From the NCBI GenBank assembly GCA_036172665.1, contig CM069878.1:23859501-23923500 (forward strand): a DNA stretch of 64,000 nucleotides, written 5' to 3'. A program made the translations under genes and the position numbers. The stretch's first letter is position 1. Each line of letters begins with the position of its first letter. Source of the stretch: Prosopocoilus inquinatus. Lineage: Eukaryota > Arthropoda > Insecta > Coleoptera > Lucanidae. Below the pieces are notes generated by a model. It was not told the DNA's origin, ran no database searches, and worked only from the letters and a program-made list of their open reading frames with translations. Positions 1 through 64,000 of the stretch are shown here, in pieces.

Positions 1-130
1 ATTTTCTTATTTCTGCTTCCAAGTTATCTTCTCAAACATCATCGTACAATAAACGGGTTTTTATTCAAAAACACATTCTTTTCTTTGAATCTCTTTAGTT
101 TTAAAACTTGTTTGGATTGAGTTATGGTTA

Positions 131-1175
131 CGTGGGCTGCTGGAAAATTTTCTAAAATCTGATAGGTCTAGAATTGTTATCGATCGGCTTCATTTGGCTT
201 TTGGAGATGAAGCACCATTAAGGAGCAGTTTTCCGAATTCCAGCGTGGACGTACCTCTCTCAGTGACGAATTTCGTGAAGGTCGTCCATCAACAGCTGTT
301 GTTGCCACTAATGTAGATGCTAAGCGTGAAATGCTTGAGCGAGATCGACATGTGACATACCGCGAGATTCAAGCTTTCTTACGCATTGACATGAAAGCAA
401 TACACCAGATTTTGCATGATTATTTGAACGTACGACAGCTTGGCAGTCGTTGGATCCCACACAATTTAACAGAAGCGCAAAAGCAGAGTCGTGTCAAATG
501 GTGCGAAAAAATGCTCAAGAAATTCAATGGAGGTCGTTCAAATTTAGTTTATAACATCGTCACTGGTGACGAAACGTGGATCTATTCGTACGAGCCAGAA
601 AGTAAACAACAATCTAACGTTTGGGTATTTCAAAATGAACCAAAACCAACAAAAGTTGTCCGTTCACGCAGTGCTGTGAAGCAAATGATTGCTTGTTACT
701 TTGGTTTAACTGGACAAGTAGCAACCGTGGCTTTAGAGTATCGAAAAACCGTGAATGCTGATTGGTATACTACAATATGTTTGCCGGAAGTCATCGATCA
801 AATAAGAAGAAACAATCGAAATCGACGAATTATTCTCCATAATGACAACGCCAACTCTCACTCAGCCCGTCAAACAGTTATTTTTTTGTCCAACAAAAAT
901 GTTGAATTAATGACTCATTGTCCATATTCACATGATTTATCACCTAATGATTTTTCTTTGTTCCCAAATATCAAAAAGCAGCGCTTGAAACATTCCGGAC
1001 ACTGGTTTCTGAGGTACCATCTTTAGAGTGGAAAACGTGCTTTATAAATTGGTTCGAGCATATGCAAAAGTGTATTGACGTCGAAGGCGAATACTTCGAA
1101 AAACAATGATACCGTTTACCAAATTTCATATGCGTTTTTTCATACCGTTTCCAGAAACTTTTCCAGCAGCCCACG
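131..1175 (+). mobile_element. mariner element, copy 1 (internally deleted)
   Basis: The ends are inverted repeats (left CGTGGGCTGCTGG, right CCAGCAGCCCACG) flanked by TA at 129-130 and 1176-1177, the mariner target duplication. Compared with copies at 17482 and 62172 it lacks the 5' leader and the first ~25 codons (join near 180), a few bases near 228 and about 36 bases near 980. It is non-autonomous. Same family as the three other copies in the window. Confidence 0.93.
331..1026 (+). pseudogene. mariner transposase remnant (DD34D)
   Basis: The reading frame carries the mariner signature WIPHNL, the first catalytic block GDETWIYSYEPE, the second HNDNANSHSA and the third YSHDLSPNDF, in mariner spacing (34 residues between the second and third Asp). 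The N-terminal helix-turn-helix region is deleted upstream and the C-terminus is shifted out of frame by a deletion near 980, so no functional enzyme is expected. Family: Tc1/mariner superfamily, a cut-and-paste transposase acting on its own terminal repeats in the nucleus. Confidence 0.9.
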
Positions 1176-1269
1176 TATTTACAAATGAACTGTCAGTCAA
1201 AAATACAAATCAGGTGTTTTGTTGCAACAACTACAGGTCTAAACTATTCGAAACACGATTCAATCTTTT

Positions 1270-1525
1270 AGGCGAAAGAAAGCACCTATAAAATCGTGCA
1301 TTTCCACATCAAGTTGGTGAAGTTCTCCAAACTTCAAGCTTCTTCCAATAATTCGAAAAGTACTTGTGCTTCTAATAAGTCTGGCCTTTCAGTTTCCACA
1401 ATTAAACTGATTTGGTTGAAACATCTAGTGAACTCTTGTCTTACTACACTTCTGTTCTTCACTCTATTCATCTTTCAGGATTTTCTAACTGGTGGATTGT
1501 CTTGTTTGTCCTGCCACGGTCGCCA
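1270..1525 (-). pseudogene. LTR retrotransposon 5' fragment: primer-binding site and gag start (BEL/Pao-like)
   Basis: On the minus strand TGGCGACCGTGGCAGGA (1525-1509) looks like a tRNA primer-binding site, beginning with the TGG that pairs with the CCA tail. About 40 bases further an ATG at 1471 opens 45 codons that look like the helical N-terminus of a BEL/Pao gag (acidic, Leu/Glu rich), then a stop, then more readable frame. The LTR should lie at coordinates above 1525 but its outer end was not found. Assignment to BEL/Pao is inference; the PBS-plus-gag arrangement is what is seen. Confidence 0.45.
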
Positions 1526-4500
1526 AATGTTGCGTTGCATAGTAGCAACTTATAAAAAAATGAACAAATTCACTAATAAAAGACTTTCTATTTTATGCAA
1601 AAAATTTAAGTGACAAGTCAATCAAAATATTATATCAATCAATAATAATATTTTTTTTACCAGGTAATAAGATCTGCAATTTTTAACTGCAAGTAATTTA
1701 TTGTCACATTTTAAATTTCATGTTCCCAAAAAACAATTACTTTATTAAAAATATAGGTAATTTTATACCAAGTCAATGCCAAGTAATTGACAAGGTAGCA
1801 AGATCTTATATTCACATGTTATATCAAAGAAAGGTCTGCGAATGCTTGTTTTGCCATTAGCAACAGATCATAAAACATTTATTTTTTTAGCTGAGACCCC
1901 ATTCCCCATTACTTGTATGACGGAAACAATGTGAGTTAACCCCATAAAAGAAAGTCACTTTTAAAGAATCTCATTGAGCAGCTTTTATTAAAAGAAATGC
2001 CGTACTTTTTAAATTAAATTTGCCATAAAAGATAACCTTCTTTATAGTAAGTACTTAAGAAACACATTTACTCGCCACACGACCAATTAAATTTTATGCA
2101 TTGTTGTTTTTTATTCACGTTTCCAGTTTGCATAAAAGAAGAATCTGGAATTAGGAGAATTCTGTAGCTGATTTCCATAATTATTGCCATTATGAATTAA
2201 TAAATGGTTTTCACAAGAAAACAGGAAGTCTCAATTCATTTTTTTTTAAATATTCTGCATTTTTGAGACGAGTTTGAAATTGCTGCACTCTCTGACCTTT
2301 ACGGCTGAAAACATACAAAAAATGCATACCTGCACATTTGCTGTCATTTTGTCTGAACAAGTCTGTAAAATACATTTTAACGTTTTAAATAAAAATAAAT
2401 AATGTATGTCAGAATGCTCAATATAAGTGATTAAAGAATATTTAGTTATTTTAGTATTAGTTTTGGAGAGGTGTTAGACGTTAACGTAGTTTCTGAAGGT
2501 CACCTGAAGGTCACCTTCTACGCATTTTTTCTTTCTTAGAATGAGATATTCACAGAAATAGATTTCCAAAGCCTTATAAGTAGTAATTCTATGCAATACG
2601 TAAGATTGTAGGTATTGGTTCAATTGAGAAACTAATCATTTCTATGAATGAATGCTGAAAGAAATTTCGTATGAGGAAAATCTAAGTTTCACAATTCTAC
2701 CACAAATTAAAAAATATCTAGGAATTTCTTTTTGTATAGATCAGTATTACGTAAAAAATTAGTTGCATCTGTGAACAACTCTTTTTGCAAAAAAGCATGC
2801 ATATGTATTCTAATATAATTCTGAGTAATTTTACAGCATGAGAAAGCAGCAGTTTTACTTTATGTTAATGTTTCGTAGATTACTGAAATTTAAATAGTCT
2901 TGATTTCTATTTCTATGTTTTATTCCAAAAAGCAATCAAAGTTTTTGGTTACGCAGTCAAACCTTCAAGTAGGTCCTACAAGTCGTATTTCGTAATGCTT
3001 CAAATACATTGAAGCTTGGGATTTTTTACGACATCCTAAACAAAACAGCATATCAATTATGTATGCGTGGGAAACTTTCATATAATGTGTTAATACTGTT
3101 ATTTCTATAAATATAATTACCTCTAGGAAAAAAGTTATAAAATTAGTTAATACTCTCATACATTTATAGCGGAACGAAACTGAAAGTGCACCTCAAGTTT
3201 ACGTAAAGAGAAACAATATGTTTTGGATACATATGACGACCTTCGACTTATCAATGGTGTAAATTTATGCAAATTTTGACATTTGGTCCACGCGATGCTG
3301 TTACGGATAAAAATAATTTTTGAGTTAAGAATAACGTAATCGTTTTTTGAACTTCGATGTACCCAGAAAAGTAACAGAGGAGACGAAAAAAAAATTAAAG
3401 TTGAAGGTCGGCAATGAAGTAGTAGTGTGTGTGAAATACGTGTGAAGATTTCATACTTTCATCTGAAATGATGCAAAACACATTTAGTACATTATGTTCG
3501 GCTGATGACATTTATTGACATCAATTGCGTAAACGTAAGCGGTTTATCGTTTCATTCGTCGACTTTTAATTGGTCATATTCACCATAACAGTTACACATT
3601 TGCGGTTTCGACGTAAAATATCTTCCCAGGTTAATTAACTCAACGGGGAATTTTAAAGTCTCATAACTAGATGCATTTCCAAACAGAGCCAAGTTTTTCT
3701 CGGAATTAGAAATTATTGGAATCATGTTTACTTGCATCACGTATATGTAATGATTAATAATAATACATGCAGGTCCAAATGTTTGGAGTAACTTAAGAAA
3801 GTACGTCACATTTCTTACGTATACCACTGTACCTTAAAAAAATAAAAATAAAACGGAAATCTTCCTAGGCGCCGAATTTCCAAAACTGAAAAAATTTAAT
3901 GTCAACTCTGAAGCTTATTTACGACCGTACGTCTTTTTACAGTATTTCCAAATTAATTTGTTTAATATTTATAAGCACACACATACGTGACACAATCCAC
4001 ATTTAGTGTCTTTAGCATAATTAGATGTATTTCTTATTTAAATAAACATTCAAATGTTTTATTATCCGATTATGCGCAAGCCTTCTATGGATAATAACTG
4101 CTATAAACTTTCATTACGTTACGAAATTGGTGAATGATTTCGGTGAGTTTGCTAAATGAAAATAATAATGATCTAATGAGACCGCTTTTAGGCACGTAAA
4201 ATTCATTGTAAATTCATCAAAACTGATGTAAAACCGTAAAACCCGAATTTCCTCCACGTTCACTAATCGTCAGTAACTGAGACTGAGGAACATCAACCAA
4301 TTAGACGAACCTCCTCCTCGTATGTACCGTTAAGATATTCTCTAATAGGCTGATGGTATACGTAGACGTTAGAGACTAACGAATGTGAAGGAAAACCGAG
4401 AAAATTCTCGACCAAATAAATTGCAGACATTTTTCAAATATAATTAAATTGTTGCTTGCATATTTTCTTCGACGAAATGTTAGGAAGCATTTTTTTTTTC

Positions 4501-5388
4501 AATTAATTTACAAATTAATAACATCGAATTTCTGAGAGCATTTCGTTTCGTTGGTATTAATTGATAATATAATTAATCAATAATTTACTTCACAAATTAT
4601 TATGAAGACAGTTAATAATTCTTGAAAAGAAATTGAAAAATCTGGTTCAACATTTGGTCACAAAGAGAAAAGATTTTTTTTGTGATATAACTTTAACTGA
4701 TTCTATGAATGAGGTTTGAGTTTCTTCGCCTCTCGATCCATTAAACTACTTTTCATTCATCAAGTCAGTTTCATGTTTGCGATGGGTCAAGTTCGTGCAG
4801 TGGAATGTGGAGCGTTCATTTCTTTCCGCTTAAACTTACTTTCCAGGTGAGTTGTTTCTGCACGCTTGATGACCACTGCTTAACATTTAAATTGTGCTTT
4901 AATGACGCCTTGAAGTTCTTATCGCGCTCGTCGTTGCGAAAACAAAGAGGGAGATGACAAAATTGATCGATGAGCTTCCTGTTTGCCCGAAATAAATATA
5001 TTCTAGACAACTTCTTCTGTTGTTCGAGCTAGTATTATTCACAAATTATTTGTACAGGCGGAACAAAATTAATGTCGCCCCAATAAACAATAACAACCAA
5101 ACGGCCAAGCAAACAACAAATTTAACTTTATTGATGATATGTACATTATTTTTCATTCTGATTGTACGTGTAACTTATCAAAGTATGTGTACACATTCAA
5201 CATTTTTTATACGTGTTATCATCTATTCAATAAAATTAATACATTTTTTTATCAACTTCTGTAATTTTTATCTATTCAGTATTTATTCAGTCGAAATAAA
5301 AATACATACTTATTCATTTAGGAAAGGAATCATTAGAAATTTTTGTTTGAGAAAAGGACCGGGAAGCGGCTAAATTATTTTTGTTAAC
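1526..5388. other. No gene recognised (AT-rich)
   Basis: About 3.9 kb with only short open frames lacking recognisable motifs. The first few hundred bases may include the LTR belonging to the gag relic at 1270-1525. I see no tRNA, coding exon or clear inverted repeat here. Confidence 0.5.
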
Positions 5389-5400
5389 AGTAAAATTTGT

Positions 5401-5813
5401 GAACATATAAAATAGCGACATCTTACTATCGCTTTTTGACCTAACATTGCAGTAGGATAGACAAATTGAAGCGGGATTTGCTCCTAATGAGTCCCCAATG
5501 CAAGACGGCCATGCTTGCTGTCAAGGCATAATGAAAGATTTTAGAAAAATTTTTGTGCAAATCGTTTTTGATTCTTCAGCAGAAGAAGCCCCAAGCAGGG
5601 CTGAAACTGCTGTCCAGAGGCTGCTCGAGGTTCTCACTGCAATCAAAAACGATTTGCACAAAAATTTTTCTAAAATCTTTCATTATGCCTTGACAGAAAG
5701 CATGGCCGCCTTGCATTGGGGACTCATTAGGAGCAAATCCCGCTTCAATTTGTCTATCCTACTGCAATGTTAGGTCAAAAAGCGATAGTAAGATGTCGCT
5801 ATTTTATATGTTC
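5401..5813. repeat. Large inverted repeat (173-bp arms) at the 5' end of the family A element
   Basis: Bases 5401-5573 are nearly the reverse complement of 5641-5813, with a 67-base loop holding the first, degenerate hammerhead motif. As RNA the transcript would form a very long hairpin. An inverted partial copy at the 5' end is also seen in the related insertion at 37181. Confidence 0.9.
5575..5619 (+). ncRNA. Degenerate hammerhead-like motif A1
   Basis: The second box GAAAC, helix II (AGCCC/GGGCT) and the GTC cleavage triplet before CAGAGG are kept. The first box reads CAGAAGA instead of CTGAAGA, and the 5' strand of helix I no longer matches. Probably inactive. Confidence 0.5.
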
Positions 5814-5887
5814 ATCATTCTTACATCGCATTTGCGAATAAATTGGGCAAGTCGTTTTTGGTCTGCACTGGAAATGTCGAGCTACGT

Positions 5888-5932
5888 CTCTGCTGAAGAA
5901 GCCCCAAGCAAGGCTGAAACAGCTGTCCAGAG
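5888..5932 (+). ncRNA. Type I hammerhead ribozyme A2, intact core
   Basis: Read 5' to 3': helix I strand CTCTG, box CTGAAGA, helix II AGCC...GGCT, box GAAA, helix III plus triplet CAGCTGTC, then helix I strand CAGAG. CTCTG and CAGAG pair over all five bases. Helix III (A-CAG/CUG-U) is self-complementary with no loop, so cleavage after C5927 would be favoured in a dimer or tandem transcript, as reported for minimal hammerheads in Penelope-like elements. Closing pair of helix II is A-U rather than the usual G-C. Confidence 0.75.
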
Positions 5933-6154
5933 GCTGCTCGAGAATTTTCATTATGCTTTGACAGCAAGCATGGCCGCCTTGCATGGGGGACTTATTAGGA
6001 GCAAATACCCCTTCAATTTGTCTATCCTACTGCAATGTCAGGTCAAAAAGCGATAGTAAAATGTCGCTATTTTATATGTTCATCATTCTTACATCGCAAT
6101 TGCGAATAAATTGGGCAAGTCGTTTTTGTTTGCAGTGGAAATGTCGAGCTACGT

Positions 6155-6199
6155 CTCTGCTGAAGAAGCCGCAAGCAGGGCTGAGACAGCTGTCCAGAG
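6155..6199 (+). ncRNA. Hammerhead-like motif A3 with mutated GAAA box
   Basis: Same layout as the motif 267 bp upstream, with CTCTG/CAGAG helix I, CTGAAGA and the GTC triplet kept. The second box reads GAGA instead of GAAA, a core change expected to abolish or strongly reduce cleavage. Confidence 0.65.
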
Positions 6200-6263
6200 G
6201 CTGCTCGAGGTTTTCACTGCAATCAAAAACGATTTGCACAAAATTTTTCTAAGTAAAATTTGT

Positions 6264-6599
6264 ATTAAGCAACAATAAGCAACAAGCAATAAAAATATTA
6301 AAGTAAGTCTTAGATTGTACATGCTGACGTACCCGAATTTTATTGTCCGCTGCTATACAAACAACTATGAGAGAGTCTGTTGCAGTTAAATTGTAATCAT
6401 AAGTAAAACTTAGAAGTCTGAATCATTTTGTGATTTAAATATTTGTTAAGCGAAGTGATCTTCCTCGATTGCTTTCCTTTTTCCTTGATTGTCATGCTTT
6501 TGAAAAATTTTATTTTTCTGTTAGATTATGGGATTCACAAGCATTCATTTAATTTAATCATTCAAAATAAATTGTTTTAGCTTTAATTAAGTTAGTTCG
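6264..6599. other. No feature recognised
   Basis: AT-rich spacer between the family A element and the mariner relic that starts near 6600. No coding frame or repeat structure is evident. Confidence 0.4.
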
Positions 6600-8210
6600 T
6601 ACAGTAAAGTTTGCTTCGAACAGATCCATTTTTCCTCACATGTAATGATTCGTCGATAAAATCGTCCATCATGAATATTTTGGCGTAATTAACGACACAA
6701 GGTTATACATCGTTGCTTCTCTTCAGCCGTTAATTCTCTGGGAACTTGTCGGGGCCTTCTGTTCGCTTTTTCGTTACGATGACAATGTTTTCCTATGGTA
6801 TACATCATTTTTTTGACACCTGGAATTCGGTTGCCAATAGGGTTTCTAATTTCCTGGGTTTTTCATTCCCGAGAATCGGGATTGTAAAAACCGTGATCCC
6901 TGGAATCCCGGGATTCCGAGAAATTTTACTATTTTCAATGTTTTATATCTTAGAAAAATTATTAACATTAGAAACCTTTCTCTTTTACTACATATGTCAG
7001 TCTCATAATTATGAATTAAAACACTATGTTTGAAAATACAATAAAAACAAAATAGTTTTAAATCTCTGGTAACCATTCTTATGCTACTCTCAATCAGGTC
7101 AAGTAGAGGTAAGTTTAATAATCGTATACATTAACAAAGTATAATAAGATACAAATTATAAGTCGTAGTTTCACATTATTTAAATTGCAATATGAAAAGA
7201 TGTGGTGGTATTTTTACAAAGACATCTTAATTTATACTCCGTTATACGTCAAAATCCTTTAATATAAGTAGCCAATTCCGTAACAAAATCTAGAAAATTA
7301 TAATCAATAGTATTTTCAGTTTTGTTTCATTTGTAGGGCCCACTAGAACAGTAAATAACTTATTTACGGTTATTTACGGAATTCTTTTATGTAATTAATG
7401 TTATTTGCGGTTGAAAAACTAATATTAATTGAAACAAGTGCATCCGCGGCGCGTTTATAAAGAGGTCGTAAACTTTTTTGTTGGCTGCCGCTTCTCTTTG
7501 TGACGTGCTAAACTGTGAAACTGCGACTAGCAGAATTACATCGAACTATACTCTTGGCTTTCTTACTTAATGTATATCGTATTTATTGTAAGCGTACACA
7601 GAAAGATAATTTTTTATTACTATTAAAACTTGAAAGTATCATATGCTGCCTTTTGTAGAGACCTCAGTCTCGATAATTTGAGTTTTCTTATTAAACTATA
7701 CGTCAAGCTTTCAGTCCTGCCATGTCGGGAATCCCCGACTGTTATTTCCTGGGAACGAGAATGGCAAAAACGGTAAATTTCCCGGGAATTCCCGGGACGG
7801 AAACCCTAGTTGCCTTCAATGACTTGTCGGAAGTCTTCAAGATTATAAGCTAACGGTCGTCCCGAACGATTCTTATCTTTAAGACCTTCTTCCCTATTCC
7901 GAAATTTCGCAAACCATCGCCGACAAGTAGACACTTTTACCGTCCCCGCACCTTCAATTCTGCATATATTTCTTGTGGCTGTTGGGGCTAAATGTCCACA
8001 TTTAAATTCATATAACATTCAATTACGATTTCGATCTTTTTCCAAGATAAACGATGAATTGCCATTATTTAACTGAGAAACGTCAAATTGTTTTTGAACA
8101 AGTGTACCTGATATTTTAAAAACGAACAAAAATTACCAATTGATTTTACATTTATTTTATGTCGTGAAACAGAAAACTATAGAAACGCTCAGAACTTATT
8201 GGACACACCA
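6600..8210 (-). pseudogene. Second-lineage mariner transposase relic, split by a hAT-like insertion
   Basis: The minus strand begins with a terminal-repeat-like end (TGGTGTGTCCAATAAG, base 8210, next to TA at 8211-8212). From 8018 it encodes a mariner N-terminal DNA-binding region (motifs RRWFAKFRN and KNRSGRP). The frame resumes left of the insertion at 6838-7808 with a degraded VPRELT motif (usually WVPHEL) and ITCEEKWI, where the catalytic TCDEKWI Asp has become Glu. An in-frame stop lies between these motifs. The 3' half is missing. The sequence is of the SETMAR/cecropia type, clearly distinct from the other four mariner copies. Confidence 0.75.
6838..7808. mobile_element. hAT-like non-autonomous element
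   Basis: Ends are TAGGGTTTC and GAAACCCTA, with CCCGGGAATTCCCGGG-type GC-rich subterminal stretches. It is flanked by an 8-bp duplication, GTTGCCAA (6830-6837) and GTTGCCTT (7809-7816), two mismatches. An 8-bp duplication is characteristic of hAT. The 971-bp interior has no transposase frame. It interrupts an older mariner relic. Confidence 0.75.
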
Positions 8211-8385
8211 TATGTGCTTGTATTTAAATTTTCCAAGAATATTACAAGATATTAAAATCTTAAAGGAATTCTATCTATCGGCATAATATATCGCAACTAC
8301 GACAGCGACACCCGAAGTTCCGATCTCCTACTAAACAAAAAATGGGACGCCTTGGTAATTCAAGACGGCCGGTCGTGGTAGTGTC

Positions 8386-8990
8386 GTTATAGGCTGCGGT
8401 GAGTGAACGGTCGAAGTGGTCAGACCAAATCACGTGATCACTTTTCTCATTTGGTGAATGGTCAGAGGATTTAATGACTTGACGATTCTGTGCATTTGAC
8501 CGCTCACTTAACTCGGCCATAGTTATTGTTTAAAAAAAGAACATGATTCGAGTACACATAATAAATGTCCGAGTGGTAAAGGACGATAGTTCAGACTAAA
8601 GTTCAGACGAATTGCAAGGTTTACTTCAAGTCTTTGCGTGCGAAGTTAAGTCGGTCACTCACTTGCTGCTAAGTGCAATGGAGGACAACATAGACAATAT
8701 GAAGATAGGCAAGTTAGGGCAGCAATTGGAAGAACTAGGATTATCTACCGCTATCTAAATAACAAAAATGACGATAACGACGACGATCCTGCCAATTCCA
8801 AGGGAACTAACTGTAAAGACGCACGTGTTAATGACGATAGTGACACTGACTACGGGTCTGAAAATGGTACCGACAGCGATGACGAAGCTCGAGGAACACA
8901 AAATAAGAAGAAACATCATCACGGTTGTTCACTGGTCAATGAAGTACCATTAAAAACATATGGACCGAAAATTGTTCATTTGATGATACC
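8386..8990 (+). pseudogene. Gypsy-like LTR and gag 5' fragment
   Basis: Bases ~8386-8570 share start and end sequence with 13283-13352 (both contain ACATAATAAATGTC after a run of A and AGAACAT), consistent with the two LTRs of one element. A TGGTAAAGGACGA segment after it could be the primer-binding site. An ATG at about 8679 opens a SAP-like LGQQLEELGL segment followed by an Asp-rich stretch, typical of some insect Gypsy gag proteins, with frame breaks. The pol part would be 12140-13280. Confidence 0.45.
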
Positions 8991-8995
8991 GCACC

Positions 8996-9703
8996 ACACC
9001 AAATTTAATTTGTGGTCTTCTTTGTTCAACCCGGATTTTCTTTTAACCAATGATGTTTGTTGTGTCTATCAAACATGTCACAGCAGCTTCGTTAATTGAG
9101 TTGGTTTTAATTCTGGATTTACAGAAGGAACCATATTCTCCCAAACTGTCATACATTCTTTTAAATGTAGGCAGTGAAGGCTGGCGCTGATCAAAATATC
9201 GGTCAAAATATTATTGTGCAGTTTGGATGGCATTTTTTGGCACGGAATGTAACTTTCGATTATATTGCGCTTTTGATTTGAAAAATTAATTTCAATGACA
9301 AACCAAACACTTATCAAGTGAACATCGGTGGTAGTAAACGTCAAAGTGATATAATTGCATTTGTTAATTAACATTTGTTTCCATGGCCAACCATATTAAC
9401 AATTTCGAAAGAGCAAAACTGCCGCATCGCCGTAATTTTTTTAAATAAACATATCGAATGGTGTATCGTTAGAACGGTGAAAAAACGCCATTTTTTCTCA
9501 ATCATGGCCTACTAGGGCTTCCATTTAAAAAAAGACGATCTTTATGTCAACTCAAAAATATGAATCTACTTGGAAAATTTAGTTCGACTATTTAATTAAG
9601 AACTTAATTCTGTATAAGTTTTGCTTTTGCAACTTTTCTGTAAAATTAAGAATAACCGAGTTGTATGCATTTCACGAAATGATAAAAAACAATTTGAAAT
9701 ATA
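8996..9703. other. No feature recognised
   Basis: Lies between the gag-like relic and the large palindrome. Several short frames exist but none has recognisable motifs; it may be decayed retrotransposon interior. Confidence 0.35.
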
Positions 9704-11375
9704 CAGGGTGTCCCAGAGCTCCGTAAAAGTTCCATAACTTTTTTGCTATTCCAGGTATCAATTCAATTTTTTTTTGTGTAATAGAGGCGCTTCCAATGCA
9801 CATTTTAAAATTATTTTCGTTTATATACAGGGTGCCCAAGTATTAGAAAAATATTAAAGTTACGTTTTTTTTAAATTGAAATACCCTATTTTGACTTCAT
9901 TTTTCGATTATACACTAAATTCTGCGTTAAATTTATTTTAGTCATTTGTACGTACCGATCATACTTTTTGATCTGAGTCAATTTGTTCTTGAAAATTCCC
10001 GGATGCACGGTTCCATTCAAAAATTCGTAACTTCTAAACCACTAAAGATAACGCAACCTATTTTTTTTTCAGTCAATGCCAAGGCTGTGGCCAATCTTTT
10101 GAGATCAAGCCGAGTCGTGAAGGGATGTTTCAAGGCTTACTACGATTTTTTGAATATGAATAGATAGTAAAAATTCCTTTTTTTTTTCAAATAGAACACC
10201 CTGTATATTTTCACACCATTCCATAAGCTTTTCAATGATATACAGTTTGTAGGGTCCAGTTCTGATATTCGACAAGTTATTGAGAAAATAGTAATTTTTA
10301 GATGTAAATATTTAATAAACAACAGAAAGTTTCTAGTAGTTTGGTGCCAAAATGAAAAGCGATTCATATTTTAAAACAACGTCGCATTAGTTACGGATAT
10401 ATTGTGTCAAAAATTGCGAATTTCATTGACTTAATATTTTATTCGCTGTGCATAATTACCCGCGATCGATCAGTAGGACTGCGACTCTAATTTCAAATTT
10501 ATCCTCCCAGTTCGCGTGAATTAGAAGTTCTATTGATGATTCATGAAAATTCTAACTTGAGTACTCAGGAAATCTCACGAGAAACTGATTTGTATATCAC
10601 TTTCAAATTTTAACTTGAGTACTCAGGAAATCTCAAAAAAAACAGACTTGTATATCGGTTTCTCCCGAGTACTCAAGTTCGAATTTTCATGAATCATCAA
10701 GAGAACTTCTAATTCACGCGAACTGGGAGGATAAATTTGAAATTAAATCCGCAGTCCTACTGATTGATCGCGGATAATCATGCATAGCGAATAAAATATT
10801 AAACCAATGAAATTCGCACTTTTTGACACAGTATATCCGTAACTGGTGCGATGTTGGTTGAAAATTTTAATCGCTTTTCATTTTAGTACCCAACTACTAG
10901 AAACTGGAGTTTTTATCATTTATAATTATACATATTCAAAAAATCGTAGCAAGCCTTGAAACATCCCTTTACGACTTGGTTTGATCTCGAATGATGACAG
11001 CCTTGGCATTGACTGAAAAAAAATCTGTTGCGTTATCTTTAATGGTTTAGAAGTTAGGAATTTCTGAATGGAATCTTGCATCCGGGAATTTTCAAGAAAA
11101 AATTGACTCACATTAAAAAGTATGATTGATACATAAAAATATAAATTTAACGCAGAATTTAGTGTAGAATCCACAAATAAAGTCAAAATGGGGTGTTTCA
11201 ATTTAAAAAAAGGCAACTTTAATATTTTTATAATACTTGGACACCCTGTATACAAACGAAAATAATTTGAAAATGTGCAATGAAAGTGCTTCTATTATAC
11301 AAAAAAAAAAAATTGAGTCGATACCTGGTATAGCAAGAAAGTTATGGAACTTTTACGGAGCTCTGGGGCACCCTG
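9704..11375. repeat. 1.67-kb foldback (inverted repeat) element
   Basis: The left end CAGGGTGTCCCAGAGCTCCG is mirrored at the right end (CGGAGCTCTGGGGCACCCTG), and the mirror symmetry continues inward for roughly 800 bp per arm, with point differences and small gaps. The centre near 10550-10680 contains a short direct duplication around ACTTGAGTACTCAGGAAATC. Flanks are ATATA and TATAT. Paired open frames in both arms are mirror images of each other and not genes. Arm divergence suggests an old insertion. Superfamily unknown. Confidence 0.85.
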
Positions 11376-11519
11376 TATATATTTTTTTTAAATATCTAGT
11401 TAGCCATGAAATTTATATAAGAAACGAAAGCTGCATTAAACTAACCACCTAGAACTACAAAGCTTTCCCCATTTAACCGTCTCTCTAGCTTTGCTAGTTT
11501 CCAAGATGCTAGACATCGA

Positions 11520-11640
11520 AGAAAACTCAGCCTATATAAGATGCTCTAGATTGCTGGTCAAGTAGACATGGACATCTATTCGATAGTACAATACATCATT
11601 GAGGATAGAATTCTCTCCCCTCGATTCCCCTTAATTCTAA
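11520..11640 (+). promoter_or_regulatory. Possible LTR promoter (TATA-like)
   Basis: CCTATATAAGATG near 11530 is followed about 30 bases later by a GGTCAAGTAG initiator-like stretch, just upstream of a degenerate acidic reading frame. It may be an LTR core promoter of the retroelement whose pol relic follows. No second LTR copy was matched. Confidence 0.25.
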
Positions 11641-11650
11641 GAGGATTAAA

Positions 11651-12050
11651 ATGAGATTGGTTGTCAAGGATGACATTCAGGTTTATTTACGACCACGACG
11701 ATTATCTCAATGTGAAAAACGTGAAAGTGAAACTGATCATGAAAGAGGTGAAACTGACGCTGAACATGAAAGAAGTGAAGCTGAAGTTGAAGGAGAAGAT
11801 GAAACCGAAGATGCCGAAGGTGAAGTTGAGGATGAATAAGAAGGCGCTGCTAAACAAGACTATGATTTCGTTGTCCGTTGGGGTCGGGTTCGGGCAGAAG
11901 GTGAAGCTTACGGCGAGGACGGATTCGGAGAAGGTAAAGCGGATATTACTGGAACAGCAAGAAAACTTATTAGAGCGACATCGAAAGATGAAAGAGCCAT
12001 ATCAATACCACGTACATACTGGAGGAGATATACACCAGCTATTAACTTGA
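11651..12050 (+). pseudogene. Degenerate charged reading frame (possible retroelement protein)
   Basis: From 11651 a 62-codon frame rich in Glu/Asp/Arg, built from imperfect repeats of a GAAGTGAA-like unit, ends at a stop and continues readable (VVRWGRVRAEGEAYGE) to about 12050. An overlapping Lys-rich frame also exists; the acidic one looks more protein-like. It precedes Gypsy pol sequence, so a gag or accessory relic is possible, but no domain is recognised. Confidence 0.25.
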
Positions 12051-12139
12051 GGTTCTTACAATTATCAAGGCGTTCAAGAAGTTCAGAGTATATTTATTAA
12101 ATTTTCTCTTTACTATTGTTACATACTGCCAGGTGTTTG

Positions 12140-13280
12140 ATGATGACGAAAAACAATTTATGCGTGCGAGTAGCAAGATTGGTCTTATTTATTGCTGGAA
12201 GAGATTCAGTATAAAATTATACATAGACCAAGGAAACAGATGTCGCACGTATGTAGAGATGCGTTAAGTAGAAATCCTCCACCATATGTGATGTTACTGG
12301 ATGAGTGTGAGAGCACGGTCCACATGAAATTAAAAAAAGCCCAGTATGAGATTGAGCTGTTAAAGAAGTTGCTCGATGATGTAGGAAATGTTACAGTCGA
12401 TAGATATGAAGTAAAGAATGGAATACTGTATAGAATTGTGAATGATGAGCATTTAATAGTGATACCTAATCGTTTGCAAATGCAGATAATAAGGCGCGCT
12501 CATGAGTGTAGACACTTTGGCATAAGTAAGACACAGACGAAAGTACGAAGAGACTATTGGTTTAATAATATGCGTGAAAAAGTCGAAATAGTAATCCATA
12601 ATTGCCTAGATTGCGTACTCGCTGAGAGAAAACATGGCAGACAAGAGGGACTGTTAAATTTAACAAGTAAAGGTAGTGTTCTACTGAACACATATCATGT
12701 AGATCATCTATACCCGATACCTTCAACTAAGAAGTCGTATTGTCATATTTTTGTGGTGATAGACTCCTTTAATAAATTTGGATGGTTGTATGCGACGCGT
12801 TCCACTGACACCACAGGGGTGCTGGACCGCTTATGAAAGCAGTCAATGGTGTTCGGAAATCCGCGACGAATAATTAGTGATCGCAGAATTGCCTTCACGT
12901 CCAATGTCTTTGCTGATTATTGCGAAACAGAAGATATACAACATATAAAGATTACCACAGCAGTGCCAAGAAGTAATGGACAAGTAGAGAGAGTCAACAG
13001 GACAATTATACCCTTGCTGACTAAACTGTTTGCTTCAAAACCTGAAGAGTAGTATAAACATCTGAACATAGTACAAAAATATTTAATTAAATGCCACCTC
13101 CCACCGAAACACTGGTAAAACGCCTTTTCAGTTAATGTTTGGTACCTACATGCGCCTGAAAAATGATCCGCAAGGGTAAAAATGTTTGAAGAACAAAAAA
13201 ATGAAATGCTTCGGAATGCGATAAAAAAATCGCTCAAATACAAGAAGAAAATCGACATAACTACAAGAAATAACATCTGG
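12140..13280 (+). pseudogene. Gypsy-type retrotransposon pol relic (RNase H end and integrase)
   Basis: The segment begins at the end of the RNase H domain (HRPRKQMSHVCRDALSR), frameshifted near 12195. The integrase zinc finger follows (His...His in HECRHFG, then CLDC). In the core, the first Asp lies in YHVDHL, the second in ISDRR and the Glu in GQVERVN, giving a D,D-35-E-type triad. A stop and frame change separate the first Asp from the other two (about 12836-12846). The C-terminus is frame-broken beyond 13052. Reverse transcriptase and protease are absent. An old, non-functional copy. Confidence 0.85.
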
Positions 13281-13282
13281 CC

Positions 13283-13352
13283 GAGTGTAGTGTCGCTATA
13301 GTTTTTATTTTAAAAAAGAACATAATTCGAAGACACATAATAAATGTCGCTG
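13283..13352 (+). repeat. Partial LTR remnant
   Basis: About 70 bases match the two ends of the LTR-like segment at 8386-8570 with the middle deleted (shared GTAGTGTCG start and ATAATAAATGTC end). Its place just after the integrase relic fits a 3' LTR. Confidence 0.4.
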
Positions 13353-13439
13353 CTTTTTTGAGACGTTTGTTAATAAGAATGTTGAATATATCTATTTAAT
13401 CGCAGTTCGTTGCTTTCATCCTCATTAAAAACCATTCTA

Positions 13440-13773
13440 CTGTCGCTGCCAAAAAAAAGTGGACATCGTTTTTGACGTAAATTCAATAACGCTAAGAATT
13501 TTGCTGAGTGACTGTAATTATGAACTGATACTTACGGATGACAACAATGTAAGACAGTAATTAATAATGTTCAGTCATTATTTCTGTTTCGAAAATATTG
13601 GCTCATGTTAGCCATGCAGCTAAGGCAAAAATGGAAAACGAATTTATCTTTAAAAAAGCCTAATTTGTTTATCATTCATAGATGATAGTTCATAATTACA
13701 GCTACCCAGCAAAAGTTTTAGTATCGTTAGATTTACGTCAAGAAAAGTGTCCACGTTTTTTTGGCGGCGACAG
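13440..13773. mobile_element. MITE with ~44-bp terminal inverted repeats, TA duplication
   Basis: Left end CTGTCGCTGCCAAAAAAA and right end TTTTTTTGGCGGCGACAG are inverted repeats that continue inward through GTGGACA and TTGACGTAAA. TA flanks both sides (13438-13439, 13774-13775). At 334 bp it has no coding capacity. TA duplication suggests mobilisation by a Tc1/mariner-type transposase. Confidence 0.8.
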
Positions 13774-13775
13774 TA

Positions 13776-15257
13776 CATTTATTTCTGTATTTCATCAAGA
13801 CTGTTGTACCTAATATTAAATTAATAATTAATATTAATTTGAAGTCGTCATCAGAACACTTTTAGCAACTACACTGACTTATTTTTGTGTTGACATGAAT
13901 AATAAAAATCATGATATTGGAGTTTAAGTTTGAAAACATTGTAGTTTATAAATGAAATATTATTTCATTCATCGTAACTTTTATTATTGTCAACAAAAAA
14001 GGAACAAAATATACCGCTTCAATCAAGGTGCACAGTATATTGGCAGACATCGAGAACAAAAACCTATACATTTTTGAAACGAATAAGTTTTGAGAAAATC
14101 GAATTGAAGGAAGTATTTTATATTTTTAAGACGTACAGTAGATGAGGACGAACGAAATTCTTAAACTGCTTTAAACCTTAGTCAAAAGAATTGGTTTATT
14201 GTTTATAGTCTGATACGGTGATACAAGGTAGTTGTCTTCTACCAGCTGTGCAGTGTACCATCAACAAAACGATTTAAATCGCTCCTCTTGTTTCACAGTG
14301 GCGGAGACGTAAATTGCTAAAGTATTTCTAAAAACATCGACTCCAAGTAATGCAAACTTCAACTTGATAAAATTGCAAAATTGTAGAAGTTTTAGAATAT
14401 TTAGTTCCAAATACTGTCAGAAAAGTGTATACTGCGTTTGATTCATCACTACTGAAACACGCTGTATACAATTTGAAATAGTTTAAAATTTCGCGTGGTA
14501 TGAATATTTACTGTTGTTATAATACATCTTGTATGTACACCTTTTTTGTAATTATACGTATTTCAGATGAAAGGAGATTTCATGCAATTTCTTATTTTAT
14601 TAACGTAATAAATTAGACAACTGAAATGTCAATGAGTAGGCACTCACCAGAATTCATATTTATGCTAACCAGTAGATAAACATGTTACAAAATACAGAAT
14701 CGTTTATTTTGTACTTCTACCAGGAGGCATTATATAAAACAATCTATCTTAAACGTATGAAATCGATTAGATACTCTAATTGGATTTCTGCAAGACATTA
14801 GTCTTTGGCGCCTATTTAATAAAATTATAAATCTCCAGCTTACAAAATGTAAAATTGTTGCAACGTCATTTCGCCGGATAAAATTAATTTAGTTATGTTT
14901 TTATTTCATCTGAAATAACTGACAAAATATATCAGTCTCCTCTTTAGAATAAATAAAAAAAAAGCATTATATAACGCAGCTAATTATGTGACTCATTTCT
15001 CCGAAGTTGGTCTCGTTAATAAAAAAAGAAAGTTAAAGCACGTAAGCAGCTGTCATCCTAAATTTCTCTTGCATAAGGGGATCCTTTTGTTGTCGAGCAC
15101 ATTTTTCGGTTGGCTGAGGTCATAGATTCGAGACATCTCGGTAGCTACAGAATACAGATGCCGAATTTATCTCATCTATTGTCTCCTAATTTTTGATATT
15201 TATCTGCATGGAACTTTCTCAGACATGTAGCGAAAGAGAGGAGCGGCCAGATGAAGT
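13776..15257. other. No gene recognised
   Basis: AT-rich, with no coding frame carrying known motifs and no strong inverted repeat found. Confidence 0.4.
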
Positions 15258-15374
15258 TATGGCGAGTTTCCATGTGGCCAGTAAATATAGTCCAGCAGTT
15301 GAAGCCTACTCCGTTGACTGGATTGACTGGCTCCGTGCTACTGGCCTGTTACTTGGCTCGTAGAAACGCGCCTT
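15258..15374. repeat. Short imperfect inverted repeat (MITE-like)
   Basis: ATGGCGAGTTTCCATG and GGCCAGTAA on the left are mirrored by TTACTTGGCTCGTAGAAACG on the right around a ~50-base centre. No clear target duplication was found, so its mobile nature is inference. Confidence 0.35.
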
Positions 15375-16250
15375 TAGTGCTCGTTACGTTCCAGTGAGAG
15401 ATACAATACGCCTGACATCGCGCTCAACATTCGATGTAAATTCAGCTTTATACATACATCTTTATTTGCAGCTTGAAGCACATGGTCACTCAGCTTTTGT
15501 TTATAATTGGTATTTATGAATAAAAGAATTTATTATTACGGTGGCCTCCATCATGTCACCATTTAAAATTCACATTTTGCTGGTATCCTTTGTCTAGAAA
15601 TAAAATATTAACTATTCTAAAATTTAATTTAATTTTTACGTTGTGAAAATACATATAGCAAAAACTAATTTTTATTTATTGACAATAAAGAACAGTATCA
15701 CGTCCTGCACACACTGATTGTAAAATTTCTACATAGTGACATACTTTAAATACATGCCGATCATTAAAGTATAAAGTAAAAATATATTCAATAAAACAGC
15801 AAATGCACGAAAGCACGAAAGAAAAATGAAGAAAGAAAGAAACATTAGTCTCTGTAAGTTCTCCTGGGAGAGCGAGTCCTCTCCCTACTAATATAAAGCC
15901 GCGTCCGCATGAATAAAACTTTGGTTAAGTATTTTACGACGTAAATACACTGGCAACAAAATTAAGGGAACTCTTTTAAACGCTTACATCTTTTTAAGAA
16001 AATGATTGACATTGGATATTCCAATCCTGTTTTGTATTTGATGATTGACATTGGACAAGTCTGGGCCCGGTCTGGTAACAGCGGCCGCTCAAAAGTACAT
16101 GTTCAGTTACTTAATTTCTGTTTTCTCTGACTTTTTTTGACTGCTCAAGACATACTAACTTTTTGAGTGTCGCTATTACCAGATTGGCGTGTTTTATTTG
16201 AATTCTAAAACATGCAGCAAACAAGTATTACAATAAAAGAATGAATCTTT
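15375..16250. other. Probable downstream flank or LTR of the BEL/Pao relic
   Basis: No gene recognised. A purine tract on the minus strand (GGCGGGGGG, about 16257-16264) looks like the polypurine tract of the BEL/Pao relic, so part of this stretch may be its 3' LTR. I could not define LTR ends. Confidence 0.3.
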
Positions 16251-17481
16251 AACGTGCCCCCCGCCTTGTAATATCCGAGTACTTCCAAAAACTTAATCTT
16301 CAGGGCCGAGAAGCGGACAGAGTTTAGCATAGGTTCACTTCGTTTCTTCAGTTTGCGTTAGAGTCATGGCGACCCTGTTCTTTCCGTCTTTTCCGGGATG
16401 CAACTTAGTGACGCGGCCTAATTTTCAGCGAAGTGGAGCCGCGTTGTCATCTTTTAATAGTACCATTGACCCGATCTGGAGTTCTGCTTGAGATTCTTTC
16501 CAATTTACCCTTCGTTGCAACTCTGCGACGTATTCCTTTTGCTAATGGGACCAAGAATGCTGTTGGCAACAGTCTTCCTATCGGAATAACTTGCACATTT
16601 TGGGTCCGGAACGGAGATTAAAGTTCTTCCAATCAGAAAGTGAGCGGGGTTAAGGTGGTCAGGTCATCAGAAGTGGCTGATAGAGCAAACAGTGACCGGG
16701 AGTTTAAGGTACCTTCTACTTGCAATAGTACAGTATGCAGTTCCTCGTACGTGAGATGTGCATTTAATAAGACTCTCTTTATATGAGCCTTACTGGCCTT
16801 AACGCCAGCCTTCCACAACCCTCCAAAATGAGGGGAATGCGGTGTTATAAATTTCCATTCTGTACTCTCCTGACCACAGTGATCTGTAATGTTTCTTTTA
16901 TTTTCTCTTAAGAACCTGGCTAATTGTTTCAACTCAATACTAGCGGAAACAAAATTGGAACCATTATCTGAATAAATCTGATATGGTTTTCCTCGGCGTG
17001 CTACAAATCTTTTGAGAGCTATAATAAAGGAATTTTTGCTTAGGTCGGAAATTAGCTCTAAATGAACTGCCTTAGTGCTGAAGCAAAGGAAAAGTTCAAT
17101 GTAACACTTATTTAGCTTAGCGCCACGACCTTTGTGATTCTTTATAAACAACTCCCGTGACACTAAAAGGTTGGTTGGATACGAACTTCTGGAAATTGCC
17201 CCATAATTGGTTAGATAAACCTTGGTATGTTCTTAAAACAATTTAAGCATTCCCAAACAACAATTTTGCAAAGTCTTCTTCCTCCGATGGACCAAAATTC
17301 TTCCCTTGTTGATGCTAACAATTGCTGAGGACCGGCTTGTAATAATTTAAGATGCTCGTTTTTTATGATAAGGCGAGTTAGTCGATGTTTTTCGCGTTTC
17401 TTCTCAAAAGAAAATTTAGAGTTTTCTAGTGGTCAACTACTCTTAAAATCCCTTCTTTGTCTAGAAGCGGGTTTAAATGTA

Positions 17482-18774
17482 CGTGGGCTGCTGGAAAATT
17501 TTCTTGAATTTAGTAGGTATAGAATTGTCAGCGTTTATCAACTGTCATATTTGAAAAATTTAATGGTTCTCGCCTATAATTCTATTGACAGTTCCTATCC
17601 AAGTGAACTAGTTTCGTTTGTACAGCATTTGAGAAAAAGTAATTTTGTGTAAACATGGAAATCTCGTGTGAAAATTTTCGTGCCATGATTCTTTACGATT
17701 TCAAATGTGGTCTAACGCCGACACAATGCCTCGATCGGCTTCATTTGGCTTTTGGAGATGAAGCACCATCAAAGAGCAGTGTTTATAATTGGTTTGCCGA
17801 ATTCCAGCGCGGACGTACCTCTCTCAGTGTCGAATTTAGTGAAGGTCACCCACCAACATCTGTTCTTACCACTAATGTAGATGCTGTGCGTGAAATGCTT
17901 GAGCGAGATCGACATGTGACATACCGTGAGATTCAAGCATCCTTACGCATTGATATTGAAGCAGTACACCAGATTTTGCATGACCATTTGAACGTACGAA
18001 AGCTTTGCTGTCGTTGGATCCCACACAATTTAACAGAAGCGCAAAAGCAGGGTCGTGTCAAATGGTGCGAAGAAATGCTCAAGAAATTCAATGGAGGTCG
18101 ATCAAATTCAGTTTATAACATCGTTACTGGTGACGAAACGTGGATCTATTCGTACGAGCCAGAAAGAAAACATCAATCTACCGTTTGGGTATTTCAAAAT
18201 GAACCAAAACCAACAAAAGTTGTCCGTTCAGGCAGTGCTGCGAAGCAAATGATTGCTTGTTTCTTTGGTTTAACTGGACATGTAGGAGCCGTGGCTTTAG
18301 AGGATCGAAAAATCGTGAATGCTGATTGGTATACTACAATTTGTTTACCGGAAATCATCGATCAAATAAGAACAAACAATCAAAATCGACGAATTATTCT
18401 CCATCATGACAACGCCAGCTCTCACTCAGCCCGTCAAACAGTTGATTTTTTTGTCCAACAAAAATGTTGAATTAATGACTCATTGTCCATATTCACCTGA
18501 TTTATCACCTAATGATTTCTTTTTGTTTCCAAATATCAAAAATAAAATGCGTGGCGAGCGATTTTCATCGGCTGAAGCAGCGGTTGAAACATTCCGGACA
18601 CTGGTTTCTGAGGTACCATCTTTAGAGTGGAATACGTGCTCTAGAAATTGGTTCGAGCGTATACAAAAGTGTATTGACGTCAAAGGCGAATACTTCGAAA
18701 AACAATAATACCGTTTACCAAATTTCATATGCGTTTTTTCGTACCGTTTCCAGAAACTTTTCCAGCAGCCCACG
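17482..18774 (+). mobile_element. mariner element, copy 2 (full length, 1293 bp)
   Basis: Terminal repeats CGTGGGCTGCTGG/CCAGCAGCCCACG with TA at 17480-17481 and 18775-18776. Apart from one extra base it is complete, and it is the best reference for the family in the window. It sits inside BEL/Pao pol between the RNase H and integrase regions, so it is younger than that element. Confidence 0.95.
17655..18708 (+). pseudogene. mariner transposase, one frameshift from intact
   Basis: Starts at ATG 17655 (MEISCENFRAMI) with an N-terminal helix-turn-helix region, linker motif WIPHNL, catalytic blocks GDETWIYSYEPE, HHDNASSHSA and YSPDLSPNDF, and the C-terminal end GEYFEKQ at 18705. One extra T in a T run near 18446-18452 shifts the frame just after the second Asp, so the first frame ends at 18470 and the rest continues in a neighbouring frame from 18406. 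Corrected length would be about 350 residues, normal for mariner. Confidence 0.92.
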
Positions 18775-19367
18775 TAACACCTTTCTAGTAACGTGAACTT
18801 GTTTTTGATTGTGAAGATCTTTAATTTCGTTGCCGAAACTTTCATGCCGTACTAATTTTATGAGTGTTTTTAATGCTTTGTTTGTTTCATACATCGAAAG
18901 ACATTCGGAATAAATTAGATTTGCTTTTTCTCTACAACTGTTTAAGAACCTCAAAATCCAGGCAACCACTCTTTTAAGTAGAAAATTCTTTAACGAAAAT
19001 TTTCTGCATTTTGAATTGTTAGTGAATAAATAATATTTTTAACTTCGGGTAAACTATTGCAGACGTTAATATCTTTTGGTAAATGTGACGGCCAATGATG
19101 TTCTTCCTTAGTTAACCAATAAGATACACACCACCAGGAGCTGCTCTCCTTAAACTCATTTGGCATCAAACCTCTGGACAATATATCAGCTAGGTTATCT
19201 TTGCCTGATACGTGTCGCCAATGATCGCGAGAAGTTAATTCTCTTACTTTGTTATTAACGAAAGTTTTCAGTTTATTTGGTGGTAATTTTAACCAACCCA
19301 GTTTGAACAGAGTTAGAATAGAGTAATTTTGACTTCATAAAATGCACGCTATGAGTAAGGTGTTTTA

Positions 19368-19495
19368 GGCCCAGTTTTACAATAACGGTCTAACTTTGAG
19401 CCGAAGCTTAAATCCTTCACAACAATTATTGAAATAATCGTTGCTAAGGGTTTAAGCCTCGGTTTAAAGTTGAACCGCATTTGTAAAACTGGACC
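19368..19495. mobile_element. Short palindromic MITE
   Basis: GGCCCAGTTTTACA at the left and TGTAAAACTGGACC at the right are inverted repeats; the palindrome continues inward through GTTTAAGC-like blocks. Flanked by TTA and TAA (TA common). 128 bp, non-coding. The similar element at 34646 has a TAA duplication, hinting at PIF/Harbinger. Confidence 0.65.
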
Positions 19496-19499
19496 TAAG

Positions 19500-20423
19500 C
19501 TGCGTTCAGAGCAAAGTTAGACTAGAATAGAATTTATGCTGTTTTTTCGAATTACTCTGCTCTTACATGAACATTTTTGAACGACAAAAATTAAGCACAC
19601 CTACAATTATACCAACTTAACCTATAACAAAACTATTTGGAATTATCATATGGAAATATCAAAATTATAGTATTGTTACAAAATATCGATAGAGTTAAAT
19701 GTAAAGCAGCAAAAAAAATTAAAATTTTTAAGAGGTTATACCCAATATTTGAAATAAAAACGCGCGCAGGACTTTAAATTCCTTCGCGGACTTTATGTAT
19801 TTGTAGAAAGAATTGATATACAGCATTGACCAGTTGCCTTTTAAACATACATAGGCGCTTCTTCGATTCGTATCGTAAGTATTCGTGCCTACTTTTCTTT
19901 ATTTTTATAAGACAGTATCTTAAATAACACTTCTACTTATTTGCTGATTCAGTATGTTCGGACCAATTTATTTTACAAATTTAATAAAGCGATACTTTCT
20001 TAATTAATTTTTTGATGAATTAATTAGAACTACTGATAATTATATTTTGTTAAAAGTAACATCGTCGCATGTAGTATCAATTTAGCATAACGCCACTTTC
20101 ACCGGAGTCTGCTCTAAGCAGTATGTATGTCGTATTTATTCAAAATATTATTATGTATTATAAATAAATCTAAACTTCTCTAAAAGCTTTCGTTTTTTCT
20201 TGCATTGTGTACTTACTATAAGCATACACACCAAATTAAACCCATAATTTCCTACTGTTAGAATTTATTATTGAGGAGAAATCAAGGAATTATCACTAAC
20301 AAATCACCATTAATGTAAATACTACTTAAAGTTAATTTTATTTAGCATTCACAAAACACATACACACAGGTATTAAAATTTTAGGTCTAATGCTTGTAAT
20401 AAACTGAATGAATGCTGATTATA
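19500..20423. other. No feature recognised
   Basis: AT-rich stretch without recognisable coding frames. Confidence 0.35.
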
Positions 20424-20484
20424 CCCAGATAACAACGAATGTTTCTGAAACGTTTCAATAATGTTTCATTCGTTGTTACCTGGG
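20424..20484. repeat. 61-bp palindrome with CCCAG ends
   Basis: CCCAGATAACAACGAATG is mirrored by CATTCGTTGTTACCTGGG with a 25-base centre. TA flanks both sides. The ends resemble those of the elements at 24046 and 58104, suggesting related miniature transposons. Confidence 0.6.
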
Positions 20485-20814
20485 TAACGTAACGTACGTA
20501 CAGCCAAAAGAAAACTCTAGCAAGCTTTGAAATAACAACGATTAACAAAGGTATGTTTTAGTCCATACACTCTCATTTACAACTGTCACTTGGCGCAGAA
20601 AATAACCTGAAGTTTATATCATTAAAAATGCAATATTACCAATTAATGTACACCATCCATGATGACTGAAGTTTAATATGAAAATTAGTAATTAGTAAAA
20701 GCTTGTTTAGCTTTCGTAAAGAACAGATTACCGAATAGAATATTTAACGTGAAAACTGAAGATAAATAATTTGATTGTTGCGTTTCGTTTTACAACTGTA
20801 CGTACTCTACTTAT

Positions 20815-21150
20815 CACCAGAGAGTCGGACGCTCGTCGTCTAAAAATGCTCAAGATTACATCGCAAAAGTTTATGACTGGTGTGAAAACAATGGAATTAA
20901 ACTCAACATTTCCAAAACCATCGCAGTTGACTTCTGCACAAAGAACTATTCAGTGGATATATCCATACTGCTTCGGATTGAAGGGAATTCCATCGCTAAC
21001 GTAGCATCTACAAAAGTTTTTAGGACTCCACATCGATCGAAAACTAACCTGGTCGACACACTTATTACCGAAAATAAGTTCCGCTATCTATATTATCCAT
21101 AAGATCAGATCAACCGTCACACTGGATATGCTAAAACTATTATATTAAAG
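20815..21150 (+). pseudogene. LINE reverse transcriptase fragment
   Basis: From about 20848 the frame reads YDWCENNGIKLNISKTIAV, the segment after the catalytic box in jockey/CR1-type reverse transcriptases. It continues with a frameshift into a KVFRTPHRSKTNL-like stretch (usually KFLGLHIDRKLTW) and on to about 21150. Only this palm/thumb part remains and it is frame-broken. Confidence 0.6.
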
Positions 21151-21418
21151 ATTAATACAATCAGCATCATTTACTGGGGGCATCCCGTGTATTCGCTGCG
21201 CAAAAAAGAATGAAAAAAATCGTAAAAACTGAAATTTGAGTATTCAACGCGATCTTAATACCGCGTATACCCTCATCTACTCCTAATTACTGCCTCCATA
21301 CGCCTTGGCACGCTTGAAATTAAATTTTCAATCAAACTCTGAGGAACATTATCCCATTCTTCAAGCGTTGCAGTTACCAATTCGTCAGGAATGTACGACT
21401 TCAGACCTTTCTTTTTAG

Positions 21419-21515
21419 TACAAAGTTTTTTTAATCTCAAACCGGACAGAAAAATGAAGAGAACACACTCAACGTTTCGCTATAGATTTATAGCTTCGTC
21501 AGGAGTGAAAAAAAG
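21419..21515 (-). mobile_element. 97-bp hammerhead-bearing insertion, family B
   Basis: Flanked by perfect 11-bp duplications TTTCTTTTTAG (21408-21418 and 21516-21526) inside the Tc1-like relic. It consists of a ~45-base leader containing CCGGACAGAAAAATGAAG and the hammerhead-like core. The leader plus core recur at 61987-62057; the core alone recurs in the cuticle-gene intron at 40534. Confidence 0.75.
21466..21507 (-). ncRNA. Hammerhead-like ribozyme B1
   Basis: On the minus strand: CACTC, box CTGACGA, one extra A, helix II GCTATA-AATC-TATAGC, box GAAA, then CGTT and GAGTG. CACTC pairs fully with GAGTG as helix I. Helix III reduces to the self-complementary A-C/G-U and the triplet GTT precedes the predicted cleavage site, so a dimer would be needed. 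The extra A before helix II departs from the textbook core. Confidence 0.65.
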
Positions 21516-21797
21516 TTTCTTTTTAGGGTTTCCCATAAATGTTCAATGGGATATAAGTCCAGACTATTCGCTGGCCATTCCATCAACATGATATTAACAC
21601 AGGAAACAGGAAGCCCTGTCCGCTAAAGGGAGCAAATAGCATTATAGTATCAACTACAATGTGTTCCAGATAATAATCTGCATTCGTAGAGCTCACACAT
21701 ATGAATAGAGACTAACTCTGTGGGACGTTGAAGCAAATCCCTCCCCAGAACATTGCCGAGCCGCCACCAAAAGGATTTTTTTGGGAGACTTTGCAAC

Positions 21798-22584
21798 TAG
21801 TGTCCGACGAATATTCGGTTTCGGTTTTGGTTTCGGCCATAATTTCGTGGTTCGGTCAAAGTTTCGGTTTCGGCCAAAAAACAGCCGAACCTTCGGCTAC
21901 AACCGAAACTATATTTATTTTCTTTTTTCTACTTTAAATGCAATTGATTTCAAACTTAATTAATCAAATAAAATGATAAACAGTTTTAACAGTGTAAATG
22001 TCAATTTTGACAGTGAATTAAAGCTGTATTAACTCATATTAGACCGCATATTTGAAATGTGACCGATCCCAATTCAAAAGCTGATTCAAAATTCCCCAGT
22101 TTGAAAAGGCAGACCGTAATATTAACGCAATCTTTACCACAAAATTTCAAATTATAAAGTGAATTTGCTTTGCAGGACGTGAAATCTCTAAAATACCAAA
22201 GTTTTTGATTCTTACTTAAATTTAATTTTAATAAGATACACATTTGAATTTTGTCTATGAGCTATAGCTGAAAAGAAATTCTCTTTTGACTTTTGTAAAA
22301 TATGATGGAGACGAAAATTTTAAATTGTTTTTGTTTTTGTCTTAAGTTTGTTTGACTTCTGTTATTAATAAATAAAACTAACTTAAAATTGTTTTTGTTT
22401 CTGTCTTACAATATAAATTTATTTAATTTCAGTTATTAGTAAATAGAAATTTTAATTTAGACTTTAGTAAAACTATCTCTAACTTCTTTCGAATAAGATT
22501 CGGTTTCGGTTTCGGTTTCGGCCGAAACTGAGACATTGGCCGAAATTCGGTTTCGGAGAGAAAATCGGTTTCGGTCGGACACTA
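21798..22584. mobile_element. hAT-like non-autonomous element (TCGGTTT-rich ends)
   Basis: Ends TAGTGTCCGAC and GTCGGACACTA, with perfect 8-bp duplication TTTGCAAC on both sides (21790-21797, 22585-22592). Both subterminal regions are made of repeated TTCGGTTTCGG-type motifs. 787 bp with no transposase frame. The 8-bp duplication is the hAT mark. Confidence 0.88.
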
Positions 22585-22959
22585 TTTGCAACCTAAAAAT
22601 CTTTCTCATGTCTTCGCCAGATACATCCACGTCCATCATTAGAATATAGGCTCACCTTGGTTTCGTCGGTGAATAAAGCCTTCTTCTAATCAAAAATAAT
22701 AGTAAAATATTGGTAATTTCGGGCAAATTGCAGTCTTTTAACTAACCGATCATCCTTTGGAATTATAGATCGTTTTCGACGATGCCCTCGTCTTAGTAAA
22801 TGAGATCCACTCTCGTTAAAGCGGCTTACCATGCGACTGACGATGGAATGATGTCTTCCTGGCCGATTAACAATCTGACGCATTGAGTATCCCTCACTCA
22901 AAAGAGTTACCGCTACTGATACATTTCTAGCTCGGTTCATTTTTGTACTCTAGGATATT

Positions 22960-23243
22960 CATAAATGATGGCTTGATAAGCAAAGTTAACTTACGTTGAA
23001 GAGCAAACTTCGTATCGTATTACGAAAACGTCCTAAGTCCAGAACCACATGAAAAGATAAAGGCAGGACGCGAATGCGCGACCGCCCGCTCCTACTCCTC
23101 CCTTCCACCGGCACATGTACCAGGTTCCATTCTGTAAATATCAGTTTTACCAACCTTGGGTCAACCGTTACAGAAACGAGAGCGGAGGTCCACTGTTTAC
23201 TTGTAAAAAATTAGTACGTCAAAAATAATTCTAATCTATGAGT
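22960..23243. other. No feature recognised
   Basis: Spacer between the Tc1-like and mariner relics; slightly GC-richer around 23060-23120, without coding signal. Confidence 0.3.
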
Positions 23244-23245
23244 TA

Positions 23246-25483
23246 CGTGGGCTGCTGGAAAAGTTTCTGGAAACGGTATGAAAAAACGCATATGAAATTT
23301 GGTAAACGGTATCATTGTTTTTCGAAGTATTCGCCTTTGATGTCAATACACTTTTGCATATGCTCGAACCAATTTATAAAGCACGTTTTCCACTCTAAAG
23401 ATGCTACCTCAGAAACCAGTGTCCGGAATGTTTCAACCGCTGCTTCAGCCGACGAAAATCGCTCACCACGCATTTTATTTTTGATATTTGGGAACAAAAA
23501 GAAATCATTAGGTGATAAATTAGGTGAATATGGACAATGAGTCATTAATTCAACATTTTTGTTGGACAAGAAATCAACTGTTTGATGGGCTGAGTGAGAG
23601 CTGGCGTTGTCATGATGGAGAATAATTCGTCGATTTCGATTGTTTCTTTTTATTTGACCGATGACTTTCGGTAAACAAATTGTATTATACCAATCAGCAT
23701 TCACGGTTTTTCGATCCTTTAAAGTTACGGTTGCTACATGTCTAGTTAAACCAAAGAAACAAGCAATCATTTGCTTCGCAGCACTGCGTGAACGGACAAC
23801 TTTTGTTGGTTTTGGTTCATTTTGAAATACCCAAACGGTAGATTGTTGTTTACTTTCTGGCTCGTACGAATAGATCCACGTTTCGTCACCAGTAACGATG
23901 TTATAAACTAAATTTGAACGACCTCCATTGAATTTCTTGAGCATTCTTCGCACCATTTGACACGACCCAGCTTTTGCGCTTCTGTTAAATTGTGTGGGAT
24001 CCAACGACTGCAAAGCTTTCGTACGTTCAAATGATCATGCAAAATCCCAGGCAGCAAGCAGTCGTTTTTATCACGTCATTATTTGGTCAAAATTGGTCAA
24101 GGACGTCGAATGACCAGTTTTAAACGTATTTTTTTCGTAAAAATTTTGTTTAAAATTTGACGTTTATAAATCACGTGAATAGAACGTCACTTTAATAACA
24201 TAAATTTGACACTAATTTTAAAAATTTCGTTTCGATAAAAATTTAGTTATAGATTTGACAAGATATTGGATTTTGTAGGAAAGTATAAATTGTAAACACG
24301 ATTGAATTTATTAATTAATACCATTTTAATACATAAGAAATTTACTAGATTTCTATTACGGGGTATGCGACGCATGCGCCGACACTCGACATTGAGACTT
24401 TGTTCTTGCGTATCGTAATCGTAATGTCCGTGGTGCTTAAGTTTAGTGCGATTTGTTTTTAAACGTTAATTTATTACGTATTAGCTAACTAAAATATATT
24501 CTACTTGTAGTACGTGTACTGGCTTTAGGTATTTATTGTTTTAGTTATTAGCAAATTGTGTAAAGAAGGTGGGTATTGGTAACTCATATTTCATAACCTG
24601 TTATATTAATATTTTAACGGTCCTTGTGATAGGTCTTGGACACTTAATTCAATTGTTTTATTTCACTATAGAGTAGAATCAAACTGTTTAGTAATAGCTT
24701 TTTATGTTATTTTTATTTGGAATTTTAAAAAATATGTATGAATTTATTTGAAATATTATTTATTTATTGTTCGTAGGTATATGTATACATATGTACAGAT
24801 ATTTGAATAAAAATTAAAATATGATTTAGTTTCTTGGTTACTTATGCGTCATAGATAATACAATTAAAAATGACGTCAAAAATACACGACTATTTGACGT
24901 ACAAAAACGACGTCGCCGGGCTGTGACTTTGTCCGTCATTTTTACGTCTTTAATACGTCATTGAGTTTGGTCATTCGACGTAAACGATGACCAATTTTTG
25001 ACGTGAAAAAGACGACACCTTGCTGCTTGGGATCTGGTGTATTGCTTTCATGTCAATGCATAAGGATGCTTGAATCTCACGGTGTGTCACATGTCGATCT
25101 CACTCAATCATTTCACGCGCAGCATCTACATTAGTGGCAACAACAGATGTCAATGGTCGACCTTCACGAAATTCGGCAAACCAATTATAAACACTGCTCT
25201 TTAATGGTGCTTCATCTCCAAAAGTCAAATGAAGCCGATCGAGGCATTGCTTCGGCATTAGACCATATTTGAAATCGTAAAAAATCATAGCACGAAAATT
25301 TTCACACGAGATTTCCATATTTACACAAAATTACTTTTTCTCAAATGCTGTACAAACAAAACTAGTTCACTTGGATAGGAACTGTCAATAGAATTACAGG
25401 CGAGCAACGTCAAATTTTTCAAATATGACAACGCTAACAATTATAGACCTACTAGATTCCAGAAAAATTTCCAGCGGCATACG
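23246..25483 (-). pseudogene. mariner element, copy 3 (minus strand), split by a 986-bp insertion
   Basis: TA at 23244-23245 and 25484-25485; the end near 23246 is a canonical terminal repeat, the end near 25483 is mutated (CCAGCGGCATACG). The transposase runs from ATG 25318 (MEISCENFRAMIFYDFKYGL), lacks about 12 codons near residue 50, is interrupted at 25031-24046, and has a frameshift near 23975. The main C-terminal frame 24013-23312 keeps GDETWIYSYEPE, HHDNASSHSAH, YSPNLSPNDF and the GEYFEKQ end. Net length without the insert is about 1250 bp. Confidence 0.93.
24046..25031. mobile_element. 986-bp non-autonomous DNA transposon with CCCARGCAGCAAG ends
   Basis: Left CCCAGGCAGCAAGCAGTCG and the reverse complement of the right end, CCCAAGCAGCAAGGTGTCG, are inverted repeats extending inward through repeated TTGGTCA and GACGT motifs for about 80 bp. 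Because the mariner target is known, the duplication can be read as AT (24044-24045 and 25032-25033). CCCAG-type ends with a 2-bp AT duplication recall ISL2EU elements, a guess. No transposase frame is visible. Confidence 0.8.
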
Positions 25484-25485
25484 TA

Positions 25486-25924
25486 TTAAAAAGAATTAAG
25501 TTGTGCGTTAATTTTGTTCAGGAGTGTATTAACGTATCCATCACTTTATATCTGTACCCTGCTAGTTTATATAAAAACCCAAAAGGTTTCTCTACAAAAA
25601 CATTTGGACATACATGCCTGGAATACGAGAAGCATAGGCACCAAACTTTACAACAAGCTGAAAACTGTAGGCAACAAATTCGACAACTTAGCATCTTTAA
25701 GCAAAGGGTAAAGGACATTTGCAACTGTTTTTATACAATACAAGACTTTCTTAATAATTTATTAATACATGATTGACGAAGCATGAATTGACTATATGTA
25801 TAGCTGATCATATATTCATGAAATAAAGTTACATTAATATAATAAAAAAACAGCTTTTTTTCTTTTTTTTTGCTTTACATAACGGAAGTTCTCAGAAGTG
25901 CAATAGAATAGATAAGTAGAGTTT
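25486..25924. other. No feature recognised
   Basis: A 91-codon open frame (25501-25776) overlaps others in both strands and has no recognisable motif. I do not call it a gene. Confidence 0.3.
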
Positions 25925-26100
25925 AAAGCCGGATTTATATGGAGCGTTAAGCGAGGCGCAAACCAGAGCGAAAACTCGAGCGGAGGTGGTCGCGGTGGCG
26001 AATTTATATGTTCTTCTTATGCCCGTACCGCCACCGTGCGAGTTTCCGCTCTGGTTTGAACGCTTTAAGCGCGTCAAAACGCCAAGCGGACTATACTCTC
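25925..26100. repeat. Imperfect inverted repeat, GC-rich (MITE-like)
   Basis: GAGCGTTAAGCGAGGCGC and AACCAGAGCGAAAACTCG are mirrored by CGAGTTTCCGCTCTGGTT and GAACGCTTTAAGCGCG. GC content stands out from the AT-rich surroundings. Exact ends and duplication not resolved. Confidence 0.5.
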
Positions 26101-26231
26101 ATTGGTTTTAGTGCTCAGTACAAAAAGAACGTCGAACATAGTGGTTTATTTTGATGCGCTCAATGCTCCACGTAAATCTCGCTTAATGGACTACAAAAAT
26201 GACATAATCCTTTAAATTTCTTATCTACTAA

Positions 26232-26466
26232 TAGCCGTTTGCACCATGTCTAGTTAAAAATTAAACCAAGTAAGGGAGTAAACCCAGTTTGCACCACTGC
26301 TTAAACCGTAGTTAAAAACTTGCGAAACCAACTCAATTTAATCCGTCGTGCTAGTTTAATGTTGAGTTTGTGTAGCGAGTTTCTAACTACGGTTTAAGTC
26401 ATGGTACAAATTGGGTTTACTGTTAAACCAGGTTTAATTTTTAACTAGACATGTTGCAAATGGCTA
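26232..26466. mobile_element. MITE, PIF/Harbinger-like (TAA duplication)
   Basis: TAGCCGTTTGCACCATGTC at the left mirrors GACATGTTGCAAATGGCTA at the right; the terminal repeats extend over at least 35 bases including TAGTTAAAAATTAAACC. TAA precedes (26229-26231) and follows (26467-26469). 235 bp, non-coding. Confidence 0.75.
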
Positions 26467-26469
26467 TAA

Positions 26470-27415
26470 CACTAACATATAGAAGTTAAAAGCTCCGGTA
26501 ATAGTATTGAACTTATTTTTTTTAATCCTCTAAAGCCAAATCAAATTAAAGTTAAGTTTTATTTGCTATAATTTATTGCAATTTATTTAACAAATCATAA
26601 ATTATTATTTATATTCTTCTTCATGTCATCGATTACGCGTACTGTGACTGTTGACCCCTTACATAATAAACCTCGTCTCGGGTCGTCTGTGTTCCCACGT
26701 CGAATATAGTGATTTATATTGAGTAAATCCTAATCGAAATGCATTGTGTTTTTTACGTAATGAAAGTTTAAATGTATAACGAGTTCGTTAATTGCATGTT
26801 CGTTCATATTTTAGTGAGGATTAAGAAGCGACTTTAAAAGCTTTTAATGTTCATGATTACAAATATCCTGGTGAACTTCTGTTTATAGAAAAAAAATAAT
26901 ATCATAAGAGCTTCTGAAATTTGCATTTTTATTTGCAAGGAAATAAGCGAAGTATAGAACCGGCTAAACACAAGTGCGTGAAAGTATGATCACATTCCAT
27001 TTCTTCGGGCGGAATCTTTCAGGAATAATAAATATACTACAGAGTGCATACAAGCAAATATAATATAAAATAATAAAAGTATAGTGACTTCATAATTAAA
27101 GGTGGTAACATGTTCTTCACGTCCACTCTGGAAAAAATGATTCAGGGAAGATTTCCAAGAATTTATTAAATTAAATGATTCTCCAGCTCTATTACAAGCA
27201 CCGCAAAAAAATCTGTTTTGCTTAATATAATGTAATCACTAAACCCCGAAGCTTCAAACAATTGCCTAAAATTTTATTTAAGAAAAAATCTAGATTTAGA
27301 TTATGCTTTTAAATTAAAATTGGATGAATTTAGAGAAATAGAGAAAAAAATGGAAAAAACCGAAAACTAATATTTACGAATATTGTCGAAAAGTATTGAA
27401 AATTTGAGCAATAAA
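26470..27415. other. No gene recognised
   Basis: AT-rich. Bases 27268-27325 resemble 29304-29370 on the far side of the neighbouring transposon and CpG-rich block (shared TTATTTAAGAAAAA and TTTAGATTATG blocks). Confidence 0.35.
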
Positions 27416-27417
27416 TA

Positions 27418-28758
27418 CCGTGCCTTCAATTGAATTCCTCATTAAAGTAAGTTGTGATTTTTTTTATGAAGTTGGCGACACAATTCTAGAGATAACAATT
27501 GTCATTAACTGTCAGTACTGATCATAACATCAAATAAAAACACAACATTAAAGTTTAAAGTAGATGCTCAAAGTGCTCTCCTTCAGCTTGAATACATAAG
27601 CGTACTCTGCGTTTCATGTTTTCAAACCCGTTTGCTAAGTGTTCGGGGGTTATGTTAGCACACACATCTGTAATGCCCGCACGAATTTCTTCGATTGTGT
27701 GACGCGTAGTTCTAAAAACTGTGTTTTTCATGTGCGGATAAATGAAGTAATCCATAATTGTGAGATCCGGAGACCTTGCAGGAAAATTCACAATCCGATT
27801 ATCAAAAAACTGCTGCAGGAAAGTCATTGTTTGATGAGCTGTGTGGGCAGTAGCATTGTCTTGCTGAAAAAACTCTTCTATAGGTTCATCATCATGTAGT
27901 TGATTAATGAAAGGTTCTAATAACTCATTTCGGTATCTTTCAGCAGTTACTGAGTCGTTAAAAAATATTGGTGCGATGATACGCCTTCTTGACGCTGCTA
28001 GCCAAACACCAATTTTTAATGGATGTAATGGAGTTTCCACAAATTCATGGGGATTTTCTGCTGTCCGTATTCTCATATTCTGTTTATTTAAATACCCTGA
28101 GAGATGAAACCAGGCCTCATTGGAAAAGAAACACTTGTCAAGAATGTCGTCGTTGTTTAAGTTATCAAGAAACCACTGACAATATTCTGTTCTTCTGTGA
28201 AAATCTACTGGCCTGAGTTTGTGGACTGCTTGAATCTTATATGGATAAAGCTTTAAGCCTTTTTTAAGAATAGTGTGACATGTTCCCACTGATAGCTGAA
28301 CTTCTTGTGAAAGTTTCGCAATAGATTTCTTGGAAGAGTGTTCCATTCGATCCCGAACATCTTCAATGCAGGCTGCAGTCCTTTTCTTAGCTGCTCCGCT
28401 CCCTGTTTTGCAACCAAGTGATCCTATTTCACGAAATTTAAGAACACAAGCATGAATATGTTTAACTAGCTGTTCATAAGTAATAGCAAAATTAGGAAAC
28501 TGCTGTCGAAACTTCTGTATACACTGATTAATTGAATAAACTAACTGTCCATTTTCTATTCTACCGGTTTGAAAATAACTTTCAACAATAAATATTTTCT
28601 GCTGTAATTCTAACATTTTGAATTAATTAAAAATACAAAGTGTCAATTTTTCATTTGTTTAATTAAATAATTGAACAGCTATCAGTGCTGCAAATCTGAG
28701 GACAACAAAACAGTGAAATCATAGCCCACTTTAATGAGGAATTCAATTGAAGGCACGG
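27418..28758 (-). mobile_element. Complete Tc1/mariner-superfamily element (DUF4817 type), 1341 bp
   Basis: Ends are ~31-bp near-perfect inverted repeats beginning CCGTGCCTTCAATTGAATTC, flanked by TA at 27416-27417 and 28759-28760. It contains one uninterrupted transposase frame on the minus strand. Good conservation of the two ends indicates a young insertion. Confidence 0.93.
27555..28616 (-). CDS. Transposase, Tc1/mariner superfamily with DUF4817-type N-terminus; first catalytic Asp replaced by Asn
   Basis: A 353-codon intact frame from ATG 28616, about 140 bases inside the element end. Residues ~1-60 resemble the DUF4817 helical domain of insect transposases, followed by a helix-turn-helix region (~85-130: SIAKLSQEVQLSVGTCHTIL). 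The endonuclease core shows FSNEAWFHLSGY (normally FSDEAWFHL), QQDNATAHTA and PARSPDLTIMDYF. About 35 residues separate the last two Asp residues. The codon for the first catalytic Asp reads AAT (Asn), so the protein should bind but not cut its ends. The C-terminus ends GEHFEHLL. The enzyme would act in the nucleus on the element's own terminal repeats. Confidence 0.9.
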   Translation of the reverse strand: MLELQQKIFIVESYFQTGRIENGQLVYSINQCIQKFRQQFPNFAITYEQLVKHIHACVLKFREIGSLGCKTGSGAAKKRTAACIEDVRDRMEHSSKKSIAKLSQEVQLSVGTCHTILKKGLKLYPYKIQAVHKLRPVDFHRRTEYCQWFLDNLNNDDILDKCFFSNEAWFHLSGYLNKQNMRIRTAENPHEFVETPLHPLKIGVWLAASRRRIIAPIFFNDSVTAERYRNELLEPFINQLHDDEPIEEFFQQDNATAHTAHQTMTFLQQFFDNRIVNFPARSPDLTIMDYFIYPHMKNTVFRTTRHTIEEIRAGITDVCANITPEHLANGFENMKRRVRLCIQAEGEHFEHLL

Positions 28759-28762
28759 TATA

Positions 28763-29260
28763 TTTCTCCGTCCCCTCGCGTCGGAGGCGCCGCTGGTGGG
28801 CTCGCCCTCTGAACGAGGGGGCAGTGATTTTTCAAAGTGGCGCTGCCGATGTGGATTTTCGGACGGACAAAGCGATTTTTTTTCTAGGAAAAAATACAAG
28901 AATTAAAAACAAACTTTTCCTCTTTCGAAACATCCTGCGAGATCTTGCTCTGTGCCCCGCGGCCTTCCGGTAATTTTTTATAAACCCCCCGCCCGTGCAG
29001 GTTTACGTTTCTCTTTCGACTTCATGCGTCCGGAAAAAGGAAAGCTCGGCATGTGACCTACCAAACGAAAGCTCTCAAGCGGGGCAATGCCGTCGCGACA
29101 TCGACATTGTCGTTAAATGTAAACAGAGACCCTCACCGTCGAGAAAACTTTCGTGCAGAGATAAGCACGTCGTGTGATAGTTGGACGAGCGAAGCTCGGC
29201 CGCCGCCATCTTGGAACTGAGATGGAGCGACCCTTATAGTGCGCAGCACTTTTCTTAACA
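28763..29260. promoter_or_regulatory. CpG-rich promoter-like block with YY1/Pho-type site
   Basis: About 500 bases of clearly higher GC and CpG content than the surroundings. GCCGCCATCTTGG (from 29202) matches the vertebrate YY1 / Drosophila Pho recognition core. No long coding frame is convincing; a 60-codon frame at 28995-29177 has no known motif. It could be the promoter or first exon of a gene extending beyond what I can read, or a GC-rich transposon fragment. Confidence 0.4.
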
Positions 29261-30165
29261 TACAAAATTAAAATACTATTACGTCAAGATGGGGGTTGTA
29301 CTGGTTTATTTAAGAAAAAGCCTAGGGAATTAAGTTTTAAACATTTAGATTATGTTTTTAATTAAAATGAGACATATAAATTTTTTCGTGCCTACAACGC
29401 AACTATTTTTATATTATTTTAAATATTTGCAAGTTTTATAGTTTAAGAGCCTACAGTATACCTATTTCTGTAAAATTAATTTTCACAAATTATGTTTGCT
29501 GTGTGAGACCCCCACTTGCTTTCCAAAACATGTTAAAGCACTAACAATCGCTGCACAATAGGTTTGACAATGCATATACATTTTTATGTTCTGCAGCAAA
29601 ATTAACTAAGGTCCTGTCTACATTAGAAAAGTCGTACACTGGTGTCCACCTGAACCTTTGTTACAGTCTCAAATCCTTTTATTATTTTGAGACGCCTGTA
29701 TAGTAAAATTTACCGGAGTCGATTCTTTCTTTTGTAAAGGATGTATCGCTGCGCTCGAGCGGTTACCTCGGGCTTGGGGACACAGTTAATTAGCTTGTTA
29801 ATTGCCCGGATCTTTTATTCGAATAGTTTCTCCATGGGTTTCCGGCAAGTGTATTACGAGTCAGAAATACCCTCGTTTGATTTTCGTGTAATTTGAAGGA
29901 AGTTTATTATTTCCTGGTTTACTCCGGGTGACGCCAGCTCGGCGAATTTTCTTTTTTGTTCCCTGCTCTTAGTGAGTTGCGACAAATTGCACCCAGTCTA
30001 GAAATTTTCATACAATAATTTACTACAGGTATTTTTCATTTTTCAGTAAACGTCGTAGATAATAATTACACAAACTAAAATCTACTAAGTTCAACTATAC
30101 CTTCTAAGATTATAAACTAATCAGTAAAATGAAAAATAGAGAAACTTAAGTGTGAAATATACTTG
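29261..30165. other. No gene recognised
   Basis: AT-rich sequence between the CpG-rich block and the Tc1-like relic. No domain-bearing frame seen. Confidence 0.35.
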
Positions 30166-30169
30166 TTAA

Positions 30170-30779
30170 TTACCACTGAGTAACATCACCCTTTTTTTCG
30201 ATAACGTCCGCAATTCTCTTAGACATCATCGTATTAGCTAGGTTTTGACAGCCTTCTGCAATAAATATATTCCATATTTCTTGAGATTTTTCTCTTAGGT
30301 CTAATACAGATCTAGTTGGATTTACAAGCAAAACTTTTTTCATTTTGTGCCAAAGTGTCTGGATCGAGGACAACTCAGGACTACTTGAAACCCATTTTAA
30401 GAGTGGAACTGAGTTATAGGAAAAGCTTTTTTTAACGTATGGCAGGCTGCTCCGTCTTGCTGAAAACTACAATTCTCTCTAGACACTACAGTTTTTTCCA
30501 TTGTTGACAGAAGAGACTTTTCTAAGATATTTAAATATTTTACATTAATACAATGAAGTTACTAGCAGACATTGAACCCCAAACCAAGAGAGGTGCTGGA
30601 AATTTAACTTTTTTCTTCAAACATTTTGGATGGAAAGCTTCATTTTTTTGGCGAATAACTCTGCCCCAACTGTCACCTACACAAACTTCTAATCTAACCT
30701 CATCACTGAAGTATATACTGTTCCACTGTTCAGAATCCCAATTCCTATATTGGGGGATGGGACGATTCGCCGTCGCCAA
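30170..30779 (-). pseudogene. Tc1-like transposase relic (second lineage)
   Basis: The minus strand carries RNWDSEQWNSIYFSDEVRLEV (first catalytic Asp, usually FSDESRF) and KVKFPAPLLVWGSMS from 30779 to 30540. The C-terminal part follows at 30373-30170 (LWHKMKKVLLVNPTRSV, IADVIEKKGDVTQW). The segment with the second and third acidic residues is degraded between them. Different from the Tc1-like relic at 21273. Confidence 0.78.
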
Positions 30780-31607
30780 CTCGCCGTCGCCGATTCACCG
30801 CCGCCAATTCGTCGTAGAACTAATTCGTCGTAGAACTAATTCGTCGTCGATCCAATTTACTGTCCGCCCAATTCGCCGTCCCATGTTACTGCTTTATTTA
30901 GCTCGATAAGCTTTAAAACACTTTCTGACCATTTTAGATAATATCCAAGTTATACCTACGAATTGAAGAAAATAACTATAATTTCAGTACGTTTCAAGTA
31001 AATTAAAATGGACTTTACTATTGTTTTTCTATTTCAAGTTAAAATAAATTCCTACTTACAGTGCGACCACCGTAAGACACAAAATTACGAACAAATTGGT
31101 GCTGTACGTACACATTATCATAATTCTATTTTTTTTTTTTTAATGGAACCCCTTTTTCAATTTATAATTTTAAATGACGAGCTTTCATGAATCAATATTT
31201 TGAAAGCAATCGACTTTTGATGTGTAGTGATTTTGATTGATATGAAAATCAATATGATTTTGAGCAGAATCTGAAAATATAAAAAAGAAGAATTGGAGGG
31301 ATTTTACGAACACCCTGAAGAATAAGAAATACTTCCCGGAAGACCAAATTTTTTTATCTGTTTCTTTATCTATGTATCACATTTAATTAATAACAAATTA
31401 TTTTATTTTCCATTAATTATGTTAACTTCTTATTTTATTTACCTATAATTATCGGTATATTATGATATGGATATATACCTGGACTTAAAACTTTAATCGC
31501 TGACGGCGAATTTACCGACGGCGAGTTTTCCGGCGGTGAATTGTACCTACGACGAATCGGCGACGACAAATCGGCGATGGCGAATTGTCCTAGACCCACA
31601 GAATTGC
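30757..31607. mobile_element. ~850-bp element with repeated ATTCGCCGTCG subterminal motifs
   Basis: Left end (GGGATGGGACGATTCGCCG...) and the reverse complement of the right end (GGGTCTAGGACAATTCGCC...) match and are both followed by several copies of an ATTCGCCGTCGCC-like 12-13-base motif. The two ends face each other, so it behaves as one inverted-repeat transposon inserted in or beside the Tc1-like relic. The 31008-31430 interior is AT-rich and non-coding. No target duplication could be recognised and the superfamily is unknown. Confidence 0.55.
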
Positions 31608-31609
31608 TG

Positions 31610-34600
31610 GAGCGATGATCGCTGTTCAGGCTGACTCGACATTGCGACAACACAGGCCAGACCTTTTCCTAAGTGTCTTATTTTTGCTGAATTATTTAAT
31701 TTGCGAACTAGCGCTCATCTTTTGCTGATTAAATCAGACGCGTATTTGCTTAACTGCTTGTCCCTTCAGGGCATTATTGTTTAACGCTTTTGCTAATTTC
31801 TTTTAATTATTTGGAATAAACAAAATTTCAGATCTGAATGATTAAACCAAGAGGTTTGTGATGAAATTTAAAGTTGCTTTCCGCATTGAAATAGTTCTTT
31901 AATTTGTATTAATCTTTGAGGCTTTGAGCCGGTTTGTTTTATTGTTTGTAAAGTTGAATTCCCGCCCACCTCTGGGTGATTTACGTTAAAATTATTACCA
32001 ATTTTAGTCTGGCGGCGACATTTGCCCGTATTGGTTTTGCTCTAGTTGTTTGTAGCGCTTTGATAAGACGTTCAACCTCTTGTTATTCTGGTGTTTTGTT
32101 TGAAGCAATTAAAGCTTGTGAAATATTTTGGACGAGACAAGTTTCCTTAACTTTCCCACGGTACCCTCTATAAAAAAAATTGAGTGACGCCCTTTGAATT
32201 AACTCTCGCGTTTTGGTTTGAAAAATCCCACTACCGTGCCATTGAAGCTGCCGACGGCTCTGAAATCAGTCTACCCAGAGCTAGCTTTATTGCCTGACCA
32301 GCAGGTAAGTAATAATTTTTCCTTCCTATCATAGCATTAACGAGTAATATGTAGCCTGGTATGTACTATTGCACTGTACGCCTCAATTCGCCTTTTACGG
32401 CCCAACAAAGTAATCATAAAAGTTCCTAAGTTCCTAACATTAACGTCCTAGCTTTTCTTTCTTCCACCAATTTACATCCTAACCCATTTAAATTACGACA
32501 AGGAGTCCGATAAATGGAGTACAGAACAGGAATCTGTTTGGACCCTGTTTGACCTTGACCCTTTCAACCAATCCAGGCGATGCTCGGGGAATCCACTGTG
32601 ATCGAAACTGACTTGCCAACTAATTTTATGTAATTCTCAAAAATTCGTAATAAATTTGTTATTCAACCTCTGTTTATGATAATTTTTTGTTTCTTTATCA
32701 TTTACTTAAATATGAGATAGACAATTTGCATACAAGTGGTGTTAGCGGGCAGTATGACAGTAAACAGTTATGTTTTCTCCAGAACGTTGTTCAGAATCCG
32801 CCTCTGTCGATTTTTCAACAGCCAGCGATTTTCATTTTACTTTGGTCGTCGTACAATGTTGCCGAGTACTAATAAAAACTTGGACAAAATTATTTAATTT
32901 TTTTTTCATTAAAAATAGTTATATTACGTTGAAATATACATGAAAAACATAAAAATTCGAAAAATACTTTTTCGTTTTAGGAACGATAAGACAATACAAA
33001 AAAATGTGAAGAAAAAGTTTGGTAAAGTAAATATTTTCGAAAATATTTTCTTTTTGCAAAAATGCTCGGACAGAAAAGTTATTACTATAAATCTACATTT
33101 CAATTCATTTGTTTGTACAGTGGCGTACCATTGGGGTACTAAAACAACTATTATTTTTAATAGAAACTTCTATTTTTATTACGAATTCCAAGCGGGCATA
33201 TTTTTCTATGTACAAATACAAAAAGAAATTATAATCACATAAGAATCTTTTTGAAACAAATGTTCAAGTATTAATAAAGAAACAAAACAAATAGATGAAG
33301 TATTTTGAAAGCAGATTATCACATCAACGCCCATTATCATGAAATGTGAGAAAATTTTCACTGTCTCTTCAAAGGAAAATATTAAAGATAAATGCAGGTG
33401 CACTGTGACTAACAAAATATTGGACTAAAATGAACAATGTCAATAACAATGTCAAAAATGCATCGTTTCACTGTTTAATAGTGAAAGGGCCATAATTTTA
33501 TATTTATTTAATTTACTTCATTCAAAATTAAATATTTATTAAAACACTAGGTAAATAAAAATGAAAATGAAAATTTATTAGGAAAAAGGAAATTTATATT
33601 GTACCCCAATAATTGCTGAAAATAAATAACCTGATATGTAGGAATTGAGTTCTAGCGTTCTTGTAAAAACAAAATAGTTTAGCAAATAATTAGGGTGTTC
33701 CAGACTTTTATCCTCAGTCTATAATAGAATTTATTTTACACTCCGTATAGAAAGTAGCAGGAAAAAGATAAAATACTGCTGCAACTTCCAATTCCTGAAT
33801 GTAAGTACTCACATGTTTGATCGGAGCATTTTTATCAATTCTTCTTCTGTAGTTATTACTCCTCTGTTGAAAGAAATGTTCCATAATTTTTTTTCTTTTC
33901 TTAAATTTGACACAATTACTCAAATTTTATAGTTTGTTTAAATTCTTTAAAATTCATTTTTCATTAATTATTTGAAAAATATGATTTTCATCTCGAGAAA
34001 ATTCCACGAAGTGACCTACAACAAATAATAAATAAAAAGTCAAAGTGGCGCAAAAACGCGCAAGTTTTTAAGTTTTTTTATGAAAACACAAAGTGTATAG
34101 AACATTTAAACATATGTCTCCAACAGGTGATATTCGGAATTACTAAACAAAAAGTTTCATCAAAAAGATATAACAGATGTAAAATATTTGTGTGATTTGT
34201 ACGATTATTTCTAAAACATTAAACACCAAAAAAATAATAATAGGTAAAACGATTAATTAAACATACCTTCCATATTTGATTACACAGTTCAGTTTTGAAC
34301 AAACTCACTTCAGAAGGAAAATATAATTAATTATGTTGCGATAAATTTATGGCGAATATAATGACATAACAATTAATATGACACTTTGTCTAGCACTTAC
34401 TCGATAATTTCAAAAGGTACTTACCCTCTCTTTACGATAAATAATAAATTAACTCCTGATCTAATATTTATTAAGTTTTTTTTCGTCTACCTTCATTTTA
34501 AAATTTTTATATTTGCCGTGTCTTAGCCACAATGTGCGTCGTAGGGCATTTTGACTGAAGTATTGCTATTGGCACATAAATAGTCTAACAAATACAAGAG

Positions 34601-34642
34601 GCAGAAACGAGAAGAACAGCAGCTTATAATTTTGGAGTCTAA
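31610..34642. other. No gene recognised
   Basis: Three kilobases, AT-rich, many short frames in all phases. None shows a recognisable domain, splice-supported exon chain or repeat structure that I could defend. Confidence 0.4.
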
Positions 34643-34645
34643 TAA

Positions 34646-34832
34646 GGGCCAGTTGTACCAAGCCGGTTGAAGGGGATGTTCAATTGAACCAGGTTAAACA
34701 TAAACATATTGCATAGAATTTGAAGAACATATGGCAACTAATGCGTTCCTAAATAAAATTTATTGCTATTTTGTTCACATTGAACATGGTTCAGTTGAAT
34801 GTCCTCTTCAACTCCCTCGGCACAACTGGCCC
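34646..34832. mobile_element. Palindromic MITE, PIF/Harbinger-like (TAA duplication)
   Basis: GGGCCAGTTGTACCAAGCC and GGCACAACTGGCCC are inverted ends; inner blocks GTTCAATTGAACC and GGTTCAGTTGAAT also mirror. TAA on both sides (34643-34645, 34833-34835). 187 bp, non-coding. Confidence 0.75.
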
Positions 34833-34835
34833 TAA

Positions 34836-36240
34836 GGCTCAATTCTCACACGGGCAGTGCGTCATTTTAGTTCCTACGCTTTTGATACGATGGTTTTTCT
34901 TGTGTAAAATTTGTAAGAAACTGATAGAGACGTGTCGAATTTTTGTACAAAATATTTAATTTTATAATTAATACCTATCTGTTGAACAAATTGATGCTAA
35001 TGATGTAGACTCTATGTAATTTGTTAGAAATATAAAAAATAACACAATCTTCGAAAATATAAAATTGTTAATACAAAATTCGATAGTTCAACCTTTTTCC
35101 AAGAAGGAGAAAAGAAATTATTATTAAAAATAAAAGTAAACTATAATTACTTAAGTCATAAAACTTAAATTAAAAAATAGAACAATTCACTCAATATCTC
35201 TATCTATCTCTATATAAAATTTACTAATTTTGTTATGGATTTTTTTATATTCTGTACCATATTAGACTTTTCGAAACCATCGTCATTTTTTCTCAAAGTT
35301 TTTCTAAAAAAATATAAGCAAAACAATATCTTTTAATTAATTGATTTTTTTAATACATAATATGAATGTAAACAAACGAACATTTATACCTATTGTAAAA
35401 CAATATTTAATTTGTCATATTTACAACAGAACAGCTACGTATTCCAGATGTTTTTAACGATTGTTGAATTAACTGAGACAGAAATGAAATAAGATCAAAT
35501 AACTCAGTTATTTATGAAGGGCGAATAAGATAGATTGGAAATCGTCGTGCCTTTGAAAGAGGCTTGAAAGTAGGAATGTACACCTCGTAATTCAGAATGT
35601 TTTCCCGATATTTTCAGGGTGACAAGAACCTTTAAATAAGGTCGAACAACTAAGATTCTAATTTCAGGTATAAGACATATAACTGTGCATCATCACCATA
35701 CTTGTCAGAATATCTCTTTTTAAGGGGTAGTTTTGAAGGAAGACTTTCAGTATTTTATCCCTAACTTTTTATTTTTTCCAAACGTCATCAAAAATTTGGA
35801 AAGGAAATAATTTGTAGATTATTTGACACAAAATAGGTTTCCTTATTGCATTTCGATAAACCAAACCCAAAATGGTGAAGGAAAAAGTTTTTGTTCCTTT
35901 AAGTGCCCTTAATACTTTATTTATTTATTTTTAATTTTGTACTCATATTCTCAAAAAAATAAAAGTTTCATAACATTTTATTAGCAGTTTACCATGATTA
36001 CGACAACAATAAAAAACAAACTAACATTTTTAAATAATGTGTTGAAACTGATCTCAATTTGAAGATAAACTATAGCCTAATTGATCATAAAATTCCCGTT
36101 TGCCAATTGGTAATAGGATACCACCTAAAACAAGTTTTAAAATTTTCCATAACTCATGATAGCAATCGTTAGGAATACTACTGATTTCTTGAGAAATATT
36201 GTCTTGCAATGTTTAACTTACATCTATACTTGAATTGGCT
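34836..36240. other. No gene recognised
   Basis: AT-rich; no domain-bearing frames or clear repeats. Confidence 0.35.
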
Positions 36241-36274
36241 TCCGGTTGACACCGCGTCACTCGGGTTTCTTTTA

Positions 36275-36320
36275 CTGCCGATGTTTCGTTTTTAATTGCA
36301 GAAGAACTTCCTCAGGGCTG
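36275..36320 (-). ncRNA. Hammerhead-like motif C1
   Basis: Minus strand shows CTGAGGA, a hairpin region, GAAAC, ATC triplet, then GGCAG. GCC before the first box can pair with GGC after the triplet as a short helix I. Helix II pairing is weak (GTT/AAC), so activity is doubtful. Confidence 0.4.
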
Positions 36321-36399
36321 CTGCTACTGCTGATGGTCTTGCTGCTGTTCCTCGTTAGTCATCGGAAATAACGAACAGCACCACCTTCACCAGCAGATG

Positions 36400-36443
36400 C
36401 CCTGAGGAAGTTCTTCTGCAATGAAGAACCAAATGTCAGCAGT
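36400..36443 (+). ncRNA. Degenerate hammerhead-like motif C2 (inverted partner of C1)
   Basis: CTGAGGA and a good helix II (GTTCTTC/GAAGAAC) are kept, but the second box reads CAAA instead of GAAA. Likely inactive. Confidence 0.35.
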
Positions 36444-37180
36444 AGAAGAAATTCGAGTGATTTTTTTTGCACTACAGTGCTTCAAATTGTTGAAGTAAAA
36501 CTTTACAGTGACATTTCTAATAAATCATTATTTATTGCCATAGTATTAAACACCTGTTCTGGTCAAGGGAAATGACCTAGGCTAACTAGATATCAATAGC
36601 CTCTCGCATAACATTTTTAATTATTGCAGAGTCCATTACAATAATGACGAAGCAGCAAGAGAAAACAAATTTATTTAAAAGTCATATGACACAATGTTAA
36701 TTTTTATGAAAAATTTACATAAAATTGTTACAAAGTGACAGAGATAAATTAAATGTGAATGTTTATTGATTAATGCGATACAAATTTTGAAGCTGTCACT
36801 TTCAACAATTACATAAATATTCAGTTATAAGTAACTTGTTATTTTTACTTGAAATTTTTTGCCGTTTGAAAAGAAAATGGCTACGAAAAGAGATTAAGTG
36901 ATTTTAAAGTTCCGAACAATATTTCTCTTCACTATTTTGATCCAAAATTCAACAGAAAGCCCATATTTGCATATATTTAGTTATAGGTACATGCTATTCT
37001 GCTATGTCTGAAAAACGTATTAACACAGTGTATAAGTTCTCGCTATACAACAACGGCCTAAACGTACCAGCATCAAAAACACTTTATTTAATTTTTTATT
37101 ATGGAAGCACATTCTTGTTCGTTAAAAGTTATCCCAGAAAGTGTAATCGGTTGTGAAAATCAATATTAATGTTGATAATA

Positions 37181-37516
37181 CTTTTTAGAAAAATTTTGTG
37201 CAAATCGTTCTTGATTGCAGTGAAAACCTTGAGCAGCCTCTGTACAGCTGTTTCAGCCCTGCTTGGGGCTTCTTCAGCAGAGACGTAGCTCGACATTCCC
37301 ACTGCAAACAAAAACGACTTGTCCAATTTATTCGCAATTGCGATGTAAGGGTGATGAACAGATAAAATAGCGACATCTTACTATCGCTTTTTGACCTGAT
37401 ATTGCAGTAGGATAGACAAATTGAAGAGGGATTTGCTCCTAACAATTCCGCTTCAATTTGTCTATCCTACTGCAATGTCAGGTCAAAAAGCGATAGTAAG
37501 ATGTCGCTATTTTATC
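37181..37516 (-). mobile_element. Hammerhead-bearing element, family A, single unit with inverted tail
   Basis: 336 bp bounded by 11-bp duplications TGTTGATAATA (37170-37180, 37517-37527). Read on the minus strand it starts with an inverted tail (arms 37451-37520 and 37357-37426, ~70 bp each) followed by one unit carrying an intact hammerhead and ending in GCACAAAATTTTTCTAAAA. This mirrors the architecture of the tandem element at 5401. Confidence 0.8.
37238..37282 (-). ncRNA. Type I hammerhead ribozyme A4, intact core
   Basis: Minus strand: CTCTG, CTGAAGA, helix II AGCCCC...GGGCT, GAAA, CAGCTGTA, CAGAG. Five-base helix I and a self-complementary helix III are present. The cleavage triplet is GTA, allowed under the NUH rule. 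Confidence 0.75.
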
Positions 37517-37668
37517 TGTTGATAATATTATTATTCACTTTGCCAAAAAAATCTAGGAATATAATTTTGTACCGATTTTGTGATAATTTTTTGCAATTAT
37601 TTTGAATTTTTTCATTAAATGTTTATTTAAAACTGTAGAACCATTTAAAATTTAAACCTATTTTCAAG

Positions 37669-38097
37669 GTGTTGAACCTTATACATGCTGAAGTATGGTT
37701 GAAAGCACAACTATCCACATTTTCTAAAACAATCGGTACACTTTATTTAAATTTATTCCTCGCTGTTTTTGCCTTTATTCTATTTTTTTCGTTTGGTAAG
37801 AGTAAGTTCCAAAAGGTGCAATTTTTATTGAGCAACTGGAATTTTTCTTTGTGCGAAAACGATATTTACAAAAAGAAAACCGATCTAGTTTTGATCAATT
37901 TACTTTTGAAAACAAATGTTCCTCTTGGTATTTTTAAATTCGTTAAGAAACAAATAGAAGATCTTTTGAGAATTAATGGTATCAAAAATGGGATGAAAAT
38001 TTCAAACAAATACGTGTTCACATTAAGTGGTTTTTTATTAAAAATATACATCTCTCTATACATATTTTTTACATTTTATCTCATAAAACATATATAA
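37669..38097 (+). CDS. Unrecognised hydrophobic frame, possibly a chemoreceptor C-terminal fragment
   Basis: A 142-codon frame, unusually long for this AT-rich stretch. It has one clear hydrophobic segment (~residues 25-44) and a C-terminal hydrophobic end. The order SNW...YKKKTDLVLINLLLKTNVPL and a closing FTLSGFLLKIYISLYIFFTFYL loosely resembles the last exons of insect odorant receptors (7tm_6), but an extra ~20 lysine-rich residues lie between them and no upstream exon was found. It could equally be chance or a decayed gene. Confidence 0.2.
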   Translation: MLNLIHAEVWLKAQLSTFSKTIGTLYLNLFLAVFAFILFFSFGKSKFQKVQFLLSNWNFSLCENDIYKKKTDLVLINLLLKTNVPLGIFKFVKKQIEDLLRINGIKNGMKISNKYVFTLSGFLLKIYISLYIFFTFYLIKHI

Positions 38098-38594
38098 ATA
38101 AGTCATAAAAATATAAATAGGTACAAATTAAACGTTCATTTTAATATAACAAACTCGAAGAAGAAGTTTGTTCTATTAAAACAGTTCAAGCACTTATAGC
38201 ACCACAAAAAATCACAATAATATTTACATTCGGATGAACCGTTGACATTGCTCTGTCGTCATACTCAAATTGCACTTAAACCTATGGCCTTAGACGATAC
38301 AACAAATCTGTGACTACTTCTTACGAAATAATGTTTTGTACCACCTCTACAAATCTATTCATTTAATACGTTCAGTTAACTTGAACAAAATAATTTAAGC
38401 GAAGGAAGGAAGCGAGAAAGAAGTCTTCGGTGTTTGCGCGGGGAAATAGGACACAGGATGGGTATCTAAACTTTGCGCTAATAAATCTATGTATGTCATT
38501 ACTGGTAACTAAGGTGTGTCTTCATGCAAGACCTAAAATTAGAGAACTGATTTTAGAACCGATTAATTTGAGTAAATAAAATAATTCCATACCG

Positions 38595-39009
38595 TTAGTA
38601 CGTGTAACCCGATTCAGGGCTGAATCCTGGTCTCCTAGCTCCTGCAGAAGGTGATCCTGGGAAACCTGCGCCCGGAAATCCGCCGCCACTCCCAGCACCA
38701 CCTGCACCTCCAGCTCCTCCATCTCCGCCTGGATATCCACCACCACCACCACCACCACCGCCTGCGGCTTCTTCAGCTGCGTTCTGCTCCAGAGACCTAA
38801 GGATTTCTTCTGGAATTGGAGGTGGCGTTGGTAAATGAGCTCCCTGAGGTACAAATCCGTTTTCATCGGCGGTATATGTCAACTGTATCTGTTGACCATC
38901 GGGGGCGGTATACGAAAATGAACCACTAACTGATTCAGCTTCAGCATCTGAACCGGCGTTTTTAAGTTGGCCTTGTTCTTCAGCTTTAATGCCATTACCA
39001 GTTTCATAG
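38595..39009 (-). CDS. Exon 4 of the RR-1 cuticular protein gene
   Basis: Begins after TTTTCAG at 39010 and ends at TAA 38597-38595. It encodes most of the chitin-binding region from YETGNG onward and the Gly-rich tail ([27 protein letters not shown]). The open frame running on to 39173 is intron read-through. An AATAAA on the minus strand near 38032-38038 is a possible but distant poly(A) signal. Confidence 0.93.
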
Positions 39010-42000
39010 CTGAAAATAGAATTTATTAGTATTGGTAAACAGAAAGCGTCACTTAATTTTTTATATAGGTCCTCTGGCACTGTTTTGGGATTGGAACGTA
39101 CAAACTTTATTACGTTAAAACCATTTTCATGAAAGAATTCTCTAGATTCGTCAAAAAAAATGAAAACTTCCAAATTTTTCTTTTATCCTGACAGGGTAAC
39201 TCCCTCCAGGCGCCATATGAATAATTATTTTATAAAACATGAATTTTGCAATTAGGTATTACAACTGAATGGATTTTAATAATTCAAGAGTTATGTTTAG
39301 ATAGAATTCAAACAAAACGTTTTCAAAATGGAATGGAAAATATAATATTTTTCAAGAAACAACAAAAGTAAAATGCTGTTACTTCATTTGTAAAGCTCAA
39401 TAAACTTGAACAGAATTTCCCTGCATTAAATTAAAACTTAATTCTTTGAAGGAGACAAAAGATTAATTTCTAATTTCTTCTCCGTACGTACGCGCTTTTG
39501 TTCTCTTCCAATAATTAAAAAAAAAATAACTATTACGCCATGGCCATCAACCGAATTGGAAATTGTGAAACCACCGAATAGCCTAGCATAAATCTTTTTC
39601 ATCAAGGATTAGGTAACGTAATAACGGAGGAATTTGCAATTTTTTGAAATAAGGTCACGTGTTTCGATTTGCAATATTCTGCTATCAATTTAAATCTAAA
39701 GAAAACAACAATACTTTAGGAATAAATACATTATGTAAATATGTGAAAGTATTTTAATATTACCTACTTACATTACAAACATAAGGTGTAGGACTTACCT
39801 AAATCTGTAGCTACCGTCCCCGTAATTTTCATTTTCGTACTTCAAAATGGGTATTTGTGGGCCTGAAGGTCCGCCGGCGCCACCAGGGCGACCTCCTCCG
39901 CCACCTGGACCACCAGCGCCTCCAGGAAAACCAGGACCTCCAGCACCTCCAGGAAAGCCAGGACCTCCAGCACCTCCAGGAAAGCCAGGACCTCCAGCAC
40001 CTCCAGGAAAGCCAGGACCTCCAGCTCCTCCAGGTCCACCCGGAGCTCCGTAAGTGCCGCCCGGTCGACGACCACCACCGCCACCGCCACCGCCACCACC
40101 TGTAAAATTTGTTTGTGAAAATAACCATCCAACCGTTTTTTTAATGTCTTTTTCACCAGTGGTTCTCAGACACTCATTCGAAGTTCTGTTCCGACATTAG
40201 TTGCATAAGTTTTTTTTAAGGGGACTTTCACTTTTGCATGTAATGTTGTGCTTAAAGGATTTACGATCGTGTTTGTTGCGTTTGAAACCATAATTACAAT
40301 TTAATTTACCGTCTACAAAAGAACATGAAAATCGATCTGCATCTACATTAAATATGATAAATACAAATATACCATTCACTCATTAAAATTAATTATACAT
40401 TACGAGGGTAATAATAAATATTTTAGTACAGATTCTTCTTCCTAAAATTATTTTCTTTCTAACTAAAAGTTTTATTTACATAATGAGTAGTTTAAACAGC
40501 GACGTCCTACGAACACTGTAAAATTGCAATTAACATTCTACGTTTCGCTATCGCTCGACAGCTTCGTCAGGAGTGAAAAAATATTTTTTTTTAAAACTAT
40601 TTTCTTACATATTTCATTGAATAAGAGTTGACTTCAGTTAAAAGCTTTACAGTCCTAAATATTTTTGATAATTTTTGACATACGGGTTCTTGAATTAAAC
40701 TAAGGTTATACAAACACTAAACACTATGAGAACAATTGGTGCGAATAAGTGAACATTGAAATTTACGAAGTACTAACTGCGGCGTGGCATTACGTTCTAA
40801 ATATGGAAAAGCCCTGCACAGAGCTAGAGCGTACAAAGGCCTGTTCCCTCTCTTTACGCGTTACGTGCCTATATCGCTTGCTATTTAATCCAATTCCTAT
40901 GTTCTCTCTTTAAAACAACGACCGATATAAGAATAAAATTAGTTTGTAATATGTCAAAATTATATCGAAGAAATGTGAACGAAGAAAACAAATTTCCGTC
41001 TTTTGTGAAACAAAAATTAAAAACATTAACTCTCTTAACTGAAAAATCTGTATGCCCAGATCAAATTTAAAATAAGCCCTTAGCCGTTTAGCAATTAATT
41101 TGCTAAATCGTTCTTAGAATAAATAAGCTTTTTATTTCTATATTATTTTATAGCTACGATTGATTTCCTTTAATAAATAAATAATTTGAAGGCCAAGTGC
41201 TTTTTCAAGTGAAAATTCGTTGAAACCAAAGCAACTTATTTAGTAAGTAAATTAAAGAAGAGTCTAAAAAAATTTTTAAGTGCATTACTTTCCAACATTA
41301 TTATCGTTTTTGGCAAAACAAATTTAAGAACTGTCATTGGAACACACGAGAACTTTTTCTAAAACTGTTATTTTCTTAACAAAACAAAATCATCTAATCT
41401 TATTTCATGTATTAAACATGTATTACAACAAATCTTTTTCCAAATAAAATTTAGTGAAACAAAAGAAAAATAAAGAGAAACTCAAAGCAAAAAATTCAGC
41501 ATTGTTAACTGTTCAAATGGAATAACATTTAAATTCATAAAAATTTCTGACGATTTTTTTATGTATTCGCAATCAGACAATCATAATAGAAATAATTTCC
41601 TTGAATCTGTCAACCTAAAAGTAATTATGAGTTACATTCGTCAATTGTAAACTCATGTACTATCGCTTACTTCTTCTTAGATTTGATAATAAACAAAATA
41701 TAAGTCCATATACAATACTTTTTCAAAACCGAAATTTAATATTACTCTCTGTTCAAAATTAAAATAGAGAAATTTGCAATTTTATTAGAACCTAGAATAT
41801 AAATCAGTTCAATATTAGTGTATAAACCTTCATTATATGTACTGTACCAGTAATATACCATTTAGTCAAGTTTTTTTTTTAATTAAAAAAATTAATATTT
41901 CGAAAACCCTTGACTATTGGATTTGGGTTTATTAGATTTTTTTCTTGTTTTGTACTGTATTACGTGCCAAAGTGTGTTAAGTATTTTTTTTTTATTAGCA

Positions 42001-45000
42001 CCCTGCATAAAGAACTTTCTTAAATATTACTTTCATAGTCTCCAAAATGTTCTCCGACGTCTTAGATGCAATTGTTTTAATGTAACGTAAAATTTTGCAA
42101 AGTTTTCCGTACCTTTTTAAATGTTCTCATGAATGAGATTAATTTAATAAAGCTACTTCTGCGTCATACGTTTTAATTTAAAAATTTTAATATTGTATTT
42201 CTTCTCAAAGAAAGTTGAATCTCAATTTAATAAATTTAACTCAATTTAGGAAAAAAAATATGTAAAATTTGAAATAATTCTAAATAAAACGAAGTTTTCA
42301 ACACGGCACAAATGAATATAATAATATAATGAAAGTAAACTAATTAAAAAATATACAGTGTGTCCCAGGAATACTGTCACAAAAGATGTGGTGAACCAAG
42401 AAATTTTGAATTTTGTTTTGGGATTGTAAGAACAAGTTCTTCTGCGTGTAGAGAATTTTAAGAATATTTTCAGTTTCGAGAAACAAGTCGACCTTGACAG
42501 TGAAGCAAACTTTTCTTTTCTATTAGAGTACCCATTTTGTAAGTAAGGATGATATATTATACACAGTGTGTTCCAGGATTAATGTTACCAAAAAATTTTG
42601 AATTTTGTTTTGAGATTGTAAGCTCAAGTTCTGTGTGAAGAGAATTTTCAGAATATTTTCAGTTTCGAGAAACTAGTTGACTTGACAGTGAAGAAAAAGC
42701 TATTTTCTTTTTTGTTAAAGTATCCGTTTTGTTAATGACATTGCAAAATATTACCTACTAAGAACAGAATGAGAAATTACGGCCCTATACAAAATTTCAG
42801 GATAATCTACCTATTTTAATTAAGCAGCCATCTTTTAGATTGTAAACAAAATAAATTATAATGGTTCACAAATTAAATTTACTAAACGTAATGACGATAT
42901 TTAGCATTAACTTAATCCCACTTAAAGTAAAATTCAAATTTTTTTAACCCATCATACTTAACATCAATCCGGGGATACCCTGTATTTTCGAAATTTTTAA
43001 TGGCTCCACTCAGCCACACTCACAATCAGTTGAATCAGTGTACGCTCATCTCATCCCACCTTCACGTAATAATAAAAAATTTAAATACGTATGTACAGCC
43101 ACTAAAAAATACTAAAAGTTTGTGACTGTATGATTCTTTACGAAAAAAATTAATGATCCCATTGACGCATTTTTAATGTCCTTCGTGATCTTAAAACTGC
43201 CTCCTCGTACACTTTGCAAGCTTCTCTTTTCAATTCACATACGAAGAATCTCATTTACAGGAAACACAATAATTTACGACTTTGGTTAACTGCTGCTCCT
43301 CAAGCCATGTTGCGTTCTTGTTATGTATTTAGGATTCTTCGTTCTCTTGTAACCTATCACGACAAGCCGGAATATTGCAGGTACGCTCTGATTTATGTCA
43401 ACAATGATAAGTACATAACAATGAAATAGTTTAAAGGTAAAAAAAAGAAGTAACTTACCACCTCCGGGTCTACTGGGTCCGAAAGGTGCCGGAAGACCAG
43501 CTCCCCCTGCTCCCGGAGCGCCTGCCGGAGGAAGGTAGGTGTTGTCCAATCTCGCCGCGTAGCATATACTAAATAACGATATCACCACTAACTGTAAGAA
43601 GAAGAAGAAGAAAAGAAGATAGCTACAGGTTTTCTTCACATACGTGTAATTTTTATCTCAAAGCAATAAATCTTGCACAAAGGATTTCGAGGAATGTAAA
43701 TTGGGGAGCAATAAAGGTGCTGTTACGTAAATCGACGGTTTAAGAATTTCACTTCTTTTAATTAATTAAATGAAAGATAAGTGGATGCTGCGGTGAATGC
43801 TTTATTGTTTTGGAATTATGCAAAGCCATGCAAATTTAAATCGCAGGCGCAATTAATGTTTTCAATATTATAAATAGTAAACTTGGATTGTGAAACTGTA
43901 ATTTTGCCAAATTGATAAGTGCGTACTTTGTTACGAGAAATAAACAAAGTTAAGAACATTTGTCAAGGTTTTCTTATTGAAATTTGAGATAGTTCATCCG
44001 TCCAAAATTAGAATAGAACAATCATAATTGAAATAAAAAAAATTATTTAAAGTTGATTTTTCAAAAATGATCCAGTAGTGAAAGCAGACCAGACAAAATT
44101 GTTTTTCCTAATTTATTTTTTTTTCAGTTTTATTTAAATAAATTAAAATATTTAACAGTGTGAACTTAAAAAGATTCAGCAACAGAAAATGGAGAAGAAC
44201 CAAAGCTACAAGTCCAGCAAACCTCATCAAGAAATAGATGCTTACTAGCATTCACAGGGTGTTACAGAAAATGTAAGAGACGTTTTCAAAAGTCAAAAGA
44301 AAAGTTTTTTCGCAGAGCTTTATTCCTCAAAATTTAGTTTAAAATCGCAACTGCTTAATAAAATTCTTACCGCGCAGATGCGAGTACATGCTGCCAAGAT
44401 GCTACGGAATACAGCAAATAAAAAAAAAATGCTTCAACTTTGTCAATTCTAAACAGATTAAATTTTTCTCTTTTTTACTCAAACGTCATAGCTTGTCAGT
44501 ATCTACGTTTGTAGCAACACAGGTTTCAGGGGAAGCGGGATAAGGGTACTAACACTGCAGGAAGAAACGAAGCAAACGACTAAAAGAGAAGAGAAAGAGG
44601 ACGGTTAAGGGTAATGATAAAATAGTTATGGCTAGTTTGGTTAACAGAAAACATCGGGGGTTGATTTATTTTTTTATGTTTACCTTTCTGCGTAATTTGG
44701 TTTGTTTCGAAAAAGTGAAAGAAGATCAGAAAACTTCTACAACCAGCAGAGAAAAACATGTTGAGGGCAAGTTAGAAAAAGTTAAAGTAAAGGAATTGGA
44801 AAGACAACGAACAAAAACAGGATGATAGGCCTAACATGGAAACGAACGAACTAAGCTACTTAAAAGAAGAGTGGTAGAAGGGGAGAGAAATGAAGGAGAT
44901 CAAAAGGGATGAACTCAGCTTCCTAAGAAGTTTTTGCACCAACTAAAAGACTGAAGATCTATGCAAGGAAATAAATGGGATACGAGAATATATGGCTGTT

Positions 45001-48000
45001 ATTTCGAACGCACTTTCAGAAGGTCCTAAGATAGTTTCTTAACAAAACCTACTTCTTTCGTACCTTCTTTGTAATATTGACTTTGATTATTATATTAGTT
45101 ATAAGAAATAAAGTTATACTTTATTTCTTTTTTCAACAAAATATGAACACCGACATTTTTTGTATTTTCCCTGCGAATTAAATCCTTCATTCTAATATTT
45201 AAAATGTACCAAAATGCCAATTACATACATATTTTTGTCGTTCTCATACATATCTTTACATTTTATTAATGATTTTTTTATCAATCACTAAGGAGATAGA
45301 TTGGCATTGTTACACAATAGAGCACCAAAATGAATTGGAATCTCTTTTATGAAGTGTCTAACGTAGCTGCTTGAATTAAACTTTGCATAAATCGAATAAG
45401 GGTACGAATATACCGAAAATTCCTCACTGTTCACCCTCGATGTTTAGGTCGCGCTCGATACCACGATATCACCTCGATGTAAAATAAACGTAGTTTTAAA
45501 TAGAACCGTGCATATGAAGATGAATAGTAGCGCGCATCTTCGACATGCACGATTTAATTTATATCTATGCGTTTGTTTTATATGTAGCTATCGACTGCGA
45601 CCTAAACATTGAGAGTGAATAATGAGGCATCTTTGGCATGTTCGTACTCTTAGTCTGTCTTGAGATGCATAATAATTCCTTCAACCTTAAAGGCAAGTGG
45701 CCACTGCGAGCGAAGCTAAGCGAAACTAAGTTTTGCTCCAATCTAATCTTATTAAACATTCGTTAGCCAAACTTCGCTTCGCTTAGCTTTTAGTACCGCG
45801 TCTACGTAAGATTACGTAGAAACTAATTTTCAAAAAAACTTAGTTTCGCTCTGCTTAGCTTAGCTTAGCTTCACCCGCAGTGGCCGCCCGGCTTAAAGGC
45901 GATGGACCACTGCACGCGAAGCGAAGCTAAGCTCAGCGAAACCAAGTTTTTTGAAAATTAGCTCTAATGTAATCTTACGTAGATGCGGAAACTAAAGCCC
46001 ATTTCCACGAACGAACTGTTCACGTCCCACTATTGAGTAGGACGAGAAGTTATAATAGTTTTTTCTAAGTGTGCGTACAAAAATTATTACATATTTTATA
46101 ATAAAATTATAAATAATTAAGTTTGAAAGAGTAGGTTATAATACAGAAAGTTTAAACTCTCAGCTAGGATTTATAAAATTTAAATAAGTTTAATTCCAAA
46201 CGGTCGAAAACTTCCTGGTGCGTACTAGACAGAAACACTGAAGAAGGTCTAAAAAAATTGAATAGCGTGTCGAAAGAAAAATAAACCGCAAATTAGAATT
46301 CTTATAGAACCTAACAATTTTAAAGCGATCGCTATGAACTATGAAAGTAATATAATTTATGCAGACATCGATAGAATGGAATGTTAATCCACGATCGAAC
46401 ACTTCCTCGATGAAGCCAACGCTTTTTCACGACAATTTTTCCATTCCACATGTTATCATCACAGCTCCTTCTTACCGTTTACGTAACACTCAATATACTG
46501 CAATCACTATGTATGGGAAAATGAGGTTAACGCGCAAATCTCCCTTTCGAAGAAGCCACAAAATAAGTACATTGTGAACGCGAAAGAACAATTTTTCCGC
46601 TTACCAAAGCGCACCTTTAAATGAAAGCGTTACGCAAGTTTACGTTACGCCGAGCATAATTTAGTTCATTCATAAACGTAATTTTCTGCTCCAGTTTAGT
46701 TGTAATGAACCAATCGAGACGACCTTGCCCGAGTTGCTCAAATGCCCTTGATCGACATTAAGCTCGTCCGTGCTATTGAAGTGAATGATCGAAGTGAAAG
46801 CTTGTTGCTTAATGACTTCCTGCTTGATTTTCTTGTTTGTTTACGTAATTTCTTGCACCTATAAATCATTCTTTCTGTAATCCCAGTAATCACTCAATGT
46901 CGTTCCAAATGTTATTTTTATAAAAAAAGGAATAGTTTAAGATTACTGAAAAAGACGCTAAACAGTATCATCCAAACCCCTTGAGCAAGCACTTTTATAT
47001 ATTTATGCATAGAATGCAAAAAAATAAAAAACAACCAAAAAAATTGAAAGGAAAGCTGATAAAATTTCCTTTCATTTTTCGGATGGGTCTCGTTACATAA
47101 AAGCCAGGAAATTCAAGCTTGGAAAGCAAAAACGCTTACTGCACAAAAGAAAGTTTCCCATACGTACCACAATTATTACCGCGTCTTAATAACAAAATTA
47201 TGCAACCTAAAATTTAACCGTGTAGAGAACCCAGCGACTGGATCATCAAAGAAATTTATACATACTCTCGAAATTGCATTACATACATTTACTGTTATTC
47301 CAGTAAATTAGTTCGTTAATTTAGTCTCTTCGTTACAAGAACGTTGCGAAACACCGGAGCCGGACTTACACAACGCAATCATAAATTGGAGGACAAAGTA
47401 ATTCTGCAAGAAGGAACTTCTCCTTCTAAGTAAGAAGAACTTGTGTCATCTCATAAACATCGAGGAATGGAATGGAAATGAATATAAATGGATGCAAACG
47501 TTTGAAGATAAGTGGCACATGTCATCAAAGGTGGCGTGGTATTAATTTCCTTGCGAAATCAAAAATGTTTAAAGGCCGTCGGCAAAGAAGTAATCAAGAA
47601 AACTTGTGTACCTAAAAGGATCTCAAGAAAATACTGCAATATTCTAACACCTGCGAGTTTTAAGCTTGGCTTATATTCATCTCTTTCGTGCTGATCTGTT
47701 TTGGTGTGTCACCAAGAATTACGAAATTCAAGAAGGTTTGATTTAGACGAAAATATCAACTCATATCTTCTCAGTTGAACCTCCAGTGGACGTGATACGT
47801 TCAAGATCTTTTTTGCCTAAGCAGTTAATTTTTTTATCATGTTTCTCCCTTTAGCATCAAAGAACATCGTACAAATAATGAAAAATCCAAGAAGTCGACA
47901 GACAAAATAAACAAGCAAGAAAATAATGAAACAAGGGTTAAAATATTGTGAATGGGGTCACTTTAAGTTTGAAACCAAAAAAAGAAACACACTCACTAAG

Positions 48001-48108
48001 GAGAATCACAAAAGCTCAATTCTTTTTACAATAAATAATTTGATATTTTTTTTTGAAACTACATATGATTGGAACACTGCGATATTGTTACGTACTCACC
48101 ACCTTCAT
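38595..48108 (-). CDS. Cuticular protein, RR-1 (Rebers-Riddiford) family, four coding exons
   Basis: Model (minus strand): exon 1 48108-48100 (ATG AAG GTG), exon 2 43591-43459, exon 3 40099-39799, exon 4 39009-38595, 858 nt, 285 residues. All introns start GT and end AG and phases agree (0, 1, 2). Residues 1-16 ([16 protein letters not shown]) are a signal peptide. Residues ~24-130 are Gly/Pro-rich with GPGFPGGAG repeats. ~134-208 is the chitin-binding RR-1 region ([52 protein letters not shown]). The tail is Gly-rich and ends SGYTY. The product is secreted by epidermis and binds chitin in the cuticle, soft-cuticle type by class. The exon 1 link rests on phase, signal-peptide fit and the local TATA/initiator; an alternative exon 1 lies at 48561-48553. 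Confidence 0.88.
39799..40099 (-). CDS. Exon 3 of the RR-1 cuticular protein gene
   Basis: Acceptor TTTTACAG precedes 40099 and donor GTAAGT starts at 39798. It encodes a Gly run, [12 protein letters not shown], several GPGFPGGAG repeats, and the start of the RR region ([14 protein letters not shown]). The split Ser codon (AG|C) joins exon 4 in frame. Confidence 0.93.
39915..40035 (-). repeat. 27-bp coding tandem repeat (GPGFPGGAG)
   Basis: Four near-identical 27-bp units encode GPGFPGGAG within exon 3. On the opposite strand the same bases read as a collagen-like frame, an artefact. Such arrays vary in copy number by slippage. Confidence 0.9.
40534..40575 (-). ncRNA. Hammerhead-like motif B2 in a cuticle-gene intron
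   Basis: Minus strand: CACTC, CTGACGA, helix II GCTGTC...GATAGC, GAAA, CGTA, GAATG. Both boxes are intact and helix II has compensated changes relative to B1 (G-U wobble). Helix I has one mismatch. It lies in the intron between exons 3 and 2, in sense orientation to the gene, so it would be transcribed with the pre-mRNA. Confidence 0.6.
42355..42740. repeat. Two ~200-bp direct repeats in the cuticle-gene intron
   Basis: ACAGTGTGTCCCAGGAATACT (21-base region, shortened in the second copy) opens the first unit near 42355 and ACAGTGTGTTCCAGGATTA the second near 42565. Both continue with AATTTTGAATTTTGTTTTG and TCAGTTTCGAGAAAC. Probably a tandemly arranged repeat family; no inverted ends. Confidence 0.65.
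43459..43591 (-). CDS. Exon 2 of the RR-1 cuticular protein gene (signal peptide and N-terminus)
   Basis: A pyrimidine-rich acceptor ending TTCTTACAG precedes 43591; donor GTAAGT starts at 43458. It encodes [20 protein letters not shown] and a Pro/Gly-rich start. The frame that appears to continue upstream to 43639 begins with GTG and is the polypyrimidine tract of the intron, so the true start lies in a distant first exon. Confidence 0.88.
45700..45985. mobile_element. Palindromic GCGAAGCTAAGC repeat plus an adjacent half copy (MITE-like)
   Basis: GGCCACTGCGAGCGAAGC at ~45710 is mirrored by GCTTCACCCGCAGTGGCC at ~45875, with inner blocks AAGCGAAACTAAG / CTTAGTTTCGCT. A second partial copy starts at about 45905 (GACCACTGCACGCGAAGCG). 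It lies in the first intron of the cuticular gene. Confidence 0.6.
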
Positions 48109-48183
48109 GTTGGTCTCTGTAGAATGACACCAACAACCGAAGATGCAAGACTGTACCCTGGCCACAAAGGATCCTCTTATATA
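48095..48183 (-). promoter_or_regulatory. Proximal core promoter and first exon A of the cuticular gene
   Basis: On the minus strand TATATAAG (48183-48176) is followed 31 bases later by an arthropod initiator ACAGTC with A+1 at about 48152, a ~44-base 5'UTR, ATGAAGGTG (48108-48100) and donor GTGAGT (48099-48094). Spacing is what a TATA/Inr promoter needs. Confidence 0.75.
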
Positions 48184-48546
48184 GAAATTTAACACGAACA
48201 GAAGAACCAACCCCACTCTAGCTGTACCTTAACAATTAATTTAATAGTACCTGGAAACTCTAGAGATTCACAATCGCCGCACTCATAAAAATTTAATGAT
48301 TTTAGAATCAATTTTCAGAAGAATGTGCATTCATCAATACTTTACTTACATGGAAAGAAGAAGTCAAGTTCTCCAAGATTTTTCTTTTAATTAAAAAAAA
48401 ACAACTTGGACTTGAAGATAGAATGAAAAATCTATTTTTTTAACTTTGGTCACTTATAAAAACGTATAACTCCGAAATCATAAGCAAAAAATAATTAAAG
48501 ACAAGATAAGAGTGAATGTGTCTTCAACCCTAAAGTAGTGTTAGGT

Positions 48547-48630
48547 ACTCACCACGTTCATGTTGCCTGTGTTCCAATATCACTAACAGCTGAAGACTGT
48601 CCTCTGGGTGAAGAAGATTCCCCTTTTATA
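48547..48630 (-). promoter_or_regulatory. Distal, duplicated core promoter and first exon B
   Basis: Minus strand TATAAAAGGG (48630-48621) lies 32 bases before ACAGTC (A+1 about 48598), then a short 5'UTR, ATGAACGTG (48561-48553) and donor GTGAGT (48552-48547). Clearly homologous to copy A, including upstream blocks near GAAGAATCAACCCCACTCT. It would start the protein with MNV. Confidence 0.7.
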
Positions 48631-48699
48631 GGATTAAACCGGAGCAGAAGAATCAACCCCACTCTGCCGAGCTGGTATTAATCAGAACAGTAAGCGAAA

Positions 48700-49560
48700 C
48701 AAGATCATCTTCTTTATGAAAATAAAAGTAATGACGTCGCGTGAGTGTGCATTCGGCCTTTCACACATCCGAGATAATCCGCGGAGGTTAAACGGGGAAG
48801 ACGCGCACTCCGAACCAGCAATTTCAAGCTAATTACTCGGGCAGATATTTTAATCGATTTGTGCGGCAATAGGCACTTAAAGCTAACATGTATTATGTAG
48901 CCTTTTTTTTTTCGTTGTGGTTGTTAATTCCTCGCATAATTCGATTCGATTAATTCCAGAAAGCAGATTCATTTTATGATTCGTCAGGTATCAAAATTAT
49001 TAATTCCATTATCTTTCTTAGTTCGTAAGCGTTCACAGATAATTTTAATTGGTTAATGCCCTTATAATACTTATAAACTAATAGAAAATTGGTTAAATTC
49101 GCTTCTTTTTGTTACCCTTTCTATTCCTGAATTCTCTTTTAGACATGAATTTTGAATCAATTAATTAATAGCAAAACATAAAATGTCTGCTCTCCTAGAT
49201 AATTAAGTTCGTCTTTTCTTCATACAGTTTCTCCACGTTACCACTCTGAAAGTTTACTAGTTGTGCTTCAGATGGTGATGGTAGAATTTTCACCAGAATT
49301 CCTTTTTCCTTCTTTCAAATATTCTATTCAAAATAATATAAAGATATTCATTAGTTAGTTAATAGTGATTACGATGACAACAGTTACACAAAGTCTGCCT
49401 TTTCCGTATATTCTTATTGTCCTTCTTTCTTTATCTTCTTTATCTATTGTTTGTTTGTTTGTTTATTAGACATCAATCAGTACATGTCAAGTATATAAAT
49501 CGATATATAAAATTAGGTATGTATACATACGCAGTAGTGGCACACAAGGGCAGGCTTTAC
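48700..49560. other. Upstream flank of the cuticular gene; no gene recognised
   Basis: Includes a GC-richer block around 48725-48845, about 130-250 bp upstream of distal start site B, which could hold regulatory sites. Nothing specific identified beyond 48850. Confidence 0.3.
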
Positions 49561-49920
49561 ACATTAAAAAACAGGTTAAACATTACAGACAAGTTAAAAA
49601 CAGACAGATTCTTTGTAGATAATACGATATCCGATCGTAGAACAATATTATTTCAATTCTGTGTTCGTCAAATGTAATGTGTAATCGTGTAATAAAGAGT
49701 GAGAATGAACTCATTTTTAAAAGATCTTTCACTGATTCTTCTACAAACTTTAAAATCTTTCTACAAGGAGAGAGCTGGAAAGAGGTTTATAATGTAAACT
49801 GTATTAATTTATCTTTTTCAAATTTTAATAACACTTTCTCTTTCTACTTTGATACTTGTTTTCCTAAACGTCGAAGGCGAGTACAAAAGGAGAACAAAGA
49901 TTGGATAAATAATGAACTAA

Positions 49921-50102
49921 TTCCCAGTTTCACAAAAATTATTTAACCACTGATTAATTTAACGGCGTGATTAAAGCCTGTAATTGGTTGGGTGAAACAA
50001 TATAATTGGTTGTTTCAAATTTACTCTTAACTTTGAACAATGACGTTCCTTAATCAGAGAATTAAATTAACCGCTGATTAACAATTTTTTTGTGAAACCC
50101 AC
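49921..50102. mobile_element. MITE-like inverted-repeat insertion in the LINE relic
   Basis: CCCAGTTTCACAAAAATT and the mirrored AATTTTTTTGTGAAACCC lie at the two ends; inner blocks AACCACTGATTAATTT / AAATTAACCGCTGATT also mirror. About 180 bp. Target duplication not clear. Confidence 0.55.
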
Positions 50103-50638
50103 CGTAAGACAATTAAGTCTGCGGTTAAAACAAATTCATATTATGCACCCGGCGTTCAGGTGCTTTTATAAATCACAAGATAATTCCTAATGACCTTGTT
50201 TCGAATACAAAAAAAAACTTTTCATCAAAAGAAAATTCAAAATTCATTTAATTTACGAAAACAACATGGCAGACAGTAAATAAGTTAAGTAAAAACAATA
50301 AAAAGCGCAGAGAAATATGCCTAAGAATTGATAATCAAGAAGTAAATGACCAGCAAACCGTTAGTAATATTTTCAGCAAATATTTTTAAAATTTACCTTT
50401 GGAAATTTCTAATCACTTAAATAAAAATAAACAAGTGATAAAAGCTCATACAGATAACATTAACGTGAATAAATTGTTTATGTTTCTGAACCCTTTCACA
50501 GAGGAAGAACTGTTTTCTTTATTATTAACTGAAAAATAAAAATTCTTCAGGATATGATGAAATTCCGGCGTTTTTCATAGAAATGTGTTTAATCTTTCTG
50601 TTCAAACCCCTAACATATTTAGTAAGTTTATCTTTTAA

Positions 50639-50976
50639 GGATATGAAACAAATAAAAAAGCTTTTTAAAAACGAGCTGAAAGAGTCATTTATTGACTTAC
50701 TTGACGTTTCGCAAATACAATTATGTGCTTTATCAAAAGTAAATATCGGAAATATAAAAAATTTAGCCTACTAATTTTTTTAATTAATTGTGAAAAGATT
50801 GATTAAAAAAATAGTAGGCTAAATTGTTTATATTTCCGTTATTCACTTTTGATAAAGCAAATAATTATATTTGTGAAATGTCAAGTAAGCCAGTAAATTA
50901 CTCTTTCAGCTCGTTTTTAAAAAGTTTTTTATTTTCATATCCTCTGCAACTCTCACGAGCAAGAACTATCCAAAAA
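50639..50976. mobile_element. Foldback insertion with 12-bp target duplication
   Basis: Perfect 12-bp duplication TTTATCTTTTAA at 50627-50638 and 50977-50988 inside the LINE frame. Most of the 338-bp insert is an inverted repeat with ~135-bp arms (ATATGAAA...TTTAGCCTAC against GTAGGCTAAA...TTTTCATAT), followed by ~30 unpaired bases. No hammerhead boxes were found, but the duplication length matches the ribozyme insertions next to it. Confidence 0.75.
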
Positions 50977-51167
50977 TTTATCTTTTAAAGAAGGTAAATT
51001 CCCTAGCTGCTTAAAAATTGGTAAAATAACTCCGATATGTAAATTCAAAGACCAAGAAAAAATTGAAAACTATAGACCTTTAACAATAACTTCTATATTT
51101 TGAAAAGTTTTTGAATACGCCTTCCTAGATAGGTCACTTTCTTTTCTTTCTAAACAAAATATTTTAT

Positions 51168-51421
51168 AAAATTTTGTTGCAAATCGTTTTTGATTGCAGT
51201 GAAAACCTCGAGCAGCCTCTGCGCAGCTGTTTCAGCCCTGTTTGGGGCTTCATCAGCAGAGACGTAGCTCGACATTCCGACTGCAGACCAAAAACGCCTT
51301 GTCTGATTTATTCGCAATTGCGATGTAATAGTGATGAACAAATAAAACAACGAAATCAACGATCGCTTTCTGACCTGTCAGGTCAGAAAGCGATCGTAGG
51401 ATGTCGCTGTGTTTATCTGTT
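51168..51421 (-). mobile_element. Hammerhead-bearing element, family A, in the LINE relic
   Basis: 254 bp bounded by perfect 13-bp duplications CAAAATATTTTAT (51155-51167, 51422-51434); removing it rejoins the LINE frame (LSKQNI / LCLDQRGFF). It contains the family A unit on the minus strand plus a short palindrome, GATCGCTTTCTGACCTG and its mirror (about 51361-51395). Confidence 0.85.
51217..51261 (-). ncRNA. Hammerhead-like motif A5: canonical CUGAUGA box, mutated cleavage triplet
   Basis: Minus strand: CTCTG, CTGATGA, AGCCC...GGGCT, GAAA, CAGCTGCG, CAGAG. The first box is the classical form and helix I is intact, but the triplet that should be NUH reads GCG, removing the cleavage site. 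Confidence 0.65.
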
Positions 51422-51975
51422 CAAAATATTTTATGTCTAGATCAACGTGGGTTCTTCAAAGGAAAATCAACTTCTACTGCCATTACTACCTTTTACTTGC
51501 AAATTTTACAATATATTGAAGTGAGAGAATGCCCAGTCGAAATCTTTTGCTATTTAAGCAGAGCATTTGACTGTGTTAACCATGAATCACTGCTGAATAT
51601 GCTAAATAAACACAGTCCCACTTAAATGGATCATGTATCTGATAAGAAACAGTACGTTGCTATTAATAACAATAACTCTCGGTTAGAAAGTAGTAATGTT
51701 GGTGTTCCACAAGGCTCCATTTTGGGACCTATTCTACTTGTATTGAATATTAATGACTTAAATTACTTACAGGGACGTGCACCTTACCACAGCTCAAAAG
51801 GGGGTCACGAAACCTGAAAGTTTGGGTAACTGAACTAAGTGGTTTTTCTACTTTCCTCTTTTTTTAAGGTGAAACAGATCGATCAGCTTTTAACGTGTGA
51901 AGACAGGCACAAGGCTGTACAAAATCTTCGGAAGTTTTTTTATTTCTTCGTATTTTTTGCAACATATCATTTATC

Positions 51976-52175
51976 AAAAATTTTGTGCAAATCGTTTTTT
52001 ATTGCAATGAAAACCTCGAGCAGCCTCTGTACAGCTGTTTCCGCCCTGCTTGGGGCTTCTTGAGCATGGCCGCCTTGCATGGGGGACTTATTAGGAGCAA
52101 ATCCCGCTTCAATTTGTCTATCCTACTGCAATGTCAGGTCAAAAAGCGATTGGAAGATGTCGCTATTTTATCTGT
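51976..52175 (-). mobile_element. Hammerhead-bearing element, family A, deleted copy in the LINE relic
   Basis: 200 bp bounded by perfect 12-bp duplications ATATCATTTATC (51964-51975, 52176-52187). On the minus strand it starts ACAGATAAAATAGCGACATC and ends GCACAAAATTTTT like the other insertions; an internal deletion joins ATGGCCGCC-type sequence directly to the hammerhead. Confidence 0.82.
52025..52061 (-). ncRNA. Truncated hammerhead-like motif A6
   Basis: Helix III, GTA triplet, CAGAG and most of helix II remain, but the deletion removed the 5' helix I strand and the start of the CTGAAGA box, and helix II has a mismatch (GGGCG). Inactive. Confidence 0.5.
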
Positions 52176-52187
52176 ATATCATTTATC

Positions 52188-52730
52188 GATATTCTTTATT
52201 TACCTTGCCGTCTTTATTTGCTTAATTTGGACTTTTATTAAAGAAAATAAAACAAAACGTTTTCGAATCTAGTTATACAGCAGAACTTTCTGGCGATGGC
52301 GAAATTGGAGTTTCTCCTGTACATGCGTCCTAACTCCGTCTTTTTCTTTTTAACATGCTCCTTCCAACGGAATTTTACAACCAAAGAATTGTCTTATCAT
52401 CAAGAAAAGAGCGATGTCCATTCTAACCAACTCACCACATAATGGGATCTATTCCGCTGTCACCTTGAAAACAGATGTAATTATACAATTTCGATTCGTT
52501 CAAAACTTCAAAGAGTCTTGAAGTATAAGAGGAAACATTCGTCGAGGAAGTTATACCTTCTCTCCTCATAAAATTCATAAAATTCGTACTGAATAGCTTA
52601 AGAAAAAAAAATACAACAAAGTGAGTTAAAAGAATGTGTCAACCGGGGAAGAATCTAATTGACGAAACCATTCAAACCAATGCAGATCAAATGTGAGATT
52701 CAGGATTCAGGTTTTTCCTTGCATATTTAA
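52188..52730. other. No feature recognised
   Basis: Spacer between two LINE relics. No domain-bearing frame. Confidence 0.3.
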
Positions 52731-52990
52731 CAGATGCTCTCTTCACTCTGGAAAATTGCCAAAGAGACCAAAAAGCCGATTGCCCAAATGCCTTCATTCA
52801 AAATGTACAAATATAAACAACTCAATTAGGATCATCAAACTTTGGCAGAACGTAGAATACATTATTCAGTTAGAGACTTCGAAAAAATGAAGAGTGGCTA
52901 GAGATAAGACAGGAAGACACGTATGCGAAACCGATCAAGGCAGGTGTACCACAAGGTAACGTACTAGGTCCAGTGCTTTACTTGTCACGT
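52731..52990 (+). pseudogene. jockey-type LINE fragment
   Basis: FSLWKIAKETKKP-like sequence near 52740 (a jockey pre-RT motif) is followed after a large deletion by KPIKAGVPQGNVLGPVLYL near 52930-52985, the reverse transcriptase PQG box. Everything between is missing or frame-broken. Distinct from the LINE at 49677. Confidence 0.65.
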
Positions 52991-53454
52991 ACACTACTGT
53001 CGAAAACTTTTAAAACGAAAAGCAATAAATCTGTTGGAATTTGAGCCTTATTGAAATAGCCGGTCTGAATTTAGAACCTTCTGCATTCGAGCCTCCCCGT
53101 TTCTCTCTCCCTCTCTTGACCAGGGGATGAGCAGGGTCATAAAATTCAATCACGAGAGCAGGGGTAATCTGTTAAGCATTGAATAAGGAAATTCCAAGTA
53201 ATGAGAACTGCGTAATTTGTAATGTATTATGAAAGTAATTATTTTAGTTTGTTAATTGTTTTTAGTTTAATGTTAATAAAAATAATACCTACCCGGGATT
53301 TGTTATATTCTGTTTTTTTTTTTATGTTTCAATTTAGATTTTCATATTTAAATTGTTAGCAAAATTGGAAGATATTAAATCAAAATGTTTTAAACTGCCA
53401 TAAGTTCGGAATGTATTTAAATTTAAATTTACGTTTAAACGTGTTATTATTGAA

Positions 53455-53508
53455 CAGATAAAATAGCGACATCTTACGATCGCTTTTTGACCTGACATTG
53501 CAGTATTG
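53455..53508. repeat. Fragment of the family A hammerhead element
   Basis: ACAGATAAAATAGCGACATC and TTTTTGACCTGACATTGCAG match the 5' end of the family A insertions; the remainder, including the ribozyme, is absent. Confidence 0.75.
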
Positions 53509-53604
53509 TGTGTTGAATAATAAATAAACGAAGTGATCAGAAAAGGAAAATACTTTTTATGTTTCATGTGTTGCAATTAAAAATTTCCAACGCTAATTTA
53601 GATC

Positions 53605-53757
53605 AAACTATTATACAGAGTTCAACAAAACGAGTTAAATAAACCAAAATTATTTTATTATACTATTTTTTCTTTATAAATCGAATGAGTAACAAAGTAT
53701 TTTTAATGACACATTAATTTTTAATTGGACTTATGACCAAACTCTGTATAATAGTTT
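53605..53757. mobile_element. Short MITE with ~19-bp inverted ends
   Basis: AAACTATTATACAGAGTT at the left is mirrored by AACTCTGTATAATAGTTT at the right, with an AT-rich centre. TA dinucleotides inside the ends suggest a Tc1/mariner-type MITE of about 145 bp. Confidence 0.6.
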
Positions 53758-54149
53758 TCATAATCAGACTTTAAGGAAGCATTAAGTCAATTTAAGAATG
53801 GGTAAACAAATGTATTTTTTTAGGTTAAAATAACTTTAAAATTAAAATCCTATTATGAAATCGGAATACTGTTATTTTAATTAATTCATGAAAATGTATG
53901 ATAATATGTCTTAAAAGTGATGCAAATTTCTGTTCATGAAATCGGGAATTTAAATACAAATTGAGGAATTTAAGCATCTAATAAGAAAATAAAAATTAAT
54001 ACTAAGTAGGATATTGTCCCGAATATTTAATCCTGTGTAAGTATCTTGCGCAGGAATGATTTTATACCTCTACATCCTATTAGATTTGTAAAATGTTGGT
54101 ATTCTGGAAAATTTCCGGTAATACCGTGTATTATACGAATTTAGTGTGT

Positions 54150-54362
54150 AGGTAAACAGAGAAATGTCAATAGTAAAATGTAACACAAATTGTAGTTAGA
54201 ATGAAGACAGAAACAAATTGTAGCAAATATTCGCACAATTGTCGGACTATTTACTACAATTTATTAATATTTACTACAATTGTGTTAATAATTGCTACAA
54301 TTGTTTCTATCTTTATTCTGACTACAATTTGTGTTACTTTTTACTATAGATTTTTCTCTGTG
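54150..54362. mobile_element. Palindromic MITE (ACAGAGAAA ends)
   Basis: ACAGAGAAATGTCAATAGT...GTAACACAAATTGTAG on the left mirrors CTACAATTTGTGTTAC...TTTCTCTGTG on the right; arms ~95 bp. The 109-codon hydrophobic frame at 54201-54530 is a by-product of ACAATTG-rich sequence. Confidence 0.7.
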
Positions 54363-54365
54363 TAT

Positions 54366-55157
54366 AAGAAGCTGCGAACTAATTATCTTTTAGTATTGAA
54401 CAATTTCTTGTGTCGGAAAGTTTCGTTTAATTTCATTGTGAAATGGAACGAAGAACACATACTACCGAAAGAGATAATCATTCCATTGTATGTATATTGT
54501 CATAGGACCAACGATACCTGTTATTATTAATGGAAACCGTAACCAATATTTATTTATTAGACTTGCTGCCGGCCGTACCATAAAAGCAGCTTAGCCGGCT
54601 AAATGTTGTTAATATTCATAATTGCAAAGCACGGATATTCGTACGGCCAGAGGTATTTCATTTCGTCTTAAAACTTTTCGACACCACCGTACCGGTGAGC
54701 TTCCGAAATTGGGCATGTGATGACGGTAAACTTTACTAGTGGTACTGATGTGCAGGCAATTGGCTTTAAATAGCATTAGAATCTGCTAGAAATAGCAGAT
54801 GAAGAGTACAGTTATGAAGTATTTTTAAAAAATAACAAGACTAATTTTTATTTTTATTACAAAAACAAAACGTTATGTACAAAATGCTCGTTCGTAAATC
54901 AAAATATTAGTTGTATAATAGGTATTTTTGTTGTGTTTGGGAAAATATCTTTTAAAGAAAACTAAAAAGAATGTTCCTGGGCGCGGAAACCTGAGCGGAA
55001 TTTCAAAGCCTTTTGCTAATCGATCAACGCAGCGATGTGTTATGGTAATGTGTTTAGCACTCAACGTTGCGTTTATCGATTAGAAAAGGGCCCCGAAATT
55101 CAAATTGAAAAAAGCCAATGTTAGGAAAGTGTAGCAAATTGCACTGTAATCGACCTT
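54366..55157. other. No feature recognised
   Basis: No recognisable coding frame; one GC-richer spot near 54570-54700 without motifs. Confidence 0.3.
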
Positions 55158-55165
55158 GTGCAGTA

Positions 55166-55375
55166 CACTGAGAAAAATATTAAGGGTGATTTTCCTTTCA
55201 AACCCACCAGTGTACTAAGCAGACTTTTCTCAGCGTACTACTACAAAATTAACAGTTTAGAATGTTTCTTTTTGTGCAAAAAAATCATTCTCACGCTGTT
55301 AATTTTGCAGCATCAGTACGTTGAATCGTTTTCTAACACGAATTTTAATAAATCGATCGTACATTTTCCTCAGTG
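55166..55375. mobile_element. MITE with CACTGAG ends, TA duplication
   Basis: CACTGAGAAAAAT and ATTTTCCTCAGTG are inverted ends flanked by TA (55164-55165, 55376-55377). Inner blocks such as CAAAATTAACAG / CTGTTAATTTTG also mirror. 210 bp, non-coding. Confidence 0.7.
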
Positions 55376-55379
55376 TACC

Positions 55380-56284
55380 TTGAAAGCTTCCTCAAAGTAA
55401 AAAACATAATCCAAAATTTATTATATAAATGTTCAACATATAAGAAACAAAAAAAAAAGTTTTATAGCCCAATCTATTCTCAAATTCCTTTGCCCACATG
55501 ATATAATGAATTAACTAATATGAGTGAGTTTTTTAACTCTGAAAATGCAAGGTAAATATTCCCATGTTCAGTTTTAAAAAGAAACGTGTTAATGCAAACA
55601 AATTTTCAACGATAACGGTGAGGTTAAGTAAGTTCTAGCGTCTAATCATAATTTAATTTTAGATTTTGATAGTGCACTTTGTCCATTATTCGAAATTATG
55701 AATTAAATGCCCAATATTATCCATCACTCAGTCATATTGTTGCCCTGGGTAACTTTCAACCATCGCTTGGTGTGGAGAAGTTAGGAACACCTGCGGGTGA
55801 ATCTGCGGTACTTTCTGAACGATTAAAGTGTAACACTGCAGGTGACATTTCGTGGTTTTTGAACGATCGTGGGTAACTTTCTTTACCTAAGTACTGTTCC
55901 CGAACGCACTCCAAATGTACTGTTACCACTCAGTTATGAAATGTCATGAATTACGTCTCGGATATTAAAAAGATACTGTGAAAACATTAGATAATCGTTT
56001 GCATCATTGTTTAAAACGTGAAGGAGAGCATTTACAACAGTTGTAATATATTTCTTTTTGTAAATATTAATATATCTTGATTGAAATTTATCTTGTTTCC
56101 AGTGCCCCCGCGAGGCCAAAACCCACCCGCGTGCCACACCATACTTTAGCGCCCTCTGACATATGAGTTGGGACATACAAAAACACTCAATTATCAAGAT
56201 TGTTAAAAAGAAAATTAAAAAAAACAAAAAATGGAAAAAACAAAAATTAAAAAAAAATTTGAAACGGAAAATTTTTCAACTTTT
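55380..56284. other. No gene recognised
   Basis: Contains a poly-purine stretch near 56210-56260. No coding or repeat call is supported. Confidence 0.3.
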
Positions 56285-57245
56285 TAACTTTTTTAAAACA
56301 TTTTCCTTCACTTTTTAAACATTTCCTTCATTTTCATTCACTTTTCAAACATTTTCCTTCACTTTCTAAATATTCACCTGCACTTTCTAAACATTCTCCT
56401 TCATTTTCTAAACATTCTCTTTCACTTTCTAAACATTTTCCTTCACTTTTTTCAAGTTCCTGTGCCGCGAGCCCCCAGAGACCAGCAGCCCCAACAGGGC
56501 GAAGCACTTTCTTCTCATCTGACTAAGGAGGCCTCTGTTCAAACCCCCCAGTATGCAACTGGGCGAAGCCCGCTTTTTATTAATATTAGAAAAAAAAAAA
56601 AGAAACTAAATCACAAAAGCAAAAGGAACTTAAATTTTCTTTTTTTTTCTTTTTGCGTAACTCATCGAACAAGTTATTTACTTTACATCAATTATTTTAA
56701 TTAGGAAATAAAAGAAGACGCGACAAAGAAAACTGGGTCACAAATTAAAAATTGCTTACAAGTGAAAGAGACAAAAGACGATTTAAAAAACTCAAAAGAA
56801 TTTCCATCTTTTATTTTTTTTCTCGCAACTTTCCGAATTAATTATTTATTGATTTAAATCATTATTAAAAAAAAACAACAAGTAATTTAAAAATCAGTTA
56901 AATAATTTTCCTTCACTTTCCAAACATTTTCCTTCACTTTCTAAACATTCTTCTGCACTTTCTAAACATTTTCCTTCACTTTCTAAACATTCTCCTTCAT
57001 TTTCTAAACATTCTCCTTCACTTTCTAAACATTTTCCTTCACTTTTTTTCAAGTTCCTAGCTGCCGCGAGCCCTCAGAGACGAGCAGCCCAAACAGCACG
57101 AAGCGCTTTCTTCTCATCTGACTAAGGAGGCTTCTGTGCAGACCACCCAGTATGCAACTGGGCGAAGCCCGTTTGTTATTAATATTAGAAGAAGAAAAAA
57201 AGAAACTAAATCACAAAAGCAAAAGGACCTTAAATTTCTGAAAAC
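56285..57245. repeat. Duplicated unit: 21-bp minisatellite followed by a GC-rich hairpin module
   Basis: Arrays of an AAACATTTTCCTTCACTTTCT unit (21 bp) lie at ~56285-56455 and ~56895-57050. Each is followed by a ~180-bp module (GCCGCGAGCCC, CATCTGACTAAGGAGG, AACTGGGCGAAGCCCG, then TTATTAATATTAGAA) at 56453-56640 and 57049-57240, so the whole block is repeated with ~596 bp spacing. GGGCGAAGCCC forms a small hairpin. Internal minisatellites plus a 3' hairpin recall DINE-1/Helentron elements, which is inference. Confidence 0.6.
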
Positions 57246-57249
57246 TTAA

Positions 57250-58103
57250 AAAGTAAAATATAATTTATTTTTTTTTTAACTACACCGTAAGTAATAGCTT
57301 ACGTAATATATTTTTACCTTCATCAAGACAGTTCGGTCTTGTGGATAATTTTTTTCGAATTTTTACCAGACAAGAAACTATTTCCCATTAATTTTTTTGC
57401 CGAAAAAATCACATAATATGTGTCCAGTGGCTAAGAGATTAATTGCCGCCCCTTGAACATGACGCCTGCGTGCACTGCACGATTTGCACACATGGCTACG
57501 GGCGCCCTGCTTGTTTCGTCATAGACAAGCTGCAATGCACTGACTCTTTTTTTTTTTCTAAATCTGAACACAGGGATATTTATATAGTATGTTCAGAGTT
57601 AAAAAAAAAACTCGTGGTATGTAATAGCAAAAATATTAAATGTTTGTAAAAGCTAGACGTTTCCCTAGAGTTTTTTCTCCCTCTTTAAAAGAGCTCTGAC
57701 TTGAAGTTTACTAAAAGGAAATTATTCCAATGGAAACCAGGATTCGCACGAAGGCAAAGATCCTGAAGTATATAGGCTGACCAGGTGAAAAAGATTTTAA
57801 CGGAGTAATTCGGAATTCGACAGAGGAAGAGCAAAACTTTAAACAGGAAAAGGTGAAACTAAATAATTCAAAAAATCTAAATGATAACTTACCAAATAAT
57901 ATGAGGACTGATCCCCTTGTTAACCGAGTTGTGAAGACTGGCATAAACTCCGCATGGAACTTAAGCCTACACAAATTTATTAAAAACAGATTATAAATGC
58001 ATTTTATTAAGAAACACTCTTAATCTTCTTCACAAGAAGTTCAACGCTCAAAGCTCAAATTCCACGCGAAGCTTGGCCGCTCTTATCCGCGTCTTCACGG
58101 TGC
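57250..58103. other. No gene recognised
   Basis: A 68-codon Cys-containing frame at 57443-57649 and an 87-codon minus-strand frame at 57711-57974 show no known domain. Confidence 0.3.
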
Positions 58104-58209
58104 CCAAGTAACCAGAAATGGTTTATAAACATTTACAAAACTTTAATAAAGCATAAAAATGCTTTATAAACATTTACAACAGTCCAATAAAGTATTCGTG
58201 GTTACTTGG
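58104..58209. repeat. 106-bp palindromic mini-element with CCAAGTAACCA ends
   Basis: CCAAGTAACCA at the left mirrors TGGTTACTTGG at the right. Inside, TTTATAAACATTTACAA occurs twice. Ends resemble the palindrome at 20424 and the 986-bp element at 24046. Confidence 0.55.
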
Positions 58210-60535
58210 ATAGCGGTCGTGGCAGCAGGAGATTCAAATGTGTAAAAGTGCACAAACTAAGGGGTGCCAAAAACATTTAATTTAACTTAAGATCTGACTT
58301 TTTGGTCGTACGAAGATCGAAAAAAGGTACCTAACTCAGATACAGAATTTGGAAATTAGGTTTTTATTTTCTCAATAAAATTAAATAAAATACTAAAATT
58401 AATATTATGATCCTGTATTTTATAAAAAAATTATATAACGCAAATTATATTACCTATGTTTTTCACTTTCTTCTAAATCGTTGCGTGACATCAGTCGTTC
58501 AGTCGATGCAGTAACGTTTACTTAGAACACTCTCAACAAGTTTGAGTGTGGCAAGACAGAGATTGGCACCGGCTGAACGTACCCAATGACTTCCATTGAA
58601 ACAGTTTTTGATATCACGATGAGTTCTTTGTAAAGGCAAAGTAAAAAAATTATTATTTACAAACGCTGATTTTAACTTTCGACATATTTTTTTCTTAGTT
58701 TATCATTAGCCCATTGACACTGTCTAGGTGCACTTGAAAGAGCCGCGTTCAAATCTAATTCAACTTATCCACTGAACAGACAGACACGCTCTTAGGGCAC
58801 TAAGTTTCGTACACTACCATTCGCTGAATGTCCACGAAATAAGTCAGCAACTCAGCTGCTCCAGTTATCTCAACGTGACCATTGTGTCAGCGATAGTGAA
58901 AAGAACCCTATTGAGATAAATATTTCTATTTATGCCTAAAAAGCAAATGTTTAGGTGCAAAAAAAGGCAAATTAGGTAAAAAAGTCGCAGTAGGGGAAGA
59001 ACATTGAAAGAAGGTAATCTAGATGAAATAAACTTTGCGATATTGCGCTTTCTGTGCCAAAATATAAAAAAAATTGAAATAATTGAACCTTACTATACGA
59101 AATTTATTTATTTAACACACACATATTTGTTTTAGAAAATAACCCTTCCACTGCGAAAAGAAATAGAATAGAAACTACACAGGGTGTCTCAAACCCTCTG
59201 TCTTTAAATGAAACTGTAAGTTCCTTGTTACATAAGAGATTAATTGTCCAAATCTGAATTTTTTTGCCCAAAAATGAAAAACTATGACAAGCGAGCGCAG
59301 TTCCTTTGTTTTGAAACCTCTGCTTGGTTTACGACTTGTTTCGGCAATTTATTCCGATAAAAGCAATAAACCGCAATAAAACTTTTTATTTACGTTTAGA
59401 AGAACTCGGTCAAGGTCTTGTAGTATACGAATACGAATCCGACTACCTAATCTTCGTTAGATTTTTGCTGAAGTAATTAAACATCTTCGTACGCCAGTTT
59501 ATAACTGCGTTGAAAATGCGTGAAATTATTTTTTAATTATCGCTGTAATAGCTGCCGAATAAGTATTGCAAGAGCAGAAACTAGTCCAATTCTAAAAACG
59601 GAAAACAAGAATTGGAGTATGATACGATGAAAAATTTAAATAAATTAGATTGCCTGTACCACAATAATCTACGGGTTCAAAATAAGTGATTGAATAACTT
59701 CCCTAGCTCTCAATCGAACTATTTTATTAATTGTTTACATTCCAACACAAAACACATATTTTTATGACGATAATATTGAACCTGAATTTCTGCGTCGGCT
59801 TAAACCATAAAGACATAAAAGCTCTCGCCTAGTGCAGACGTTTATTTATTTTAGTAATCAACATTGTAAGTTGATTTGGCAATTTACAAATTACTATGAT
59901 GTAAGAATTTCCACTTTTTCGATCGTTTTTAGATTGCTTTTTTTTTATTTAACTGTTAAAGTACGGATTAGCACAAAACTAATCATCAATTAATGTAACA
60001 CGCTTTAAACTATTAAGAACTTACCTAGTTACGAAATTTATCTACTTTTAAAATTAACAAAAAAGACGATACTTGATTTGCCTTAAGTACAATAACAGTG
60101 CCTTAGATCATGTTCTGCGTTTTTATGACTTTTTATGGCCTCGAACGTTGAAAACCAAGCTCCGCCCGAACATTTAAGCTGCATTCAGCGACCCTCAAAC
60201 AATTTCTATGAAAATGAAAAATAATTTTTATCTGCGTTATTACTGCTATCTGACCAATAGTTGTATAACAAATTTTGCTTCCTTTCTTGACCACTATTTG
60301 TGGTTTCAATTAAACACATAGATTTAGAGACACGCTATGTACAATACGATTAACAATTAACAATTACTGTATATAGGTTTGCGTTTGAAATATTTCAAAT
60401 ATTTATGACTAGAATATCAACAATAACTTCCTGGCAGCGCGTTGCATTAATTTATTTGTTACTTGGGTTCTTATAGGATCTTATGTTTTTAATATAAATA
60501 AAGTAGCTGATTAACTGTTTATTTTACGAATAGTT
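58210..60535. other. No gene recognised
   Basis: A lone CACAGGGTGTCTCAAAC at 59178 resembles the ends of the foldback at 9704, but no partner end was seen. Otherwise AT-rich and unassigned. Confidence 0.35.
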
Positions 60536-60539
60536 AAAC

Positions 60540-60668
60540 CAGCGACACCCTACGATAGCTTTTTGACCTAACATTGCATAAGGATTAACAAATTGAAGCG
60601 GGTTTGCTACATAATAAGTCATCCCATGCAAGGCGGCTATGCTTGCTGTCAAAGCATAATGAAAGTTT
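60540..60668. repeat. Partial family A hammerhead element (ribozyme absent)
   Basis: CAGCGACACCCTACGATAGC through AAATTGAAGCGGG and CATGCTTGCTGTCAAAGCAT to AATGAAAG follow the family A unit (compare 5411-5535), diverged. It abuts LINE sequence on the right, consistent with insertion into a LINE like the copies near 51 kb. Confidence 0.7.
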
Positions 60669-60679
60669 TTCTTTAACTT

Positions 60680-61375
60680 TCCTTATGCTTTATGTACTTT
60701 TGACCTCCGTGGTAATTACGAAAATGGCAATTATCATTTTTATCCAGACGATAACCAGTTTTTTATCCATTTCTACACAAATGAAGCTGTGTTTTATATT
60801 AATAAGCTTAATGAAGACCTTGAGAGATTATCTAACAGGTCATCTAAAAACTGCCTCAGTATAAATGTAGAAAAGTCATAAGTCAAATTGGTACCCCTAA
60901 ACAATTAGTCAAGCTTCCTGATTCAGTTACAAATTCAGTTCGTTTGAACAATCTGGTCCTATCTACTGTCTCACACTGTCGTAATTTAAGTCTTGTGTTA
61001 GATTCTAACTTATCTTTTAGTTAACATGTTACAAAACTTAATCAGTTGGCCTATGGAAGATTAAGAAGTATTTATAGATTTAAGTACTACAAAATTAAAG
61101 TGGAAACTTACTGACTCCTTGATACTTTCTTTGTTTGACTACTGCGATGTAATATATGGCCCTTACATTAATGTTTACAATACAAAAGGTTCATAATGCA
61201 TGCGTAAGATTTACTACTAACATTAACCGCAAAGAACATGTACATATCTCCGTTTCATACTTCAAACAGTATATTAAACATGGTTTATAATTATCTTCCA
61301 CAAAACTTTAAATATTTATCTAACGTTAGCTTCAAAACTAAATTGAAAACTTACTTTTTGAACAACAATCGTTAA
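60680..61375 (+). pseudogene. LINE reverse transcriptase C-terminal relic
   Basis: The catalytic box is degraded (YPDDNQFF where YADDTQ is expected), followed by INKLNEDLERLS, NCLSINVEKS, LSLVLDSNLSFS, KLNQLAYGRLRSIYRFKYY, LLDTFFV and a conserved end VSFKTKLKTYFLNNNR with stop at 61373-61375. Several stops and frameshifts. It covers the part of ORF2 that is missing from the LINE at 49677 and may be of the same family. Confidence 0.75.
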
Positions 61376-61985
61376 TCGTCCCTATTACATTCTTATTTAG
61401 TTTCTATTTTTTATTTTCTTTATTTTGATTTTTTATTCAATCAATGTAAATGTGTTGTTATTCCACCGTAAAATATTCTTCTGCTGTAAATATTTGAATG
61501 TTCACGGTTGTGTCATTGATAAGCTATATTAATTATTATTATTGTAAGTTCATATATAAAAAGAGAGAAAATCTCACGCGCAATAAATCGCGTCACATTC
61601 AACATAGCGAGGTGAAATACTATGCCGGGATGAAACCCTAAAAACTAAAAAAAAGGCATTTTACCCAAAATCCGGTCCTTACATATCATTACTAGGAATT
61701 TGCAAGAGCGCTTTACAAGTAAGGCCATGGCTAGTAAATCAAGAAAAAAAAACACTGAACGCTCGAGAAAAAACAAACAAATGTCGACAGATACACAAAG
61801 AACGTCTCTCATTAAACAGAGAAGAAGAAAAACAAAATTATGACGATTTTTCAATTTGAAAAGAAAAAAATCGAAACGTTTGATGAAATTAATTCTATTT
61901 CAAAGGTAACATTGTGCCAAAAGGAATTATAATTGTTTGTTGGTTCTTGTCCGATGAAAATTGTAAGTACAAAATTTTTTTTTTT
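61376..61985. other. No gene recognised
   Basis: Probable LINE 3' flank followed by unassigned sequence. Confidence 0.3.
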
Positions 61986-61986
61986 C

Positions 61987-62057
61987 AAACCGGACAGAAA
62001 AATGAAGGGAAAACACTCAACGTTTCGCTATAGATTTATAGCTTCGTGTGACGAAGC
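61987..62057 (-). repeat. Family B hammerhead fragment B3 (degenerate)
   Basis: Shares CCGGACAGAAAAATGAAG and CACTCAACGTTTCGCTATAG with 21440-21485. On the minus strand GAAA, helix II and the GTT triplet remain, but the first box has lost its CTG and the sequence folds back on itself (AGCTTCGT/ACGAAGCT). Confidence 0.7.
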
Positions 62058-62171
62058 TCGAAAGTATATATGACTATTTTCGAAATGTGCTTTCCAATTC
62101 TTCTAAAAAAAAAAGACGAAGAAGAACAAAATGAAACTGAATTGACTGAAAATTTTGTCACTAATCCAATA

Positions 62172-63444
62172 CGTGGGCTGCTGGAAAGTTTTCTGGAATC
62201 TAGTAGGTCTAGAATTGTTAGCGTTTATGAACTGTCATATTTGAAAAATTTGACATTTTTCACCTATAATTCTATTGACAGTTCCTATCCAAGTGAATTA
62301 GTCTTGCTTGTACAGCATTTGAGAAAAAGTAATTTTGTGTAAACATGGAAATCTCGCGTGAAAATTTTAGTGCCATGATTTTTTACGATTTCGAATGCGG
62401 TCTAATGCCAAAACAATGCCTCGATCGGCTTCATTTAGCTTTTGGAGATGAAGCACCATCAAAGAGCAGTGTTTATAATTGTTTTGCCGAATTCCAGCGT
62501 GGACGTACCTCTCTTAGTGACGAATTTTGTAAAGCTCGTCCATCAACATCTGCTGTTGCCTCTAATGTAGATGCTGTGCATGAAATGCTTGAGCGAGAAC
62601 GACATGAGACATACCGTGAGATTCAAGCATCCTTACGCATTGACATGAAAGCAATACACCAGATTTTGCATGATCATGAGAACGTACGAAAGCTTTGCAG
62701 TCGTTGGATCCCACACAATTTAACAGAAGGGCAAAAGCAGGGTCGTGTCAAATGTTGCGAAGAAATGCTCAAGAAATCCAAAGGAGGTCATTCAAGTTTA
62801 GTTTGTAACATCGTTACTGGTGACGAAACGTGGATCTATTCGTACGAACCAGAAAGTAAACAACAATCTACCGTTTGGGTATTTCAAAATGAACCAAAAC
62901 CAACAAAAGTTGTCCGTTTATGCAGTGCCGCGAAGCAAATGATTGCTTGTTTCTTTTATTTAACTGGAAATGTAGCAACCGTGGCTTTAGAGGATCGAAA
63001 AACTGTGAATGCTGATTGGTATACTACAATTTGTTTGCCGGAAGTCATCGATCAAATAAGAAGAAACAATCGAAATCGACGAATTATTTTCCTTCATGAC
63101 AACGTCAGCTCTCACTCAGCCCGTCCAACACAAATGTTGAATTAATGACTCATTGGCCATATTCGCCTGATTTATCACCTAATGATTTCTTTTTGTTCCC
63201 GAATATCAAAAAAAAAATGCGTGGTGAGCGATTTTCGTCGGCTGAAGCAGCGGATGAAACATTCCGGACACTGGTTTCTGAGGTACCATCTTTAGAGTGG
63301 AAAACGTGCTTTAGAAATTGGTTCGAGTATGTGCAAAAGTGTATTGATATCAAAGGCGAATACTTCGAAAAACAATGATACCGTTTACCAAATTTCATAT
63401 GCGTTTTTTCATATCGTTTCCAGAAACTTTTCCAGCAGCCCACG
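62172..63444 (+). mobile_element. mariner element, copy 4 (1273 bp)
   Basis: Canonical terminal repeats with TA at 62170-62171 and 63445-63446. Full length except for a 19-bp deletion in the transposase. It stands alone, not nested in another recognised element. Confidence 0.95.
62345..63378 (+). pseudogene. mariner transposase broken by a 19-bp deletion
   Basis: From ATG 62345 (MEISRENFSAMIFYDFECGL) the frame keeps the helix-turn-helix region, WIPHNL, GDETWIYSYEPE and LHDNVSSHSA, then the deletion near 63127-63133 shifts frame and it stops at 63145. The third catalytic region (YSPDLSPNDF) and the GEYFEKQ end are read in another frame to 63378. Confidence 0.92.
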
Positions 63445-63446
63445 TA

Positions 63447-64000
63447 AATCCAATAATCCAAATTATGATAGATATTGTTGAAATTCCCGCGAATACCTCT
63501 TATACGATTCGTGTTGTCTTCTGCAGTATCCGGTCGAACTAAAATAAGGGTTCATCCTTCCTGGAATCGGCGGCAGTATTTTGAATGCATAAGCTAGTGT
63601 ATTTTGTGCTGCGAATTTTTTTCTCAAGTTTCATTAGTTATTTGTTTTATTTTTAATAATCCGTGAACCTCGTTAATAGATATTATGAAGCAGAAGTGGC
63701 TTAGTGGGAAAATTACCTCGTACTTAGAACAATCCATATGTATAGCGTATCTAATAACTAAAAGTACGTCCGAAAAGTCTTGTAATCTAGACGCCTACGC
63801 CTAGGTAAACCATATTTCGAATACTAATATTAATCATTTAAATATTTACACATTGAATGTTTAAATATTCAAGTTATGAAAGAAACTTGAGGTCTATCTG
63901 ACCTACTGTGTCAGTTGCGAATTAATTGTAAGTTAAAATTAGTTATTCATTTGTCTTCACAAAGTCTGTTTCAACCGTCCTTTCAAGAAATTTTTCGTTT
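63447..64000. other. No gene recognised
   Basis: No coding motif or repeat identified to the window end. Confidence 0.3.

Follow-up and report, generated by a model that had tools for sequence, protein, structure and literature searches.

The window (the whole stretch of 64 000 nucleotides analysed here) contains at 5401-6251 an insertion that is best read, from its sequence features, as one copy of a non-autonomous non-LTR retrozyme; copies of this family lie head-to-head between two fixed kinds of end, denoted A and B. We consider it probable (roughly 0.7) that the retrozyme is copied by the machinery of a Penelope-like element, through paired priming, in which two positions on a single RNA circle are used. 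The head-to-head structure with its two fixed ends is the most informative feature of the insertion. The preliminary description of this DNA missed it, along with the layout in common with a resident Penelope-like element.

The 851 bp of the insertion are non-coding and are bounded by a 12-bp direct repeat, AGTAAAATTTGT, at 5389-5400 and 6252-6263, which bears out the insertion and target duplication claimed earlier. Unit positions are numbered from the base 3' of the predicted ribozyme cut. The features of the insertion are as follows.

5389-5400, target site duplication, left copy AGTAAAATTTGT (flank comparison)
5401-5573, minus strand, retrozyme unit, first arm; its sense 3' end faces outward at site A (unit position ~199)
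5573-5576, head-to-head joint at the centre, where unit positions 27 and 273 adjoin
5575-6251, plus strand, second arm; its sense 3' end faces outward at site B (unit position ~58-60)
5576-5619, plus strand, first hammerhead-like copy, box 1 changed (CAGAAGA; sequence reading)
5877-5882, plus strand, outer helix I, 5' side UCGAGC; pairs with 5936-5941
5888-5932, plus strand, type I hammerhead, core intact, helix I included; cut predicted at 5927/5928
5936-5941, plus strand, outer helix I, 3' side GCUCGA
6155-6199, plus strand, third hammerhead copy, second box changed (GAGA)
6252-6263, target site duplication, right copy (flank comparison)

To the left of the joint the unit runs on the minus strand, and the stretches 5390-5573 and 5641-5824 are 97% complementary. 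The preliminary description had taken the insertion for a tandem array; same-strand copies are indeed present, including three hammerhead-like copies at the reported spacing of 313 and 267 nt, but the structure as a whole is inverted and head-to-head. The plus-strand arm consists of a partial, a full-length, a shortened and an outer partial unit. The 267-nt unit in this arm differs from the usual ~312-nt form by a deletion of ~45 nt that includes site B. No frame of at least 100 aa lies within the 851 bp, so the insertion is without an autonomous Penelope-like frame carrying RVT and GIY-YIG domains. Rfam miRNA-precursor matches in the insertion and at 37393-37485 were rejected as large inverted repeats rather than miRNA genes.

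The middle hammerhead (5888-5932) has the elements first ascribed to it: the boxes CUGAAGA and GAAA, helix II (AGCC/GGCU), a GUC preceding the predicted cut at 5927/5928 and a 5-bp helix I (CUCUG/CAGAG). Across an internal loop follows an outer helix (UCGAGC/GCUCGA). The two outer motifs, which had been counted as hammerheads as well, are broken: CAGAAGA replaces CUGAAGA in the first, where the changed box sits at the inversion junction, and GAGA replaces GAAA in the third. Since only one of the three cores is intact, this copy could not make, by itself, the two cuts that free a monomer. Retrozyme was the right class: the non-coding unit of ~312 nt carries a type I hammerhead, occurs in tandem, has thousands of copies genome-wide and comes with target duplications. 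The suggested processing of this copy to 270-313-nt monomers is not supported. Dimeric cleavage, which had been argued from a helix III with a 0-nt loop, is not required either, because helix III can close as two pairs (A-U and C-G) under a palindromic AGCU tetraloop, an arrangement resembling that of invertebrate hammerheads (PMC7229834).

A loose type I descriptor matched two sites on both strands of the whole window (5888-5932, and one with its CUGA at 37277 on the minus strand) and nothing in 60 dinucleotide shuffles. The proposed Rfam check gave a divided answer: when 95 bp were scanned, RF00163 matched over its full model at 5887-5933 (E 9e-5 for 95 scanned bases), but its score of 25.7 bits is below the gathering cut-off of 34. 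The window gave nothing at gathering level, scans of 1.1 kb and of the whole window gave no hammerhead at an E value of 10 or less, and five other genome loci, three with the unit and two with a Penelope-like element, gave no gathering-level hammerhead. Conservation of the boxes is weak: across 40 loci they had 0.044 changed loci per site and the rest of the unit 0.058, and 35 of 312 rotations gave a value as low; the 12 core letters showed 0.023. An 82-nt segment containing the intact hammerhead is predicted to fold at minimum energy with a GCUG-CAGC pairing across the core, which replaces the active fold.

That the same unit might occur genome-wide had been raised earlier and is confirmed. 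In the 650 Mb of genome analysed, a 40-nt core was found at 17,739 places with at most 3 mismatches (0 for the reversed-pattern control), and a 35-nt core has 11,198 exact occurrences. The usual unit is 312 nt long and forms tandem arrays of up to ~10 units. Six copies or fragments of the family lie within the window, the insertion at 5401-6251 and the following five.

37183-37526, head-to-head copy with B and A ends, duplication TGTTGATAATA, intact minus-strand hammerhead
51157-51423, head-to-head copy with B and A ends, duplication CAAAATATTTTAT
51976-52183, head-to-head copy with B and A ends, duplication ATATCATTTATC
53451-53505, minus strand, retrozyme fragment with an A end
60535-60670, minus strand, diverged retrozyme fragment, end near site A (unit position 191)

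The family has an intact type I core, tandem units in the ~170-400-nt range and duplications of more than 4 bp, three of the marks of a metazoan non-LTR retrozyme. An ordinary tandem satellite, spread by DNA recombination and carrying the hammerhead incidentally, would also have units in tandem, and the weak ribozyme conservation signal within the family fits it. We regard this as scarcely credible, because the copies are dispersed, with target duplications and fixed ends, and because an intact hammerhead is present where the shuffles have none.

The ends were analysed in two samples. The first comprises the window and L009-L047, the best 40 of 2041 candidates by score against the window's unit, and is thus not random; the second consists of 20 loci from the first 23 clusters of exact cores along C1. 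With site B taken as unit positions 49-76 and site A as 186-215, 60 of 131 outward sense 3' ends (both samples; first = best 40 of 2041) are at B, 64 at A and 7 elsewhere. The two kinds of end are paired: 34 of the 36 insertions typed at both ends in the first sample (best 40 of 2041) have one A and one B, the like-ended exceptions being one A/A and one B/B; 15 of the 51 clusters in this sample were not typed at both ends (single-armed, edge-cut or with an end outside A and B). The second sample gave 13 A/B of 14, the remaining one A/A, with 8 of 22 clusters not typed at both ends. At L073 (949-1545), also in the second sample, the ends are 186/200, in effect A/A, within a perfect 12-bp duplication. 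All four two-armed copies of the window are A/B, one of which (5401-6251) is already in the first-sample count. Opposite-strand neighbours within 2 kb, among 100 cores listed, are head-to-head in 21 cases and tail-to-tail in none.

Target duplications enclose most of these structures. An exact duplication of at least 10 bp flanks 25 of 35 A/B insertions of the first sample (best 40 of 2041; wider B limits of 45-80 were used for this count) versus 19 of 1184 mismatched flank pairs, and is absent from the other 10; the second sample has one in 11 of 13. The most frequent length is 12 bp, and the duplicated stretches are 83% A+T (first sample, best 40 of 2041).

The arms of an insertion differ from each other by 2.8% on average, versus 4.6% between insertions (34 pairs; best 40 of 2041). 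This comparison took 34 of 43 pairs, those with at least 60 shared columns. A rare variant is common to both arms in 11 of the 34 pairs (best 40 of 2041), where 500 shuffles averaged 0.72 such pairs and never exceeded 4; the other 23 pairs of this sample (best 40 of 2041) have none in common. Gene conversion between arms could also be a source of shared variants. These data bear on whether the two arms arose in separate events, either as independent opposite insertions at one site or by later inversion or recombination of neighbours. A few insertions with mixed units or complex arm chains (L009, L011 and L032) would suit such a history. We nevertheless find it very improbable, since in the best 40 of 2041 candidates a single duplication encloses the whole two-armed structure in 25 of 35 cases, one A is joined to one B in 34 of 36, and rare variants are shared in 11 of 34 pairs.

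The arms meet as if at random points of the unit. For 61 joints the median circular distance between inner ends is 78, and only 5 fall within 10 nt (4.1 if uniform); simple joints in the first sample (best 40 of 2041) have a 1-6 base overlap of the arms in 21 of 35 cases. This scatter largely refutes, for the retrozyme family, a snap-back in which the cDNA or antisense strand, primed at one end, folds and copies itself. Self-priming on an antisense template was proposed for rotifer Penelope elements, in which joint palindromes are known (PMC3846280), and such a step would account for the inversion and for variants common to both arms. However, it predicts inner ends that coincide and outer ends that are alike, whereas the joints are scattered and 34 of 36 pairs (best 40 of 2041) are unlike; we give it very little weight.

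The length of the arms constrains the template. The ribozyme cut site is crossed by 107 of 142 arms and 67 of 142 are longer than one unit, the longest measuring 3138 nt; a linear monomer therefore cannot serve as template, but a circle or an uncut multimer can. The uncut multimer is the nearest rival to the circle: paired priming would then take place on multimeric transcripts, and the ribozyme would be unnecessary for insertion. In some insertions (window, L009 and L011) unit variants are mixed within or between arms, which calls for template switching or multimeric RNA, and mixed variants in one arm (same loci) speak for the multimer. So does the long array at L042 (2549-5301), where unit variants repeat every three units, a pattern suggestive of a trimeric template or of subsequent tandem duplication. 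The ~10 near-identical 312-nt units at L010 (2036-5173) combine two variants in mosaic fashion (unit positions 22 and 143), which is not explained by one faithfully copied circle. Furthermore, ribozyme mutants of a lizard element left insertion in vitro unaffected (PMC11167929). Against the multimer, arms of up to 3138 nt are long relative to most insertions, and among 100 exact cores listed only 10 same-strand neighbours lie within 2 kb (69 clusters), so that long multimeric transcripts would have to stem from few copies; published retrozymes, moreover, make abundant circles (PMC7229834). We judge the uncut multimer unlikely, although it deserves to be taken seriously, and retain the circle.

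The genome harbours a resident Penelope-like element with RVT_1 and GIY-YIG domains within one frame. A PDB search with this frame gave no match. Among the best 150 of 2232 GIY-YIG candidates, all 46 two-hit clusters are head-to-head; 55 further clusters have one hit and one has three. Six copies, picked for short arms before their ends were seen, were fetched, and each has one short end, one end with the same 38-nt extension, and flanking duplications of 11-15 bp. The element carries a minimal hammerhead-like motif with its predicted cut 48 nt before the short end; site B of the retrozyme lies ~60 nt after its own predicted cut. In its sequence the retrozyme has the insertion layout of the Penelope type: head-to-head, two kinds of end and a target duplication.

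Comparison of the retrozyme unit with the Penelope terminal region yielded no likeness above shuffles, so recognition by the Penelope protein would have to rest on layout alone. This is a point in favour of a LINE or another reverse transcriptase as the mover of the retrozyme. L1 twin priming likewise produces inversions. Nonetheless, the head-to-head layout, the two kinds of end and the ~12-bp duplications are common to the retrozyme and the Penelope-like element, and we think a different enzyme improbable.

The family resembles the metazoan non-LTR retrozymes (Cervera and de la Pena 2020, PMC7229834), which have type I hammerheads, tandem units of ~170-400 nt, low GC and duplications of more than 4 bp, in genomes that also hold Penelope-like elements with minimal hammerheads. 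Penelope-like elements were suggested there, in 2020, as movers of animal retrozymes. Head-to-head inserts with two fixed ends distinguish the present family from the description in the main text of that paper, where the words inverted and head-to-head are absent. A literature search, with subscription journals mostly outside it, returned no paper on retrozymes with head-to-head, or with inverted and target-primed reverse transcription.

Another close match is to GIY-YIG Penelope-like elements (PMC11167929, PMC3846280), which share the head-to-head arrangement, an optional tail at one end, AT-rich targets, duplications and two internal starts of reverse transcription, with a hammerhead in PMC11167929; Penelope itself is known to leave tailed head-to-head inserts (PMC3846280). 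The retrozyme unit differs in that it codes for nothing and has its ends ~139 nt apart on the unit, versus 38 in the Penelope-like element. The purified lizard protein cuts both target strands and extends them; synthesis begins at two sites within the RNA, and the tail corresponds to the segment between these sites (PMC11167929). The same authors saw no strand difference in start site in vitro, whereas the genomic retrozyme copies mostly have one A and one B end per insertion. Plant LTR retrozymes (PMC4918200) are also non-autonomous, carry hammerheads and spread via circular RNA, but they differ in having type III ribozymes, LTRs, 4-bp duplications and Gypsy machinery (PMC7229834). The hammerhead repeats of newt, schistosome and cave cricket (PMC7229834), hammerheads in animal repetitive DNA, are comparable by the presence of a ribozyme.

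The RNA was folded as a circle for one sequence, a single L010 unit, by energy rules only. The predicted rod has an energy of -109 kcal/mol, where 100 mononucleotide shuffles give -72 (sd 5.9), and holds A and B together in one large open loop; the unpaired probability is 0.86 around B and 0.71 around A, compared with 0.35 overall. The ribozyme core is paired otherwise than in its active form. The stretch from B to A has no clear excess of stability over shuffles (z -1.47). In the Penelope region from ribozyme to tail the ends flank a stem-loop, but the stability of this fold does not exceed that of shuffles (z 0.12) and it was set aside. The argument from folding is for these reasons limited to the openness of A and B.

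We propose the following route. Copies with at least two same-strand units would be transcribed, and the type I hammerhead would cut the multimer at unit length (~312 nt). The resulting RNAs would be circularised and take a rod shape, as modelled on the published retrozyme pathway. A host Penelope-like protein, with its reverse transcriptase and GIY-YIG domains, would cut an AT-rich target with a ~12-nt stagger. The two target strands would then prime cDNA on the RNA at A and B, both of which the predicted rod exposes in its one large open loop. Each cDNA would run inward, perhaps circling the RNA several times and so giving tandem units, and the joining of the two cDNAs at a random point would leave the arms head-to-head, with A at one end of the insertion, B at the other and ~12 bp of target duplicated. 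We infer the cleavage, the circularity, the use of the Penelope protein and the priming of both strands in one event; the motif, the ends with their pairing, the duplications, the scattered joints and the variants shared by arms in part of the insertions are read from the DNA. It is about an even chance, in our estimate, that two Penelope-type proteins, coupled to each other, work on the same RNA circle, whose fold unites two fixed priming sites so that the cDNAs roll toward each other.

If this is correct, the retrozyme would retain just the RNA side of the reaction: a ribozyme and, at the foot of a folded domain, an open loop that holds both start sites. The retrozyme would thereby lay bare the origin of the head-to-head, tailed Penelope-like structure. 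Paired priming would also be a distinct route for a reverse transcriptase, with RNA written into DNA off both cut strands. The questions touched are which enzyme moves animal retrozymes and how Penelope-like elements come to be head-to-head with a tail at one end. The thousands of short copies would form a natural record of single events, each with its start sites, pairing, joint and duplication.

Further features were found in the window, where the domain scan covered seven of the nine long frames. Related mariner-transposase-like frames lie at 211-1026 (+), 17643-18470 (+), 23312-24034 (-) and 62333-63145 (+). The first has Transposase_1 and DDE_3 matches below cut-offs and the second matches a Mos1 HTH domain; the mariner likeness of the other two was judged by eye alone. 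A long frame at 27555-28622 (-) has a DDE_3 transposase match below cut-off. Retroelement integrase pieces are located at 12174-12836 (+) and 16633-17232 (-), with Integrase_H2C2 and, below cut-off, rve. An inverted repeat at 10530-10703, with an Rfam miRNA-precursor score below cut-off on both strands, is perhaps another mobile-element palindrome. The frame at 38595-39182 (-) encodes an insect cuticle protein domain (Chitin_bind_4) with a glycine-rich tail.
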